This document shows, piece by piece, positions 1 through 64,000 of a stretch of 64,000 nucleotides of DNA. Under the pieces are notes generated by a model. That model was not told where the DNA came from. It was given only the letters and a program-made list of their open reading frames with translations, and made no database searches. Positions within the stretch are counted from its first letter, which is position 1. Each line of letters opens with the position of its first letter. Source of the DNA: Alphaproteobacteria bacterium (GTDB taxonomy: Bacteria; Pseudomonadota; Alphaproteobacteria; Sphingomonadales; Emcibacteraceae). The DNA lies in assembly GCA_030428615.1 (NCBI GenBank), contig JAUIDN010000013.1, forward strand, positions 1 through 64,000. The letters are read 5' to 3'. Position numbers and translations under genes: made by a program.

Positions 1-123
1 TCCAAACATTCGCAGGCGAAGCTGAATGCAGTGGCGCGACAGCTCAATGAACGACCAAGAAAAACGCTGGACTTCAGAAGTCCAGCATATAAATTTAACC
101 AATGTGTTGCAGCGACCGGTTGA
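1..123 (+). CDS. IS30-family transposase, C-terminal end (partial at window edge)
   Basis: Frame 1 is open from the first base and encodes 40 residues before a TGA at 121. It contains ARQLNERPRKTLDFRSPAYK, a close match to the C-terminal end of IS30-family DDE transposases, where NERPRKTLGFRTPA is the usual form. The catalytic domain would lie to the left of the window, so I cannot say whether the element is intact. The bases after the stop probably include the element's right end, but no inverted repeat can be paired without the left end. Confidence 0.8.
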   Translation, partial: SKHSQAKLNAVARQLNERPRKTLDFRSPAYKFNQCVAATG

Positions 124-212
124 GACCACCGTCGAAAGCAGACATTCGGTATTTACAAACTGACACAGTTCGATAATCCTGTTTCAGGAATAAACTATTC
201 GGAGCTAAATTA

Positions 213-542
213 ATGTCCCCTAGTGTTGTGCTCGAAAAGGCAACCAAATTTCAAATTAAATCTAAAAGCTTACTGGATAACCTTTTGGAAAAATACAACT
301 TGAAATCCGAGTATAATGTTATTGACGAAACTGGGCATGGAAAAGCTTGGGGAGAAGTATACTTGGAAGTAAATATTTTATCTCAACCCTCAATAAAAGT
401 TTGGTTGTATGGTGATGAAATTGAATGGTTTCCTGATAGCTTCGGCAATAATTGTAACTATGAGCGAATTGATGGTGAGACCGACGAAACAATTCTTGGC
501 AGTTTCTTAGAGCACCTAGAACAACAAATTAATACTAAATAG
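213..542 (+). CDS. hypothetical protein, 109 aa
   Basis: I do not recognise this protein. It is small, soluble and acidic, with no signal peptide or membrane segment. The N-terminal third is charged and probably helical. The middle has alternating hydrophobic residues typical of beta strands (around GEVYLEVNIL and IKVWLYG), followed by an acidic C-terminus. The ATG follows an AT-rich leader with no clear ribosome binding site. It lies directly after the IS30 fragment, is AT-richer than the core genes further right, and looks like accessory cargo. A non-coding explanation is possible but less likely given the uninterrupted 330 bases. Confidence 0.5.
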   Translation: MSPSVVLEKATKFQIKSKSLLDNLLEKYNLKSEYNVIDETGHGKAWGEVYLEVNILSQPSIKVWLYGDEIEWFPDSFGNNCNYERIDGETDETILGSFLEHLEQQINTK

Positions 543-629
543 AGAAGCATTAAGCTTTAATGAACGGCCGCAATGGGTGGTTTTCAGACAATCGTGAGTG
601 CTTACAATCTTCGCTACCATATAAATTTT

Positions 630-905
630 CTAGGTGTCATCGCCCGGCGCCCGTAAAAAACTAGTTCCACAGTTTGAGCACTGATCATTAAACCCCGCAT
701 AATTGCCATCCTTATCTTGAAGTGGAGGCCAGTCACAATTGGGGCATCCCCAATACTTTGTCAAAAATATACCCACAGGTATAAAAGCTAATAACCAAAG
801 TATGACGAGTTTAGGAGATAACTGGGCAATAAGTTCAACAAATAAACCGTATCCTACCAAAACAAAAATCAAATTCAGTAAGCGTGCTTTAAATATGTGT
901 TCCAT
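630..905 (-). CDS. small membrane protein with zinc-ribbon tail, 91 aa
   Basis: The family is not recognised. Two hydrophobic segments (about residues 8-28 and 32-49) are followed by a cytosolic-type tail with two CxxC pairs (CPNC near residue 54 and CSNC near residue 76). Together these make a plausible four-cysteine zinc ribbon. Two-helix proteins with such a ribbon are common and mostly uncharacterised. It stands alone on the minus strand between the orphan gene at 213-542 and mrp. The matching plus-strand frames lack any such pattern, so the minus frame is preferred. Confidence 0.55.
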   Translation of the reverse strand: MEHIFKARLLNLIFVLVGYGLFVELIAQLSPKLVILWLLAFIPVGIFLTKYWGCPNCDWPPLQDKDGNYAGFNDQCSNCGTSFLRAPGDDT

Positions 906-971
906 GTGGTTTCCCCTGCTTTGAAAAGATATTACAATAGTTATGTGTGTCGGTCAAAAAGGAGAGGTAAC

Positions 972-1003
972 GACTGTCTGCTTTGGGTCGGAAGCAGACA
1001 GTC
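972..1003. repeat. perfect 10-bp inverted repeat (hairpin)
   Basis: GACTGTCTGC at 972-981 and GCAGACAGTC at 994-1003 are perfect reverse complements separated by 12 bases. The right half (987-1005) also resembles 131-150, just after the IS30 transposase stop (GTCGAAAGCAGACATTCGGT). It sits 33 bases beyond the stop of mrp on the minus strand but has no adjacent T-run, so it is a poor intrinsic terminator. It could be a short dispersed repeat or IS-end remnant. Confidence 0.5.
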
Positions 1004-1035
1004 AGAAATAGTGTATTCCTATCCGGTTATGGCCT

Positions 1036-2142
1036 TTAAAGTTTTGCCAGAATTTTATCAGCAATTTCGATATAGGCTTTGGTGAGCGGGCTGGATTCCT
1101 GACTGACGACAATGGGGTTTCCATCGTCTGCCGTCTTCCTAATATCCATATCAAGCGGGATGGCCCCTAAAAAATCCATTCCTTTTTCATCGGCCGTTAA
1201 ATGGGCGCCGCCGTGGCTGAAAATATCGCTTCGTTCACCGCAGTGCGGGCAAATAAAGTAACTCATATTCTCAATAATGCCCAGAACCCGGGTATTGGTT
1301 TTATCGAACATGGTAATGGCTTTTCGTGCATCAATAAGTGCTAAGTCTTGTGGTGTTGAAACGATAACTGCACCATCCAGTTTTATGTTCTGGACCATCG
1401 TAAGCTGCGCGTCCCCGGTTCCCGGCGGTAGATCAAGAACAAGAACATCAATCGATCCGAATAAATCCCATTTTACATCACGGAGCATTTGTTGGATTGC
1501 GCCCATTACCATCGGGCCGCGCCAAATGGTTGCTGCGTCCTTCTCCATCAGATAGCCGATCGACATGCTTACAAGCCCGTGATTTTGCAGTGGTGTAATT
1601 TTCCCGTCACCCAGGCTTTCAGGTCTTGCATCCGGTAATCCCATCAGGCGCGGAATACTTGGCCCATATATGTCGAGATCGAAAATTCCCGCTTTAAGGC
1701 CCAATTTGCTAAAGGCAAGTGCCAGGTTTATGGATGTCGTCGATTTTCCAACCCCGCCTTTACCGCTTGCAACGGCGATAACATGTTTAACGCCTGGAAT
1801 GCCGCCTGGTCCTTCCTGCGGTGGTGGTGTGCCGTGACCGCCGAAGGCCCGCTTCTCACCAAAACCTTTTGGTGCCGGTTCGTCTGTGCCGTCCCGTTCA
1901 GCGGTCAGAACCGATGTCACTTTTGAGATACCGGAAATTTGCAGGAGAAGCCGATCGCAACTTTGGCGCAGTTTTTCCATTTCCTCTACTTCCGACGGAT
2001 CTATATTGAGCGCGAAACCTACGGCACCTTCCCTGACCACCAAGCCCTGCACGATACCCTGATCAACAATATTATTACCTGTTTTTGGATGTTTAATAGT
2101 TTTTAGGGCTTCAAGAAGCTCTTCGCGCTTGACGTCTGACAT
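1036..2142 (-). CDS. mrp: Mrp/ApbC family iron-sulfur cluster carrier ATPase
   Basis: This is a cytosolic P-loop ATPase of the Mrp/NBP35 group, which binds and transfers Fe-S clusters to apoproteins. It has an N-terminal DUF59/MIP18-like domain (about residues 1-90), a Pro/Gly-rich linker, then a MinD-like ATPase domain with the deviant Walker A SGKGGVGKST. A C-terminal CPHC pair is the expected cluster-binding site. The chosen start is the ATG at 2142 (MSDVKREELL), giving 368 aa. An upstream in-frame ATG at 2178 would add 12 polar residues that homologues do not have. It is divergent from hflK. Confidence 0.93.
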   Translation of the reverse strand: MSDVKREELLEALKTIKHPKTGNNIVDQGIVQGLVVREGAVGFALNIDPSEVEEMEKLRQSCDRLLLQISGISKVTSVLTAERDGTDEPAPKGFGEKRAFGGHGTPPPQEGPGGIPGVKHVIAVASGKGGVGKSTTSINLALAFSKLGLKAGIFDLDIYGPSIPRLMGLPDARPESLGDGKITPLQNHGLVSMSIGYLMEKDAATIWRGPMVMGAIQQMLRDVKWDLFGSIDVLVLDLPPGTGDAQLTMVQNIKLDGAVIVSTPQDLALIDARKAITMFDKTNTRVLGIIENMSYFICPHCGERSDIFSHGGAHLTADEKGMDFLGAIPLDMDIRKTADDGNPIVVSQESSPLTKAYIEIADKILAKL

Positions 2143-2283
2143 TTCGTTATTACCTATTGTACAATTATTATTGTTCACTCATTGCGGTGGAACAGTAGTT
2201 AGCATATAAGATAGGGTATGAATTTTTAAAGGGGATTATGCATTTTGTATGGATAATTTCCAATATTTTTTGAGGAGCGTTGA

Positions 2284-3378
2284 ATGTCTTGGCAAAATAA
2301 TGGTGGTGGCGATCGTGGACCGTGGGGACAAGGCCCCAAAAAAGGTGGCGGTGGTGGCCAGCCCCCTGACATTGATGAACTGATCCGAAAGGGGCAGGAC
2401 AAATTTAAGAACGCGTTTGGCGGCGGCGGATTTGGCGGCGGTCAGGATAGCTTTGGTGGCGGCAAAGGTATCGGATTGGTGCTTTTGGCACTTGTCGGAT
2501 TTTGGCTGTTTAATGCTTTTTATACCGTTGATGAAGGTGAGCAGGCCGTCATTATGCGATTTGGAAAATATGTCGATCGCACATTGCCGGGTATACACTT
2601 TCACTTTTGGCCGGTTGAGACCGTCGAGATAACAAATGTTCAGGAAGAACGGTCCATTCAGATCGGGTTTGGTGACGGTCAGGCTGCGGACAAGGAACGC
2701 CAGATGTTGACCGGGGACGCAAATATTGTTGATGCCCAGTTTACGATTTTCTGGAAAATCAAAGATATTGCCAAATACCAGTTTATTCTTAATGATCAGG
2801 CATTGAGCGTAAAATCCATCGCGGAAAGTGCGATGCGTGAAGTTGTGGCCAAAACAGATGCCGAAAAAATTATTACCAGCGATAAGGGGGGTATTGAGCT
2901 GGAAGTGCAGCAGATCACCCAGAACCTTCTGGACCAATATGAATCCGGGATTCACATTGAACGTGTAAAGCTGGATGATGTAAGGCCGCCTGTGGAAATT
3001 TCCGATGCCTTTAATGATGTGCAAAAGGCGGAAGCCGATCGTGACCGCGCAATCAGCCTGGCAAAACTTGAACAAAACAGAATTGTTCCGGAAGCCCGTG
3101 GACAGGCGGCAAAAATGCTCCAGGAGGCAGAAGCCTACAAGGAAAAAGTAATCGCCGAAGCAGAGGGTGAAGCATCAAGATTTGAAGCGATTCTTACCGA
3201 ATATCAAAAGGCAAAAGATGTGACAAGGAGCCGTATATATCTTGATACCATGCAACAGGTTTTATCGGGCACAGACAAGATTGTTATAGATAATGATGGT
3301 GCTGGTGTGGTTCCGTACCTACCGCTTACCGAGCTTAATAAAAAATCACGAACTCAACCCAACGGCAGTCAGCAATAG
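2284..3378 (+). CDS. hflK: FtsH protease modulator HflK
   Basis: This SPFH/band-7 membrane protein forms the HflKC complex that surrounds FtsH in the inner membrane and tempers its proteolysis. The N-terminus is cytosolic and very glycine-rich (to about residue 58). One transmembrane helix follows (about 60-80), then the periplasmic SPFH domain starting near EGEQAVIMRFGK, and a long Ala/Glu-rich helix. The length of 364 aa is normal. A strong GAGGAG ribosome site lies just before the ATG. hflC follows after 12 bases, and FtsH itself is encoded at 27,370. Confidence 0.95.
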   Translation: MSWQNNGGGDRGPWGQGPKKGGGGGQPPDIDELIRKGQDKFKNAFGGGGFGGGQDSFGGGKGIGLVLLALVGFWLFNAFYTVDEGEQAVIMRFGKYVDRTLPGIHFHFWPVETVEITNVQEERSIQIGFGDGQAADKERQMLTGDANIVDAQFTIFWKIKDIAKYQFILNDQALSVKSIAESAMREVVAKTDAEKIITSDKGGIELEVQQITQNLLDQYESGIHIERVKLDDVRPPVEISDAFNDVQKAEADRDRAISLAKLEQNRIVPEARGQAAKMLQEAEAYKEKVIAEAEGEASRFEAILTEYQKAKDVTRSRIYLDTMQQVLSGTDKIVIDNDGAGVVPYLPLTELNKKSRTQPNGSQQ

Positions 3379-3390
3379 GAGAATAATAAT

Positions 3391-4260
3391 ATGAATATGA
3401 AAGCAATTATAGCTCTTATCATTGTTGGTGGTGGCATGGTTTTGTTTGGGGCGGCAACTTACCAGTTAAAAGAAACGGAGCAGGCAATAGTACTACGCTT
3501 TGGTGAATGGCAAAGAACAGTTGATCAGGCGGGGTTGCATTTCAAAAACCCTATTACGGAAAGTATTGTGGTATTTGATAAGCGGACACGTCTTCTTGAT
3601 ATGAAAGAAATCACGGTGTTCACGCTGGATCAGAAGCGTATGAATGTTGATGCGTTTACCGAATACCGCGTTAAGGACCCGCTCCGCGTTTATCAAACGG
3701 TTGGAAATGAATTCGGCGCGGAAGCCCGATTGACACCTATCGCGGAATCCAACTTGCGTAAGGTGTTTGGTGTTCAGGAACTTGAAGCGGCTTTAAGCGG
3801 GGAACGCAGTGTTCTCAGACAAAATATTCGTGAAGCCGTAACCGAAGAAGCAACCGCGCTCGGTATTGAAATTGTTGATTTACGTATTAAACGTACCGAC
3901 CTTCCCGAAGAAAACAGTGCGCCAATTTTTCAAAGTATGATTGCGGACAGAAATCAGGTCGCGAGGGAAACCCGAGCCCGCGGTCAGGAAGAAGCCGTTC
4001 GCATTACTTCAAAAGCGGAACGTGACAGGACGGTTATCTTAGCGGAAGCTACAAGGGATTCTGAAAAGTTGCGGGGTGAGGGTGATGCAATCGCTTCAAA
4101 AATCTACGCCGATGCTTACAGTAGAGATCCTGAATTTTACTCCTTTTACCGGTCAATGGAGGTATATAAGAATGCCATGAAAAATAATGACACATCCATG
4201 GTGCTTTCCCCGGACAGCGAATTTTTCAAATATTTTGAAAATATGGGCGGGAGAAATTAA
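3391..4260 (+). CDS. hflC: FtsH protease modulator HflC
   Basis: The partner of HflK, 289 aa. An N-terminal membrane anchor (about residues 5-23) precedes a periplasmic SPFH domain (ETEQAIVLRFGEW onward) and an Ala/Arg/Glu-rich helical region with the conserved ARGQEEAVRI and YADAYSRDPEFYSFYRSM stretches characteristic of HflC. It is probably co-transcribed with hflK (12-base gap). The DUF2065 gene begins 6 bases after its stop. Confidence 0.95.
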   Translation: MNMKAIIALIIVGGGMVLFGAATYQLKETEQAIVLRFGEWQRTVDQAGLHFKNPITESIVVFDKRTRLLDMKEITVFTLDQKRMNVDAFTEYRVKDPLRVYQTVGNEFGAEARLTPIAESNLRKVFGVQELEAALSGERSVLRQNIREAVTEEATALGIEIVDLRIKRTDLPEENSAPIFQSMIADRNQVARETRARGQEEAVRITSKAERDRTVILAEATRDSEKLRGEGDAIASKIYADAYSRDPEFYSFYRSMEVYKNAMKNNDTSMVLSPDSEFFKYFENMGGRN

Positions 4261-4266
4261 TATTTC

Positions 4267-4449
4267 ATGACGGTTTTAATATTTGCGCTCGGCTTGGTAT
4301 TTGTTATTGAGGGCCTGTTATATGCCCTTTTCCCGGGCGCGATGAAGAACATGATGAAATTTGTTATAGAGCAGCAGGATAGCGCCATCCGGTTGGCGGG
4401 TCTTTTATCAGCAACTATAGGTGTCTTTATAATATATATGGTGAAATGA
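4267..4449 (+). CDS. DUF2065 family small inner-membrane protein
   Basis: A 60-aa protein made of two hydrophobic helices (about residues 2-20 and 40-58) joined by a short polar segment. It matches the DUF2065 family, which is usually encoded next to hflC or degP-like genes in proteobacteria. The function is unknown. The 6-base gap after hflC argues for co-transcription and suggests a role near the HflKC-FtsH or DegP quality-control systems; that role is inference. Confidence 0.8.
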   Translation: MTVLIFALGLVFVIEGLLYALFPGAMKNMMKFVIEQQDSAIRLAGLLSATIGVFIIYMVK

Positions 4450-4561
4450 CAGCTTTTACGGTATTGGTACGTATAATATCGTAATTTCGTCATAATTGAT
4501 GATACTATTAAAGAAACGGACACTTAATTTAAGTCAGAAGAAAATCTATCAGGAAAGAATG

Positions 4562-6028
4562 ATGAATATTAGTAAAAGATTATCAGGCGCTGTTGTCATA
4601 TTGATATATATGATCGGGTTCCCATCGTTAAGCAATGCTCAGGGAGCCCCGGAAAGTTTCGCGGATTTATCCGAAGAACTTTTGCCAGCGGTAGTTAATG
4701 TATATACGACGCAGAATATCAGGGTTGATCGAAATCGTGATAGAGGATTTGACCTTTCTCCGTTTGAAGAATTTTTCAGGCGTAATCTACCACCAGGGGC
4801 AGATGAAGATGACGATAATAATCGCAGCAGTCGACCCCGCGTTCAGCAAAGAAGATCGCTTGGCTCAGGGTTCATTATTGATGCGAGTGGCATCATTATC
4901 ACGAATAACCATGTGATTGATGAAGCGGATGAAATCTCAATCCGTCTTCACGATGGTACGGAACTTGAAGCTGAAGTAATCGGTAAAGATGATAAAGTTG
5001 ATTTGGCTGTTTTGAAGGTAGAGACAGACGAGAAACTTCCTTTTGTAAGCTTTGGGGACGATACAAATTCACGTGTAGGTGATTGGGTGTTGGCGATCGG
5101 CAACCCGTTCGGATTGGGCGGAACCGTAACAGCGGGTATTATTTCCGCCCGAAATCGAAACATCAATTCAGGTCCTTACGACCAATATATTCAAACTGAT
5201 GCTTCAATTAACCGGGGGAACAGTGGCGGCCCCATGTTTAATATGAAAGGTGAAGTAATCGGCATTAATACAGCCATATTTTCGCAGACCGGCGGAAATA
5301 TTGGTATCGGATTTGCTGTTCCTTCCTCACAAGCACAGATCGTGATCGACCAGCTACGCAAATATGGTCGGACAAAACGTGGCCGTATTGGTGTTACCAT
5401 CAGGGATGTGAATGATGATATCGCAGAAAGCCTTGGTCTTGAAAATTCCGATGGTGCGATGGTCAATAGTGTTGTTGAAGACAGTCCATCTGAAGAAGCC
5501 GGTGTGGAATTTGGAGATATCATTATTGAATTTGATGGTACTGAAATTAAGGAAGTTCGTGATCTTACAACCATTGTTGCCAATACCGAAATTGGTAAAA
5601 CCGTCGATATGATCGTCCTTAGAAAAGGGGAACGTGTCAAGCTTCGCATCACAATTGATGAGCTTGACGAGTCCACTGATGAAGACGACGAAGAAGAAAT
5701 TGAAAGAACCATAGAAGAGCAGGAAACCGTTCTTGATCTGACGCTCAGCGAGCTTGATGATGAAGCGCGTGAGGATCTTGGCATTGATGATGATATTAAC
5801 GGTGTTCTGATCACGGGCGTTGACTATGGCTCAGGTAGGGACGGGCTTCGTGGTTTAAGGCGCGGCGATGTTATTGTAGAGGTAACACAACGTGAGGTGT
5901 CATCCATTGACGATGTTAAGGCGCGCATTGAAGACCAGCGTAAAGCAGGTCGTTCCGTGGTGCTATTGTCAATATACCGGCGTGGCCAGTATAATCATGT
6001 TCCGGTGAAGCTGGACGAAGATGAATAA
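4562..6028 (+). CDS. DegP/HtrA-family periplasmic serine protease (Do)
   Basis: A periplasmic trypsin-like protease and chaperone of the DegP/DegQ/MucD group, 488 aa from the chosen start. A signal peptide covers about residues 1-27 (cleavage after SNA). The catalytic domain has His in TNNHVIDEAD, Asp in DLAVLKV and Ser in GNSGGP, and is followed by two PDZ domains. The linker between them is unusually acidic (Asp/Glu-rich around DEDDEEEIE). The start at 4562 is placed by AGGAAAG at 4551-4557; in-frame codons back to 4496 would put a charged stretch before the signal peptide. A strong terminator follows. Confidence 0.93.
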   Translation: MNISKRLSGAVVILIYMIGFPSLSNAQGAPESFADLSEELLPAVVNVYTTQNIRVDRNRDRGFDLSPFEEFFRRNLPPGADEDDDNNRSSRPRVQQRRSLGSGFIIDASGIIITNNHVIDEADEISIRLHDGTELEAEVIGKDDKVDLAVLKVETDEKLPFVSFGDDTNSRVGDWVLAIGNPFGLGGTVTAGIISARNRNINSGPYDQYIQTDASINRGNSGGPMFNMKGEVIGINTAIFSQTGGNIGIGFAVPSSQAQIVIDQLRKYGRTKRGRIGVTIRDVNDDIAESLGLENSDGAMVNSVVEDSPSEEAGVEFGDIIIEFDGTEIKEVRDLTTIVANTEIGKTVDMIVLRKGERVKLRITIDELDESTDEDDEEEIERTIEEQETVLDLTLSELDDEAREDLGIDDDINGVLITGVDYGSGRDGLRGLRRGDVIVEVTQREVSSIDDVKARIEDQRKAGRSVVLLSIYRRGQYNHVPVKLDEDE

Positions 6029-6051
6029 TCTTAAACCATAACTGAATTAAC

Positions 6052-6086
6052 AAAAGGCCCGGTGATTATCCGGGCCTTTTATTTTG
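6052..6086 (+). terminator. intrinsic terminator after degP-like gene
   Basis: AAAAGGCCCGG (6052-6062) pairs perfectly with CCGGGCCTTTT (6070-6080) around a 7-base loop, followed by ATTTTGG. It lies 24 bases past the protease stop. The A-run on the left arm could make it work in both directions. Confidence 0.9.
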
Positions 6087-6178
6087 GTTGCATGACTTGC
6101 ATTGGTGCTTAATTTTTCATAGGCTCAATTTCAAGGATTCTCAACAGAATTAAAGATAATCAAAGCGGGAGGACCCAT

Positions 6179-8428
6179 ATGGGACTATCTAATATAATTA
6201 AATATACGGCGCTTTTTGCCGCAACGACATTTGCGGCAGATGCAGCCGACGCAATTCGGGGTTTTACACCTGAAAATAGTGATAACCAATATCAACTTGA
6301 AGCGGAAATTGACAAACGCATTAATGTTCAGAATATGGATGACTGGATGAAATTTATGACATCCAGGCCGCATGCGACAGGACAGCCGTTTGACAAGGAA
6401 GTTGCGGATTTTATCGCTGCAAAATATCGTGAATGGGGGTACGATACTGAGGTTGTCGCCTATGATGTTCTTATGCCGACCCCGAAAGTGCGCGTTGTTG
6501 AGTTGGTCGAACCGGTAAAATGGTCGGCGTCGTTAAAGGAAGCGTCGGTCGCTGAGGACCCAACATCAAATCAGGAAGAACGCCTGCCCGTTTATCATGC
6601 CTTCTCGCCCGATGGCGATGTCACAGCAGAAGTCGTATTTGTCAATCAGGGCCTGCGCGAAGATTATGAAGATCTGGAGCGGCGTGGTGTTAGCGTCGAA
6701 GGCAAGATCATTCTGGCGAAATATGGGGGTTCGTGGCGTGGTATTAAACCGAAAATGGCCGAAGAAAAAGGCGCGATTGGCGCGCTCATTTATTCCGACC
6801 CGCAGGATGATGGCTATTCACAAGGGGATATATATCCAAAAGGGGCCTGGAAACACCCAACAGGGGCGCAGCGCGGATCGATAATGGATCTGCCAACACG
6901 GCCCGGTGATCCGCTGACGCCATATGTCGGTGCGACCAAGGATGCGGAGCGTCTTGATCTGGATGATGTTGAAATTTTTGTTGGCATTCCCACATTGCCA
7001 ATCTCGTATCAGGATGCGCAGCCCATTTTGGAAGCGTTGGAGGGGCCCGTTGCACCGCCGCGCTGGCGGGGCGGACTTCCCCTTACTTATCATATGGGAC
7101 CGGGACCGGCAAAACTGCATTTGAAGCTTGAATTTAACTGGGATGTGGTGCCGACCTACAATATAATCGCCAAGATGGAAGGCAGTGATTTTCCAGACCA
7201 ATGGGTATTGCGTGGTAACCATCATGACGCTTGGGTTCACGGTGCGGCCGATCCTATCTCCGGCCTTGTTGTGCAGATGGAAGAAGCAAGAATCTTAGCG
7301 GAAATAGCCGCTGAAACAGGATGGAAGCCCAAAAGAACCATTATGTTTGCCTCATGGGGGTCGGAAGAACAGGGCCTTATGGGATCCGTTGAATGGGTCG
7401 AAGACCACGCCGACGAGCTAAGGCAGAAAATGGTCGCTTACATCAACACCGATGGTAATGGTGCAGGCTTCCTGGGTGCGGGTGGATCGCACACGTTGGA
7501 GACATTTTTTGATCAGATTGCCCACGAGGTCAAAGACCCTATTCAGGGAATGAGCGCGGCAGATCGGGTTCGTTCGAGAAACCTGATGTCCAGTAATCCT
7601 GTTACAAAGTCACGTGCCGAAAAATCAAGCCATTATTATTTAAGTGCGCTTGGCAGTGGCTCCGATTATTCCGGGTTTTTCCAGCATCTTGGAATTACAT
7701 CCATGAATATTGGTTATGGCGGTGAATTTGGTGGTGGATCTTATCACACAAATTATGACAGTTATCATTACTATACCAAATTCCGTGATCCCGGTCTTCA
7801 TTACACCAAGGCCCTTGGTGCGGTAACGGGGCGGGTGGTAACACGCCTTGCCAATGCGGATGTATTGCCGTTTCAGTTCGGTAATATGTCGCGAACTGTG
7901 TCTGAATATGCCGATGAAATGGTATCAGCGATGGAAAAAACGCGCGCTGATGTTGAACGCCATAATATGCTCGTTCGTGAAGGCCACTATAAAGCGGCGG
8001 CAAATATCCGAGAAGCGTTTCAGGAGCCGACACTGCGTGAAGAAGTTCCCTACATCAATTTATCGCCTATGCAAAATTCGGTGGATCGACTGAAGGCATC
8101 GGCCAAGGCATTTGACGTGGCCTATAAGGCGATGGCCGATGGCGGGTATAACCTTAGCAAAAATGATGTGAATAAGCTTGATATGCTGATGTATCAGATT
8201 GAAGCTAAGTTGACGCGACCGGAAGGGCTGCCGCGCAGACCATGGTACCGTCATCACATTTATGCACCGGGATATTATACCGGCTACGGGGTTAAGACAC
8301 TTCCCGGGGTTCGTGAAGGAATCGAAGAGTATAAATGGGAGGAAACCCAAGAGCAGATGGCCAAACTTGCTGAAGTTTTGAACGCATATTGCGATCAACT
8401 TGATCAGGCGACGGCGCTGATGCAGTAA
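6179..8428 (+). CDS. M28 family peptidase, glutamate carboxypeptidase II (PSMA)-like
   Basis: An exported zinc peptidase of 749 aa related to glutamate carboxypeptidase II and transferrin receptor. A signal peptide (about residues 1-24) is followed by an M28 catalytic domain with a PA domain inserted near residues 140-270, and a C-terminal transferrin-receptor-like dimerisation domain from about 610. The metal and catalytic residues are all present: HHDAWVHGAADP, the Glu pair in GSEEQGLMGS, Asp in NTDG, and the final His in SYHTNYDSYHYY. It is a single-gene unit between two terminators with a clear GGGAGGA ribosome site. Likely substrates are peptides with acidic C-terminal residues, by family analogy only. 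Confidence 0.9.
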   Translation: MGLSNIIKYTALFAATTFAADAADAIRGFTPENSDNQYQLEAEIDKRINVQNMDDWMKFMTSRPHATGQPFDKEVADFIAAKYREWGYDTEVVAYDVLMPTPKVRVVELVEPVKWSASLKEASVAEDPTSNQEERLPVYHAFSPDGDVTAEVVFVNQGLREDYEDLERRGVSVEGKIILAKYGGSWRGIKPKMAEEKGAIGALIYSDPQDDGYSQGDIYPKGAWKHPTGAQRGSIMDLPTRPGDPLTPYVGATKDAERLDLDDVEIFVGIPTLPISYQDAQPILEALEGPVAPPRWRGGLPLTYHMGPGPAKLHLKLEFNWDVVPTYNIIAKMEGSDFPDQWVLRGNHHDAWVHGAADPISGLVVQMEEARILAEIAAETGWKPKRTIMFASWGSEEQGLMGSVEWVEDHADELRQKMVAYINTDGNGAGFLGAGGSHTLETFFDQIAHEVKDPIQGMSAADRVRSRNLMSSNPVTKSRAEKSSHYYLSALGSGSDYSGFFQHLGITSMNIGYGGEFGGGSYHTNYDSYHYYTKFRDPGLHYTKALGAVTGRVVTRLANADVLPFQFGNMSRTVSEYADEMVSAMEKTRADVERHNMLVREGHYKAAANIREAFQEPTLREEVPYINLSPMQNSVDRLKASAKAFDVAYKAMADGGYNLSKNDVNKLDMLMYQIEAKLTRPEGLPRRPWYRHHIYAPGYYTGYGVKTLPGVREGIEEYKWEETQEQMAKLAEVLNAYCDQLDQATALMQ

Positions 8429-8444
8429 TTTGATAACCTAACAT

Positions 8445-8477
8445 AAAGCCGGGACAGAAATGACCCGGCTTTTTTTA
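8445..8477 (+). terminator. intrinsic terminator after M28 peptidase gene
   Basis: AGCCGGG (8447-8453) pairs with CCCGGCT (8464-8470), extended by AA/TT pairs, followed by an uninterrupted T-run to 8476. It starts 17 bases after the peptidase stop. Confidence 0.9.
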
Positions 8478-8496
8478 ACCCGGCGATAGTGACGAA

Positions 8497-9312
8497 ATGA
8501 TACCAATAAAATTAGCCCACTTATCATCATTTTTTATTCTGTTGGTGTTGCTTTTATCTGGTGGTCTGGCGGTTAATGCCGAGACATCGACACTGGATAA
8601 AATCCTGCAAGACAAGGTTATTCGTGTCGGCACCACCGGGGATTATATTCCATTTTCCTATTTTAGCGTCAACGAGCCTGTAAAATATGTGGGTATTGAT
8701 ATTGAACTGGCAAAAGATCTGGCTGGAACGCTTGGTGTAACGCTGGAAATTGTACCAACGTCATGGCCGACACTGATGGATGACTTAATGGCCGATAAGT
8801 TCGATATTGGTATGAGCGGTATTTCCATAAATCTTGAACGTCAAAAAGTCGCAATGTTTAGCGATCCCCTGTTATCGGGTGGGAAGGTAGCAATTACGAG
8901 AGACGAAAATATCTCTAAATTTATGACACTCGATCAGATTAACAGTCCGGGTGTCAGGGTGATATTTAATCCTGGCGGCACCAATGAACAGTTTGCACGC
9001 AGCAATTTTCCAAATGCGCAGCTTATTTTAAATGAAGATAATATCACTATTTTTGAAAAAATCGTAAATGGCGAAGCAGATGTGATGGTGACGGATGCGA
9101 TTGAAACTATTATTCAGCAGGAAGTCCACCCTGAACTTCAAGCCGTAAATCCAGACAAGCCATTTAATTATACCGAAAAGGGCTATTTATTCAAACGTGA
9201 TCCCGTCTTCAAGTCTTATATCGATCAATGGCTCAATTTAAGGTTAAACGACGGGACGTATCAATCTATCTACGACAATCAAATTAATCAGTATGTTGAT
9301 TTGAATAAATGA
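8497..9312 (+). CDS. pheC: periplasmic cyclohexadienyl dehydratase-like protein (PheC)
   Basis: 271 aa with a signal peptide (about residues 1-28) and a family-3 solute-binding fold. The sequence closely follows Pseudomonas PheC, a periplasmic prephenate/arogenate dehydratase: VGTTGDYIPFSY, the VPTSWPTLMDDL stretch, FDIGMSGISINLERQ, NPGGTNEQFAR, and DAIETIIQQ. These match PheC better than amino-acid ABC binding proteins, and no permease or ATPase gene lies nearby. It would convert prephenate to phenylpyruvate (or arogenate to phenylalanine) outside the cytosol. The ribosome site is weak. Its last 25 bases overlap the 3' end of pgk on the other strand. Confidence 0.8.
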   Translation: MIPIKLAHLSSFFILLVLLLSGGLAVNAETSTLDKILQDKVIRVGTTGDYIPFSYFSVNEPVKYVGIDIELAKDLAGTLGVTLEIVPTSWPTLMDDLMADKFDIGMSGISINLERQKVAMFSDPLLSGGKVAITRDENISKFMTLDQINSPGVRVIFNPGGTNEQFARSNFPNAQLILNEDNITIFEKIVNGEADVMVTDAIETIIQQEVHPELQAVNPDKPFNYTEKGYLFKRDPVFKSYIDQWLNLRLNDGTYQSIYDNQINQYVDLNK

Positions 9313-10523
9313 TCTGCTAGCAACACTTCAACACCGGGTAATCGTTTGCCTTCCATCCATTCAAGGAAGGCACCGCCAGCCGTTGAAATATGTGAAAATT
9401 GTGCGGCAACCCCAGCATGATTAAGCGCGGCGACCGTATCACCGCCCCCGGCAACGGAGACAAGTGTTCCTTTTTCGGTTAATTCGCCGGCTTTTTTTGC
9501 GACTGTCACGGTTGCTGCGTCGAAAGGTTCAATTTCAAATGCGCCCATCGGGCCATTCCAGATCAATGTTTTGCAGTTTTCAAGTTCCGCTGAAACATTG
9601 GCTGCAGATTCAGGTCCCACATCAAGGATCATTTCATCTTCTGCCACGTCATTAACACTGATGGTTCTGTTTTCGGCATTTGCAGCAAACTCTTTTGCAA
9701 CAACAACATCTGTTGGCAGGTGAATGACACAGTCATTGGCAGCGGCGTTGTTCATGATTTTTTTTGCCGTTTCTGCCAGATCATGTTCGCATAATGAAGC
9801 GCCGACATCGACCCCCTGCGCGGCAAGGAACGTATTGGCCATTCCGCCACCGATAATCAGATGGTCAACTTTTTCGACCAGATGTGTGAGCACGTCAAGT
9901 TTTGTGGATACCTTTGCACCACCAACGAGTGCAGCTAATGGATGCGCCGGATTGCCGAGTGCACTTTCAAGCGCTACAAGCTCTTTCTCAAGAGCAAGCC
10001 CTGCAGCGCTTGGCAGTATTTCTGCGACACCGACAGTTGATGCATGAGCGCGGTGGCAGCAGGAAAAGGCGTCATTTACAAAAAAATCCGCATTTCTTGC
10101 CAGTGCAGCGGAAAATTCGGGATCGTTTCTGGTTTCTTCTTTGTAAAACCGAACATTTTCAAGTAAAAGAACGGCACCATCTTCAAGCGCGTCTATAACT
10201 TCAACAACTTCGTCACCAATGCAGTCGTCGATATATGAAACCGGAAGCTTGGTTGCGTTCGCAAGCGGCTGACCAAGCGGCTCAAGTGATAGGGACATAT
10301 CCCTTTGACCCTGGGGTCGACCAAAATGTGAAAGCACGATCACGCGCGCCCCTTTTTCGGATAACGCCTTGATCGTCGGTGCGACTGAAAGAATGCGGGT
10401 GTCGTCAGTGACTACTCTTTCACCGTCTTCGTTTACCTTCATGGGCACGTTCAGGTCCGCGCGCAGCAGGACCCGTTTTCCGGCAAGCGCGCCCAGGTTT
10501 TTTATATTTTTAAATTTGGTCAT
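9288..10523 (-). CDS. pgk: phosphoglycerate kinase
   Basis: A cytosolic glycolytic enzyme making ATP and 3-phosphoglycerate from 1,3-bisphosphoglycerate and ADP. Its 411 aa are close to the family norm. Signatures present are RADLNVPM, SHFGRPQG, the NDAFSCCHRAHAS substrate loop, GGAKVSTK, IGGGMANTF, WNGPMGAFE and the nucleotide-binding AGGGDTVAA. It is the last gene of tkt-gap-pgk, 5 bases after gap. The stop lies inside the 3' end of pheC, and no terminator is visible between the two convergent genes. Confidence 0.97.
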   Translation of the reverse strand: MTKFKNIKNLGALAGKRVLLRADLNVPMKVNEDGERVVTDDTRILSVAPTIKALSEKGARVIVLSHFGRPQGQRDMSLSLEPLGQPLANATKLPVSYIDDCIGDEVVEVIDALEDGAVLLLENVRFYKEETRNDPEFSAALARNADFFVNDAFSCCHRAHASTVGVAEILPSAAGLALEKELVALESALGNPAHPLAALVGGAKVSTKLDVLTHLVEKVDHLIIGGGMANTFLAAQGVDVGASLCEHDLAETAKKIMNNAAANDCVIHLPTDVVVAKEFAANAENRTISVNDVAEDEMILDVGPESAANVSAELENCKTLIWNGPMGAFEIEPFDAATVTVAKKAGELTEKGTLVSVAGGGDTVAALNHAGVAAQFSHISTAGGAFLEWMEGKRLPGVEVLLADHLFKSTY

Positions 10524-10528
10524 TACCT

Positions 10529-11536
10529 TTAACCAAGATTATGTAATACTTTTGCAGTATCAGACATACGGTTGGCAAAACCCCATTCGTTATCATACCA
10601 AGTGAGAATGCGAACCAGGTTGCCGTCCATGACTGCGGTTTGCGACGCATCAAAACTTGAACTATGTGCATCATGGTTCAGATCTACTGAGACGACAGGC
10701 TCGTCGATATAGGCAAGTACACCTTTAAGGCGTCCATGTGCGGCTTCCTTGATAGCGGCGTTAATTTCGTCAACCGTTGTATCGCGTTTTGCAATGAATG
10801 TCAGATCAACCAATGAGACGTTCGGGGTTGGCACGCGGATAGATGTGCCATCAAGTTTGCCGGCAAGCTCCGGCAATACCAGACCGACGGCGCGGGCGGC
10901 GCCCGTTGATGTCGGTATCATGCTAAGAGCGCATGCCCGGGCACGACGCGGATCTTTATGGAGAGTATCAAGTATACGTTGGTCGCCGGTATATGCGTGG
11001 ACCGTTGTCATAACACCTTTTTCAATACCGACAGTTTCATTAAGTACCTGCGCTACCGGGGCGAGACAGTTTGTTGTACATGAAGCATTGGAGATGATTG
11101 TATCGCTTGCTTCTAATGATTGATGGTTTACGCCATATACGACCGTTTTGCTAACTCCTGAAGCCGGTGCTGAAATCAGGACTTTCTTTGCACCCGCTTC
11201 AATATGTGCGGATGCTTTGTCTTTATCAGCAAAAATACCGGTACATTCGTAGACAACGTCAACGTCAAGATCCCCCCACGGAAGATCAGCGGGGTTTCTT
11301 TCCGCTGACACGGCTATTCTGTCGGTGCCAATGACGATATCATTGCCATCAACACTAACATCGAATGGAAAAGGTCCGTGGACACTATCACGCTTCAAGA
11401 GATAAGCGTTCATTTCCACGTCACCAAGATCATTAATACCGACGACTTTAATATCGTCACGACCAGATTCGTAAATTCCGCGAAGAGCGAGCCGGCCAAT
11501 ACGACCAAATCCATTAATTGCGACACGAATTGCCAT
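10529..11536 (-). CDS. gap: glyceraldehyde-3-phosphate dehydrogenase, type I
   Basis: A 335-aa phosphorylating GAPDH. The N-terminal Rossmann motif INGFGRIGR and the acidic residue in GINDLGD fit NAD preference. The catalytic cysteine is in SNASCTTNC, and the C-terminal [12 protein letters not shown] motif is present. It is the middle gene of the tkt-gap-pgk operon, 21 bases after tkt and 5 before pgk. It supplies 1,3-bisphosphoglycerate to the downstream kinase. Confidence 0.97.
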
Positions 11537-11557
11537 GATTATTTTCTCCTGTTTAAA

Positions 11558-13531
11558 TTATAATTTTTCTTTAATTGCTGCGACCAGTTTTTCTTTCGTC
11601 ACACCAAAATATTCGTATAGGTCTTTTGCCGGTGCAGAAGCACCAAATTGGTCGATGCCTATTTTAATACCGTTACGGCCAACATATTTTTCCCAGCCGT
11701 ATGTTGACCCTGCTTCAATTGATGCATAAACTTTAGGTTCGCCAAGAACGTTATTCTTATATTCAATTTCCTGGACATCAAATTTTTCACAGCAAGGCAT
11801 GGAAACGATCCTTGTCGGCACACCTTCATTTTCGAGTGTTTTCTGTGCTTCAATCGCGATCTCAACTTCAGAACCAGTGGCGATGATCACGACGGATGCT
11901 TCAGCGTTTGCTTCGCTGATCACGTAGCCGCCTTTGGCGCATAGGTTTTCGTCCGTATGTGCAAGTCTCGCCTGTTTCAATCCCTGACGGGTCAGAACAA
12001 GGATCGAAGGTGTTTCTTTATCCTCAAGCGCTGAGAGCCAGCACTCTGCCGTCTCAATGGCATCACAGGGGCGAAATACGTTAACGTTTGGCATAGCACG
12101 AAGCGAGGCAAGGTGCTCTATAGGCTGATGGGTCGGGCCGTCTTCCCCAAGCCCGATACTATCATGGGACATCACGTATATAACGCGTTGTTTCATAAGG
12201 GCACTTAAGCGAATGGCGGGGCGACAATAATCGGTAAACACCATAAAAGTCCCGCCATAAGGCACAAATTCGCCGTGAAGTGCCAAGCCATTCATCGCGG
12301 CGGCCATGCCAAATTCGCGCACGCCATAATACATATAGCGACCCGAAAAATCATCCGGCGTAATTGGCATCAGCTCTTTTGTCAGCGTCATATTGGACCC
12401 TGTCAGGTCTGCGGAACCGCCAATGGTTTCCTGGCAGATCGGGTTTATCACTTCGAGCGCCATTTGTGACGCTATCCGCGTTGCCGGTCCGACCGGGTTT
12501 TCAGCAATATCTTTTTTATAGGCATTGATTGCCGGAATTAATTCTTGCGGCAGATCTTTGTTGATACGGCGATTGAAGTCCGATTTTACATCATTTTCAA
12601 GGGCGTTAAACATTTCCTTCCAAGCGGAAGAAACATTGGCGCCACGCGCACCTGCACTGCGCCATGCGGACAGAATGTCATCTGGAACGACAAAAGGGTC
12701 AGAGGACCAGCCAAGAAATTCGCGGGCTGCGGCGACTTCTTCTTCGCCAAGGGGCGCGCCGTGTGTAGCAGATGTGCCGCCCTTATTGGGGGCCCCGTAT
12801 CCGATTATTGTTCTACAAGCGATCAGTGAAGGCCGGTCATCATCTTTTGCTGCTTCAATCGCCGCAGATATCTCATCCATGTTATGCCCGTCAACGGCCT
12901 GCGTATGCCAGTTAGAGGCTTCAAACCGTTTTAGCTGGTCATCAGAAACCGTCATGTCGGTGGGCCCGTCAATACAAATGCTGTTGTCATCCCAGAGAAC
13001 AACAAGCTTACCCAGTTTTAAATGACCGGCTTGTGAAATGGCTTCCTGGGAAACCCCTTCCATCAGGCATCCATCTCCGGCAACTACGTAGGTATAATGG
13101 TCAATAATATTTCCCATTCTCGCCGCGCTTAATTTTTCAGCCAGCGCAAAACCAACAGACGTTGCCAATCCCTGGCCAAGAGGGCCAGTTGTCATTTCAA
13201 TCCCCGGCGCTTCACCATATTCCGGGTGGCCCGCACATGGTTTATGAAGCTGTCGGAAAGCTTTTATATCGTCTATGGTCGGTCTTTCGTATCCCGTCAG
13301 ATAAAGCAATGAATATAGAAGCATTGATCCGTGCCCTGCGGAAAGGATAAAACGGTCACGGTCCGGCCAGTCGGGCCACTTAGGGTCAAATTTTAAAAAT
13401 TTAGTGAAAAGTACGGTTGCCACATCGGCCATTCCCATCGGCATTCCCGGGTGTCCGGATTTTGCTGCCTGTACCGCATCCATGCTGAGCGCCCGGATTG
13501 CGTTTGCCATTTCCTTGTTTGACGCAGTCAT
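11558..13531 (-). CDS. tkt: transketolase
   Basis: A 657-aa thiamine-diphosphate enzyme moving two-carbon ketol units in the non-oxidative pentose phosphate pathway. The order is the N-terminal TPP domain (SGHPGMPMG; GDGCLMEGVSQEA with the metal-binding Asp and Asn), the pyrimidine-binding domain (DSIGLGEDGPTHQP), and the C-terminal transketolase domain. It is first in the tkt-gap-pgk operon. The start MTASNKEMANAIRALSMDA agrees with homologues. The divergent neighbour is the zauP-like gene 275 bases away. Confidence 0.97.
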   Translation of the reverse strand: MTASNKEMANAIRALSMDAVQAAKSGHPGMPMGMADVATVLFTKFLKFDPKWPDWPDRDRFILSAGHGSMLLYSLLYLTGYERPTIDDIKAFRQLHKPCAGHPEYGEAPGIEMTTGPLGQGLATSVGFALAEKLSAARMGNIIDHYTYVVAGDGCLMEGVSQEAISQAGHLKLGKLVVLWDDNSICIDGPTDMTVSDDQLKRFEASNWHTQAVDGHNMDEISAAIEAAKDDDRPSLIACRTIIGYGAPNKGGTSATHGAPLGEEEVAAAREFLGWSSDPFVVPDDILSAWRSAGARGANVSSAWKEMFNALENDVKSDFNRRINKDLPQELIPAINAYKKDIAENPVGPATRIASQMALEVINPICQETIGGSADLTGSNMTLTKELMPITPDDFSGRYMYYGVREFGMAAAMNGLALHGEFVPYGGTFMVFTDYCRPAIRLSALMKQRVIYVMSHDSIGLGEDGPTHQPIEHLASLRAMPNVNVFRPCDAIETAECWLSALEDKETPSILVLTRQGLKQARLAHTDENLCAKGGYVISEANAEASVVIIATGSEVEIAIEAQKTLENEGVPTRIVSMPCCEKFDVQEIEYKNNVLGEPKVYASIEAGSTYGWEKYVGRNGIKIGIDQFGASAPAKDLYEYFGVTKEKLVAAIKEKL

Positions 13532-13806
13532 TTATATAAACAAAGCCTTATAATTTTAATTAAAAACAGCCCCGAAAACCAACAGGGTTATAATCTAACA
13601 ATTTCTTCCTTTTAATTTCAAGCGCACAATGGACTTTCTGGGGGCCGCGGTCAATAATCTTATGCAAAAAAGTCTGATTTTTGGCCGAGTTTTTATTTTT
13701 TTTTGCCCTAAATTTATAATCTGTCCCTTTTTGGTGGATTTTTTTACCCAAATGTTGATAGGTTAGTTTTCTGTCGAAACCGAAGAATGCAAAGTAGGGA
13801 GTAAAA

Positions 13807-14133
13807 ATGGCTGACAAAGAGCAAAGATTAACCGCTGATAAAACAGTAATGGCGCTTGAGGAAGTTCTCACCAGATTAGAGCGGGCCATTTTATCCAAAC
13901 AGGCAAAATTCAAGTCAGGGTCAGGTGAACAGGCCGATTTTATCAATCAGCTTGAAAAAGAAAACCGTGCATTATCCCGTGAACTTGAAGTGGCGCGTGA
14001 CAATGTTGAAAAACTGGAAGAAAGACTTGAAAGATTGGAAAATGCCGGTGATTCGGCGGAGCAGGAAATCGGCATGATGGTTAAGCAGCTTGATAGTCTT
14101 ATCGCAGAACAGAATTCACAGGCGCAGGGGTAA
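13807..14133 (+). CDS. ZauP-like coiled-coil protein paired with ZapA
   Basis: A 108-aa, highly charged protein predicted to be one long coiled coil (heptads from about residue 40 to 95), with no membrane segment. In Caulobacter the gene just upstream of zapA encodes ZauP, a coiled-coil partner that joins ZapA in focusing the Z-ring. The position, size and helix content here match that pair. The sequence alone is too low in complexity to prove orthology. The gene has a good AGGGAG ribosome site, and zapA starts 3 bases after its stop. Confidence 0.7.
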   Translation: MADKEQRLTADKTVMALEEVLTRLERAILSKQAKFKSGSGEQADFINQLEKENRALSRELEVARDNVEKLEERLERLENAGDSAEQEIGMMVKQLDSLIAEQNSQAQG

Positions 14134-14136
14134 TTC

Positions 14137-14451
14137 ATGGGACAGGTATCAGTTACATTTAACAATCAGGAACATCACCTCGCCTGTCAGGATGGCGGCG
14201 AGGAACGTTTAAAAATGCTTGCGGAATATGTTGACGAACGCGCGCAATCTTTGGTGGGTCGTATGGGTCCGGTTGGTGACATTAGATTGCTTCTGATGAC
14301 GGCGATTATGATAGCCGATGAACTTCATGACTTGAACGATGGCGAACTGCCGACGAACGCGGAAGCAGAAGCGGAAGTGAAACGTATGGATGTTGCGATG
14401 GGTAAAGCGGTTCTTAGGATTGAGGAATTGGCACGCAGCCTTGAAGCTTAA
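14137..14451 (+). CDS. zapA: cell division protein ZapA
   Basis: A 104-aa cytosolic FtsZ-ring-associated protein. The N-terminal strand region (VSVTFNNQEHHLACQDGGEERL) and the pattern LAEYVDERAQSLV followed by a long C-terminal coiled coil are typical of ZapA. It is coupled to the zauP-like gene. In most proteobacteria zapA lies just before ssrS (6S RNA) and fau, and both follow here after one inserted minus-strand gene. It overlaps the end of that gene by 4 bases. Confidence 0.88.
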   Translation: MGQVSVTFNNQEHHLACQDGGEERLKMLAEYVDERAQSLVGRMGPVGDIRLLLMTAIMIADELHDLNDGELPTNAEAEAEVKRMDVAMGKAVLRIEELARSLEA

Positions 14452-15572
14452 TTGATTCCCCAAAGGTCTGCATATTTTTTATACATATCCCTGCGATTAT
14501 AATATTTTCGGACATGGTGTAAATTTTCCCGGCCTATATGGTCGCGTAGCGACTTGTTGCCAATCAGTTCTTTTATAACATTGGCAAAAGCGTCATCGTC
14601 GCCAACAGGCGCGATGAACGGCTTGTTTTCTTCAGATACCATATGTTTGACGTCGCCAACATCGACCCCGGCAATGGGCAGCCCGACCGCCATGGCCTCG
14701 TTAACAGCATTTGGCATTTGTTCCGTATCCGATGAAATGGCGAATATATCTAGAATGCCGATAGCTTTTGCGGGTTCGGAAATATGGCCGGAGAAAAATA
14801 CCTTATCGGAGTTTTTCAATTGATCCGCCAATGCTTCGAGTTTCTTTTTTTCAACGCCTTCCCCCATGATTAGAAGGCGTGTTTTTAATTCGGGCACATT
14901 TTTTAAAACATGCGAAAATGAGGTTATTAATCGCGAAATATTTTTTTCGGGACGAAGTGGGGCAATTGTTCCCACGATAATTTCATCTTTTCCTTTTTCA
15001 AATCCGGTAATTTTACAATTGTCGCCATCAGGTGTGAATTTTTCAAGGTCCACGCCATTTGGAATATATTTGATTTTACGCTCCGGCACTTTCCATTTGT
15101 CTTTTGCAATTTCGATGAGCGTATTGGACGGCACGGACAACGCATCAATATTTCTTATGGCAAAGCGCCTGAAAAGATCGCGTCTGGCAATCGTGCCGTT
15201 TGCTTCGTCGGGGCCAAAACCGCTTTCCACATGTATGTGGCGCATCAGTGGGCCAAAGCTGTTTGCGAGGGCCCATTCCACGGAACCCCAATTGTAAGTA
15301 ATCAGAAGATCGGCGCCCGATTTTTTAAGATAATGGCGGTATCTTTTTAGTCGACTGAGAAGTGACCCACGCACATCATGATGTGATTTGTCAACGGCGA
15401 CATCCAATCCGTCTTCAATCAAGTCTTCGCTGCCATAGTCGCAATTTGTAGAAATAATTGTGTGGCGTGCGCGTCGGCCGAAATGATTGATCGCATGGCA
15501 AATTTTTATCGGTACGCCGCCACGACCAAAGGAGGGGAAGACATGGATTATGTGGGGTCGATTGTTTTTCAT
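14448..15572 (-). CDS. glycosyltransferase, GT4/family 1 type
   Basis: A GT-B-fold glycosyltransferase of 374 aa from the ATG at 15572. The N-terminal domain has the glycine-rich acceptor loop PSFGRGGVPIKICHAI. The C-terminal Glycos_transf_1 domain has IVGTIAPLRPEKNISRLI, the donor-site EQMPNAVNEAMAVGLPI (EX7E) and PVGDDDAFA. A GTG at 15608 would add 12 residues before the conserved start and has no ribosome site. The sugar and acceptor are unknown; LPS or exopolysaccharide is possible. It stands alone on the minus strand inside the usually uninterrupted zapA-ssrS-fau region, which suggests a later insertion. Confidence 0.85.
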   Translation of the reverse strand: MKNNRPHIIHVFPSFGRGGVPIKICHAINHFGRRARHTIISTNCDYGSEDLIEDGLDVAVDKSHHDVRGSLLSRLKRYRHYLKKSGADLLITYNWGSVEWALANSFGPLMRHIHVESGFGPDEANGTIARRDLFRRFAIRNIDALSVPSNTLIEIAKDKWKVPERKIKYIPNGVDLEKFTPDGDNCKITGFEKGKDEIIVGTIAPLRPEKNISRLITSFSHVLKNVPELKTRLLIMGEGVEKKKLEALADQLKNSDKVFFSGHISEPAKAIGILDIFAISSDTEQMPNAVNEAMAVGLPIAGVDVGDVKHMVSEENKPFIAPVGDDDAFANVIKELIGNKSLRDHIGRENLHHVRKYYNRRDMYKKYADLWGIN

Positions 15573-15652
15573 GCTGCTGACTTTAATCAGGGCTCTCTTA
15601 AAAATCACTTAAATTTTTAAGCGAATGAGTAAGATTATATAAACTTGGCGTT

Positions 15653-15829
15653 GCCGTCTGGGCAAAGAAGTCTTACATATGAGGTGCGGGTACTGTTTCG
15701 TTGGTGTCTTACTTTATCCCCGGGGCGTTAATTCTCCAACGGGAGCTGCCTCTGATAGGATCGTGGTCTTATTATCGCGGTGCCCACCTATACGTATTAG
15801 GTTCTGGAGGATAAAAAAACAGATACGGC
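15653..15829 (+). ncRNA. ssrS: 6S RNA (ssrS)
   Basis: A 177-base segment folds into one long imperfect rod. GCCGTCTG (15653-15660) pairs with CAGATACGGC (15820-15829) with a small bulge, and GAGGTGCGGGTAC pairs with GTGCCCACCT on the other side, enclosing a large internal loop. This is the expected 6S RNA shape; 6S RNA binds RNA polymerase holoenzyme and mimics an open promoter. Position is the strongest support: it sits directly before fau and near zapA, the conserved proteobacterial zapA-ssrS-fau order. Exact ends are estimated from the terminal stem. Confidence 0.75.
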
Positions 15830-15868
15830 GAAATGGTCCCGCACTTTGTTAAATCATAAAGAATAGTA

Positions 15869-16432
15869 ATGTCAGATAAAAAAAACTTTCGCAAGATAGC
15901 CCTGGAGCGAAGAAAAGAGACGCATGCCCGCAATGACGGTATGGCCGCGCGGCTTGTGGCGTCGCAGATTATCATGTTACCGGAACTTGATACGCTCAAG
16001 AATGTTTCCGGTTATTTTACGATCAAAGATGAATTGGATTGCCTCGTGACTTTAAAAGCACTCCATGCCGCGCGATTTAACCTGTCTTTGCCGAAAATAA
16101 AGGGCTCTGAAAAACCGCTGGAGTTTCGAAAGTGGGATATGAGGGCGCCATTGACTGATGGGCCTTTTGGAACAAAAGAACCATCGGGCGCGGTAGTGCG
16201 GCCCGAAATAATACTTGTGCCGCTTCTTGCCTTTGATGAAACAGGCGCCCGGCTTGGCTATGGCGGTGGCTATTATGACCGGACATTGAGCGCGTTGCGA
16301 CAGGAAGGCTCGGATATTGTTGCCGTCGGAATGGCCTATGAAAATCAAAAACTTGATGAGGTCCCCACCGAAAGCTATGATCAACCGCTGGACATGGTGG
16401 TAACCGAAACAACAACATACAGGTTTGAATAA
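15869..16432 (+). CDS. fau: 5-formyltetrahydrofolate cyclo-ligase
   Basis: A 187-aa enzyme that converts 5-formyltetrahydrofolate to 5,10-methenyltetrahydrofolate with ATP. Motifs include the N-terminal ERRKETHARND, the substrate region GPFGTKEPSG, and the signature LAFDETGARLGYGGGYYDRTL. It begins 40 bases after the 6S RNA, as in many proteobacteria, and may be read from the same transcript. ymdB starts immediately after its stop with a GTG. Confidence 0.93.
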   Translation: MSDKKNFRKIALERRKETHARNDGMAARLVASQIIMLPELDTLKNVSGYFTIKDELDCLVTLKALHAARFNLSLPKIKGSEKPLEFRKWDMRAPLTDGPFGTKEPSGAVVRPEIILVPLLAFDETGARLGYGGGYYDRTLSALRQEGSDIVAVGMAYENQKLDEVPTESYDQPLDMVVTETTTYRFE

Positions 16433-17251
16433 GTGAAAATTGTATATCTTGGTGACTTGGTTGGAAGAGCCGGCCGAAAAATCGTTGCAGAAAAACTTCC
16501 TGAAATTCAACAGCGGTTAAAACCCGATGCGATCATCGTGAACGGGGAAAACGCTGCTGCGGGCTTCGGTATTACGGAAAAAATAGCCAAGGAACTGTTT
16601 GAGCAGGGCGTTGATGTCATCTCAACCGGCAATCATGTTTGGGATCAGAAAGATACCAAAAGATATATCAACACCGAGCCGCGGATGATCCGTCCGATCA
16701 ATTACCCGGAAGGGACGCCGGGTAAAGGATCTGTGATCGCAGAGGACAGGCGCGGGCGCAAAATACTTGTCATCAATGTCATGGGTAGAGTGTTTATGGA
16801 CCCGCTTGATGATCCCTTTAAAGCAGTTGACGAAGAACTTAAAAAACATCGTCTTGGATCGACGGTCAGTTTTATTCTTGTTGATATTCATGCGGAAGCG
16901 ACATCGGAAAAAATGGCCATGGGGCAGTATCTGGATGGGCGTGCCTCATTTGTCGTGGGGACGCACAGTCATATTCCAACGGCGGATGCCCAGATTTTTA
17001 ATGGCGGAACAGCATACCAGACAGACGCTGGAATGTGTGGTGATTATAATAGTATCATCGGCATGGATAAAACGGAACCCATCAACCGGTTTACGAAAAA
17101 GTTGCGCGGTGAGCGCTATTCACCAGCGCTTGGTGAGGGAACCGTTTGCGGCGTTTATGTGGAAAGTGACGATAAAACCGGTCTTGCTAAACGGATTGAA
17201 CCTATAAGAATGGGCGCCAGGCTTATTGAAACATTTCCTGATATGGCTTAA
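16433..17251 (+). CDS. YmdB-type metallophosphoesterase (TIGR00282)
   Basis: A 272-aa cytosolic dinuclear-metal phosphoesterase. The metal ligands are spread as in the family: GDLVGRAGR, VNGENAAAG, STGNHVWDQKD, the DIHAEATSEK region and THSHIPTADA. Bacillus YmdB hydrolyses 2',3'-cyclic nucleotides; the role in alphaproteobacteria is unclear. It starts with GTG directly after the fau stop, so it is translationally coupled. The length and motifs are complete. Confidence 0.9.
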   Translation: MKIVYLGDLVGRAGRKIVAEKLPEIQQRLKPDAIIVNGENAAAGFGITEKIAKELFEQGVDVISTGNHVWDQKDTKRYINTEPRMIRPINYPEGTPGKGSVIAEDRRGRKILVINVMGRVFMDPLDDPFKAVDEELKKHRLGSTVSFILVDIHAEATSEKMAMGQYLDGRASFVVGTHSHIPTADAQIFNGGTAYQTDAGMCGDYNSIIGMDKTEPINRFTKKLRGERYSPALGEGTVCGVYVESDDKTGLAKRIEPIRMGARLIETFPDMA

Positions 17252-17346
17252 AAGCTATTCACAAATGTGCCCTTGTGCTTTATCAATGGGTTTCGAATAA
17301 AATTAAGACAAATTAGGCTTTTATTTAAGCCAAAAGAGAGAAGAAA

Positions 17347-18096
17347 ATGGCGGGTCATTCCAAGTTCAAGAATATTATGCATCGTAAGGGAGCACAGGAT
17401 AAAAAACGTTCCTCACTTTTTAGTAAATTATCAAAAGAAATCACCGTAGCCGCAAAAATGGGCGGCCCGGACATAGATGCAAACCCGCGTCTTCGACTGG
17501 CGGTTCAAAACGCACGGTCCAACAGTATGCCCAAAGATAATATTCAACGGGCCATTAATAAATCACAGGGCGGTGACAGTGATAATTATGATGAAATTCG
17601 TTATGAAGGATTTGGCCCCGGTGGTACGGCGATTATTGTAGAAAGTTTGACAGACAACAGAAATCGCGCGGCGACCGACATCCGCACCGCATTTGCAAAG
17701 AATGGCGGTAATATGGGCGAAAGCGGTAGTGTTGCTTATCAGTTTGAACGTGTCGGTGAGATTATCTTTGAAGACAGCGATATTTCTGCCGATGATATGT
17801 TTGTTCAGGCATTGGAGGCGGGTGCAGAAAATGTGGAAACAGATGATAATGTCCATGAAATCACCTGTGCAATGGAAGACCTGAACGCGGTCTCAACGGC
17901 ACTTGAAGAAGCAATTGGAGAAGAACCAAAATCAGCGAAACTGGTTTGGAAAGCACAGAATACAATTGAACTTGATCTTGATGGTGCCACCAAGCTGATG
18001 AAAATGATTGATGCCCTGGAAGACCTGGATGATGTTCAGGATGTATACGGAAATTACGATATTCCCGATGAAGTAATGGAGAAGCTTGACGCGTGA
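17347..18096 (+). CDS. yebC: YebC/PmpR/TACO1 family protein
   Basis: A 249-aa protein with the conserved N-terminus [20 protein letters not shown], then [15 protein letters not shown] and the [12 protein letters not shown] strand. The family has been described as DNA-binding regulators and as ribosome-associated factors helping translation of difficult motifs; sequence cannot decide between these here. It is followed directly by ruvC, with a 4-base overlap, in the common yebC-ruvCAB order. Confidence 0.95.
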
Positions 18097-18656
18097 CCAT
18101 AAAACGGCAACGATTGGTGGGGTTTGACCCGGGTCTTCGAAAAACCGGTTGGGGTATCATTGATGTTGAGGGATCACGATTAAGCCATGTTGCCAATGGC
18201 ATCATTAAAACGGACAATAATCTCTCGCTCGCAGAGCGTCTGGTGCAGCTTTATGACGGGTTGCATCAGGTGATCGTTGACTGGGAACCTGTGTCAGCGG
18301 CAGTTGAGGAAACGTTTGTTAATAAAAACCCCAACTCGACACTTAAGCTTGGGCAGGCACGGGGCATATCACTTCTGGTGCCAGCCATGGCGGGGATCAG
18401 CGTCGCGGAATATTCACCCAATCATATCAAAAAATCGGTGGTCGGGTCCGGTCATGCCGGTAAGGAACAGGTAACAGCCATGCTGGGGATTTTATTGCCT
18501 GGTGTCAAAATTATCGGCGAGGATGCGGGTGATGCGCTTGCGGTGGCGATCTGTCATGCCCATAGCGGCGGTGCGCATGGACGGCTTTCTGAGGCGCTTG
18601 ATCGTGCCAGTATAACGGGCGGCGGCGCCCAAATCATTATGAAGGGAACAAGGTAG
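18093..18656 (+). CDS. ruvC: Holliday junction resolvase RuvC
   Basis: A 187-aa RNase H-fold endonuclease that cuts Holliday junctions as part of RuvABC. The acidic catalytic residues are seen in [23 protein letters not shown] and the C-terminal [16 protein letters not shown]. It starts with GTG overlapping the yebC stop by 4 bases and shares one base with the GTG of ruvA, so yebC-ruvCAB is one unit. Confidence 0.95.
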
Positions 18657-19255
18657 TGATCGCAAAACTCCGCGGTGTGCTTGATAGTTTTGGTGAGGAT
18701 TGGTGTATTATTGACGTCGGCGGTGTCGGGTATCATGTTTTCTGCTCGTCGAAAACGCTTAATAACCTGAATGGGTTGGGTGAGGAAGTCATCTTGCATA
18801 TTGAAACCCATATCCGCGAGGATCATTTTCATTTATTTGGCTTTGTCACCGAACTTGAGCGGGACTGGTTCCGGCTTTTACAAACGGTGCAGGGCGTCGG
18901 TGCCAAGGTCGCGCTGGCCATTTTATCTGCGGTGAGTACGGATGAGCTTTCAAATTCAATTGCGGCACAGGACAAAGCGGTGGTGGGGCAGGCCAGTGGT
19001 GTGGGCCCCAAACTTGCCACTCGGATCGTGAATGAACTTAAAGATAAAGTAGCAAAATTTGCCATCACACCTTTAAAACCGGGCGGTGGATCGACGGATA
19101 AATCGTCCGCATTGGGAGATGCTGTTTCAGCGCTCACCAATCTTGGCTATCGGCAGGCGGAAGCCTATACTGCGGTTTCAAAAGCGCTCAATGATGGCGC
19201 CGAGGACGATGTTCAGGTGCTCATCCGGCTTGGTCTTAAGGAGCTTGGCAAATGA
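18656..19255 (+). CDS. ruvA: Holliday junction branch migration protein RuvA
   Basis: A 199-aa junction-binding protein that loads RuvB. It has an N-terminal OB domain ([16 protein letters not shown]), a helix-hairpin-helix domain ([14 protein letters not shown] and [19 protein letters not shown]), and a C-terminal domain after a Gly/Ser linker that contacts RuvB. It starts with GTG inside the ruvC stop, and its stop overlaps the ruvB ATG by 4 bases. Confidence 0.95.
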
Positions 19256-20310
19256 GCGATCAAGAAGAACGTCTTATTGCGGGCGGTGAAATGCAGGGGG
19301 ACTTCGACGCGTCACTTCGTCCGGCAACGTTGAAAGAATTTATCGGGCAGCGAAAAGCGTGTGATAATCTGAAGATTTTTATCGAAGCGGCAAAGGCGCG
19401 CGGTAAGGCGCTTGACCATGTGCTTTTTTTTGGCCCGCCCGGGCTTGGTAAAACAACACTTGCGCAGATTATGGCCCGTGAACTCGGGGTCAATTTTCGG
19501 GCGACAGCAGGGCCGGTTATTTCAAAATCAGGCGATTTGGCGGCGCTTCTGACCAATCTGGAAGAAAATGATATTCTTTTCATTGATGAAATCCACCGAC
19601 TTAACCCGGCAGTTGAGGAAATTCTCTACCCGGCGATGGAAGATTTTCATCTTGATCTAATTATTGGTGAAGGGCCGGCAGCCCGATCCGTGCGTATTGA
19701 CCTTCCGCCCTTTACACTGGTGGGGGCGACAACGAGGTCCGGTCTTCTGACCACTCCGCTTCGTGATCGGTTCGGTATTCCAACACGACTTAATTTTTAT
19801 GAACCCGAAGATCTTGAAAAAATCGTCAGCCGTGCGGCACGTGTGCTTGGCGTTGATATGACGAAGGACGGGGCCTTTGAAATTGCAAGACGGGCACGCG
19901 GAACACCGCGTATTGCCGGAAGATTACTAAGACGAGTAGCAGATTTCGCCCTTGTCGGCGGCGGCGGCGCTGTAACCGTTGAAATGGCAGATAGCGCACT
20001 CAGACGTTTGGAGGTGGACGCAAAGGGCCTTGATGCAATGGACCATAAATATCTTAAATGCATTGGCGAAAGTTACGGTGGTGGGCCGGTGGGAATTGAA
20101 ACATTGGCCGCAGCGCTTAGTGAGCCACGTGATGCGATTGAAGATATTATTGAGCCCTATCTTATGCAAATGGGATTAGTGCAAAGAACCCCGCGTGGAC
20201 GCATGTTATCGCCGCAAGCCTTTGAGCATATTGGCCTTAGGGCGCCAAAGGCATTCGATGCTGCGCAGCTCAATCTGCTCGAAAATGACAAAAAAAATAA
20301 AAATGACTGA
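19252..20310 (+). CDS. ruvB: Holliday junction branch migration ATPase RuvB
   Basis: A 352-aa AAA+ motor driving branch migration. It shows Walker [12 protein letters not shown], Walker [10 protein letters not shown], sensor I TTRSGLL, the arginine-finger region PLRDRFGI, and a C-terminal winged helix ending near RTPRGRML. It is the last gene of the ruv unit. The ybgC start lies inside its last codons. Confidence 0.96.
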
Positions 20311-20749
20311 AATTTTGCCACATTCTGGAAATATTAAAGAAAATATACACTATTTTCCGTTACGTGTTTATTACGAAGACACAGATGTGGGCGGTGTTGT
20401 TTATTATGCCAATTATCTGAAGTTTATGGAGCGGGGACGCTCGGAAATGCTTAGGTGTCTTGGTATTGATCAAAAAGGAATGTTAGATTATAACAATTCC
20501 GAAGATGTTGGTTTTGTCGTAAAGCGCGCGGAATTAGACTTTAATAAGTCGGCCAAATTCGATGATCGTTTGATGGTTAGGAGCGAAATTATCAATCTTG
20601 GCGGCGCAAGCATAATAATCAAACAAACAATAACCAATGAAGAAGAAGTCCTGGTAACAGGGGTAATTAAAATTGCTGCAGTAGGCAAAGATGGAAAGCC
20701 AAAAAAAATATCTGAAGCGATTAGAAATAAAATTAAGATGATGAATTAA
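20303..20749 (+). CDS. ybgC: YbgC-type acyl-CoA thioesterase (tol-pal associated)
   Basis: A 148-aa hotdog-fold thioesterase with the 4-hydroxybenzoyl-CoA thioesterase signature [19 protein letters not shown], including the catalytic Asp. It heads the tol-pal cluster in most proteobacteria. The open frame extends back to 20195 inside ruvB, but the chosen ATG at 20303 (or 20285) fits homologues; the upstream part is ruvB read out of frame. Neither candidate start has a clear ribosome site, consistent with coupling to ruvB. tolQ follows after 26 bases. Confidence 0.9.
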
Positions 20750-20775
20750 TTAAAGTATTTTTTAGGGACGAGGAA

Positions 20776-21513
20776 ATGGCACAGGAAATAGCAGCAAGCC
20801 CGACACAGGTTGTTGATGCAGTAGACTTAGGCGGAACGGCGCCGGATTTTTCATTTTTCGGCATGTTCTGGCAGGCTGATTTTATTGTACAGTCAGTAAT
20901 GCTTATCCTGCTTGGTGCGTCTGTATGGTGCTGGGCGATTATCTGGGATAAACGAAAACGTCTTCGCGCCGTAAAGGCACGTGCCGATGAATTTGAAAGT
21001 GAATTCTGGTCTGGAAACAGCCTTGAAGACCTTTATGAGCGGACCCGCCACAATCCGGATCACCCGTTGGCAATGATTTTCGTGTCGGCGATGCGCGAAT
21101 GGCAACGTTCAACTGCAACAAGTACCGGCCGCATCGCCATGGGCGCGCAGGAACGAATTTACCGGGTTATGCAGGTAACCGTCAGCCGGGAAATGGAGCG
21201 GCTTGAACATTATTTGAGTGTGCTTGCGACGGTTGGTTCAACAGCGCCTTTTGTGGGTCTTTTTGGAACCGTATGGGGAATTATGAACAGTTTCCAGTCA
21301 ATTGCATCTTCCAATAATTCATCACTTGCGGTTGTTGCTCCCGGTATTGCAGAAGCGCTTGCGGCAACGGCAATGGGGCTTGTCGCGGCGATCCCCGCTG
21401 TTGTGGCCTATAACGTGCTTTCAAACGATCTTGGCAGATACGCCAACAGGCTAGAAGGGTTTGCAGAAGAATTCGGCACCATTCTGTCCCGTCAGATGGA
21501 TGAGGAGAGCTAG
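20776..21513 (+). CDS. tolQ: Tol-Pal system protein TolQ
   Basis: A 245-aa inner-membrane protein of the TolQ/ExbB/MotA family. With TolR it forms the proton-driven motor that energises TolA during outer-membrane constriction. Three membrane helices are visible (about residues 35-57, 150-175 and 190-212), with the family motif APFVGLFGTVWGIM. It has a short ribosome site (GACGAGGAA). tolR starts 2 bases after the stop. Confidence 0.95.
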   Translation: MAQEIAASPTQVVDAVDLGGTAPDFSFFGMFWQADFIVQSVMLILLGASVWCWAIIWDKRKRLRAVKARADEFESEFWSGNSLEDLYERTRHNPDHPLAMIFVSAMREWQRSTATSTGRIAMGAQERIYRVMQVTVSREMERLEHYLSVLATVGSTAPFVGLFGTVWGIMNSFQSIASSNNSSLAVVAPGIAEALAATAMGLVAAIPAVVAYNVLSNDLGRYANRLEGFAEEFGTILSRQMDEES

Positions 21514-21515
21514 TC

Positions 21516-21953
21516 ATGCAGATGCACGGAGCAGGCAGCAATGGCCGCCGTACAGGATTTGCCAAACGGCATCAGCAAATGAGTGATATTAACGTTACAC
21601 CCTTTGTGGACGTCATGCTTGTGCTGCTGGTGGTGTTCATGGTGACGGCACCACTTCTTACTGTGGGCGTGCCAATTGATCTGCCGAACAGCGAAGCCAA
21701 TAACCTGCCGGAAAATGATACACCGCTTTCGATCACGATTGATCAGGAAGGAAGAATTTATCTTCAGGACGAAGAAGTGGATCTGGAACAGCTAATTGCG
21801 CGCATTACGGTCATTTTTGAAAACCGTAAGGAAGACAGAATTTATGTTCATGGTGATCAGGGGGTTAATTACGGACGCGTGATGGAAGTTATGGGGATGC
21901 TGAATGGCAACGGTTTTTCGCGTGTCGCGCTTGTAACGGATCCTCCAAGGTAA
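21516..21953 (+). CDS. tolR: Tol-Pal system protein TolR
   Basis: A 145-aa ExbD/TolR protein. A cytosolic N-terminus leads to DINVTPFVDVMLVLLVVF, which contains the single membrane helix with the proton-carrying Asp. A periplasmic domain (residues 50-145) follows. Start and stop abut tolQ and tolA closely, so tolQRA is clearly one transcript. Confidence 0.95.
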   Translation: MQMHGAGSNGRRTGFAKRHQQMSDINVTPFVDVMLVLLVVFMVTAPLLTVGVPIDLPNSEANNLPENDTPLSITIDQEGRIYLQDEEVDLEQLIARITVIFENRKEDRIYVHGDQGVNYGRVMEVMGMLNGNGFSRVALVTDPPR

Positions 21954-21959
21954 GATTGA

Positions 21960-22772
21960 ATGAAAAATGCGCTTATCATATCCGGAATTTTTCACCTTTC
22001 GCTGCTGGTTTTTGCGGCGATGGATGTTCCGTGGTTTGATACCGTTGAAAATGCGGAAATGCAGGTGATACCAGTTGAAATGGTTGATATCGCCGAAGTA
22101 ACCAAAACGGTTGAAATCGCAAAGGTGCCTGAGCCGCAGCGCGACAAACCAAAGCCACCGGAAAAACAACCGGAACGGATGGCAGAACTTCCGCCACCAC
22201 CACCAAAAATGCAGTCTACGATGCCGCTGCCAACCCAGACGGCTGAAAAACCGGCAGAAAAACCAAAGCCGCCGGTCAAGCGCGCTGAAGCACCGCAGGT
22301 TCAACCGCGTTCGCGACCAAAGCCGCCGAGCCGGTATAGCGCGGACCGTATCGCCGCGCTTCTCAACAAAGTTCCTGAAAAAGAAAGTGTGATTGAAAGC
22401 CTTGCTGAAAGATTTGGTCCGCAGGAGCAGCAGGCGACATCATTGGATGTCCAGCGCCAAACCATGAGCATCAGCGCCGCGATCAGAAAAAAAATTGAAG
22501 ATCAATGCTGGAACCCGCCGTCAGGAGCTCTTGACGCGGGAAGCTTAAGGGTTACAGTGGTGATGTATCTGACACCCGATGGCAGCCTGGCAAGGACGCC
22601 AGTTGCGGAAGATTATGCCCGTATGGCAGGGGCGCAGAAGGTTGCCGCTGACAGTGCGCTTCGGGCCGTGCGCATGTGTGCGCCATATAGTGATTTGAAT
22701 TTGCCAAAAGAAATGTATGATCAGTGGCGTGAGATTAAAATGAATTTTGATCCGTCCGAGATGATTTCATAA
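21960..22772 (+). CDS. tolA: Tol-Pal system protein TolA
   Basis: A 270-aa inner-membrane protein linking the TolQR motor to the outer membrane. It has an N-terminal hydrophobic anchor (about residues 5-22), a long Pro/Lys/Glu-rich middle region (about 50-125, here proline-rich rather than the Ala-rich helix of E. coli), and a compact C-terminal TolA/TonB-like domain (about 155-265) with two cysteines, in QCWNPP and RMCAPY. The identity rests on position and domain order more than on sequence identity. Confidence 0.88.
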   Translation: MKNALIISGIFHLSLLVFAAMDVPWFDTVENAEMQVIPVEMVDIAEVTKTVEIAKVPEPQRDKPKPPEKQPERMAELPPPPPKMQSTMPLPTQTAEKPAEKPKPPVKRAEAPQVQPRSRPKPPSRYSADRIAALLNKVPEKESVIESLAERFGPQEQQATSLDVQRQTMSISAAIRKKIEDQCWNPPSGALDAGSLRVTVVMYLTPDGSLARTPVAEDYARMAGAQKVAADSALRAVRMCAPYSDLNLPKEMYDQWREIKMNFDPSEMIS

Positions 22773-22841
22773 TTATGCCAAAAACATATTATAAATACTA
22801 AAACAGACAGATGATTTTGATAAGACGAGTGGAGAATTAGC

Positions 22842-24182
22842 GTGCAAATGCTTAAGATTTTAATAGTTTCCCTGATTGGATTTGTTTCTGCGACGCTTAG
22901 TGCACAGGCCGTGATTGAAATTGATATCACGCGCGGTAATGTTCAGCCGTTGCCGATTGCGATAACGAGCCTTGTTGGCAGTGATCAGGAAATGACATCA
23001 AATGGTTCGGTGATGGAAATCGGCCAGCAAATCGCGCAGGTTGTTACAGCCGACCTTGAACGGTCCGGCCTGTTTAGCGCAATTGATCCACGGGCGTTTA
23101 TCAATTCCGCCAATGCTTCGCCAGTACCACAATTTGCCAACTGGCGTGCGGTCGGCGCACAGGCGCTGGTTACGGGAATTGCGGAGCTTGAAGAGGATGG
23201 CCGTGTCCGTGTTGAATTCCGCCTTTGGGATGTTCTGGCGGGAAGCCAGATGACGGGTTTAAGATATTATACTGCCCCAAGAAACTGGCGTCGGATTGCA
23301 CATCTGATATCCGATGCGATTTATAAGCGCCTGACAGGTGAGGATGGCTATTTTGACACGAGGATCGTTTATATATCGGAAAGTGGCCCTTATCTTGACC
23401 GTATTAAACGTCTGGCGATCATGGATCAGGATGGGTACAATCATAAATTCCTGACCGACGGTTCTTATATGATCCTGAACCCGCGTTTTTCGCCAACGTC
23501 GCAGGAAATTACCTATCTTTCATTTTATAACGATACACCGCGCGTTTATCTTTTCAATATTGATACAGGAAAATCGGAAATGCTTGGTGAATTTGAAGGC
23601 ATGACCTTCGCGCCGCGTTTCTCGCCGGACGGTAAAAAAGTGATCATGTCCAAGGCGGAAAACGGCAATTCCGATATATTCGCCATGGAACTGAGCACCC
23701 GCAGAATTCAGCGGCTTACATCGCATTCTGCCATTGATACCAGCCCCAGTTATTCACCATTCGGGCGTTATATAACATTTAACTCCGACCGCGGTGGATC
23801 GCAGCAGATTTACGTGATGGATGCCGACGGAAGCAACATAAAACGCATTAGTTTCGGTGATGGTCTTTATGCGACACCGGTTTGGTCGCCGCGTGGGGAC
23901 CTTATTGCCTTTACCAAACAGACGGGCGGTAAATTTTATATTGGTGTGATGCGCCCCGACGGCACGGGCGAGAGGATTTTGACGGAAAGCTACTTTGAGG
24001 AAGGACCGACATGGTCACCAAACGGGCGGGTTCTGATGTATTACCGCAAGTATCCATATGACAATAATGGCGGTGGCGGCGAAACCCAATTATGGTCGAT
24101 TGATCTGACGGGATATAACGAAAGACAGATTTTGACTCCACTTGATGGTTCTGACCCCGCGTGGTCACCATTAATGGAATAA
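22842..24182 (+). CDS. tolB: Tol-Pal system protein TolB
   Basis: A 446-aa periplasmic protein with a signal peptide (about residues 1-22, ending SAQA). It has an N-terminal alpha/beta domain and a six-bladed WD40-like propeller seen as repeated [24 protein letters not shown] and WSPNGRVL units. It contacts Pal. The start is taken as GTG at 22842 because GGAG lies 7 bases before it; an ATG at 22848 is the alternative. It follows tolA after 69 bases. Confidence 0.95.
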
Positions 24183-24392
24183 TAATAAATTGATGATAAT
24201 AATAACGAATTGTTAGTAAAAGGGCGCTAAATAGCTATTTTTGTTGCTTGATTCCTGTATGATCTATGTTTATAGTCGGTTTAATTATATGGGTCGAGGG
24301 ATTGTATGATTGGTTACGCATGTCAATTCTTATGGGGAATGACGGTAGTTTTTGGAAAAAGATAAAAAGATAATTATGTGAAGGATCACTAA
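24183..24392 (+). promoter_or_regulatory. tolB-pal intergenic region, probable pal promoter
   Basis: A 210-base AT-rich gap separates pal from tolB, large for this cluster. The palindrome AAATAGCTATTT lies near 24227. A weak promoter candidate is TTGTTG (24241-24246) with TATGTT (24265-24270) at 18-base spacing. No open frame of note is present. An independent promoter would suit the high copy number of Pal. Confidence 0.35.
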
Positions 24393-24914
24393 ATGCTGAA
24401 TAAATTTTATGCAAAATTGTTAATTATGGCTGGGGCGGCGCTTGTACTAAGTGCTTGTGGCAACACAAATGACAGTGCGATGGATCAAACGCCTGCTGCG
24501 GAACCGGCACCAGCACCGGCACCAGCTCCTACGCCTGCACCAGCACCACGTGTTGATACAACAACTCAGGAATATCTGAATGATATTATGGGTGGCGGCG
24601 TTGAAGCAGATACTGTTCACTTCGCATTTGATCGTTACGATGTGGATGCGGAAGCACGCCGCATTCTGCAGGCGCAGGCTGAATGGATGAAAGCGAACCA
24701 AAGTGTGAATGTGGTTGTTGAAGGCCACTGTGATGAACGCGGCACACGTGAATATAACATTGCCCTTGGTGATCGCCGTGCAAACGCGGTTAAAAATTAC
24801 CTTGTTGCGATGGGCGTAGGTGCTTCGCGTATCCGCACTGTAAGCTACGGTAAAGAGCGTCCGATCAGCACAGATCACGCAATGAACCGCCGCGGATATA
24901 CACGCGTAAATTAA
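24393..24914 (+). CDS. pal: peptidoglycan-associated lipoprotein Pal
   Basis: A 173-aa outer-membrane lipoprotein. The signal peptide ends in the lipobox LSAC (lipidated Cys22). A linker of alternating Ala-Pro (about residues 33-50) spans to the OmpA-like peptidoglycan-binding domain with VHFAFDRYDVD and VVVEGHCDERGTREYN. It binds TolB and peptidoglycan. A terminator follows, so the first block of the tol-pal cluster ends here. Confidence 0.95.
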   Translation: MLNKFYAKLLIMAGAALVLSACGNTNDSAMDQTPAAEPAPAPAPAPTPAPAPRVDTTTQEYLNDIMGGGVEADTVHFAFDRYDVDAEARRILQAQAEWMKANQSVNVVVEGHCDERGTREYNIALGDRRANAVKNYLVAMGVGASRIRTVSYGKERPISTDHAMNRRGYTRVN

Positions 24915-24932
24915 TTTCGCAAGAATTTTAGG

Positions 24933-24973
24933 AATGCCCGTGCGACTAACACTGTCTCGCGGGCATTTTTTTT
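24933..24973 (+). terminator. intrinsic terminator after pal
   Basis: AATGCCCG (24933-24940) pairs with CGGGCATT (24960-24967), with further pairing of GCGA and TCGC inside, followed by a T-run to 24973. It lies 19 bases after the pal stop. Confidence 0.9.
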
Positions 24974-25006
24974 AGAGACAAGAATAAAACTGATACGGAG
25001 CGCTAT

Positions 25007-25897
25007 ATGTTGAACGGAGTTTTGGAAATGAGAAAAGGACTACTAAGCAGCCTTTTGACATTGTCTTTAGCGATTGTTGCTATTATGGGGATGGCGGATA
25101 TATCGCTGGCTCAATCGACCAGCCAGCGTCTGACCGCCATTGAAAAACAGCTCAATGCCCTTCAGCGACAGGTTTTCACGCCCGGTAGCCGTTTTCAGTC
25201 AGGTGACAATAATAACCGTAATAATACCGTAACCACTGCGCCGGTTGATGTTCCTGTTGGCTCCGAAGGGGCGCTCATTGCGGATATCAATATTCGGATT
25301 TCTGAACTTGAAACCCAGCTTCGCCAGCTAACCGGGCAGATTGAAGAAGCAAACTTCAAAATGAATACCCTGACCCGCAAGCTCGAAACCATGGAAAAAG
25401 ACTATGAATTTCGCTTCACCGAAATAGAACGCGCCGGAGGCGGTATCGGAGGAGCTATGCCTGTTGCGCAGGGCGGTGCTGCCCTGCCGGCCGCGGGTGC
25501 ACCATTACCCGCTGGCACCGCGAAACAGCAATATGATTATGCCTACGGACTTGTATCAAATGCTCAATATGAACAGGCAGAGGTCAGCTTCCGGGCCTTC
25601 CTGCAGGAACACCCGGAAGATGAGCTTGCCGGTAACGCACAATACTGGCTTGGTCAGACTTACTATGCGCGTGGAAATTATGCGGACGCAACCCGCACGT
25701 TTCTGGAAGGGATGAGCAAATATCCCGAAAGCACGAAAGCACCAGCATATTTACTGAAGGTTGGGATGTCGCTTAATCTGCTTGGGGAGAAAACGGAGGC
25801 CTGTGAAGTTTACCGTGAACTGAACGCGCGTTTTCCCGATAGTCCGGAAAATACCCGCATGCGACCCGCTGAAGAAAGAAAAGCAGGATGCAGTTAG
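25007..25897 (+). CDS. cpoB: Tol-Pal associated protein CpoB (YbgF)
   Basis: A 296-aa periplasmic protein that coordinates peptidoglycan synthesis with outer-membrane constriction. A signal peptide ends near SLAQ. An N-terminal trimerising coiled coil follows (about 35-145), then an Ala/Gly/Pro linker and a C-terminal TPR domain (about 175-296) with QYDYAYGLVSNAQYEQAE and AQYWLGQTYYARGNYADA repeats. The start at 25007 has CGGAG 6 bases upstream; an ATG at 25028 is also possible. tilS overlaps its end by 10 bases. Confidence 0.92.
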   Translation: MLNGVLEMRKGLLSSLLTLSLAIVAIMGMADISLAQSTSQRLTAIEKQLNALQRQVFTPGSRFQSGDNNNRNNTVTTAPVDVPVGSEGALIADINIRISELETQLRQLTGQIEEANFKMNTLTRKLETMEKDYEFRFTEIERAGGGIGGAMPVAQGGAALPAAGAPLPAGTAKQQYDYAYGLVSNAQYEQAEVSFRAFLQEHPEDELAGNAQYWLGQTYYARGNYADATRTFLEGMSKYPESTKAPAYLLKVGMSLNLLGEKTEACEVYRELNARFPDSPENTRMRPAEERKAGCS

Positions 25898-27228
25898 AGG
25901 GACGCGACGAGCACGCCCCACTTTCATCTGAAGAGTTCAATGACATCATGAACACCATCGATATCGGTGGTGCGGATCACATTGCGGTTGCTGTTTCCGG
26001 CGGCGGAGACAGTATGGCATTGGCAATTTTACTAAAGGAATGGTGCGGCCAAAAGGGGATTAAGCTTTCGGCGCTTACGGTTGATCATGGCCTTCGTGAA
26101 GCGTCCAAAAGGGAAGTGTTACGTGTAGAGGATTGGTTAAATAAGCGCTCTATTGACTGTGAAATTCTGACATGGGCAGGGAGCAAACCACAAAGCAATA
26201 TTCAGGATGAGGCACGGACCGAACGATACAGGTTGCTCGGCGATTGGTGTTCTGAAAACGGTGTTGAGAATTTGTTTCTCGCCCATCATAAGGATGACCA
26301 GGCGGAAACCTTTCTCATGCGGTTGATCCGTGGCAGCGGTGTTGATGGGTTGGCCGCCATGGATGTGACAAATGAACTGCATAGACTGCATAGCGCGTCA
26401 GATAGTGGCGGGCTAAAATTACACCGGCCATTATTGGATGTTCCAAAAGTCCGGTTGATGGCGTTGCTTAAAAAAGAAGACGTGGAATGGATTGACGATC
26501 CCAGCAATGAAGATGAAAAATACCTTCGGGTGCAGGTTCGAAATCTTTTTAAAAATATCAAAATTGATGGTTTTAATGTGGAACGTCTTTCTTCTACCGC
26601 GAAGCGCATGAGACGTGTTCGCTCACTGCTTGAGGACCTCACCCTTCGGGCCGAATCGGATTATGTGGATTATAATCCGTTGGGTTTCGCCGCCCTGAAC
26701 CCGGCATTTGCGAATGTACTGCATGAAGAAATTTCCTTAAGGCTTTTGTCAAAAATTCTCAAAAAAATAAGTGGCAATCAATATCCGCCCCGACATGGCA
26801 AACTTGAGACGCTTTTTGATAAATTAAAAAAAGGCGAATTTGTCGCGCAGACCTTACTTGGAACAATCCTGTTTTTGAGCGGTGATGAAAATATCATTGT
26901 TGCCCGCGAAGCAAGTGCAATTAACGAGAAAATCAATATTTCGGATATGGAACAATTACTATGGGACAACAGGTTTTTAATTGATGTCACGGGCAGAGAG
27001 GGTTTTATTTCACCAATAAAGGCCCCCTATCTGAAGGCCATTTATAATAATCCAGAATTTAAAGAGCGTTTAACGGGTATTTTTGAGAGCGCACATTTCA
27101 GAGACAGAATTATGCCATCTTTGCCGTGTATCGTTACAGAGAATGGTGAGATTTATTTGCCGGATATGCTCTTACAGTTGGTGGGAATGACCGATTTAGG
27201 TGGATTTTCAGCTATATTTAAGGAATAA
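25888..27228 (+). CDS. tilS: tRNA(Ile)-lysidine synthetase
   Basis: A 446-aa N-type ATP pyrophosphatase that modifies C34 of the AUA-reading tRNA-Ile to lysidine, so it should be essential. The PP-loop SGGGDSMAL lies near residue 35, with further family motifs VDHGLREAS and LAHHKDDQAETFLMRLIRGSG. The C-terminal half (about 230-446) is divergent, as is common for the alphaproteobacterial form. It overlaps cpoB by 10 bases and precedes ftsH, a pairing seen in many proteobacteria. Confidence 0.93.
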   Translation: MQLEGRDEHAPLSSEEFNDIMNTIDIGGADHIAVAVSGGGDSMALAILLKEWCGQKGIKLSALTVDHGLREASKREVLRVEDWLNKRSIDCEILTWAGSKPQSNIQDEARTERYRLLGDWCSENGVENLFLAHHKDDQAETFLMRLIRGSGVDGLAAMDVTNELHRLHSASDSGGLKLHRPLLDVPKVRLMALLKKEDVEWIDDPSNEDEKYLRVQVRNLFKNIKIDGFNVERLSSTAKRMRRVRSLLEDLTLRAESDYVDYNPLGFAALNPAFANVLHEEISLRLLSKILKKISGNQYPPRHGKLETLFDKLKKGEFVAQTLLGTILFLSGDENIIVAREASAINEKINISDMEQLLWDNRFLIDVTGREGFISPIKAPYLKAIYNNPEFKERLTGIFESAHFRDRIMPSLPCIVTENGEIYLPDMLLQLVGMTDLGGFSAIFKE

Positions 27229-27369
27229 AGTCTACCATTGTAATATTCAGAGAAAATAGGAATATTACCGATAATAATTGAATATTCAGCTTGTTTCAAA
27301 ATAAATTGCACCTATCTAATGATTATGAAACAATGATGTTTGAATATCAGATACTTAAATAAAGGTTCA

Positions 27370-29304
27370 GTGCGTGGAAATATGAAACGTAATTTTGCAT
27401 TTTGGCTTATCATATTAATTTTACTTCTCGCTTTGTTTAGCGCGGTTAGGGAAGGGCCATCGGATGGCGGCTCACGCGTTGACGTGTCTTACTCCAAATT
27501 CCTGTCGGATGTGGACACAGGCAGGGTAAAAGATGTCACGATACAGGAAAACAATATAGCCGGGCATTATTCCGATGGCAGTGCGTTTCAGACATATGCG
27601 CCTGATGATCCGTCGTTGATTGAAAAACTGAATGCCCGCGCAGTGACAATAAATGCCAAGCCGATCGAAAGCAGTGCTTTTATGACATTCCTTGTCGGAT
27701 GGCTTCCGTTCATTATCCTGATCGGAATATGGATTTTCTTCATGCGCCAAATGCAGGGCGGCGGCGGCAAAGCCATGGGCTTTGGTAAATCCAAGGCGAA
27801 ACTTTTAAACGAAATGTCGGGCCGTGTTACATTTGATGATGTGGCGGGTATTGAGGAAGCAAAAGAAGAGCTAGAAGAAATTGTTGAATTCCTGAAAGAC
27901 CCAAGCAAGTACCAACGTTTGGGTGCTGTAATACCGAAAGGCGCGTTGCTTGTTGGCCCTCCGGGGACGGGTAAAACGCTTCTGGCACGTGCGATTGCCG
28001 GTGAGGCGAATGTACCGTTCTTCACGATTTCCGGTTCTGATTTTGTGGAAATGTTTGTTGGTGTTGGTGCCAGCCGCGTGCGGGATATGTTTGAGCAGGG
28101 TAAAAATAATGCACCGTGTATTATCTTTATTGATGAGATTGATGCCGTTGGCCGCCACCGTGGCGCCGGCCTTGGTGGTGGTAATGATGAGCGTGAGCAA
28201 ACATTGAACCAGCTTCTTGTTGAAATGGATGGTTTTGAAGCGAATGAAGGAATTATCCTGCTTGCCGCGACCAACCGTCCTGATGTTCTTGACCCGGCGC
28301 TTCTTCGTCCGGGACGTTTTGACCGTCAAGTTGTCGTTTCCAACCCTGATATCTTGGGACGTGAGAAAATTCTTAAGGTACATATGAAAAAAGTACCTCT
28401 TGCGGCGGACGTGAAACCGCGGATTATCGCGCGCGGTACACCCGGATTTTCCGGTGCCGATATTGCGAACCTTGTGAATGAAGCAGCGTTGCTTGCCGCA
28501 CGTAAGGGTAAGCGCGTCGTAACCATGGAAGATTTTGAGCAATCAAAAGATAAAGTTATGATGGGTGCGGAGCGCCGCTCAATGGTGATGCAGGAAGAAG
28601 AAAGAAAGCTGACCGCTTATCATGAAGGCGGGCATGCGCTTGTTGCGCTGAACTGTCCGGCGTCTGATCCCATCCACAAAGCGACAATTATACCGCGCGG
28701 TCGTGCGCTTGGTATGGTAATGCGTTTACCGGAACATGATCAGCTTTCCCGAAGTCGCGAAAAAATGCACGCTGATTTAGCGGTTGCCATGGGTGGCCGG
28801 GTCGCTGAAGAATTGATCTTTGGTTATGATAAGGTGACAAGTGGTGCTTCATCGGATATTTCCTACGCGACGAAAATGGCGCGTGCTATGGTCACTCAAT
28901 GGGGTATGAGCGATAAGCTGGGCCCTCTTGAGTATGGTGAAAATCAGCAGGAAGTGTTCCTTGGTCATTCCGTTTCTCAAACACAAAATGTGTCCGCGGC
29001 AACGGCCAAAATTATTGATGAAGAAATTCGCAGCATCGTTGATAGCGCTTATAAGAGAGCGACAAAAATTCTGACGGATAATATTGATGATCTTCATAAG
29101 TTGGGCAAGGGCCTTCTTGAATATGAGACATTAAGCGGTGATGAAATAAAAGACCTTCTCGCCGGTAAGGAAATCCAGAGGGATTTTGACGACGAAGACA
29201 AGACCGATATTAAACCCACCGGTTCTGTTCCTAGTACGAAAAAGCCAAAGGACAAAAAGGACAAAGGCGATAATATTGGTTCTGATCCTGTTCCGGAAAA
29301 TTAA
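27370..29304 (+). CDS. ftsH: ATP-dependent zinc metalloprotease FtsH
   Basis: A membrane-anchored AAA protease that degrades membrane proteins and regulators such as RpoH (encoded at 41,246). It has two N-terminal membrane helices (about residues 8-25 and 105-125) around a periplasmic domain. The AAA domain has Walker [11 protein letters not shown], Walker [12 protein letters not shown] and the second region of homology. The M41 peptidase zinc site is HEGGH. The start is uncertain: GTG at 27370 with AAAGG upstream is used here (644 aa), while ATG at 27382 gives MKRNFAFWL. The frame continues back to a TTG at 27340, which is unlikely. Confidence 0.95.
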
Positions 29305-29323
29305 CGGCTGATTGGTCAGGTTA

Positions 29324-30418
29324 ATGAATACGGGAAATTTTTATGTTCAGCCTCTGGGTTTACTCAGGGGCTGTTCTGATTTTGAGACCAGTTTTCGCAG
29401 GGTGGCGGGATGTGGCCTTTATTTTTCGGCGTTAAAAATAATCAGACGTTTAGGTGCGGAAGTTTCATGTGAAATAGTGTCCGTTGTAGAATGGGAGTGC
29501 TATCTTGAAAAACAACCTGATACCGAAGCGCGTGAATTAAGAAAACTTCTTCAAAATATTGAACGTGTCCGGCCCGCAATAGAATTTCAAAATGGATTGA
29601 ACCTCAACTGGGATAGGCCGGTGCTTCAGGGTGTCCTGAACGTGACGCCGGACAGTTTTTCTGATGGCGGGTCTTTTGACGACGTTGAAAAATCGTTAAG
29701 TCATGCAAAACAAATGTTGAGCAGTGGTGCTGATATCATTGATGTAGGCGGTGAAACAACAAAACCGGGTGCGGTTACAGTTTCCGAAGGTATGGAAGAA
29801 GAAAGAGTTTTGCCGGTTATCAAAAAACTAAAGGCATTAAATTGTCTCATTTCGATAGACAGCCGCAAGCCGGGCGTGATGAGGGCGGCGTTGGGAGCGG
29901 GCGCTCAGATCATTAATGATGTAAGCGCGCTTGAATATGACCCCGAAAGTATACATGTCGCAAAAGATGCTGAAGTGCCGGTAATTTTAATGCATGCGCA
30001 GGGAACGCCGGAAAATATGCAGGACGATCCCACCTATGACCACGCGGTTCTTGATATATATGATTATTTAAAGGCCCGCATCGACCATTGCGTTACAGCG
30101 GGAATTCGCAAAGAAAATATAATTGTAGATCCCGGTATCGGTTTTGGTAAAACGGTGGATCACAATTTGCAAATCCTTGCCAATATCTCACTTTTTCATT
30201 CGCTCGGGGTTCCTTTGCTGATCGGTGTATCCCGAAAAAGTTTTATCGGGAAAATTACCGGAGAGACGGAGCCGGATAAAAGAGTTTCCGGATCAATCGC
30301 TGCCGCACAACATTGTATTGAGCAGGGTGTTCAGATCGTCAGGGTTCATGATGTTGAGGAAACCCGCAAGGCGATTTCGGTCTATCGCTCGATAATTCGG
30401 CAAACAGACACAATTTAG
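29324..30418 (+). CDS. folP: dihydropteroate synthase
   Basis: Condenses p-aminobenzoate with dihydropterin pyrophosphate in folate synthesis; sulfonamide target. The TIM-barrel part starts near residue 100 with LNVTPDSFSDGGSF, then DIIDVGGETTKPGA, VDPGIGFGKT and GVSRKSFIGKI. At 364 aa it is about 85 residues longer than the common form because of an N-terminal extension with no recognised domain. ATG at 29324 (MNTGNFYVQPLG, with AGG at 29318-29320) is preferred over a TTG at 29312. It lies between ftsH and glmM, the usual order. Confidence 0.92.
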   Translation: MNTGNFYVQPLGLLRGCSDFETSFRRVAGCGLYFSALKIIRRLGAEVSCEIVSVVEWECYLEKQPDTEARELRKLLQNIERVRPAIEFQNGLNLNWDRPVLQGVLNVTPDSFSDGGSFDDVEKSLSHAKQMLSSGADIIDVGGETTKPGAVTVSEGMEEERVLPVIKKLKALNCLISIDSRKPGVMRAALGAGAQIINDVSALEYDPESIHVAKDAEVPVILMHAQGTPENMQDDPTYDHAVLDIYDYLKARIDHCVTAGIRKENIIVDPGIGFGKTVDHNLQILANISLFHSLGVPLLIGVSRKSFIGKITGETEPDKRVSGSIAAAQHCIEQGVQIVRVHDVEETRKAISVYRSIIRQTDTI

Positions 30419-30507
30419 CCAATTTTTTCCTAAATATTCAGCTTCTATTAACATACTCGTGCTATTACGATGTTATGGTTAATCCCCCAGAATGAGAAAA
30501 AGATAAA

Positions 30508-31860
30508 ATGACAAGAAAATATTTTGGAACCGATGGTATTCGTGGCACAGCTAACGAAGGGAAAATGACAGCGGAAATCGCAATGCGTGTTGGTATGGCG
30601 GCCGGACGCCATTTTACGCGCGGTGACCACAAACACAGGGTAGTGATTGGTAAGGATACCCGTCTATCGGGCTATCTTCTTGAACCCGCACTTACATCCG
30701 GTTTTATCTCAATGGGGATGGATGTTATATTGCTTGGCCCGATGCCAACACCGGCGGTGGCGATGCTCACAAGGTCTTTGCGCGCTGATCTGGGGGTTAT
30801 GTTATCTGCATCTCATAATCCATTTCAGGATAATGGAATTAAACTGTTTGATCATGATGGTAACAAGCTGTCTGATGAGATCGAAATGGAAATTGAGCGC
30901 AAAATGGACAACGGTTATAATGAGCACCTTGTGCCAAGTCCAAAGCTTGGTCGCGCTCAGCGTTTGAACAATGCAGTGGGCCGTTATATTGAATTTGCAA
31001 AAAACACTTTTCCAAAACATCTGCGTCTTGATGGTCTTCGAGTGGTTCTTGATTGTGCTAACGGGGCAGCGTACAGGACGGCACCAAGCGTGCTTTGGGA
31101 GTTGGGTGCGGAAGTAATTGCAATCGGAACAGAACCAAACGGTACTAACATTAATGATCAATGTGGTTCCACACATCCACAGGCGATGTGTAACAAGGTT
31201 ATAGAAACACGCGCGGATATTGGTATCGCCCTTGATGGTGATGCTGACCGACTAATCATTTGTGATGAGCAGGGTAAAATCATTGATGGTGATCAGGTGA
31301 TGGCGACGATCGCGACAAATTGGCACGAAAACGAACGCCTTAAAGGTGATGCGCTTGTGGCGACCATTATGTCCAATCTTGGCCTCGAGCATCACATGAA
31401 ATCATTGGGACTGAGGCTTGAAAGGACGCAGGTCGGGGACCGCTATGTGGTTGCTGCGATGCAGGAGCTGGGCTGTAATATTGGTGGTGAGCAATCCGGC
31501 CATATCGTGCTTTGCGATTTTAATACGACAGGCGACGGCCTTGTCGCAGCGCTTCAGGTGCTCGCGGTTCTTACAGAAAAAGGTCGGCCGGTAAGTAACT
31601 TGTTTAAGTCTTTCGATCCCTATCCGCAGCTACTTAAAAATGTCCGTTATTCGGAAGGGGATGACCCACTTGCCAATAGTCACGTAAAACAGGCAATCAG
31701 CGACGGCGAAAGCAGTCTGAATGGTAATGGACGCGTCGTTATTCGTAAATCAGGAACCGAGCCGCTCATTCGTGTGATGGTGGAAGGTCCTGATGACAGA
31801 TTAATTGCCACTGTTGCCAAAGATATTGTTGCTTCCGTTCAAGCCGTAAAAAGAGATTAG
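30508..31860 (+). CDS. glmM: phosphoglucosamine mutase
   Basis: A 450-aa enzyme converting glucosamine-6-phosphate to glucosamine-1-phosphate for peptidoglycan and LPS. The N-terminus [10 protein letters not shown] is diagnostic. The catalytic phosphoserine is Ser102 in LSASHNP, the metal loop is DGDADR, and the phosphate-binding [12 protein letters not shown] closes the protein. It follows folP as in E. coli (ftsH-folP-glmM). Confidence 0.97.
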
Positions 31861-31863
31861 TGC

Positions 31864-32658
31864 ATGAAGGGACGGGTTTTAACCATCGCCGGGTCGGATT
31901 CAAGCGGTGGTGCCGGAATTCAGGCAGATATAAAAACCATTTCCTCATTGGGCGCATACGCGATGTCGGCAATTACCGCGATCACGGTGCAGGATACCAA
32001 TATGGTCAGTGACGTATACCCGGTCCCGGTTCATATCGTTAAGGCACAAATTCTTTCGGTACTTGGTGATATCGGAGCGGACGCAATAAAAACAGGTATG
32101 CTCATGTCGCCGGATATTATCCTTGCTGTTGGTGATGTTCTTACGAACGAAGCAAAAGGGATACCGCTTGTCGTAGATCCGGTGATGATGTCGACCAGTG
32201 GCCATATGCTGTTAAAACCTCATAGCGTGAACGCGATAGTTAGTGAAATATTACCAAAAACTACCCTCTTAACACCAAACCTGGCGGAAGCTGCGAAATT
32301 GACAGGTACGGAGCTTCTTAAAAATATGGACGATATGCGCCGTGCCGCGGATGATCTTCTTAAAATGGGTCCGGATGCTGTTCTGATAAAAGGGGGGCAT
32401 CTCAAGGGTGATATATTGACAGATATTCTGGTTACTCAAGGCAGCGAAAAGATATTTTCATCACTTAGAGTTCCGGGAAAAGACAATCATGGTACGGGAT
32501 GTACATTGGCATCCGGGATTGCCACTGGATTGGCGCAGAACATGACGATTGAAGAAGCTGTGGCCCGTGCCCACAGTTTTGTCCATAAGGCGCTTGAACA
32601 GGCACCGGGTTTTGGTAGTGGCTGTGGTCCGATAAACCATCTGGTCAGCGTTGACTAA
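31864..32658 (+). CDS. thiD: hydroxymethylpyrimidine / phosphomethylpyrimidine kinase
   Basis: A 264-aa ribokinase-fold enzyme that phosphorylates HMP-P in thiamine synthesis. Motifs are TIAGSDSSGGAGIQADIKT at the start, VVDPVMMSTSG, LTPNLAEAAKLTG, and the anion hole/catalytic DNHGTGCTLASG. It starts 3 bases after glmM, suggesting co-transcription. No other thiamine genes are near, and no TPP riboswitch is visible ahead of it, as expected for an internal gene. Confidence 0.95.
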   Translation: MKGRVLTIAGSDSSGGAGIQADIKTISSLGAYAMSAITAITVQDTNMVSDVYPVPVHIVKAQILSVLGDIGADAIKTGMLMSPDIILAVGDVLTNEAKGIPLVVDPVMMSTSGHMLLKPHSVNAIVSEILPKTTLLTPNLAEAAKLTGTELLKNMDDMRRAADDLLKMGPDAVLIKGGHLKGDILTDILVTQGSEKIFSSLRVPGKDNHGTGCTLASGIATGLAQNMTIEEAVARAHSFVHKALEQAPGFGSGCGPINHLVSVD

Positions 32659-32742
32659 AAGCATACTGGACTAAAACCGTAATAATATATAGTATCCCCT
32701 TATAAAATATAGAAACACATGTTTTTTGAGGGACTTCTGAAA

Positions 32743-35178
32743 ATGTTGAAATTAAGAACTGTAATTATGGGAATTATGGGTGGGGCGCTCTTATTGGCTT
32801 TTGCAAATGCGCAAACGATTGAGCAGGTCAATGATAAATTCCGCCAACTTAATGAATATTTACCAACCGCGAATGTATACCGAACTGCGTCGGGTGCACC
32901 GGGCCACCAATATTGGCAGCAGCAGGCTGATTACAAGATTGATGTGACATTGGATGATGAAAATCAAACACTCACCGGTTCAGCGACCATTACATATTAT
33001 AATAATTCGCCGGACAGTCTGAAATATATCTGGCTGCAGATGGATCAGAACCGGTTCGATCCAGAATCCTCCATGGATCAGAAAAGCCGCGCGGTGCCGC
33101 GCTCAATGACCGGCACGACGATGGAAATGTTCAGAAAATACACAGATGAACAAACATTTGACGGCGGCTTTAAGGTAACTTCCCTTAAATCAGTTGACGG
33201 TGCGGATCTAACTCATACCATAATTGGATCAATGATGCGTATCGATCTGCCGTCACCATTGATGGCGGGCGCGACCACCCAATTTTCAATCGATTGGTGG
33301 TATAATATTCCAGATGCGAAAAAGTTTAAACTGTCCCGTCAAGGGTATGAATATTTCCCGCGCGATGGTAATCGCATTTATGAAATTGCCCAGTGGTATC
33401 CGCGCGTGACCGCTTATTCAGATTACGAAGGCTGGCACAACAAGGAATATCAGGGCAGCGGCGAATTTACCCTTGAATTCGGTGATTATGATGTAACGAT
33501 TACGGCCCCTGCCGATCATATTGTTGCAGCAACGGGCGTGCTGCAAAATGATGCGGACGTTCTTACTCAGGATCAACGTGACCGTTTGATTGAGGCACGT
33601 ACCGCATCGGTGCCGATGTTTATTGTGACACCTGAAGAAGCGGTTGAAAATGAGAAAAGCCGCGCGACTACAACCAAAACCTGGTATTATAAAGCGGAAA
33701 ATGTGCGCGACTTTGCTTTTGCCTCCAGCCGAAAATTCATTTGGGACGCAATGGGCTACCGTATGAAAGAAAACGGTAATACGGTTATGGCCATGTCGTT
33801 TTATCCGATGGCCGGTCAGCCACTTTGGTCCGATATCTCAACACAGGCCGTGATGCATACCATACAGGTTTATAATAAATATTCGCTGACCTACCCGTAT
33901 CCCGTGGCGCTTTCCATCAATGGACCAATCGGTGGTATGGAATATCCGATGATCAGCTTTAATGGCGCGCGCCCAACCACCCATGAGGATGGAACACGCA
34001 CATATGGCCGCATGACAAAACATGGCCTTATCGGTGTAATTATTCATGAAGTGGGCCACAACTATTATCCGATGATCATTAATTCGGATGAGCGTCAATG
34101 GACCTGGATGGACGAAGGTATGAATACGTTCGTCCAAAACCTGGCTCATCAGGAGTGGAAAGAAGATTATCCGCTTGGCCGGATTGATCCGAGAAATATT
34201 ACAACTTACATGACCAGCACCAATCAGGTGCCGATTATGAGTAATGCTGAATCTGTTATTCAAAAAGGAAACAACGCATACGCCAAACCGGCAACAGCCT
34301 TTAATATTTTACGCGAAAGTATTTTAGGAAACGAACTGTTTGATTTTGCGTTTCGTGAATTTGCCCAGCGCTGGAAATTTAAACGCCCGACACCGGCGGA
34401 CTTTTTCCGTACAATGGAAGATGCCAGTGGCGTTGACCTTGATTGGTTCTGGCGCGGATGGTTCTATACGACCGATCATGTGGATATTTCCCTTGATAAT
34501 GTGCGTCATTTTACCATCAATACACAGGATCCTGAAATTGAAGAAGCCTTTAAGCGGCGCCAGGAAATGGAAAAAAGAACTCATCCGAGTTACTTTAGCA
34601 ATGACGACCTGCCCAAACGCGTTGATGAATTTCCAAGCATCAAGGATTTCTACAATGAGAATGATGAATTTACCGTCACAAACAAGCAGCGCAACGAATA
34701 TAACAAGCTGATCGCAGGACTTGAGGATTGGCAGATTGAAATGCTTAAAGATGACAGTCATATATATATGCTGGATTTCACAAACGTTGGTGGGTTATTG
34801 ATGCCGCTTTATCTGGAAATAGAATATACAGATGGTAGCAAGGAAGAGATGCGTTTTCCGGCGGAAATCTGGAAACTCAATTATGAACAGGTAACGAAAA
34901 TGATCGTGACCGAAAAGGAAATTTCTTCTGTGGTTCTTGATCCCAAATATGAAACGGCCGACACGGACATGTTTAATAATTTCTTCCCGCGCCGTATACT
35001 TGAAAGCCGTTTTGATCTTGTAAAAGAAGAAGCACGCAAGCGTCGTGATATGCTCAAAGAAAACCTGGAAGAACTTAAATCGCTTGAGGAATATCAACGC
35101 GAAGAGCGTGAAAAAGACGAAGAAAACAAACGTTCCTCGGAACGTAAGTTCAATGACCTTCTGAAAGAATATCAGTAG
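32743..35178 (+). CDS. M1 family zinc metallopeptidase, exported
   Basis: An 811-aa exported gluzincin peptidase. A signal peptide precedes an aminopeptidase-N-like beta domain. The catalytic domain has GGMEYPM in place of the classic GAMEN, and the zinc site HEVGH with the third ligand Glu exactly 18 residues on (the Glu in WMDEGMN). First zinc His is about residue 435. The C-terminus is a highly charged helix rich in Lys, Arg and Glu. The start at 32743 is set by GAGGGA at 32728-32733; an ATG at 32719 would lengthen the signal peptide. The next gene is translationally coupled. Confidence 0.9.
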   Translation: MLKLRTVIMGIMGGALLLAFANAQTIEQVNDKFRQLNEYLPTANVYRTASGAPGHQYWQQQADYKIDVTLDDENQTLTGSATITYYNNSPDSLKYIWLQMDQNRFDPESSMDQKSRAVPRSMTGTTMEMFRKYTDEQTFDGGFKVTSLKSVDGADLTHTIIGSMMRIDLPSPLMAGATTQFSIDWWYNIPDAKKFKLSRQGYEYFPRDGNRIYEIAQWYPRVTAYSDYEGWHNKEYQGSGEFTLEFGDYDVTITAPADHIVAATGVLQNDADVLTQDQRDRLIEARTASVPMFIVTPEEAVENEKSRATTTKTWYYKAENVRDFAFASSRKFIWDAMGYRMKENGNTVMAMSFYPMAGQPLWSDISTQAVMHTIQVYNKYSLTYPYPVALSINGPIGGMEYPMISFNGARPTTHEDGTRTYGRMTKHGLIGVIIHEVGHNYYPMIINSDERQWTWMDEGMNTFVQNLAHQEWKEDYPLGRIDPRNITTYMTSTNQVPIMSNAESVIQKGNNAYAKPATAFNILRESILGNELFDFAFREFAQRWKFKRPTPADFFRTMEDASGVDLDWFWRGWFYTTDHVDISLDNVRHFTINTQDPEIEEAFKRRQEMEKRTHPSYFSNDDLPKRVDEFPSIKDFYNENDEFTVTNKQRNEYNKLIAGLEDWQIEMLKDDSHIYMLDFTNVGGLLMPLYLEIEYTDGSKEEMRFPAEIWKLNYEQVTKMIVTEKEISSVVLDPKYETADTDMFNNFFPRRILESRFDLVKEEARKRRDMLKENLEELKSLEEYQREEREKDEENKRSSERKFNDLLKEYQ

Positions 35179-35714
35179 TGAAACCGAGAAATTTTCTTAA
35201 ATTTCTTATAATCATTAGTGCATTGTGCGTGGCAAATATCAGCCACGCACATCGCTTTTACGCCTCATTCTCACAAATTGAAATGCAACCTGCCAAGGGT
35301 ACGATAGAAATTACCCACCGGATTTTCACACACGATATCGAAGACCTTCTAAGGCGGTATCAGGACAGTAGTGGTGAATTGACGGAAGATGTTATTGAGG
35401 CATTCCTGAAAGACTATATTATTCAGGCATTCGCACTGTATTCACCAGACGGCGAAATGCTGCCGCTGGACTGGATAGCGATTGAAGTGACACTTGATAA
35501 TATATTTGTCTATCAGGAAGCTCCCATGCAGGAAGGTCAGCAGACGTTAATCATTGCGGACCGAATCTTACATGACCTTTTTGATGACCAAAGCAACACG
35601 GTGAATGTGAAATTGGAAGGAAAAATCAAAAGCCATACATTTCAGAAAGGCGATAAAATGTACCAGATTTCCTTTGACGGGCGCACCGGTGACTACCCTT
35701 TTGAGCCTTCATAA
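35178..35714 (+). CDS. DUF6702 family periplasmic protein
   Basis: A 178-aa protein with a signal peptide ending SHAH, followed by a beta-rich domain: HRFYASFSQIEMQ, IEITHRIFTHDIEDLL and a C-terminal strand run. This is the DUF6702 pattern. The GTG start shares its first base with the TAG stop of the M1 peptidase gene, so the two are coupled. The function is unknown; a role as partner or substrate-handling factor of the peptidase is inference. It is followed by the serC promoter. Confidence 0.75.
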   Translation: MKPRNFLKFLIIISALCVANISHAHRFYASFSQIEMQPAKGTIEITHRIFTHDIEDLLRRYQDSSGELTEDVIEAFLKDYIIQAFALYSPDGEMLPLDWIAIEVTLDNIFVYQEAPMQEGQQTLIIADRILHDLFDDQSNTVNVKLEGKIKSHTFQKGDKMYQISFDGRTGDYPFEPS

Positions 35715-35734
35715 ATTATTTGCAAATCTCCTGA

Positions 35735-35762
35735 TTGACATTTGAAAATTCTTCTCTATATT
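35735..35762 (+). promoter_or_regulatory. sigma-70-type promoter of serC
   Basis: A consensus -35 TTGACA (35735-35740) and near-consensus -10 TATATT (35757-35762) are separated by 16 bases. The expected start is at 35769-35770, the first bases of the serC leader. It is the best-matching promoter I can see in the window. Confidence 0.75.
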
Positions 35763-35768
35763 CCGCCG

Positions 35769-35824
35769 TGGGCTATCCCTCCCCAACGGGGGACAGCTAT
35801 TCTGGAAGGAATAGGAGAAAATTG
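35769..35824 (+). promoter_or_regulatory. serC RNA motif (structured leader)
   Basis: The 5' leader holds two hairpins: one closed around CCTCCCC AAC GGGGG (about 35771-35798), and a second, ATTC...GAAT (about 35799-35812), immediately before the AGGAG ribosome site (35813-35817). This arrangement, position and host group match the serC motif described ahead of serC in alphaproteobacteria, whose ligand or mechanism is unknown. I judge it from the fold and context, not from a covariance search. Confidence 0.6.
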
Positions 35825-36979
35825 ATGTTACCAGAAAAGAAACCAGCGTCACCGCTGTTTTCGTCAGGACCCTGCGCAAAGCGCCCGGGTTGGACGATAA
35901 AGAATTTAGAAAATGCCCCGCTTGGGCGTTCTCACAGAGCCGCAATCGGCAAATCCCGACTCAAAGAAGCTATTGATAAAACGCATGAACTGCTTGAACT
36001 GCCGCAGGATTACCTAGTCGGTATCGTCCCGGGTTCGGACACTGGTGCCGTCGAAATGGCCCTTTGGTCACTTCTTGGCCAACGTGGTGTTGATATGCTG
36101 GCGTGGGAAAGTTTTGGAAGCGGTTGGATTACGGATGTAACCAAGCAGCTTAAACTTGATGACGTGCGAACACTGGAAGCACCTTACGGTCAGCTTCCTG
36201 ACTTCTCCATGATTGATCCCGCTCGTGATGTGGTCTTTACATGGAACGGAACAACATCGGGCGTTAAAGTGCCAAATGGTGACTGGATACCGGATAACCG
36301 CGCGGGCCTCACCATTTGTGATGCAACATCAGCGGCGTTTGCAATGGATCTGCCGTGGCATAAATTGGATGTTGCGACATTCTCATGGCAGAAGGTCATG
36401 GGCGGCGAAGGCGCGCATGGTATTCTGATCTTATCCCCGCGCGCCGTAGAACGGCTCGAAAGTTATACCCCCCCTTGGCCTTTGCCAAAGATTTTCCGCC
36501 TCACAAAAAGCGGTAAATTGATCGACGGTATATTTACCGGCGCGACCATCAATACCCCTTCCATGCTTTGTGTAGAAGATTATATTGATACCCTGAGTTG
36601 GGGCGCGAAGGTTGGCGGGCTTAAAGGGCTGATAAAACGATCTGAAGATAACCTTGCCGTGCTTAGAAACTGGGTAGAGAAAACGGATTGGGTTGATTTT
36701 CTGGCGGAAGACCCGAATACGGTTTCAAATACATCTGTTTGTCTGAAAATAACAGCACCATGGTTTCAGAATCTCACAGATGAGGATAAAGCCGCTGCTG
36801 CCAAAAAGCTTGCAACGCTTTTGGATGAGCAGGCCGTTGCCTATGATATTGGATCATACCGTGATGCGCCGGCGGGCCTGAGAATTTGGGCGGGTTCCAC
36901 AATAGAAACAGATGATCTTCGCGACCTTACACCGTGGCTCGACTGGGCTTACGGCGAAGTGCGCAAAATCTATAACTAA
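35825..36979 (+). CDS. serC: phosphoserine aminotransferase
   Basis: A 384-aa PLP enzyme converting 3-phosphohydroxypyruvate and glutamate to phosphoserine. It belongs to the alphaproteobacterial/archaeal-type SerC ([12 protein letters not shown] start; [13 protein letters not shown]; the PLP lysine in [14 protein letters not shown]). ATG at 35825 follows AGGAG by 7 bases. The frame is open back to 35735, but that part is the promoter and RNA leader and is not translated. serA follows after 39 bases. Confidence 0.95.
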
Positions 36980-37018
36980 TATATTGAAATTTATTGATAT
37001 TAATTGAAAGGTAACCTG

Positions 37019-38596
37019 ATGGTTAAGGTACTTATTTCTGATAAATTAAGCCCGCTTGCCAAAGAAATTTTTGAGCGTCGTGGCATTGAAACCGACCAAA
37101 TAGTAGGTCTGAGCAAAGAAGAACTTGAAGAAAAAATTCACGAATATGACGGCCTTGCAATACGGTCCGCAACCAAGGTATCGCCGAAAATTTTAGCGGC
37201 TGCGAAAAATCTGAAAGTGGTGGGTCGCGCTGGAATCGGTGTGGATAATGTTGATATCCCCGCGGCAACCAGTCAGGGTGTTGTTGTTATGAATACGCCT
37301 TTTGGTAACAGCATAACGACAGCGGAACACGCGATTGCCATGATGTTTGCCGTTGCGCGTCAAATTCCGCAGGCAAGCGCATCTACCCATGAAGGAAAAT
37401 GGGAGAAATCAAAATTTATGGGTGTCGAACTGACATCGAAAACACTTGGCATCATTGGTTGTGGCAATATAGGGGCGATCGCAGCGAGCCGCGCCATTGG
37501 CCTTAAAATGAAGGTGATTGCATTTGACCCGTTTCTTTCCGAGGAACGTGCCGAAGAAATTGGTGTTGAGAAAGTTGAACTTGACAATTTGCTGGCCCGT
37601 GCTGATTTCATTTCCCTGCATACCCCGCTTACGGACGCGACACGGGGCATTCTTGGTAAAGATGCTTTTGCTAAAATGAAAGATGGCGTGAGAATAGTCA
37701 ATTGTGCCCGTGGCGGCCTTATTGATGAAACAGCATTAAAGGACGCATTGGACAGCGGCAAAGTTGCCGGTGCGGCGCTTGATGTTTTTGAAGTCGAGCC
37801 AGCAACGGAAAATATTCTCTTTGGCAATGAAAAAGTGGTGGCGACACCTCATCTTGGTGCTTCTACTTCTGAAGCACAGGTAAATGTGGCCGTTCAGGTT
37901 GCGGAGCAAATGGCCGACTATCTTTTGGATGGTGCTGTTACGAACGCCCTTAACATGCCAAGCCTGACGGCGGAAGAATCAAAACGTCTTAGCCCGTATA
38001 TTGCGCTTGTCGGTCAACTTGGAAGCTTTGTGGGTCAACTTACTGAAGAAGCCGTGAAAGAAATCCATATTGAATATCAGGGTGATGTGATTGACCTTAA
38101 CGTTCGCCCGCTTACGGCGATTGTCGTGCAGGGATTACTGAGTCCGCTCATGGATAATGTAAATATGGTGAATGCCCTTAGTATTGCAAAAGAGCGCGAT
38201 ATAGATGTGATTGAAAGCAAGAACGAAGGAGAAGGCGACTATCATACGCTCGTGAGTGTGAAGGTTGTGACAGAGGGCGGAGAATTCGAAGCCAAAGGCA
38301 CACTTTTCGCTGACCGCCGTCCGCGGATCGTTCAGGTTGATGATATTCGGCTGGAAGGTGAACTCACGGAAAATATGATCTTTGCCACCAATGACGACCA
38401 GCCCGGTTTTATCGGTTCTCTGGGAACAATTCTTGGCGAAGGCGGTCTGAATATTGCGACTTTTAACCTTGGTCGCCATCATGAGGGGGGGCGTGCAATT
38501 GCGCTTGTTGCTGTCGATCATGCCCCATCCGCAGATGTAATTGCGAAAATTGGAACGCTTGATAAGGTACGTCGGGTTAAGTCGCTCACATTTTAA
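37019..38596 (+). CDS. serA: D-3-phosphoglycerate dehydrogenase
   Basis: The first enzyme of serine synthesis, 525 aa, long form. N-terminal substrate and NAD domains show VVGRAGIGVDNVDIPAAT, GIIGCGNIGAIAASRA and the catalytic ARGGLIDETAL. They are followed by the allosteric substrate-binding domain (about 320-450) and a C-terminal ACT domain (MIFATNDDQPGFIGSLGT). ATG at 37019 is preceded by AAAGG; an in-frame TTG at 37004 is rejected. It forms a unit with serC and ends at a strong terminator. Confidence 0.96.
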   Translation: MVKVLISDKLSPLAKEIFERRGIETDQIVGLSKEELEEKIHEYDGLAIRSATKVSPKILAAAKNLKVVGRAGIGVDNVDIPAATSQGVVVMNTPFGNSITTAEHAIAMMFAVARQIPQASASTHEGKWEKSKFMGVELTSKTLGIIGCGNIGAIAASRAIGLKMKVIAFDPFLSEERAEEIGVEKVELDNLLARADFISLHTPLTDATRGILGKDAFAKMKDGVRIVNCARGGLIDETALKDALDSGKVAGAALDVFEVEPATENILFGNEKVVATPHLGASTSEAQVNVAVQVAEQMADYLLDGAVTNALNMPSLTAEESKRLSPYIALVGQLGSFVGQLTEEAVKEIHIEYQGDVIDLNVRPLTAIVVQGLLSPLMDNVNMVNALSIAKERDIDVIESKNEGEGDYHTLVSVKVVTEGGEFEAKGTLFADRRPRIVQVDDIRLEGELTENMIFATNDDQPGFIGSLGTILGEGGLNIATFNLGRHHEGGRAIALVAVDHAPSADVIAKIGTLDKVRRVKSLTF

Positions 38597-38632
38597 AATT
38601 GTAGAAAACTGTATCCAAAGATTTCTACATTT

Positions 38633-38664
38633 AGGGAGGGTATTTTTTACCCTCCCTTTTTTGT
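38633..38664 (+). terminator. intrinsic terminator after serA
   Basis: AGGGAGGGTA (38633-38642) pairs perfectly with TACCCTCCCT (38648-38657) around a short T loop and is followed by a T-run. It closes the serC-serA transcript. Confidence 0.93.
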
Positions 38665-38752
38665 TTTTTCTGCCTTTTCACGTTGGGTTTTTCCCCTTTA
38701 GGTGATATAAGCACTGCGGAAATAGAGTCTAATATAAAAGCGATACACATCT

Positions 38753-39904
38753 ATGCTAAAACCGAATGAAACAGCTCTTCTGCCGGAAGGATTGCACGAC
38801 ACGCTTGTGGGTGATGCATTTGCAGAAACCAAAGTGGTTGAAAAGCTGTTGAGTGCATTTTCAGCAAATGGTTATGATCTTATTTTACCACCACTGGTCG
38901 AATTTGAAGAAAGTCTGCTGTTTGGCCCGGGCAAAGCGCAATCGCGTAATATGTTCAGACTGCTTGATCCGGCATCGCAGCGTATGATGGGGGTTCGCAC
39001 CGATATGACCGGGCAGGTCGCCAGAATATCCCATACACGGCTTGGTAATGCGCCGCGACCGTTACGATTGAGCTATGCCGGGGATGTGTTGAGGGTTAAG
39101 GGTACTCAGCTGCGACCAGAGCGCCAGTTCAAACAGGCAGGTGTTGAACTGATTGGTACCGAAGCGACCGAAGCCTATGTTGAAGTTATACTGCTTGGGT
39201 TCGAGACCCTTAAAGACGTGGGGGCAAAAAACATCAGCGTCGATCTGGCAATGCCGCAGCTGGTCCCCACAATAACAGAAGGTTTGGGTGTTGTTAAAGA
39301 GCTTGGTGATCGTGTTCGCGATGCACTTGACGCCAAGGATTTTGGTGAGTTATCAACTATTGAAGGCGAAATAGGCGAGATAAGCCGCGCACTTCTGGAT
39401 GCCGCTGGGCCAGCTGAAAAAAGCCTTAAAATATTATCAAATTTAAAATTGCCGAAAAAGGCACGGGAAATGTGTGATGAGCTGTCAAAACTTGTTGCGC
39501 GTCTTGCCGATGTTGCGCCCGATCTGGTTGTGACCGTTGACCCCGGTGAGTATACAGGCTTTGAATATCAGACAGGTATCAGTTTTAGCCTTTTTGCCAG
39601 CGGTGTAAGGGGAGAACTGGGACGAGGGGGACGCTATCTGGTAAATGCAGAGTTGGGCAGCGGAGAGCATGCCACGGGTTTCTCACTTTATCTGGATAGC
39701 TTAATGCGTGCGCTTGACAATGCGGATGCGCAGAGAAAGATTTTTGTCCCCCGCGAAACGGAACGCGCTATATTGAAGCAATTACAAGCCGATAATTTCA
39801 GAACTGTTCTCGGGCTTGAAGATCAGGAAGATGTTGTGAAAGAAGCTAAAAGAATGGAATGCGGGTTTGTTTGGCGGGATGGCCAAGTGAAAGAGATTAC
39901 CTGA
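38753..39904 (+). CDS. hisZ: ATP phosphoribosyltransferase regulatory subunit HisZ
   Basis: A 383-aa class II aminoacyl-tRNA synthetase-like protein without tRNA-charging motifs. It forms a complex with the short HisG and activates the first step of histidine synthesis. The core looks like HisRS (VRTDMTGQVARI, LRLSYAGDVLR, RERQ-type QFKQAGVELIG), but the anticodon domain is absent. hisG is not in this window. hisZ-purA is a common alphaproteobacterial pair. Confidence 0.92.
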   Translation: MLKPNETALLPEGLHDTLVGDAFAETKVVEKLLSAFSANGYDLILPPLVEFEESLLFGPGKAQSRNMFRLLDPASQRMMGVRTDMTGQVARISHTRLGNAPRPLRLSYAGDVLRVKGTQLRPERQFKQAGVELIGTEATEAYVEVILLGFETLKDVGAKNISVDLAMPQLVPTITEGLGVVKELGDRVRDALDAKDFGELSTIEGEIGEISRALLDAAGPAEKSLKILSNLKLPKKAREMCDELSKLVARLADVAPDLVVTVDPGEYTGFEYQTGISFSLFASGVRGELGRGGRYLVNAELGSGEHATGFSLYLDSLMRALDNADAQRKIFVPRETERAILKQLQADNFRTVLGLEDQEDVVKEAKRMECGFVWRDGQVKEIT

Positions 39905-39908
39905 TTAA

Positions 39909-41234
<1,326 letters not shown>

Positions 41235-41245
41235 TTAATCGATTA

Positions 41246-42139
41246 TCATTGATCAATCGTGATCATATTATCTTCGGCGGCGGCTGACTGCATGGCTTCC
41301 TGCAGTTTTTCGAAAGCGCGCGCTTCGATCTGGCGAACACGTTCACGGCTTATTTTATATTCAACACTGAGTTCTTCAAGTGTTTTCGGGGTGTCGCTCA
41401 GGCGACGTTCGGTGATAATATGTTGCTCCCGCTCGTTAAGAGCACTCATGGCGTCAGCCATAAGCCCGCGGCGGTAATTAAGTTCTTCGGAGTCCGCATA
41501 GGCAGTTTCCTGGTCCGGTGTATCCTCGTCAACCAGCCAATCCTGCCATTCACCTTCAATGTCGGCCCGCATCGGGGCGTTCAGGGAATGATCACCGCCA
41601 GACATACGGCGGTTCATCTGGATAACTTCTTCTTCTTTCACGTCCAACTTATCGGCGATTTCCTTAACATGATCCGGATGAAGGTCACCTTCTTCAACGG
41701 CTTCAAGCTGGCCTTTAATGCGACGTAGATTGAAAAATAATTTCTTTTGCGCGGCGGTTGTACCCATTTTTACGAGCGACCATGACCGCAGGATATACTC
41801 ATGAATAGAGGCCTTGATCCACCACATGGCATATGTGGCCAGTCTGAACCCCTTATCGGGATCAAAGCGTTTTACGGCTTGCATCATGCCGACATTGCCT
41901 TCTGAAATAAGATCACCAACCGGCAGACCGTACCCGCGGTACCCCATGGCAATCTTCGCAACAAGACGCAGGTGTGAGGTTACAAGTTTGTGGGCAGCGT
42001 CAGTATCACCATGCTCGGTCCAGGCTTTTGCAAGCATAAATTCTTCATCCGGTTCAAGCATTGGGAATTTACGGATTTCGTGCAGATAGCTTGTTAAACT
42101 GCCATCCGGCGATATCGTCGGTAAATTGTTGTTTGCCAT
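41246..42139 (-). CDS. rpoH: heat-shock sigma factor RpoH (sigma-32)
   Basis: A 297-aa sigma-70 family factor. Region 1.2 (SYLHEIRKFPMLEPDEEF), region 2 with the DLISEGNVGMMQAVKRFDPDKGFRLATY-type core-binding and -10 helices, and region 4 (RERVRQIEARAFEKL) are intact. The RpoH-box region between 2 and 3 is present (around AAQKKLFFNLRRIKG). It directs heat-shock transcription and, by analogy, is a target of FtsH encoded at 27,370. It is monocistronic and convergent with purA. Confidence 0.95.
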   Translation of the reverse strand: MANNNLPTISPDGSLTSYLHEIRKFPMLEPDEEFMLAKAWTEHGDTDAAHKLVTSHLRLVAKIAMGYRGYGLPVGDLISEGNVGMMQAVKRFDPDKGFRLATYAMWWIKASIHEYILRSWSLVKMGTTAAQKKLFFNLRRIKGQLEAVEEGDLHPDHVKEIADKLDVKEEEVIQMNRRMSGGDHSLNAPMRADIEGEWQDWLVDEDTPDQETAYADSEELNYRRGLMADAMSALNEREQHIITERRLSDTPKTLEELSVEYKISRERVRQIEARAFEKLQEAMQSAAAEDNMITIDQ

Positions 42140-42201
42140 ACTGATCTTTACCCCTGATTCTTTATTCTGTTCTTTAGCCTACTAAAGCATTTTGGCATTT
42201 T

Positions 42202-43227
42202 TTAGGCGGCCTCTAACGCTTTTATAAGGTATTTCATATCATCTGGTAATTCTATTTCAAATGTCAAGACCTTCTTCGTTGCGGGATGGGTGAATCCGAT
42301 CAAATAAGAGTGAAGTGCCTGGCGTTTAAAGTCGGCAAGGGCACTTTTTGCCCTTTCGGTAAGGTTTTTCTGTGGATTATTTCTGCGGCTGTAAAGCGGA
42401 TCACCAACCAGTGGATGCCCGATATGTGCCATATGTACACGAACCTGATGCGTTCGTCCTGTTTCAAGTCTGCATTCCACCAGTGACAGGCTCGGTGGTA
42501 GGCCCTGTTTCAAGTTGCTGCGGGAGGTTATTTTACGCAGCGGTTCAACCCTTTTAATCACTCTGAAATGCGTAATGGCTTCCCTTCCGCCTTCGCGGAC
42601 CGCAATTTTTAATCTGTTTCTGGGGTCCCGCTTTAGCGGCAGATCAATTGTTCCGCTTGTGGGGTTTGGCACCCCCCAGCATACGGCTTTGTATGCCCGC
42701 TCAAGACTGTGCTTGGCAAACTGCTTTGATAATCCCTTATGTGCCAGGTCAGATTTTGCAACCACCATAAGGCCGCTTGTATCCTTATCTATTCTATGGA
42801 CAATGCCCGGACGTTTAACGCCGTTAATGCCCGACAGGCTGTCACCACAATGATGGATGAGCGCATTTACCAAGGTTCCTGTATTATTGCCGGGCGCGGG
42901 ATGAACAACCATTCCGGCGGGTTTGTTTAACACAATCAGGTGTTCGTCTTCATAATGAATTTCAAGCGGTATATCCTCACCTATAGGGTCGGGATCAATC
43001 ACTTCCGGGACAGTGACAGAAAAATGGTCACCCGCTTTTACCCGGTATGACGGGTCGGTCATATTTATTTTCGCGCCTGTCATTAAAACTTGACCTTCAC
43101 TGATCAGGCTTTTAAGACGGGAACGACTTATGTCGCTAAACTGGTTGCTTAAGAATTTATCAAGGCGCAGGCCATTGTCATCTTCTTTGGCGTCGGTTTC
43201 AAATATTTGAGGTGCTGGAATAATCAT
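42202..43227 (-). CDS. 23S rRNA pseudouridine synthase, RluD/RluC family
   Basis: A 341-aa RNA modification enzyme with an N-terminal S4 domain (LRLDKFLSNQFSDISRSRLKSLI) and a catalytic domain with the Asp in HRIDKDTSGLMVVAK, plus GRTHQVRVHMAHIGHPLVGD. It is of the RluD type, though RluC cannot be excluded by eye. Its ATG shares two bases with the ATG of the divergent DUF6476 gene (CATG at 43225-43228). Confidence 0.9.
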   Translation of the reverse strand: MIIPAPQIFETDAKEDDNGLRLDKFLSNQFSDISRSRLKSLISEGQVLMTGAKINMTDPSYRVKAGDHFSVTVPEVIDPDPIGEDIPLEIHYEDEHLIVLNKPAGMVVHPAPGNNTGTLVNALIHHCGDSLSGINGVKRPGIVHRIDKDTSGLMVVAKSDLAHKGLSKQFAKHSLERAYKAVCWGVPNPTSGTIDLPLKRDPRNRLKIAVREGGREAITHFRVIKRVEPLRKITSRSNLKQGLPPSLSLVECRLETGRTHQVRVHMAHIGHPLVGDPLYSRRNNPQKNLTERAKSALADFKRQALHSYLIGFTHPATKKVLTFEIELPDDMKYLIKALEAA

Positions 43228-43582
43228 GTCAGAAGAACAAATGCCAAAAAATTACCGATTACTCAAGGGAATAGTGATTACCCTTGGAATATTAATCATT
43301 GTCATGGTGATTGTGCTTATCGTTGCGTCCGTTATGAAATATAAAGATCAGAAGCGCGCAGAGGCCGCATTGGTTGAAAGATATCAATCGTCGCAGGTGC
43401 AAAAACCAAATTTGGCGGCACCTTTCGAAATTGATCTGAACCTGGAGACTGACCAGGAAGTGTTATCGGTGGACAATGGATATAATAATCTTCTCGTTCG
43501 GATTGGGCGGGACAGGGTAACAGAAAAAATTCTCTTGATTGATTATAACGGTAAAATAACAGGCACCATTAATATCAAATAG
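43226..43582 (+). CDS. DUF6476 family membrane protein
   Basis: A 118-aa protein with one strong hydrophobic helix (about residues 13-37) and a C-terminal beta-rich domain ending in YNNLLVRIG and a terminal GKITGTINIK strand. This matches the DUF6476 family, commonly divergent from rluD in alphaproteobacteria. The function is unknown. The start at 43226 overlaps the rluD start; an internal ATG at 43241 is an alternative. Its stop directly abuts the stop of the DUF3253 gene on the other strand. Confidence 0.75.
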   Translation: MSEEQMPKNYRLLKGIVITLGILIIVMVIVLIVASVMKYKDQKRAEAALVERYQSSQVQKPNLAAPFEIDLNLETDQEVLSVDNGYNNLLVRIGRDRVTEKILLIDYNGKITGTINIK

Positions 43583-43888
43583 CTAATCTTCTTTGATGGG
43601 CAATGAAAACTTCACCAGCCCCTTCATCTTGTTGGGATCAATGGGTTTTCCCCGCCGCAGTATGCTGATCCTCCCCGCGCGGGCCAGTGATTTGGCTTGC
43701 TGTTTTACAGCGAGCATGTATTTACGCCAGATATCATCCGGATCAGTTTCCTTTGCGCGGTCCTTCGCAATTTTTATTGCAATATCATTTGGACTAACGA
43801 CAGAGCCGTCGGCTATCGCGTCAAGGATATAAAGCCGTATCGGGTCTTCTTTATTTTGATCGTCGTCATTTTGATTTTCTTTGTTCAT
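43583..43888 (-). CDS. DUF3253 family protein
   Basis: A 101-aa soluble protein. The pattern RLYILDAIADGSVVSPNDIA, then WRKYMLAVKQQAKSLARAGRISILRRGKPIDP matches the DUF3253 family, which resembles a winged helix. DNA binding is possible but unproven. ATG at 43888 is preferred; an ATG at 43897 adds three residues. The stop codons of this gene and DUF6476 form TAGCTA with no base between. Confidence 0.75.
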   Translation of the reverse strand: MNKENQNDDDQNKEDPIRLYILDAIADGSVVSPNDIAIKIAKDRAKETDPDDIWRKYMLAVKQQAKSLARAGRISILRRGKPIDPNKMKGLVKFSLPIKED

Positions 43889-43971
43889 GACCGCCATGTA
43901 ACATGTTTTGATTTGTGATGCACTATGTTTTAAGTGATGCTATAAAATGATTGTAAAAAGAGAATAATTGT

Positions 43972-44589
43972 ATGTCGCTTATTTACCTGCCGTGGGGAAT
44001 ATTTATTGGTTTGATTATGGCTGCGCCCATTGGGCCCGTAAACATAATCTGCATTCGCCGCGCCATGACGAAAGGCCCCATGAACAGTTACATTGTCGGA
44101 CAGGGTGCTGCATTGGCGGATGGTTTGTTTGGTGCCTTGGCGGCGTTTGGGCTCACAGGACTTACAAAAATAATAAACAGCTATAATGGTATGCTCCAGA
44201 TCGCCGGGGCAATTGCCCTAATCATCATTGGTATAAAACTCTGGTTCAGTCATCCGCATGTGGATGATATCGAAGATACGTTTAAGGACCGACTGAAAGC
44301 GGCGGCTGGTACGTTTCTTCTTACCATCACAAATCCGCTTACAATCCTCGGGTTTGTTGCCATTTTTATAGGGCTCGGTTTTGGTGATATGGGGGACAGC
44401 ATTGTTAATGCTGCTTTTATATCATTGGGTATCCTGATTGGATCGTCCCTTTGGTGGGGAATTATAAGTTATGGTTCCGCAAGAATATCCAAGGCGTTGT
44501 CGGATCATCATCTTGAAAACATCAACAAACTGTCTGCATCAATTCTGTTTGTCTTCTCACTGGTAACATTTTATCGAAATTTGTTTTAA
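43972..44589 (+). CDS. LysE/RhtB family exporter
   Basis: A 205-aa inner-membrane protein with about six hydrophobic helices and the family start WGIFIGLIMAAPIGPVNIICIRRAM. The family exports amino acids such as lysine, homoserine or leucine; the substrate here cannot be told. It is a single gene, and its TAA shares three bases with the cysQ stop on the other strand. Confidence 0.88.
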   Translation: MSLIYLPWGIFIGLIMAAPIGPVNIICIRRAMTKGPMNSYIVGQGAALADGLFGALAAFGLTGLTKIINSYNGMLQIAGAIALIIIGIKLWFSHPHVDDIEDTFKDRLKAAAGTFLLTITNPLTILGFVAIFIGLGFGDMGDSIVNAAFISLGILIGSSLWWGIISYGSARISKALSDHHLENINKLSASILFVFSLVTFYRNLF

Positions 44590-45371
44590 AGCTCGCCTTT
44601 TGCAATAAAGGGTCCGTTTCTGAAGTCTGGTTTATTATAGTGAAACGGGGTGCCATCGGGATTGGTTACCGATCCTCCGGCGGCACTCAAGATGGCGTGG
44701 CCGGCGGCGATATCCCATTCCATCGTCGGCCCAAATCGGGGATAAATATCCGCGTTACCTTCTGCGACGACACAAAATTTCAGTGAACTTCCGGCCGATG
44801 TTTTATCGGTGATATTCAGTTTCTCAAGATAGGATCTGGTTTCATCATCAAGATGTGATTTACTGGCAAGCGCGGTAAGGTTGTCATTATTTGCGCGGCG
44901 CACATGTATTATTTTTTCTGGCCCTGGATTGCCATCTTTGTCAACATTCTGAATGGTGGCTTCATCCGGATTTTTTGCCGTATAGAGTTTACGGCTTTCT
45001 GGCGTGTAAATTATACCGAAGGTAGGTTTTCCATCTTCGATTAGCGCTATATTTACGGTGAAATCAGACCCTCCCGCGATGAATTCTTTCGTCCCGTCAA
45101 GCGGATCAACAAGCCAGAACCGGGCGGTGACTTTTGGTATTTTCCCTTCGCTGACACTTTCTTCGGCTATTACAGGAATATCGGGCGCAATCTGTTTTAA
45201 ATCCCGCAAAATAATTTCTTCAGCCGCCTGATCGGCTATGGTGACAGGGGATTGATCGTCCTTGTAACATACGCCAAGTTTATTACCGCGGACTTCCAGA
45301 ATCTTTTCACCCGCTTCAATGGCCGTGCTGCGTAAAAGCGAACAATATTGATTATATTTATTTTTAGTCAT
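44586..45371 (-). CDS. cysQ: 3'(2'),5'-bisphosphate nucleotidase CysQ
   Basis: A 261-aa inositol-monophosphatase-fold enzyme removing the 3'-phosphate from PAP. Metal ligands are in AEESV, WLVDPLDGTKEFI and GPTMEWDIAAGHAIL. It acts in sulfate assimilation and PAP recycling. ATG at 45371 (MTKNKYNQY) fits homologues; an ATG at 45395 adds eight residues, and the frame opens at a TTG at 45398. It is divergent from chpT. Confidence 0.92.
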   Translation of the reverse strand: MTKNKYNQYCSLLRSTAIEAGEKILEVRGNKLGVCYKDDQSPVTIADQAAEEIILRDLKQIAPDIPVIAEESVSEGKIPKVTARFWLVDPLDGTKEFIAGGSDFTVNIALIEDGKPTFGIIYTPESRKLYTAKNPDEATIQNVDKDGNPGPEKIIHVRRANNDNLTALASKSHLDDETRSYLEKLNITDKTSAGSSLKFCVVAEGNADIYPRFGPTMEWDIAAGHAILSAAGGSVTNPDGTPFHYNKPDFRNGPFIAKGEL

Positions 45372-45410
45372 TACGTTACAATCCAAGTGGCGCATCAAAC
45401 TACATATGAC

Positions 45411-45438
45411 TTGTCGTTTTAATTCTTCGGGTTATTAT
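45411..45438 (+). promoter_or_regulatory. probable chpT promoter
   Basis: TTGTCG (45411-45416) and TATTAT (45433-45438) at 16-base spacing form a plausible sigma-70 promoter 42 bases before the chpT ATG. No perfect CtrA site was seen next to it. Confidence 0.4.
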
Positions 45439-45479
45439 ATGGATTATTTGGTTACAACTACAAGAAAGAAAATCGGTAA

Positions 45480-46106
45480 ATGAACGAACTAGACTTTGCA
45501 GCATTATTGTGTTCACGGCTTTGCCACGATTTAATCAGCCCTGTCGGGGCTATTTCAAATGGCATTGAGATACTGGGGGATGAAGATGATGAAGCGATGC
45601 GAAAGGAAGTCATAAAATTACTGGAGTCGAGCGCAACGCAGACATCAAACAGATTGAAATTTTACAGACTGGCATTTGGCGCCGCTGGTGGAATTGGCGC
45701 GCAAGTGCCCATCAGAGATGCGAAAAATGCTGCAATAGCACTGTTTGAAGGCGTGCCAGTGAATTTGGTCTGGAACTCGGAGATTGGTGAGTTGGACAAG
45801 AACGCGACCAAACTGCTCCTCAATATGATCCTTGTGGCAAGTGAAAGTCTAATTCGCGGCGGTGATCTAATGGTTAATATTTCGGTTAAAGGGGATAAAG
45901 TCTTTCTGGAAGTTACAGCACGTGCTGAGCGGATAATTTTTCAGGATAAATCCCGTGAAATGATTTGTGGGGACAGGGAAGACGTCGAAATGGACCCGAA
46001 AACCGCCCCTGCATATTTGGCAGCAAATGTGGCTAAACAGCTAGGAAGTAAAATTGACTATCAGAACCATAATGAAAACAGTTTCACTTTAAATGCATAT
46101 ATTTGA
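45480..46106 (+). CDS. chpT: histidine phosphotransferase ChpT
   Basis: A 208-aa dimeric phosphotransferase that in Caulobacter and relatives takes phosphate from CckA and passes it to CtrA and CpdR. The N-terminal helix holds the phosphoacceptor His16 in CSRLCHDLISPVGAISNG. The C-terminal part is a degenerate ATPase-like fold without ATP-binding boxes, as expected. Its response-regulator target CtrA is encoded 7 kb away, beyond the chemotaxis genes; CckA is not in the window. It is the first gene of the block leading to cheA. Confidence 0.9.
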   Translation: MNELDFAALLCSRLCHDLISPVGAISNGIEILGDEDDEAMRKEVIKLLESSATQTSNRLKFYRLAFGAAGGIGAQVPIRDAKNAAIALFEGVPVNLVWNSEIGELDKNATKLLLNMILVASESLIRGGDLMVNISVKGDKVFLEVTARAERIIFQDKSREMICGDREDVEMDPKTAPAYLAANVAKQLGSKIDYQNHNENSFTLNAYI

Positions 46107-46250
46107 TACATCTTATTCCTTAAATATCACTCTAAAATACTGGTTTCTTTAAAAATTAGCAGAAATTAGTGAAAACTTTACCTCATTTTAACCAATTTCC
46201 AAGAGATTAGGGCTTGAGCACTCGTAATCTAGTAATAAAAGGTAATTGGT

Positions 46251-49200
46251 ATGGATGATTTACTGAATGAGTTTTTAACGGAAACATTTGAAAGTATTGA
46301 AGTTGTTGACGTTGAGTTAGTTGAGCTTGAAAAAGATCCTAACAACAAATCAGTTCTCGATAATATATTCAGATTAGTACACACGATTAAAGGGACATGC
46401 GGTTTCTTGGGTCTACCCCGATTAGAGGCTGTTGCCCATTCGGGTGAAAATGTTCTTGGAAAATTCCGCGATGGGGAAATGGAGGTTACGCCAGAAGCGG
46501 TTACGCTTATCCTCAAAGCGCTTGACCGTATCAAAGAGATTCTTGAAGGTCTTGAGCAGACGCAGGAAGAGCCCGCGGGAGACGATAGCGAAATTATCAG
46601 CCAGCTAAATGATATGGCAGAAGGTAAGACACCTCAACAAGAAACAGCCGATGTAGTAGAGGATGTTGTTGAAAAACCGATTTCAGTCGAAGGTGAAAGG
46701 CCGACCGTGCCTGGGGAAGTCACACTGGATGAGCTAGAAGCAGCATTTCTTGCCGCACCGGGACCCGATGACGAAGAGCCGGAAGAAGCTGAAGCGTCGT
46801 CATCAACAAATCGGTTGGAAGCCGCCGGTGGGGCAGAGGCTATGGCGCTTGTGTCACATCTTTTTCACAACCATATATCCTCAGATGAATCCTTGAAACA
46901 TTTACTGAGTGGCGCTGATTCCAGAAACACCAAAAAATTGGTGGAAGATTTTTTCACTTCTTCTTTCGAGAAAGAGAAATGTTCAGAAGATTTGATCGAA
47001 TGTGCATTTTCTTCGTTCATCGACAACGATATTGCCGAAGATCAATTTTATAATACGGTTAAACATCTTGAGACTGCCTTGGAAGAAGCCGGAATGTCGT
47101 CTCAAGATGCGGAGTTTGCGTTGGAAATATATAGCCAGTCTTCGACGAAAATACTATCCGCAGCAAAAAAACAAGGCAAGTCGGAAGTCGAAGTTAAAAA
47201 AGAGGATAGCGCCAAGAAATCTGCCACTGCCAAGGAAGGTAGTATTGCCAATCAGTCTATTCGGGTTGCTGTCGATGTTCTGGATAATTTGATGAACATG
47301 GTCAGTGAGCTTGTTCTTACGAGAAATCAGCTATTGCAGATTTCAAGACGCGCTGGTGACACTGAGTTCGATATTCCACTTCAACGTCTAAGTCAGTGTA
47401 CAACTGAACTTCAGGAAGGCGTTATGAAAACGCGGATGCAACCGATTGGCAATGCCTGGTCAAAAATACCCCGTATCATTCGCGACCTTCAAATGGAGCT
47501 TGGCAAAAAGATTGATCTACAGATGCTTGGTGCCGAAACCGAACTGGATCGGCAGGTTCTGGAACTTATTAAAGATCCACTTACGCACATGATCAGAAAC
47601 TCGGCTGACCATGGAATTGAGAAGATAGAAGACCGTGTCGCGGCCGGAAAAAAAGAAACGGGTACAATTCGCCTTAATGCCTTCCATGAAGGCGGTCAGA
47701 TTATTATCGAAATTTCTGACGATGGGGCCGGATTACCGGTTGAAAAATTAAAAGCTAAAGCACTTGCCAATGGCCTTGCCAGCGAAGAAGAAATTGCCGA
47801 AATGTCTGACCAGCAAATTCAGCGCTTTATTTTCCATGCCGGTTTCTCAACAGCTGCGCAGGTAACAAGCGTTTCCGGGCGCGGTGTGGGAATGGACGTT
47901 GTTCGCACCAATATTGAAAAAATCGGTGGTACGATAGAATTAAAATCGACAGAAGGAAAAGGCACAACATTCTTTATTAAAATACCGCTTACTTTGGCTA
48001 TTGTTTCTGCACTTATCGTAAAATCCGGTGAGGAAAGATTTGCCATTCCACAAATAAGCGTTTTGGAACTTGTCCGCGCTTCGGGCGATTCCATGCACAC
48101 TATAGAATATATTAAAGACACGCCGGTTCTAAGACTTCGTGATCGATTGCTACCGCTTCTTCATCTTAATAAAATACTTGGGTTCCAGGATGCAAACGAA
48201 GATGTTGTCGAATCAGAAAAACAAGAAAATCAGGATGACTTCATTATTATCACGCAAGTGGGTGAATTTACCTTTGGTATTGTTGTAGACAGAGTATTTG
48301 ATACGGAAGAAATTGTTGTTAAACCGGTTGCGCCGATCTTGCGTGATCTGACCGTCTTTTCAGGTAATACCATCCTTGGGGATGGGACCGTGATTATGAT
48401 CCTTGATCCGAATGGCATCGCTAATGAAGCGAACGAAGCCATGTCAGATCTGGCGGACAGAAGAGCTGAAGATGAAGATGACAGTCTTATCTCAACCGCC
48501 AATGATAAGGAAGCAATTCTTCTGTTCCGGGCGGGCGGTGATACAAAACGCGCTGTACCGCTATCACTTGTATCCAGACTTGAGGAAATGGATGTCGATA
48601 AGATTGAAATTTCTGAAGGCACTAAAATGATACAATACCGTGGCAAGCTGATGCCGCTTGTCATGATTAATGATGATTACGAAATCAAATCAGAAGGGCG
48701 CCAGCCGATGCTGGTTTTCACTGAAGATGATAAATCAATGGGTATTGTCGTTGATGAGATTTCAGATATCAAGGAAGACAACATTAATGTTGAATTAAGC
48801 TCAAAAGCGACTGGCCAGCTCGGCACGGCAATTATTGATGGCGTTGCCACTGAAGTGATAGACATCGCATATTATTTTGAGAAAACTTTCGATAATTGGC
48901 AGCTTGGCGCGGAATGCAGTGCGGACGAAGGTAAATCAAAGCGTAAGAATATACTTATTGTGGATGACAGTACTTTCTTCCTTAATCTACTTAAGCCACT
49001 GCTTACAGCTTCGGGATATAATGTCACTATAGCTTCTACGGCAGGCGAGGCGCTGGCGCTTCGTGAAAAAGGGTATAATTTTGACCTCATTATCAGTGAT
49101 ATTGATATGCCTGAAATGAATGGTTTCGAATTTGCAGAAGATGTCAGGGAAGATGGCAGATGGCAGGAAACACCTATGGTAGCGCTTTCGGCAAACGGTT

Positions 49201-49322
49201 CTGAAAAAAGATTTGAACGCGGACGCGAGGCAGGTTTTGATAATTATGTTGAGAAACTTGACCGGGACACTCTTCTTAAAGCGATAGAGGAGCAGATTGC
49301 TAACCAGGAAACAGCGGCGTAA
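46251..49322 (+). CDS. cheA: hybrid chemotaxis histidine kinase CheA with C-terminal receiver
   Basis: A 1,023-aa kinase, far longer than the 650-700 aa norm. In order: P1/HPt with His44 in VHTIKGTCGF; an acidic linker; a segment (about 186-303) resembling a truncated globin without the haem histidine; P3 dimerisation; the P4 ATPase (N box MIRNSADHG near 446, DDGAGL near 490, GRGVGMDV near 544); a P5/CheW-like domain (about 585-720); a second CheW-like domain (about 755-880); and a receiver (about 898-1018) with Asp950. The leader holds TTAACCA at 46188. It heads cheAWYBR. Some alphaproteobacterial CheA-like kinases also act outside chemotaxis. Confidence 0.93.
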   Translation: MDDLLNEFLTETFESIEVVDVELVELEKDPNNKSVLDNIFRLVHTIKGTCGFLGLPRLEAVAHSGENVLGKFRDGEMEVTPEAVTLILKALDRIKEILEGLEQTQEEPAGDDSEIISQLNDMAEGKTPQQETADVVEDVVEKPISVEGERPTVPGEVTLDELEAAFLAAPGPDDEEPEEAEASSSTNRLEAAGGAEAMALVSHLFHNHISSDESLKHLLSGADSRNTKKLVEDFFTSSFEKEKCSEDLIECAFSSFIDNDIAEDQFYNTVKHLETALEEAGMSSQDAEFALEIYSQSSTKILSAAKKQGKSEVEVKKEDSAKKSATAKEGSIANQSIRVAVDVLDNLMNMVSELVLTRNQLLQISRRAGDTEFDIPLQRLSQCTTELQEGVMKTRMQPIGNAWSKIPRIIRDLQMELGKKIDLQMLGAETELDRQVLELIKDPLTHMIRNSADHGIEKIEDRVAAGKKETGTIRLNAFHEGGQIIIEISDDGAGLPVEKLKAKALANGLASEEEIAEMSDQQIQRFIFHAGFSTAAQVTSVSGRGVGMDVVRTNIEKIGGTIELKSTEGKGTTFFIKIPLTLAIVSALIVKSGEERFAIPQISVLELVRASGDSMHTIEYIKDTPVLRLRDRLLPLLHLNKILGFQDANEDVVESEKQENQDDFIIITQVGEFTFGIVVDRVFDTEEIVVKPVAPILRDLTVFSGNTILGDGTVIMILDPNGIANEANEAMSDLADRRAEDEDDSLISTANDKEAILLFRAGGDTKRAVPLSLVSRLEEMDVDKIEISEGTKMIQYRGKLMPLVMINDDYEIKSEGRQPMLVFTEDDKSMGIVVDEISDIKEDNINVELSSKATGQLGTAIIDGVATEVIDIAYYFEKTFDNWQLGAECSADEGKSKRKNILIVDDSTFFLNLLKPLLTASGYNVTIASTAGEALALREKGYNFDLIISDIDMPEMNGFEFAEDVREDGRWQETPMVALSANGSEKRFERGREAGFDNYVEKLDRDTLLKAIEEQIANQETAA

Positions 49323-49359
49323 TCTTTTTAGATACGATAGTTATAGTGAAGGAAAAAAA

Positions 49360-49812
49360 ATGGAAGTACTGAATAAAAATGACTACGTGACAATCTGGCT
49401 GGACGGCCAACTGTGTGGAATACCAGTCCTAGAAGTTCATGACGTTCTCTCGAAACAGGTTATTACGGAAATACCATTATCGCCGGAAGCGGTGGCAGGT
49501 GTCCTTAACTTACGAGGACAGATTGTGACAGCAATTGATCTGCGGAAGCGGCTTAATCTTAAGCCACAGGAAGATAATTCCGGTGAAATGAATATTGTCG
49601 TTGAATACCAGGGGGAACCCTACAGTCTGATAATCGATAACGTTGGTGATGTTCTCTCACTTTCAGATGAAGCATTTGAGAAAAACCCCGTTACTCTGGA
49701 AGCGTGTTGGCAAGGTGTCTCAAATGGCATCTACCGTCTTGACGATGATCTTCTTGTTATACTGGATATTGAGAAACTGCTGACTTTTGATGACAATAGA
49801 GCTGCAGCGTAA
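49360..49812 (+). CDS. cheW: chemotaxis coupling protein CheW
   Basis: A 150-aa single-domain adaptor linking receptors to CheA. The two beta subdomains are seen in FGIPVLEV-like CGIPVLEVHDVL and VAGVLNLRGQIVTAIDLRKRL, both typical of CheW. The frame opens at 49297 inside cheA, but ATG at 49360 follows AAGGA and gives the normal N-terminus. It lies 37 bases after cheA. Confidence 0.94.
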   Translation: MEVLNKNDYVTIWLDGQLCGIPVLEVHDVLSKQVITEIPLSPEAVAGVLNLRGQIVTAIDLRKRLNLKPQEDNSGEMNIVVEYQGEPYSLIIDNVGDVLSLSDEAFEKNPVTLEACWQGVSNGIYRLDDDLLVILDIEKLLTFDDNRAAA

Positions 49813-49858
49813 CGAACAGAAAATTAAATTTAAAACATAAATTTGTTGGAACCGGAAA

Positions 49859-50224
49859 ATGAAATCATGTCTCGTGGTGGATGATTCTAAAATCATCAGG
49901 AAAGTAGCGCGGAGAATTCTTGAAGAGCTGAACTTCGATATTCACGAAGCAGCTGATGGTCAGGATGCTTTAGACACTTGCAAGGGGGCAATGCCGGATG
50001 TGGTGTTACTGGATTGGAATATGCCTGTCATGAATGGTTTGGATTTTCTAAAAGCTCTTAGAAAGACTGAGGGTGGTACAGAACCGATCGTTGTGTTCTG
50101 TACGACTGAAAATGATATGTCACATATTAGCGCTGCTATATCTGCGGGGGCGGATGAATATATTATGAAACCTTTTGATCGTGAAATTATTGAATCAAAA
50201 TTTGTGCAAGTTGGATTATTATAA
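49859..50224 (+). CDS. cheY: CheY-like response regulator
   Basis: A 121-aa single receiver domain with DD near residues 8-9, the phosphoacceptor Asp52 in VVLLDWNMPVMNG, a Thr in CTTEND and Lys in IMKPF. It is expected to take phosphate from CheA and act at the motor switch. Alphaproteobacteria carry several CheY paralogues, so a phosphate-sink or phosphorelay role cannot be ruled out. It lies between cheW and cheB. Confidence 0.92.
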   Translation: MKSCLVVDDSKIIRKVARRILEELNFDIHEAADGQDALDTCKGAMPDVVLLDWNMPVMNGLDFLKALRKTEGGTEPIVVFCTTENDMSHISAAISAGADEYIMKPFDREIIESKFVQVGLL

Positions 50225-50226
50225 AA

Positions 50227-51384
50227 GTGAACAGCCTCCCCTTGGAAAACAGTAATAATAACGCATCAAAAAAATCGAACCCTTTTAGAGTGATGCTTGT
50301 TGACGATTCAGCGGTAATAAGAGGACTTCTTTCCCGCTGGTTAAGTGCCGATCCGGCGATTGAAATTGTGGCGAGCGCGGGTAATGGGCAAGCCGCGCTT
50401 AATTCTTTGGAAAGAACCGATCCGGAGATCGTTGTGCTTGATATTGAGATGCCGATTATGGATGGATTGACGGCGTTGCCAAAAATAGTAGCAGCGAGAC
50501 CAAATATCCAGGTGTTAATGTCATCAACTTTAACGTCCAAGAACGCAGAGATCAGCCTACAGGCTATGGAACTGGGTGCGGCGGATTATGTGCCAAAGCC
50601 CACAACAAACAGAGAGGTGATTTCATCTCAGTCCTTTCAGACCGAAATTGTTGAAAAAATAAAACACCTGGCGGCAGCAAAAAGAAAACAGCTGGGATTA
50701 ACACCACTAGGCAGAGAAGCATCCGGCAGTGCGGCTGGAGCCAAAATTATTGAACAGAATAATAATGTGCTGCGACTGCCAAATACCGTTAAGGCATCGA
50801 TGGTCCCCCCTAAAATAATTGGTATCGGAAGTTCCACGGGTGGGCCGCAGGCGTTGCTTAAATTTATATGCGGGATTAAAGATAATCTGACTTTGCCAGT
50901 TGTGATCACGCAGCACATGCCAGCGACATTTACAAAAATATTGGCGGGACATCTTTCAAAAGCATCAGGATTGGTATGCGTTGAAGGTGAAAATGACATG
51001 CCTCTCGTCGGCGGGCAGGTTTATATTGCACCTGGTGATTATCATATGACAGTGGTCAACAAGGATGGCCGACACTATCTTCAGCTTAATGAGGATCCGC
51101 CTGAAAATTTCTGTCGACCCGCTGTGGATCCTATGTTCAGAAGTTTGTCAAAGGAATTTGGTCCGGCCGTGTTAGGTGTCATTCTGACCGGTATGGGACA
51201 TGATGGTCTGGCGGGAAGTAGGATAGTTGTCGAAGGGGGCGGCACGATAGTCGCGCAGGACGAAAAAACAAGTGTTGTATGGGGAATGCCGGGGGCTGTA
51301 AGCGAAGCGGGAATCTGTAATGCAGTATTACCGCTTGACGAGATTGCCAGTAAAGTTCAACGGCTTGTTAAGGGGATCAGATGA
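50227..51384 (+). CDS. cheB: chemotaxis protein-glutamate methylesterase CheB
   Basis: A 385-aa enzyme that demethylates chemoreceptors. It has a receiver domain (phosphoacceptor in VVLDIEMPIMDG), a linker, and the esterase domain with the catalytic Ser in GIGSSTGGPQALL, His in ITQHMPATFT and Asp in LTGMGHDGLAG. The GTG start is 2 bases after the cheY stop. The last four bases overlap the cheR start. Confidence 0.95.
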   Translation: MNSLPLENSNNNASKKSNPFRVMLVDDSAVIRGLLSRWLSADPAIEIVASAGNGQAALNSLERTDPEIVVLDIEMPIMDGLTALPKIVAARPNIQVLMSSTLTSKNAEISLQAMELGAADYVPKPTTNREVISSQSFQTEIVEKIKHLAAAKRKQLGLTPLGREASGSAAGAKIIEQNNNVLRLPNTVKASMVPPKIIGIGSSTGGPQALLKFICGIKDNLTLPVVITQHMPATFTKILAGHLSKASGLVCVEGENDMPLVGGQVYIAPGDYHMTVVNKDGRHYLQLNEDPPENFCRPAVDPMFRSLSKEFGPAVLGVILTGMGHDGLAGSRIVVEGGGTIVAQDEKTSVVWGMPGAVSEAGICNAVLPLDEIASKVQRLVKGIR

Positions 51385-52232
51385 TGAAATCAGAAGATTT
51401 TGAAATGATCAGCAGCCTTCTTAAGAAACGCTCGGGACTGATTTTACCTAAGGATAAGGTGTATCTGCTGGAGAGCCGTCTGACACCCATCGCCCATAAG
51501 AGGGGCCTTGAAACGCTGGATGAACTTCTTGAAGAGGTGCGCCGATATAGCAAAGAAGACTTGCTGACCGAAATAACGGAAGCGATGACGACTAATGAAT
51601 CGTATTTCTTTCGTGATAACAAGCCATTTGACCTGTTTAAGGATATTGTGCTGCCGCAGCTACTTGAAAGCCGGGCGGGCAGAAAACGGCTCCGTATATG
51701 GTGTGCCGCAGCCTCAACCGGTCAGGAGCCATATTCACTCGCCATTATTCTGAAGGAAATGGAAGCAAAGCTTGCTGGCTGGGATATTGAAATCCTTGGA
51801 ACGGATATTTCGCAGCAGGTACTTGATAAGGCGAAAATGGGTCTGTTTTCTCAGTTTGAAGTGCAGCGCGGGCTTCCGATTCAACTACTGATCAAATATT
51901 TCAATCAGGTGGGCGAATTATGGCAGATTTCAGATGAAATTCGAAATATGGTTAGCTACCGGAAGTTCAATCTCCTGGATTCATTCTCATTGCTAGGGTC
52001 TTTTGATGTAATATTCTGCAGAAACGTGCTCATATATTTTGACCAGACTACAAAAACAGAAGTTCTGGAGAAAATGCGTAAACTTATACCGGATGATGGT
52101 TGGCTTTTTCTTGGTGCGGCGGAAACCGTACTGGGAATTACGGATAAATTTAAGCCAGTTCAGGGACAACGCGGTCTTTATTCCACATCTGATGCAAGCA
52201 CAGAAGTAATAAGTAAATTGAAAGCGGGTTAA
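51381..52232 (+). CDS. cheR: chemotaxis protein methyltransferase CheR
   Basis: A 283-aa SAM-dependent methyltransferase for receptor glutamates. The N-terminal helical domain contains TTNESYFFRD. The SAM pocket is CAAASTGQEPYSLA, followed by LGTDIS and FDVIFCRNVLIYFD. It is coupled to cheB by a 4-base overlap and ends at a bidirectional terminator shared with ctrA. No receptor gene follows. Confidence 0.96.
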   Translation: MMKSEDFEMISSLLKKRSGLILPKDKVYLLESRLTPIAHKRGLETLDELLEEVRRYSKEDLLTEITEAMTTNESYFFRDNKPFDLFKDIVLPQLLESRAGRKRLRIWCAAASTGQEPYSLAIILKEMEAKLAGWDIEILGTDISQQVLDKAKMGLFSQFEVQRGLPIQLLIKYFNQVGELWQISDEIRNMVSYRKFNLLDSFSLLGSFDVIFCRNVLIYFDQTTKTEVLEKMRKLIPDDGWLFLGAAETVLGITDKFKPVQGQRGLYSTSDASTEVISKLKAG

Positions 52233-52254
52233 CTTTTTCTTCTTTTAATCAAAA

Positions 52255-52288
52255 AAAAGGCTAAATCCATATCTGGGTTTAGCCTTTT
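52255..52288. terminator. bidirectional terminator between cheR and ctrA
   Basis: AAAAGGCTAAATCC (52255-52268) pairs with GGGTTTAGCCTTTT (52275-52288). Reading minus, the stem is followed by an eight-base T-run (the A-run at 52251-52258), so it is strongest for ctrA. On the plus strand TTTT follows the stem, giving weaker termination for cheR. Confidence 0.88.
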
Positions 52289-52322
52289 GAAGTTTGTAAC
52301 CGAAGTTTTTATTTTTCTAATT

Positions 52323-53027
52323 TTATCCTGCTTCAGCGATAGAGGAGCTATCTTCCTCCGGATCGCGAAGTACGTATCCACGGCCCCAAACGGTTTCAAT
52401 ATAATTTTCACCGCTAATTGAAGCGAGTTTTTTCCGTAGTTTACAAATAAATACGTCTATGATCTTAAGTTCCGGCTCATCCATACCGCCATATAGGTGG
52501 TTAAGGAACATTTCCTTGGTCAGGGTTGTTGTTTTGCGCAGTGACAGAAGCTCAAGCATTGCGTATTCTTTACCAGTCAGATGAACGCGCTGGCCATCAA
52601 TTTCCACTGTTTTCTTGTCGAGATTAACAGAGAGCTTTCCTGTTCTGATGATTGATTCCGCATGGCCTTTTGAGCGGCGGATAATAGCCTGAATTCGTGC
52701 AACGAGTTCTTCTTTATAAAATGGTTTAGTCAGATAATCATCGGCACCAAAGCCCAAGCCCTTTACTTTATTTTCAAGCTCCACCATACCTGACAGAATA
52801 AGAATTGGTGTGTTTACTTTTGACAGACGGAGCTTCTTGAGAACATCATATCCGTGCATGTCCGGGAGATTTAGATCCAGTAGAATAATGTCGTAATCAT
52901 ATAGTTTTCCAAGGTCGATACCTTCTTCCCCCAAATCTGTACTATAAATATTAAACCCCTCGGCTGAAAGCATCAGCTCAATACTTTTGGACGTCGAAGG
53001 ATCATCTTCTATGAGTAAAACCCGCAT
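52323..53027 (-). CDS. ctrA: cell cycle transcriptional regulator CtrA
   Basis: A 234-aa OmpR-family response regulator and master regulator of cell-cycle, flagellar and other genes in alphaproteobacteria. The receiver has EDD at 7-9 and the phosphoacceptor Asp51 ([12 protein letters not shown]). The winged-helix domain holds [12 protein letters not shown] and [10 protein letters not shown]. The C-terminus lacks the Ala-Ala ending used for ClpXP turnover in Caulobacter (it ends in EAG). Upstream lies a cluster of TTAA motifs, including TTAACCATT twice, consistent with autoregulation. Confidence 0.97.
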
Positions 53028-53359
53028 TATTAGGTTCCTTTCTTATTATTATTAACCATTTCTTGGCTTTGTTAACTATTTAACGTTAACCATTCTTAAC
53101 ATATCTGGTTAATAAATAGTTACCAATTTCATAAAAAAGGGTGGTTCATAAGGTGATCTTAATCATTATTTACAAATTATAAAAATTTATATCAAAATAA
53201 GTATTTGAAAATAAATAATATTTTTGATTTTTATGAAATGATGATTTATAATAATTTACAAATAAATAACGTTAATTTTTATTATAATATTTTGGATTCT
53301 GCCGGATTTTAAGCGTATAATCGACCAAAGTTTGATAGAATCTAAGGACAATTAGTCAA
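53028..53359. promoter_or_regulatory. ctrA-fliI divergent regulatory region
   Basis: 332 bases without a gene. The ctrA side has five TTAA tetramers at 53052, 53072, 53086, 53096 and 53109; two read TTAACCATT, a form of the CtrA half-site. The middle (about 53160-53290) is extremely AT-rich. The fliI side has TTGGAT (53292-53297) and TATAAT (53316-53321) at 18-base spacing, with a GANTC methylation site (53295-53299) across the -35 box and another at 53338. No standard TTAA-N7-TTAA site was found. Confidence 0.55.
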
Positions 53360-54703
53360 TTGCAGACATTAAAGACTGAAATAGAGCGAATCCAGTCCAA
53401 CAAAGTTTATGGACGTGTAATGGGGATACAGGGTCTGCTTGTGGAAGTTGCAGGTGCGCAGCGCAACATGAGTATAGGGTCCCGAGTAAATATCATCTCC
53501 CGAAGCGAGCAAATTGTCCACTGCGAAGTCGTTGGCTTCAAATCCGATAGGGCACTACTGATGCCGTATTCGACACTTGAAGGTGTGGGTGTCGGGTGTA
53601 AAGCTTTTATTGATAGTGACATCGCTCATGTGCATCCAAGTGAAGCCTGGCTCGGGCGCGTCGTAAATGCGATGGGAGAGCCAATTGATGGTAAGGGGCC
53701 GATAAAATTTGGGCCAGCCGCTTACCCGGTAAGAAATTCGCCTCCACCGGCCCACCTGCGGGGGCGGGTAAAAGGAAAGATGGACCTAGGCGTTCGTTCT
53801 ATCAATACTTTCGCCACGTGTTGCAAAGGACAACGTATGGGGATCTTTGCCGGATCTGGCGTTGGAAAATCAATACTTCTCTCAATGTTTGCCCGTTATA
53901 CGGCATCGGATATAACCGTTATTGGTTTGATCGGCGAAAGAGGGCGCGAAGTTCAGGAGTTCCTGGAAGATGATCTGGGCGAAGAAGGCTTAAAACGAAG
54001 TGTCGTGGTGGTTGCCACGTCTGATGAAACAGCATTGATGCGGCGGCAGGCGGCATATCTAACACTGACGATCAGCGAGTATTTTCGTGATCGTGGTAAA
54101 GATGTTCTTTGTTTGATGGATAGTGTCACTCGTTTTGCGATGGCGCAAAGAGAAATTGGCCTAGCCGGTGGGGAGCCCCCCGCGAGCAAGGGATATACGC
54201 CAACGGTATTTTCCGAACTTCCAAAATTACTTGAGAGGGCGGGACCGGGTATAAATCAGGGTTCTATTACAGGGTTGTTTACTGTTCTGGTTGAAGGCGA
54301 TGATCATAATGAACCGGTATCAGATGCGGTAAGAGGCATTTTAGATGGCCATATTGTTTTGGATCGTGCTATTGCCGAGCGGGGGCGTTTCCCCGCGGTT
54401 AATATCCTGAGGTCCGTGAGCCGGACAATGCCTGGATGCAACACAGATGAGGAGAATGAACTTCTCACAATTGCGCGAAAGTATCTTGCGGACTATAATG
54501 ATATGGAAGAAATGATCAGGCTTGGCGCCTACAGACCTGGCGCCAATCAGGAAATTGATGAAGCGATTCATTTTCACCCGGAACTGGAAGGTTTTCTTAG
54601 ACAATCGAAGGACGAGCAAAGTAATTTGGCGTCTGGATACGAGTTGTTAAGTAATATATTGCATAATCGTCCTGAAGTAACAAATGCAAAGTCGCAGAAT
54701 TAA
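53360..54703 (+). CDS. fliI: flagellum-specific ATPase FliI
   Basis: A 447-aa F1-beta-like ATPase that powers or assists the flagellar type III export gate. It has the N-terminal [16 protein letters not shown] barrel, Walker [10 protein letters not shown], the [12 protein letters not shown] motif and [25 protein letters not shown]. It starts with TTG at 53360; the next ATG at 53420 would remove part of the N-terminal domain. AAGGAC lies upstream. fliJ follows. Confidence 0.94.
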
Positions 54704-54743
54704 AAACTGTAGTTAATAGGGTAAAATAACGAGAGTTGAAAGT

Positions 54744-55175
54744 ATGGCAAAAAGCCTAAGTGGTATTATCAGACTTCATAAATGGCAAGTGGATGAAAAG
54801 CGACGCCAGATCACTGAACTTGAAGTCATGAAAGAAGAGCTTGAGAAAAAACTGGAGAAGCTTCTCACTGATCTTGCCAGCGAGCAGGAGAACCTTGCCA
54901 AATCGAATGTGATTGACATTAACTATGCCAATTATGCGTCTTCTGTTATGTCGCGCCGGGAAAATCTAGTGGCATCGATGACGGAAATTGATGTGTCAAT
55001 TGAAAATATGAAAGATGAACTGGCCGATTGTTTTAAAGAACTTAAAAAATACGAAATCGTCGAGCAACGTGCTTTAGAGCGTGAAAAAGAAGAGCAAAAA
55101 AAGCGGGAGCAAGACCGCCTGGACGAAATTTCACTTAATTTGTATCGTGAAAACCACAAACGTAGTAGTAGCTAG
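54744..55175 (+). CDS. fliJ: flagellar export protein FliJ
   Basis: A 143-aa, almost wholly helical coiled-coil protein with the FliJ-like start SLSGIIRLHKWQVDEKRRQITELE and a Lys/Glu/Arg-rich C-terminus. Its position right after fliI supports the assignment; FliJ acts as the stalk in the FliH-FliI export ATPase. fliH is not here. The gene converges on the T-fold gene 20 bases further. Confidence 0.85.
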   Translation: MAKSLSGIIRLHKWQVDEKRRQITELEVMKEELEKKLEKLLTDLASEQENLAKSNVIDINYANYASSVMSRRENLVASMTEIDVSIENMKDELADCFKELKKYEIVEQRALEREKEEQKKREQDRLDEISLNLYRENHKRSSS

Positions 55176-55195
55176 CTCAATTATCATGCGATGAA

Positions 55196-55507
55196 TTAGA
55201 CTTCAGTGTAGCCGGGCTGGCAGTCCTCAACTTCAACCGTTACACCATTATGTCGGTAAGTTACTTTCAGCCATTTAGGTACCATTTCATTATTAATGTC
55301 TTCAATAATTTTTAGTATCATTTCTTCGGGATATTCCCACGAAGCCTGCGCGCGTTCGGTCATATAATTTTTAATCGACCCATGTGCTGCCACAAGCTTA
55401 TCCGGTACCATAACCAATGACACATGCACGGGGTCTGAAATCTCAACCGTTATTTGCCAGTTTTTTCTGCTGTCCGGATTTGAATATGAAATGATCGTCG
55501 GTGTCAT
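55196..55507 (-). CDS. small QueF-like (tunnelling-fold) protein, function unknown
   Basis: 103 aa. The stretch VPDKLVAAHGSIKNYMTE, WEYPEEMILKIIEDINNE, then VPKWLKVTYRHNGVTVEVED follows the second half of QueF (preQ0 reductase), where IPDEKMVESKSLKLYLFSF, HEDCMNIIMNDL and PRYIEV occupy the same order. The QueF segment with the catalytic Cys and Asp is missing, so reductase activity is unlikely. The ATG begins one base from the fliK-like stop (TAGATG), so it is co-translated with a flagellar gene. The similarity is judged by eye; an unrelated fold is possible. Confidence 0.5.
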   Translation of the reverse strand: MTPTIISYSNPDSRKNWQITVEISDPVHVSLVMVPDKLVAAHGSIKNYMTERAQASWEYPEEMILKIIEDINNEMVPKWLKVTYRHNGVTVEVEDCQPGYTEV

Positions 55508-57790
55508 CTAGATTTTCTTCTCAAAATTTGCTTTATGTGTCATGGTTTCGATCATCTTTGATACCGATAAGTCTGCGGGGGCATTATCAATGATGACCAG
55601 TTCGCCGCTAAAATTGGCATTTTCCAATGCGGTGCTGAATTGGCGTGACAGTTTGGTTTTTGTTGCATACGGCATCGTATCAGCAGATTTAAGGATAATA
55701 TCCAGACGCGTTTGCTTTAAAAGTCCGTCAATCAGGACTTTTCCGAACTGGCTGAAGCTGACTTCCAGCATAAACCGAGTTGCGCTGACTGTTTTATCAT
55801 CGTTTTGTCCGCTCTTGTCTTTTTCGCCTTTTTTTTCGTCCACAATCTGCTTTGTAATCATCGGTACAGCTGTCACATCGCTACCCGATTGAAACGGAAT
55901 CAAAAGCGGGCGCCATTCTCCGGCGCGGCTCTCGGCACCAAGCCGGGAAATTCTTGTAAAGTCGTGATCAATCCGGTCTAAAGTCCGACCGGCACCCAGC
56001 TGTTTTAATTTTGTGGTAACATCCGGCCCAAGCCACGTCCTGGCTGGTGTAGATGATTTAATGGCGCTGAGGAAAAAGAATATGGTGCTTGTTATTTGTT
56101 CCGGGCTTAACATATTCGGTATCCTACTGGAAAAAGCGGCGGCAGCGCCCATGGACGCGGTGGTGGTTAGAGCGCTCATTGCAAGACTGATGCTGGCCCA
56201 ATCTTCCGTTAACTGATCAAGCGGTTGAGGAAAGAATTGATCAATTTTATCATGAAGCGTCTGTGAAATTGTGGTGGTTGGGGTGCCAGCCGTTTCCTGG
56301 CTTGTTGATGTGGCTTCGCGGGTGGTGGTATCATTTTCTGATGTGTCTAATGTCATGGAAGGATCTACCGTGAAACTTACGATAGTTCCTGCGACAAGAG
56401 GGGTGTTGCTTTGGAATTTAAGCACCGACGTTGGCGTTGCCAGATAATATGTCTTTCCGGTTGACTGCGCGTTATCGGTAGAATTACTAAATACACGTGC
56501 GCTGTTTTTCTGGCTGTAGGGCGTGGCGGAGGCGACGGGCTGTGAAATTTGCTCCACGCGTTCCGTTTGCACGTTCGTCTGTCTCGCATCAATAATAATT
56601 CCTGAAATAACAGCTTCCGGTGCAATATCTGCCCGCTCTGTACGGGCTGCTTGGGGGGTCTGATTTGTAGCATCGTTTTTCGGCAAGTTTGCTTCCTGAA
56701 CATTTGTCGAAGCATTATTGGCAATTGCCTGGGTGCTTAACTCCAATGGCACCGTATCCTGTTTTGGCAAAGTCTGCGTGGTGTTGCTTTCGGGCACTGC
56801 GATGGCAGCAATATTTATATTTAAATACTGCCCACGCTCCACGTGATCAAGAGGCGTCGTAGAAGTGAGTTCCTTTATAACCGCTTCCGGCAGTCCTGCT
56901 GGGAACGGAATGGGGGCTTGCGGGACGGTTTTTATAACCTGAACATTGATATTTTTTCCCAAAATCTGGTTCAGGGCGATTTCCTGTGTGCCCGGATGCT
57001 GTGCACCTTTAAGCAGTGTCTGTGAAGAGCTCACTTCCTGAATAAAGACGTTGGATGAGACGCGTTGCGGGCTTTGGAGTAATGATTTATCGGGCTGTTC
57101 ATTCTGGTGTTTATAGACAGTATAATTGGGAGATGACGTGGGCAAGGGAAGATTGTCCAACTTGTCACCGATTTCGCGGGCAATCCGTTCTGCCCTGTAG
57201 AGGGTTGTGGCCTGATATTGCGATTTGATATCTTCAATCGGTCCATGCGTATTCGGCAGTGCTGCTGCAGGGGCAATGTTCGTCGGTGGTTGATGGCTAA
57301 GTTCGGTTAATGTTAATGAAACCGGAATGTGAACCAATCTTGTGGTTTCATTTTCGCCCGAAACAGTTTTGATGATTTCCGCTTTAATTTCCTTATCGAC
57401 TGTGAGTACCCTAATATCCAACGGCTCTTCTTTTTGCAGTTTTTTAAATTCCTCAACCTGATTTTTATCTAATTGGCTTCTGTCAACCTCAACTAAATAT
57501 GTTCCGAGTTCTGAACTCACTATCGTCCGACCATCTGCATCATGGCCACTGACCGCCGCTTCAAATGAACTGCCGGAATCTAGTTTTGATAATGTTGAAG
57601 CCAACGTTACCGCTGGATCATGATGGGATACCTGCTTTTCCTGTTCTATTTCAGTGGTCTTTTTGCCCGCATGCTGCTCAGCGGATTGGTTGTTTGAAGT
57701 GTTTTGGTCTGAGGCCGCATTGAGCCGGCTGACACGGGTATTTGAATCCTGTGTCTGAACATCCGGTGGTGGTTGCGTAATTTCACTCAT
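55508..57790 (-). CDS. FliK-like flagellar hook-length control protein
   Basis: 760 aa. Most of it (about 1-520) is low-complexity, rich in Thr, Gln, Ser, Asn and Pro, as expected for the variable ruler part of FliK. A C-terminal domain (about 650-750) has RFMLEVSFSQFGKVLIDGLL, a LDIILKSADTMP strand and a helix pair with ALENANFSGELVI, matching the FliK/YscP-type substrate-switch region in layout. It lies after flhG in the flhA-flhF-flhG run. The function is inferred from the C-terminus and context. Confidence 0.65.
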   Translation of the reverse strand: MSEITQPPPDVQTQDSNTRVSRLNAASDQNTSNNQSAEQHAGKKTTEIEQEKQVSHHDPAVTLASTLSKLDSGSSFEAAVSGHDADGRTIVSSELGTYLVEVDRSQLDKNQVEEFKKLQKEEPLDIRVLTVDKEIKAEIIKTVSGENETTRLVHIPVSLTLTELSHQPPTNIAPAAALPNTHGPIEDIKSQYQATTLYRAERIAREIGDKLDNLPLPTSSPNYTVYKHQNEQPDKSLLQSPQRVSSNVFIQEVSSSQTLLKGAQHPGTQEIALNQILGKNINVQVIKTVPQAPIPFPAGLPEAVIKELTSTTPLDHVERGQYLNINIAAIAVPESNTTQTLPKQDTVPLELSTQAIANNASTNVQEANLPKNDATNQTPQAARTERADIAPEAVISGIIIDARQTNVQTERVEQISQPVASATPYSQKNSARVFSNSTDNAQSTGKTYYLATPTSVLKFQSNTPLVAGTIVSFTVDPSMTLDTSENDTTTREATSTSQETAGTPTTTISQTLHDKIDQFFPQPLDQLTEDWASISLAMSALTTTASMGAAAAFSSRIPNMLSPEQITSTIFFFLSAIKSSTPARTWLGPDVTTKLKQLGAGRTLDRIDHDFTRISRLGAESRAGEWRPLLIPFQSGSDVTAVPMITKQIVDEKKGEKDKSGQNDDKTVSATRFMLEVSFSQFGKVLIDGLLKQTRLDIILKSADTMPYATKTKLSRQFSTALENANFSGELVIIDNAPADLSVSKMIETMTHKANFEKKI

Positions 57791-57839
57791 CTTATTTATC
57801 CAAAGTAAGTGAAGGTTTATCTGTGAATTCTACAACAGA

Positions 57840-58610
57840 TTACAGCTTCTTAGCAATTTCAATGACGTTCTCTCCGGCTTTGCACTGCGGATAACGACTT
57901 AATAACGGTAACTGCGCCCGTATTGCATCAGCGACATGTTTATCCCGCGCAATAACACCCAGTAATTTTGGCGATATATTCAGGAAATTCTGGCAGACCT
58001 TTTGAATTTTATCAAAAGCGCGTCTGCCCTCGTTCTGATCTTCTGCCATATTCACAACAATCTGGATCTCGGCATCGTTATTTCTCATGTTATGCAGTTT
58101 AATAAACGCATAGGCATCGGTAAGCGATGTCGGGTCTGCGGTGATGACAACAATCACTTTGTCTGAAGCGCGGGCAAGCGTCATTACTGAATTTTCAACA
58201 CCGGCGCCAAGGTCCATCACTGTATAATCATATTCCTGTGCCAGATTGCAGATACGCGCCGCCAGATCAATAAGCCGTTCCATTTTGAGCGATGCCAGCG
58301 CGCCGCTTCCCGACTGTCCCGAGATGACGTCAAAATTTAGCCCTGATTGGGACTTCGTATATATAGCGTTATCAAGTGTAATTTCGTTGGATATAACCTG
58401 ACCGAGATCATGTTCCGGCATCAGGCCTAACTGAATATCCACATTGGCAAGACCAAAATCACAGTCAAAAAGAAGTGTTTTTTTACCTTTCTGGGACAGG
58501 GCGTGGCATAGTGTTGCCGCAAACCATGTTTTTCCAACACCACCTTTACCGGAAGCAACAGTGATGAGATTCTGGGCCAAACCGGCGGGGCTATTTGTGG
58601 AATTATTCAT
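57840..58610 (-). CDS. flhG: flagellar number regulator FlhG (MinD-like ATPase)
   Basis: A 256-aa ParA/MinD-family ATPase with the deviant Walker A ASGKGGVGKTWFAATL and switch DCDFGLANVDIQLGLMP. With FlhF it controls flagellar number and placement. ATG at 58610 (MNNSTNSP) is chosen; the frame opens upstream at 58628 inside flhF. The start overlaps the end of flhF by 8 bases. No N-terminal FleQ-type helix (DQAxxLR) is visible, so interplay with the local activator may differ from Pseudomonas. Confidence 0.88.
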   Translation of the reverse strand: MNNSTNSPAGLAQNLITVASGKGGVGKTWFAATLCHALSQKGKKTLLFDCDFGLANVDIQLGLMPEHDLGQVISNEITLDNAIYTKSQSGLNFDVISGQSGSGALASLKMERLIDLAARICNLAQEYDYTVMDLGAGVENSVMTLARASDKVIVVITADPTSLTDAYAFIKLHNMRNNDAEIQIVVNMAEDQNEGRRAFDKIQKVCQNFLNISPKLLGVIARDKHVADAIRAQLPLLSRYPQCKAGENVIEIAKKL

Positions 58611-59646
58611 CTTTCTTTTCTCTTTCAAAGGTAAATTTCTTCTTTTCCGGTATTCTGGTGAGCAATTTTGCCAGTTTTAAGGCATCTAGTTGTTCAATAC
58701 CGTCGCCCAGATAGGGGGTGATGCCAACACCTGCGAAAGACATTTTTCCATTTTCGGCGATGGTGAGCATGCTTGCATAACGGCGGGCAACATCAATTTT
58801 AGTCGTGATAAATCTTTTTACACCAAGTGCGGCATATGTTTCACTTATTTCTCTTGCTTCATAGGGGTCAATTCCCGCAGAGGTCACTAAAATTGCTTCC
58901 ACATCGGTATTGGCCAGAAAATCATGGAGGTCAGACATTTCACGGGTACTGTATGGGTTATAACCCATGGTATCAATCAGGATTATTTCGTTGTTTTTTT
59001 TCGCATTTTTTATAGCTATCGCTAGGTCATCTGGTTTTTCTGCTTCGGTCAGATTAATTTTCAGAACGCTTGCATAACCTTCAAGCTGCGCAAGGCCTCC
59101 CGTCCGGTAGACATCCGTGCTGATTAAATGAACTGTTTTTCCGCTTAAAATAAAATGGCTGGCAATCTTCGCGGTGGTTATGGTTTTGCCGGCACCAGGT
59201 GGCCCGATCAACATTATCGGACGAGCAGGAATGCTATCAGTGATCGGCTCAAAGTGATACATGCTATCCAGGGCGGAAGCGAGGGTCAGTTCCGGTGTTT
59301 CACATTCAAGCGATTGTCCAAGATCCAGTAATTTCAGCTTTATACTGTCGGCAAGCCCGTGATGACTTAAACTTGAAACCAGATCAAGTGTTTCATGGGC
59401 CAGAAATTCTTCCTCAAGTTCGCGGAGTGATTTTTTTATTGGCGCAGATACCGGTTTGGGCGCCGGATTTTTATGAGGATTTATTCTCGGGGCAGGAGCT
59501 TCAATCGCGGCAGTAACTTTGACCGTTTTGGTGCCAGCGATTTCCTGTTCAGTAGTATCAATGATGACCGCATCATCGCCAAGTGATTTACGAACATTTT
59601 TTAAAGCTTCTTCCATGCTTGGCGCACTAAAGATCTTAAGCTTCAT
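58603..59646 (-). CDS. flhF: flagellar biosynthesis GTPase FlhF
   Basis: A 347-aa SRP-family GTPase that marks the pole for flagellar assembly. The N-terminal B domain (MKLKIFSAPSMEEALKNVRKSLG) is basic, followed by an N domain and the G domain with GPPGAGKTITTAKIA, STDVYRTGG, DTMGYN and TKIDVARRYA. The middle linker is shorter than in Vibrio. flhA ends 80 bases upstream. Confidence 0.93.
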   Translation of the reverse strand: MKLKIFSAPSMEEALKNVRKSLGDDAVIIDTTEQEIAGTKTVKVTAAIEAPAPRINPHKNPAPKPVSAPIKKSLRELEEEFLAHETLDLVSSLSHHGLADSIKLKLLDLGQSLECETPELTLASALDSMYHFEPITDSIPARPIMLIGPPGAGKTITTAKIASHFILSGKTVHLISTDVYRTGGLAQLEGYASVLKINLTEAEKPDDLAIAIKNAKKNNEIILIDTMGYNPYSTREMSDLHDFLANTDVEAILVTSAGIDPYEAREISETYAALGVKRFITTKIDVARRYASMLTIAENGKMSFAGVGITPYLGDGIEQLDALKLAKLLTRIPEKKKFTFEREKKDE

Positions 59647-59726
59647 TGGTTAAGTCCCGATTTTATTTCAATATATTTTTATCTTATAGCAACAATAAAA
59701 GAAAAAAGCACCAAATCTGTATCTGA

Positions 59727-61823
59727 TTAAATCTGCCCTAAAGTCTTAATTTTTATCTTAGGATGTATTTCGTTTTGTGACAGAACAACGGTGGCGGGGC
59801 GGAACCGTTCAATGATGGATCTTACGTATGGTCTGATCATTGGACTGGTTAAAAGGACCGGCAATTCTCCCGAATGCGCCTGATCTTCGAAGGTCATGCG
59901 AACCAGACCGATAAATTCCTGAAGTTGGCTTGGTGCCATCGCGAGCTGTTTTTCTTCGCCGTTGCCAACAAGACTTTCGATAAAATTCTGTTCCCATTCC
60001 GGAGATAGACTAATCAACGAGATAATGCCGTCTGCATCGGCATTTTCGTGGCTGATCTGACGCGCTAGGCGCGTACGGACGTGTTCTGTGACCATGACAA
60101 TATTTTGTGTATATCCGCTTGCTTCAGAAATTCCTTCCATAATGGTTGGAAGATCTCTTATTGAAATGCGTTCAGATAGAAGATTTTGCAAAATACGTTG
60201 AACGCCGCTTTGCGAAATTTGAGAAGGGATGAGATCGGAAACCAGCTTCTGATGTTCACTCGGTAAATCGTCAAGTAGTTTTTGAACCTCTGCATATGAA
60301 AGAAGTTCCGACATATTATCTTTGATGACCTCAGTTATATGTGTTGTGATAACAGTTGATGCATCTACAACCGTATATCCCCTGAAGGATGCTTCTTCCT
60401 TCATGCTGCTATCGACCCAGACAGCTGGTAGGCCAAAGGCGGGTTCTGTGGTCGCTTCACCCTGTAGAGCAACTTCCTCCCCGCGCGGGTCCATGACCAT
60501 AAGCATATTGGGGCGGATATCTCCGCGCCCGCTTTCTGTTTCCTTCAGGCGAATAACATACGTGTTCGCCGGAAGCTGCATATTATCAAGAATTCTGACC
60601 GAGGGCATAACAAAACCCATTTCGGACGCCATTTGCCGCCTCAATGCTTTAATCTGGTCAGTTAACCGTACACCGCTCTCATCGTTTATAAGCGAGAGAA
60701 GGCTGTAACCGAGTTCAAGTCGAATGGGGTCAATAGCCAGTGCAGTTGTTATTGGCTCTTCAACGGGTGCCGCCTGTTGTGCCTGATCTTCAATGGCAAT
60801 TGTTTCGGCAACCCGCTCCTCTTCCACTTTTTTGCGCGAAACTGTTGTCCCGACAATGGTCAGCAATACTGAAAATAGGGCAAAAGGAAAGAAGGGAATC
60901 CCCGGAAGCCATGCCAGGCAAAATAGCAGACCGGCCGTGACGAATATGGCCCTTGGGCGATCGGAGAGTTGTCCGAATAAAGCATCGTTTGTTTTACCAG
61001 TGATCCCGGCTTTGGTGATTAACAGGCCAGCAGCTGTAGAGACGATCAAAGCGGGAATTTGGCTAACCAACCCGTCACCGATTGTAAGCAGCGTATATGC
61101 GTTTGCAGCATCACCAAAGGACATATTGTTTTGCGCAACCCCAATGATAATACCGCCAATAATATTAATGAAGGTGATCAGTAGTCCGGCAACCGCGTCT
61201 CCGCGTACGAATTTTGACGCACCGTCCATCGCACCGAAAAAAGTGCTTTCACTTTCCAGATCTTTTCTACGCGTTCTGGCTTGGTCCTCGTCGATAAGAC
61301 CTGATGACAGGTCGGCGTCAATCGCCATTTGTTTACCCGGCATGGCATCAAGGCTAAATCGTGCTGCGACTTCGGCTATTCTGCCGGATCCTTTTGTGAT
61401 GACCATAAAGTTGACGATAAGAAGGATGATAAAAACGATAATACCAATGACGTAATTTCCGCCCATGACGAAAGAACCAAACGCGGAGATCACATTACCC
61501 GCGGCATCCGGTCCGGTGTGCCCCTCTGTCAAAATCAGCCTGGTGGATGCCAGGTTGAGGGATAATCGGAGCATCGTAGATATGAGAAGAACCGTTGGGA
61601 ATGCATTAAATTCAAGCGGTTTTTCAACAAATAGGCAGGTCATCAGAACCATTATTGAAAATGTAATTGATATAGTAAGACAAATATCCAGCAACCAAGG
61701 CGGCATGGGTAAAATCAATACGATCAATATGCAGATAACGCCAAGCGCCATAACGATGTCTGACCGACCAGTAAATAGGCCGGCAAAGCCGCCAGTAGCA
61801 TTATTTGCGGATGTATCGCTCAT
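59727..61823 (-). CDS. flhA: flagellar export gate protein FlhA
   Basis: A 698-aa core of the flagellar type III export apparatus. The N-terminal half (about 1-320) holds roughly eight membrane helices, with the FHIPEP-family region SKFVRGDAVAGLLITFINIIGG and the conserved STAAGLLITKAG. The C-terminal cytosolic domain (about 345-698) binds chaperone-substrate complexes. The length is normal. flbD ends 20 bases upstream of its ATG, so the genes are probably co-transcribed. Confidence 0.95.
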   Translation of the reverse strand: MSDTSANNATGGFAGLFTGRSDIVMALGVICILIVLILPMPPWLLDICLTISITFSIMVLMTCLFVEKPLEFNAFPTVLLISTMLRLSLNLASTRLILTEGHTGPDAAGNVISAFGSFVMGGNYVIGIIVFIILLIVNFMVITKGSGRIAEVAARFSLDAMPGKQMAIDADLSSGLIDEDQARTRRKDLESESTFFGAMDGASKFVRGDAVAGLLITFINIIGGIIIGVAQNNMSFGDAANAYTLLTIGDGLVSQIPALIVSTAAGLLITKAGITGKTNDALFGQLSDRPRAIFVTAGLLFCLAWLPGIPFFPFALFSVLLTIVGTTVSRKKVEEERVAETIAIEDQAQQAAPVEEPITTALAIDPIRLELGYSLLSLINDESGVRLTDQIKALRRQMASEMGFVMPSVRILDNMQLPANTYVIRLKETESGRGDIRPNMLMVMDPRGEEVALQGEATTEPAFGLPAVWVDSSMKEEASFRGYTVVDASTVITTHITEVIKDNMSELLSYAEVQKLLDDLPSEHQKLVSDLIPSQISQSGVQRILQNLLSERISIRDLPTIMEGISEASGYTQNIVMVTEHVRTRLARQISHENADADGIISLISLSPEWEQNFIESLVGNGEEKQLAMAPSQLQEFIGLVRMTFEDQAHSGELPVLLTSPMIRPYVRSIIERFRPATVVLSQNEIHPKIKIKTLGQI

Positions 61824-61843
61824 TTAATTTAATTGTTCCCACA

Positions 61844-63211
61844 TCAAAGTGAATTTGGCTGCCCGTCACCGGGGCCTGGTACATTTACGCCTTCTGACAT
61901 ATAAATGTTTAGTTTGTTTCGTAGTGTTCTGATCGAAATGCCAAGAATATTTGCTGCATGGGTCCGGTTTCCAAGGCAGTGTTTCAAAGTGTCAATGATC
62001 AAATCGCGCTCTACGTCGGAAACTGTTTTCCCGACCATGCTGGAAGATGACAAGGGTTCGGAGCCATCGGGCGAATTGCCTTTTTGCGTTTGGCTTTGAA
62101 TTTCGACATGGGGCTTACCATCAGGCAGCAATATGTCATTTTTTCTAATTTTGTTGCCAACCGTCAGGAGCACTGCGCGGTGGAGGGTGTTTTCCAGCTC
62201 CCTGACATTGCCAGGCCAATTATGGTTGATAAGAACCTGCATTGCATCATCAGATATTTCTTTTTCTTCAATTGCATTAAATTCTGCGTATTTTTTTGCG
62301 AAATGTTTGCATAATACTCTTATATCTTCCGGTCGCTCCCTTAGCGGTGGTATATTAAGGTTAACGACATTAAGCCTGAAATGAAGGTCTTCGCGAAAAC
62401 GCCCGGCCTTTACTTCTTCCTGCAAATCGCGGTTCGATGTTGCCAGAATTCTGATGTTTACTTTAACCGGGCCACTTCCGCCCACACGGTCAATCTCACG
62501 CTCCTGAATGGCACGCAGCAACTTTGCCTGAAGCCGGGTGTCCATCTCACTGATTTCATCGAGAAATAATGTCCCACCGTCCGCTTCTTCAAATTTACCA
62601 ACCCGCCTTGCGACAGCGCCGGTAAACGATCCCTTTTCATGGCCGAAAAGTTCTGATTCGAGCAGGTTTTCCGGGATTGCGGCGCAGTTCACGCTGATAA
62701 ATGGCTTATTTGCACGGCGGCTCTTGTTATGAACATATCGGGCCATAACTTCTTTACCGGTGCCGGATTCACCAGTGATCATAATACTTGCTTCACTTGG
62801 TGCGACTTGATCAGCAAGAGTTACGACCTTCATCATTACCCGGTCACGATATATAAATTCATGCTCATCCGCGGATATTGCTGTTAAGACTGCGGCGATA
62901 AGTTCCGGATCTGGAGGAAGAGGGATATATTCTTTGGCGCCTGAGCGGATAGCCGCTACCGCGGCATCAGAATCATTTCCAACGCCACAGGCTACAACGG
63001 GGGTTGAGATACGTTCTGATTCAAGCTGGCTGATAAGGCTTTTAATGTCCAGTTTGACATCAACCATCAACAGGTCAGCTCCTTTTGAACGCACTATTTG
63101 AAGTGCAGTTTCTTCATCTGGAGCATGAGTGACTTTAGCGCCATTATTAATGGCGATTTTTGACGCCGTACTTAATTGATCCTGCAGGGATCCGACAATA
63201 ATAAGGCGCAT
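61844..63211 (-). CDS. flbD: FlbD-type sigma-54-dependent flagellar regulator
   Basis: 455 aa. An N-terminal receiver-like domain (1-115) lacks the usual acidic pair (GSLQD where DD is expected) and the C-terminal Lys (PLPPD), so phosphorylation is unlikely. The AAA+ domain has GESGTGKEV, the sigma-54 contact loop GSFTGA, Walker [11 protein letters not shown] and [16 protein letters not shown] Fis-type helix-turn-helix ([17 protein letters not shown]) ends the protein. This is the layout of Caulobacter FlbD, which activates late flagellar genes and is controlled by FliX rather than by a kinase. It lies between motA and flhA. Confidence 0.88.
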
Positions 63212-63229
63212 TAAAATATTCCTGTTCTG

Positions 63230-63991
63230 TTACTCAAAATATGTGATCCTTTGATATTGCGGGAGCATGGCATTTAACTGAACTTCAAGTCGTCGTGGGT
63301 TTTCTTCCCGACCGATTGAAAGAACGCCAACCATATAAAGGGAATTCATAACTGACTCGTTCTGGTAATTTCGTTCTGCTTTACTCGCCAGTGGCAGCAA
63401 AATCATGTGGGCAAGAACAGCCCCATAAAATGTTGTCAACAGTGCGACCTGCATGGCCGGACCAATAGTGCTCGGATCACTCAGATTACCAAGCATTTGT
63501 ACCAGCCCGATAAGCGTACCGATCAGGCCCATAGCAGGGGCGACTTCAGCAGCACGACGCAACAAATCAACACTTTTTGATTGTATACTCTGCGTGTAAT
63601 TAATTTCATTTTGCATAATTTTTTCAATGTCGTCGGGCTTGGTGCCATCGACGGTTAAATTGAGCCCTTTCTGCAAAAACGGCTCGTGATGTAATCCCTT
63701 AGCCACATTTGCCATTGAAAGTATGCCTTCTGATCTGGCTTTTTCCGCGATCTGGATCATTGAGACACCAACATCACGAGGATTATGCGGTTGATAAGCC
63801 AGCATTCTGAAAAGTGCACCCGGAATATTCATAAGATCTTTTATTGAGAAGCTTACGACCGTTATCGCTATTGTGCCTGCCACAACGATTAAAATCGAAG
63901 GCGGATTTAAAAATGCCAATGGGGAGCCGCCAATGATAATAGCAGATATCACAAGGATAAAACCCAGAACGATGCCAAGAAGTGTAATCAA
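63230..63991 (-). CDS. motA: flagellar stator protein MotA/PomA family (start near window edge)
   Basis: A 253-aa inner-membrane stator subunit with four hydrophobic helices and the family signature EVAPAMGLIGTLIGLVQMLGNL followed by IGPAMQVALLTTFYGAV. The length and sequence are closest to the PomA/MotP-like short form rather than the 295-aa E. coli MotA. The listed start is a TTG 9 bases from the window end. The frame stays open to the edge, so the real start may lie outside. The motB partner is not in view. Confidence 0.85.
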   Translation of the reverse strand: MITLLGIVLGFILVISAIIIGGSPLAFLNPPSILIVVAGTIAITVVSFSIKDLMNIPGALFRMLAYQPHNPRDVGVSMIQIAEKARSEGILSMANVAKGLHHEPFLQKGLNLTVDGTKPDDIEKIMQNEINYTQSIQSKSVDLLRRAAEVAPAMGLIGTLIGLVQMLGNLSDPSTIGPAMQVALLTTFYGAVLAHMILLPLASKAERNYQNESVMNSLYMVGVLSIGREENPRRLEVQLNAMLPQYQRITYFE

Positions 63992-64000
63992 AATATCACC

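Follow-up and report, generated by a model that had tools for sequence, protein, structure and literature searches.

The serC-serA locus and its leader

The window considered here, that is, the whole stretch of 64,000 nucleotides that was analysed, contains a serC gene followed by serA, and the hairpin and T run found downstream of serA probably form the end of this serC-serA unit (Table 1). The upstream neighbour is a DUF6702 gene with its stop codon at 35714, and a promoter and a leader lie between it and serC. Among the relatives listed, from which the window's own or very close genomes may be absent, the nearest SerC sequences come from metagenome genomes of Emcibacteraceae and Kordiimonadaceae, with 88% identity at best; the DNA is thus probably that of an Emcibacteraceae-like alphaproteobacterium. 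A reading frame of 414 amino acids opening with the TTG at 35735 was considered as the true serC start and rejected, as it crosses both the promoter and the leader. Elsewhere in the window, at 15687-15843 (+), there is a 6S RNA match (RF00013) of 49.7 bits, barely over the cut-off of 46.4.

Table 1. Positions of the serC-serA unit, its promoter and the elements of its leader in the window
Feature	Position	Strand	Basis
-35 element, TTGACA	35735-35740	+	consensus scan; TTG element at -39 to -35 of GGG in 181/187 leaders
-10 element, TATATT, after a 16-base spacer	35757-35762	+	consensus scan
Predicted start of transcription at the leading G of GGG (alternative purine, 35768)	35770	+	promoter spacing; preceding pyrimidine in 187/187
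S1 5' strand of the proposed pseudoknot, GGG	35770-35772	+	third-pair covariation in tandem copies; Devosia
L1, CTA, with A35775 opposite C35794	35773-35775	+	A opposite C in 178/186 parsed leaders
S2 (hairpin 1) 5' strand, TCCCTC	35776-35781	+	Rfam alignment, fold
S1 3' strand, CCC in hairpin 1 loop	35782-35784	+	leader parse
L3, AAC	35785-35787	+	AAC in 151/186, ACC in 33/186 leaders
S2 (hairpin 1) 3' strand, GGGGGA	35788-35793	+	Rfam alignment, fold
Hairpin 2 of seven pairs, with a GGAA loop (GNRA type) at 35804-35807	35797-35814	+	CUGNRAGG core in 179/187 leaders
AAGGA inside hairpin 2, ribosome-site position of most relatives	35806-35810	+	15 bases between AGG and ATG
AGGAG, outer 3' edge of hairpin 2	35813-35817	+	7 bases before ATG
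serC, phosphoserine transaminase (TIGR01365 type)	35825-36979	+	668.4 bits, cut-off 448.2
serA, phosphoglycerate dehydrogenase	37019-38596	+	TIGR01327, 668 bits, cut-off 454
Intrinsic-terminator-like hairpin, then T run	38633-38657	+	

The promoter named in the original prediction, TTGACA-N16-TATATT at 35735-35762, is indeed present and agrees with the consensus in 11 of 12 bases, which makes it the top of 14 promoter-like sites between 34500 and 39500 (shuffled versions of this region hold 7.8 such sites on average, with a standard deviation of 2.6). Sites with at least 11 of 12 bases occur three times in the 64-kb window and 0-4 times in eight first-order Markov sequences; a match of this quality is within chance, and we dropped the significance of the promoter match taken alone. 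What places the promoter beyond chance is its fixed position before the GGG, rather than its match score. Namely, in the window the GGG lies 35 bases from the first T of TTGACA, and in 171 of 187 aligned leaders TTGAC, TTGAT, TTGC or TTGT begins at -36 or -35, counted from the leading G of the triplet. The six leaders outside the wider range given in Table 1 come from a single family; five carry an extra upstream leader copy, and in L078 none was recognised. This register predicts a start at 35770 (range 35768-35770), in agreement with the 35769-35770 proposed earlier. The base before the GGG is C or T throughout, which fits a start at the first G, and for which pairing of this base with the A of L3 is another possible reason. 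The base after the GGG varies (C in 61, A in 27 and T in 12 per cent of the 187 leaders).

As for the leader itself, it had been assigned to the serC motif, and the covariance search (cmscan) bears this out: RF00517 scores 46.9 bits at 35766-35819, the gathering cut-off being 35, with an E-value of 3.1e-7 for the window. The assignment was to be given up if such a match were missing and the start were mapped elsewhere; the match exists. Along with this score, the leader has an adjoining near-consensus promoter and serC-serA downstream, and its final hairpin, with a GGAA loop, ends at 35814, leaving 10 bases (limit 11 nt) before the ATG at 35825. As claimed, hairpin 2 reaches the ribosome site, covering the first two bases of AGGAG. 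Both hairpins of what had been described as a two-hairpin leader are present, but the leader probably exceeds two hairpins, given that the triplet at its predicted start is able to pair with the hairpin 1 loop.

In its sequence, two stems, adjoining promoter, GNRA hairpin over the ribosome site and serC-serA genes, the leader is the same as the serC motif RF00517 of Corbino et al. 2005. Since the same arrangement was published there, the finding in this window is a correct re-discovery: the earlier observation is real and was correctly read, the leader is an ordinary further member of RF00517, and for this window alone the outcome is the ordinary annotation of a serC leader and its promoter. 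What comparison with relatives adds is sequence evidence suggesting that the first transcribed triplet belongs to the fold, together with double leaders in tandem and lineages that lack hairpin 2.

The conserved core and its dedication to serC

Searches with the Rfam leader gave matches in 63 of 299 genomes of the phylum, 31 of 40 of the order, 115 of 385 of the class and 27 of 29 of one family, these sets being overlapping. From the phylum, order and class searches 183 loci were examined and 181 kept, after exclusion of L184 (25.3 bits, no core, probably a false match) and L091 (unreadable at a contig end); a duplicate (L066) and the repeats of L060 and L061 (L088 and L089) were excluded from the counts, and the leader-bearing genomes G366, G508, G536, G559, G660 and G683 of the class search were left out of the locus-level analysis. 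The 181 include L085 and also L112, whose S2 is bulged. With seven cores added that precede serC genes for which Rfam gave no match (7 of 47 examined), and less the one duplicate, the aligned set comprises 187 distinct stretches, aligned on the GGG.

These leaders share a rigid core, consisting of GGG, three bases, six bases, CCC, three bases and again six bases that are complementary to the former six. It occurs with S2 pairing in 181 of 183 Rfam-derived leader loci (three imperfect); of the 179 loci parsed first, 177 have it in full and the other two form five of six pairs. L1 is mostly NCA and L3 is AAC or ACC. Judging from the sequence, the core can pair as a classical H-type pseudoknot does, GGG:CCC forming S1 and hairpin 1 forming S2, and loops of three bases are sterically usual in pseudoknots. 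Unlike this proposal, the Rfam structure of RF00517 has no pairing drawn for the GGG. What is more, the third base of L1 stands opposite the base after S2', and in the parsed leaders outside the A-C majority given in Table 1 the two are G-U in five, G-C in two and U-C in one, these replacements coming from few lineages; since A.C and G.U wobbles are similar in shape, the opposition may be a seventh S2 pair. In L324 and L328 both bases are A.

Both strands of S1 are invariant in ordinary Rfam-derived leaders and, because our parser moreover required GGG and CCC, these loci are no test of S1. A single leader of Devosia geojensis (L318, about 1429-1481) does differ, with AGG:CCU in place of GGG:CCC and the rest intact; its promoter lies 36 bases upstream and its Rfam score is 40.4 bits. 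Among 80 named SerC loci, 70 have GGG:CCC and a perfect S2, one (L302) has GGG:CCC but an imperfect S2, one has the AGG:CCU, seven are without the core and one (L262) is without usable upstream sequence. Cores other than GGG were also sought across the class by a pattern with H at the first S1 base and, 28-34 bases further upstream, TTGA. Of its 37 matches, which come from 34 of 385 genomes, 30 were examined and yielded no further case; we do not take them for leaders because none has six S2 pairs (the best has five, with the first S1 base unpaired). An energy fold of the window RNA, by a program that cannot score pseudoknots, favoured an unknotted extension of hairpin 1 that draws on part of the GGG and on the foot of hairpin 2, at -16.7 kcal/mol.

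The core is found before one gene only. Namely, R1, a covariance model built on the 27 bases of the core and searched against the class genomes at E up to 0.01, gave 111 matches in 385 genomes, one per genome and all just before serC, with no other gene under the core in any of them (102 were placed by the loci examined, six by SerC positions and three by further loci); this number is a lower bound, because the window's own genome misses the E-limit under strict filters. In 210 of 210 loci, some of them near-identical, SerC follows the leader on the same strand at an offset of 39-98. With an E limit of 0.001, a SerC model has matches in 304 of the 385 genomes of the class, 264 of them above the cut-off, and of the leader matches found there under strict filters 111 are above the cut-off; the serC leader is common yet far from universal in the class. 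A common promoter region resembling TTGACGC...TGCAGCA was noted in the leaderless serC loci L187, L195 and L228. A SerC of alphaproteobacterial type, 65-69% identical to that of the window, was seen in three Opitutales-type records (L266, L297 and L321; Pelagicoccus, Opitutaceae and Puniceicoccaceae), with no leader found upstream of these three genes, and horizontal transfer is a possible origin.

Tandem leaders and lineages lacking hairpin 2

Within the order of the window, the family f75, whose leaders are identical or near-identical to those in records named Kordiimonas, Pseudokordiimonas and Eilatimonas, has a second leader copy 51-56 bases upstream of the ordinary one (95 in two loci). 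It was seen in 24 of the 26 loci of this family; L234 is cut by a contig end, and L078 shows none. Among Kordiimonadaceae loci, tandem complete serC leaders before one serC are present in L064 (about 1400-1560), L065, L069, L084, L086 and most of L233-L252. By eye, a short open reading frame in L064 could begin after the first copy and finish at the serC start. We parsed 27 upstream copies (20 from f75 and seven from named records, some identical), and since all 27 have TTGA or TTGT 34-36 bases before their own S1, the promoter belongs to the first tandem copy. The downstream, internal copies keep the full consensus.

Covariation was analysed in 12 distinct upstream copies of equal length, after exclusion of L086, L249, L250, L251 and L265 for their deviating lengths of loop or stem. 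At the third S1 pair, three of the 12 carry C-G, two G-C, two U-A, one A-U and four C.A, that is, eight Watson-Crick pairs against 3.2 expected (permutation, 0.0005), a value that, like the other covariation numbers given here, overstates independence, because the tandem sequences are related, stem mainly from one family and reflect few events. When S1 and S2 are taken as one structure, none of 500 shuffles came up to the observed covariation score or to the observed share of paired cells, four reached the number of pairs changed on both sides and ten that of pair types. With the partners slid by 1-3 columns, the covariation score dropped from 0.248 to 0.079 or less, and paired cells likewise made up a smaller share than without sliding. 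The optional fourth S1 position is U-A in five copies and C.A in seven; the first two S1 pairs do not vary and hence give no covariation evidence. In other words, the 5' strand is complementary to the loop, as in an H-type pseudoknot, and the compensatory changes come from the third S1 pair only; a conserved, covarying fold is found beyond the expression platform.

The CUGNRAGG of hairpin 2 recurs in 19 of 21 distinct upstream tandem copies. A potential start codon stands 3-12 bases after their GG in nine of the 21, and seven of these nine are TTG overlapping the GGG of the next copy. Because the GNRA-GG element is kept in upstream copies without a regular start codon, a role beyond the ribosome site is suggested. 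Other lineages keep the core without hairpin 2, so the read-out through this hairpin is not universal. In particular, L063, L183, L198, L216, L221 and Nisaea L279 have a core with NCG in L1 and no recognisable hairpin 2, and show a plain AAGG 8-9 bases past the core. Rfam scores are 22-29 bits for L063, L182, L183, L216 and L279 and 32.1 for L191 (cut-off 35), and for L194, L198, L199, L215 and L221 no Rfam match is listed up to an E of 1. Near the Nisaea serC, at 1080-1150 (-) of L279, lies an sRNA of the mmgR/suhB type (RF00519, 47 bits).

In most relatives the ribosome site is the AGG inside hairpin 2, with a spacing to the first ATG or GTG that is most commonly 9-10 bases, against 15 in the window. 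The Emcibacteraceae-type leaders, that of the window included, differ from RF00517 in that the AGGAG at the outer edge of hairpin 2 is the better-placed ribosome site, and also in an L1 that is mostly CTA instead of NCA (L080 has CCA). The AGGAG arrangement occurs as well in L081, L082, L085, L087 and L256-L261. In L324 and L328, hairpin 2 is without a GNRA loop and the ribosome site is a GGAG outside the hairpin.

A possible mode of control and its alternatives

The serC motif, described in 2005, is a long-standing orphan riboswitch candidate. According to the serC passages of Corbino et al. 2005 (PMC1273637), near-consensus promoters stand directly upstream of every example, the motif has two stems, the final one a GNRA-loop hairpin that would mask the ribosome site, and in-line probing of the Agrobacterium tumefaciens serC RNA gave no effect with serine, threonine or PLP, nor with pyridoxal, pyridoxine, pyridoxamine or 4-pyridoxic acid; a protein was also proposed there as the binder. 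We dropped the claim that the RNA probed (-46 to +11) was without the GGG, the Sinorhizobium meliloti GGG being exactly at -46. In the relevant parts of other reports, serC is listed without an assigned ligand (PMC3766115), a transcript upstream of serCA is given for Rhizobium etli (PMC2881028), and RF00517 is among detected or predicted RNAs, with no usable start site (PMC2873474, PMC5596092); the corresponding parts of PMC2573895, PMC2245857, PMC2211319 and PMC5770649 hold nothing further on the serC leader. Our search of the literature on the motif, the leader and RF00517 found neither a ligand nor a mapped start, and a search on riboswitches in Kordiimonas found no reports. Greenlee et al. 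2018, as cited in the part of a 2020 review concerned with it, described additional conserved sequence and structure for serC; the pseudoknot may already be included in that update, and we leave priority unclaimed.

We consider it probable that the RF00517 leader controls the serC-serA mRNA in cis, with the pseudoknot as sensor and hairpin 2 as read-out. Transcription would begin at the GGG, or at most two bases from it, and the GGG would fold onto the CCC of the hairpin 1 loop to give a small H-type pseudoknot (three S1 pairs, or four if a U precedes, six S2 pairs, and loops of three and three), placed directly upstream of the GNRA hairpin that would mask the ribosome site. A signal of sufficient serine, or of a pathway intermediate, would then stabilise the pseudoknot and hairpin 2, and less serC initiation would follow; in leaders without hairpin 2, the knot itself would be near enough to the ribosome site to act. 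On family-wide grounds only, a small metabolite is more likely to be this signal than a protein. Comparison supports the core, the promoter register, the one covarying S1 pair and the dedication to serC, and we infer the formation of the knot, the role of hairpin 2 as its read-out, the direction of control and the nature of the signal. For the family at large, the balance of evidence favours a serC sensor that is an H-type pseudoknot anchored at the start site, in which the first triplet would be part of the fold, the A-C opposition would extend S2, hairpin 2 would be a replaceable read-out, lost in several lineages, and the Kordiimonadaceae would carry tandem sensors.

Would the same observations follow if the leader were a protein-binding site, with SerC or a dedicated regulator sensing serine status and gating the ribosome site much like PyrR? 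Dedication to one operon, in 111 of 111 core matches among 385 genomes, is a trait of autogenous protein leaders, and the metabolites tested failed, a protein being proposed by the authors too (serC passage of PMC1273637). However, many genomes have this type of SerC and no leader (SerC in 304 of 385, the leader in 115), and the SerC genes of the three Opitutales-type records are leaderless, and we regard this explanation as rather unlikely. A pseudoknot at the 5' terminus could also act mainly in protecting the mRNA, by slowing pyrophosphate removal and decay, with sensing secondary, if any. This would account for a predicted start that, in single leaders and upstream tandem copies alike, falls on the first base to pair, a coincidence that an aptamer does not need; yet the internal tandem copies, which are not 5'-terminal, keep the full consensus, and hairpin 2 is left unexplained, such that we deem mRNA protection improbable as the main role.

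Somewhat more doubtful still is a passive hairpin that merely sets a fixed level of translation. Hairpin 2 does overlap the ribosome site, and no signal has been reported, but this leaves aside that sequences remote from this site (GGG, NCA, CCC, A[AC]C and the A-C opposition of hairpin 1) hardly vary, and that upstream tandem copies without a regular start codon retain CUGNRAGG (19 of 21). Finally, nucleotide sensing through slippage of RNA polymerase is known at pyrG, and the predicted start at a run of three G would invite the same idea for serC. The base after the GGG is variable, however, and GGG slippage is impossible with the AGG of Devosia and the UGG or CGG of 21 of 27 upstream tandem copies, which makes this idea very hard to credit.

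If, as we favour, the first bases are in the fold of a cis-acting sensor, constructs for ligand tests must begin exactly at the GGG and be evaluated against GGG/CCC mutants. Natural test RNAs in which sensor and read-out come apart are provided by the tandem copies and by lineages that have no hairpin 2. In preQ1-I and SAM-II the 3' tail pairs with the loop, whereas the serC knot would use the extreme 5' end of the transcript. In their compactness, with one stem and a pseudoknot, SAM-II, as treated in the relevant part of PMC1273637, and the 34-nt preQ1-I motif, as treated in that of PMC7266159, are otherwise like the core proposed here. The Kordiimonadaceae serC leaders, with two complete units in series, resemble the tandem riboswitches discussed in PMC9481103, whose passage on serC concerns this gene under a pair of a glycine riboswitch and a T-box rather than tandem serC motifs.
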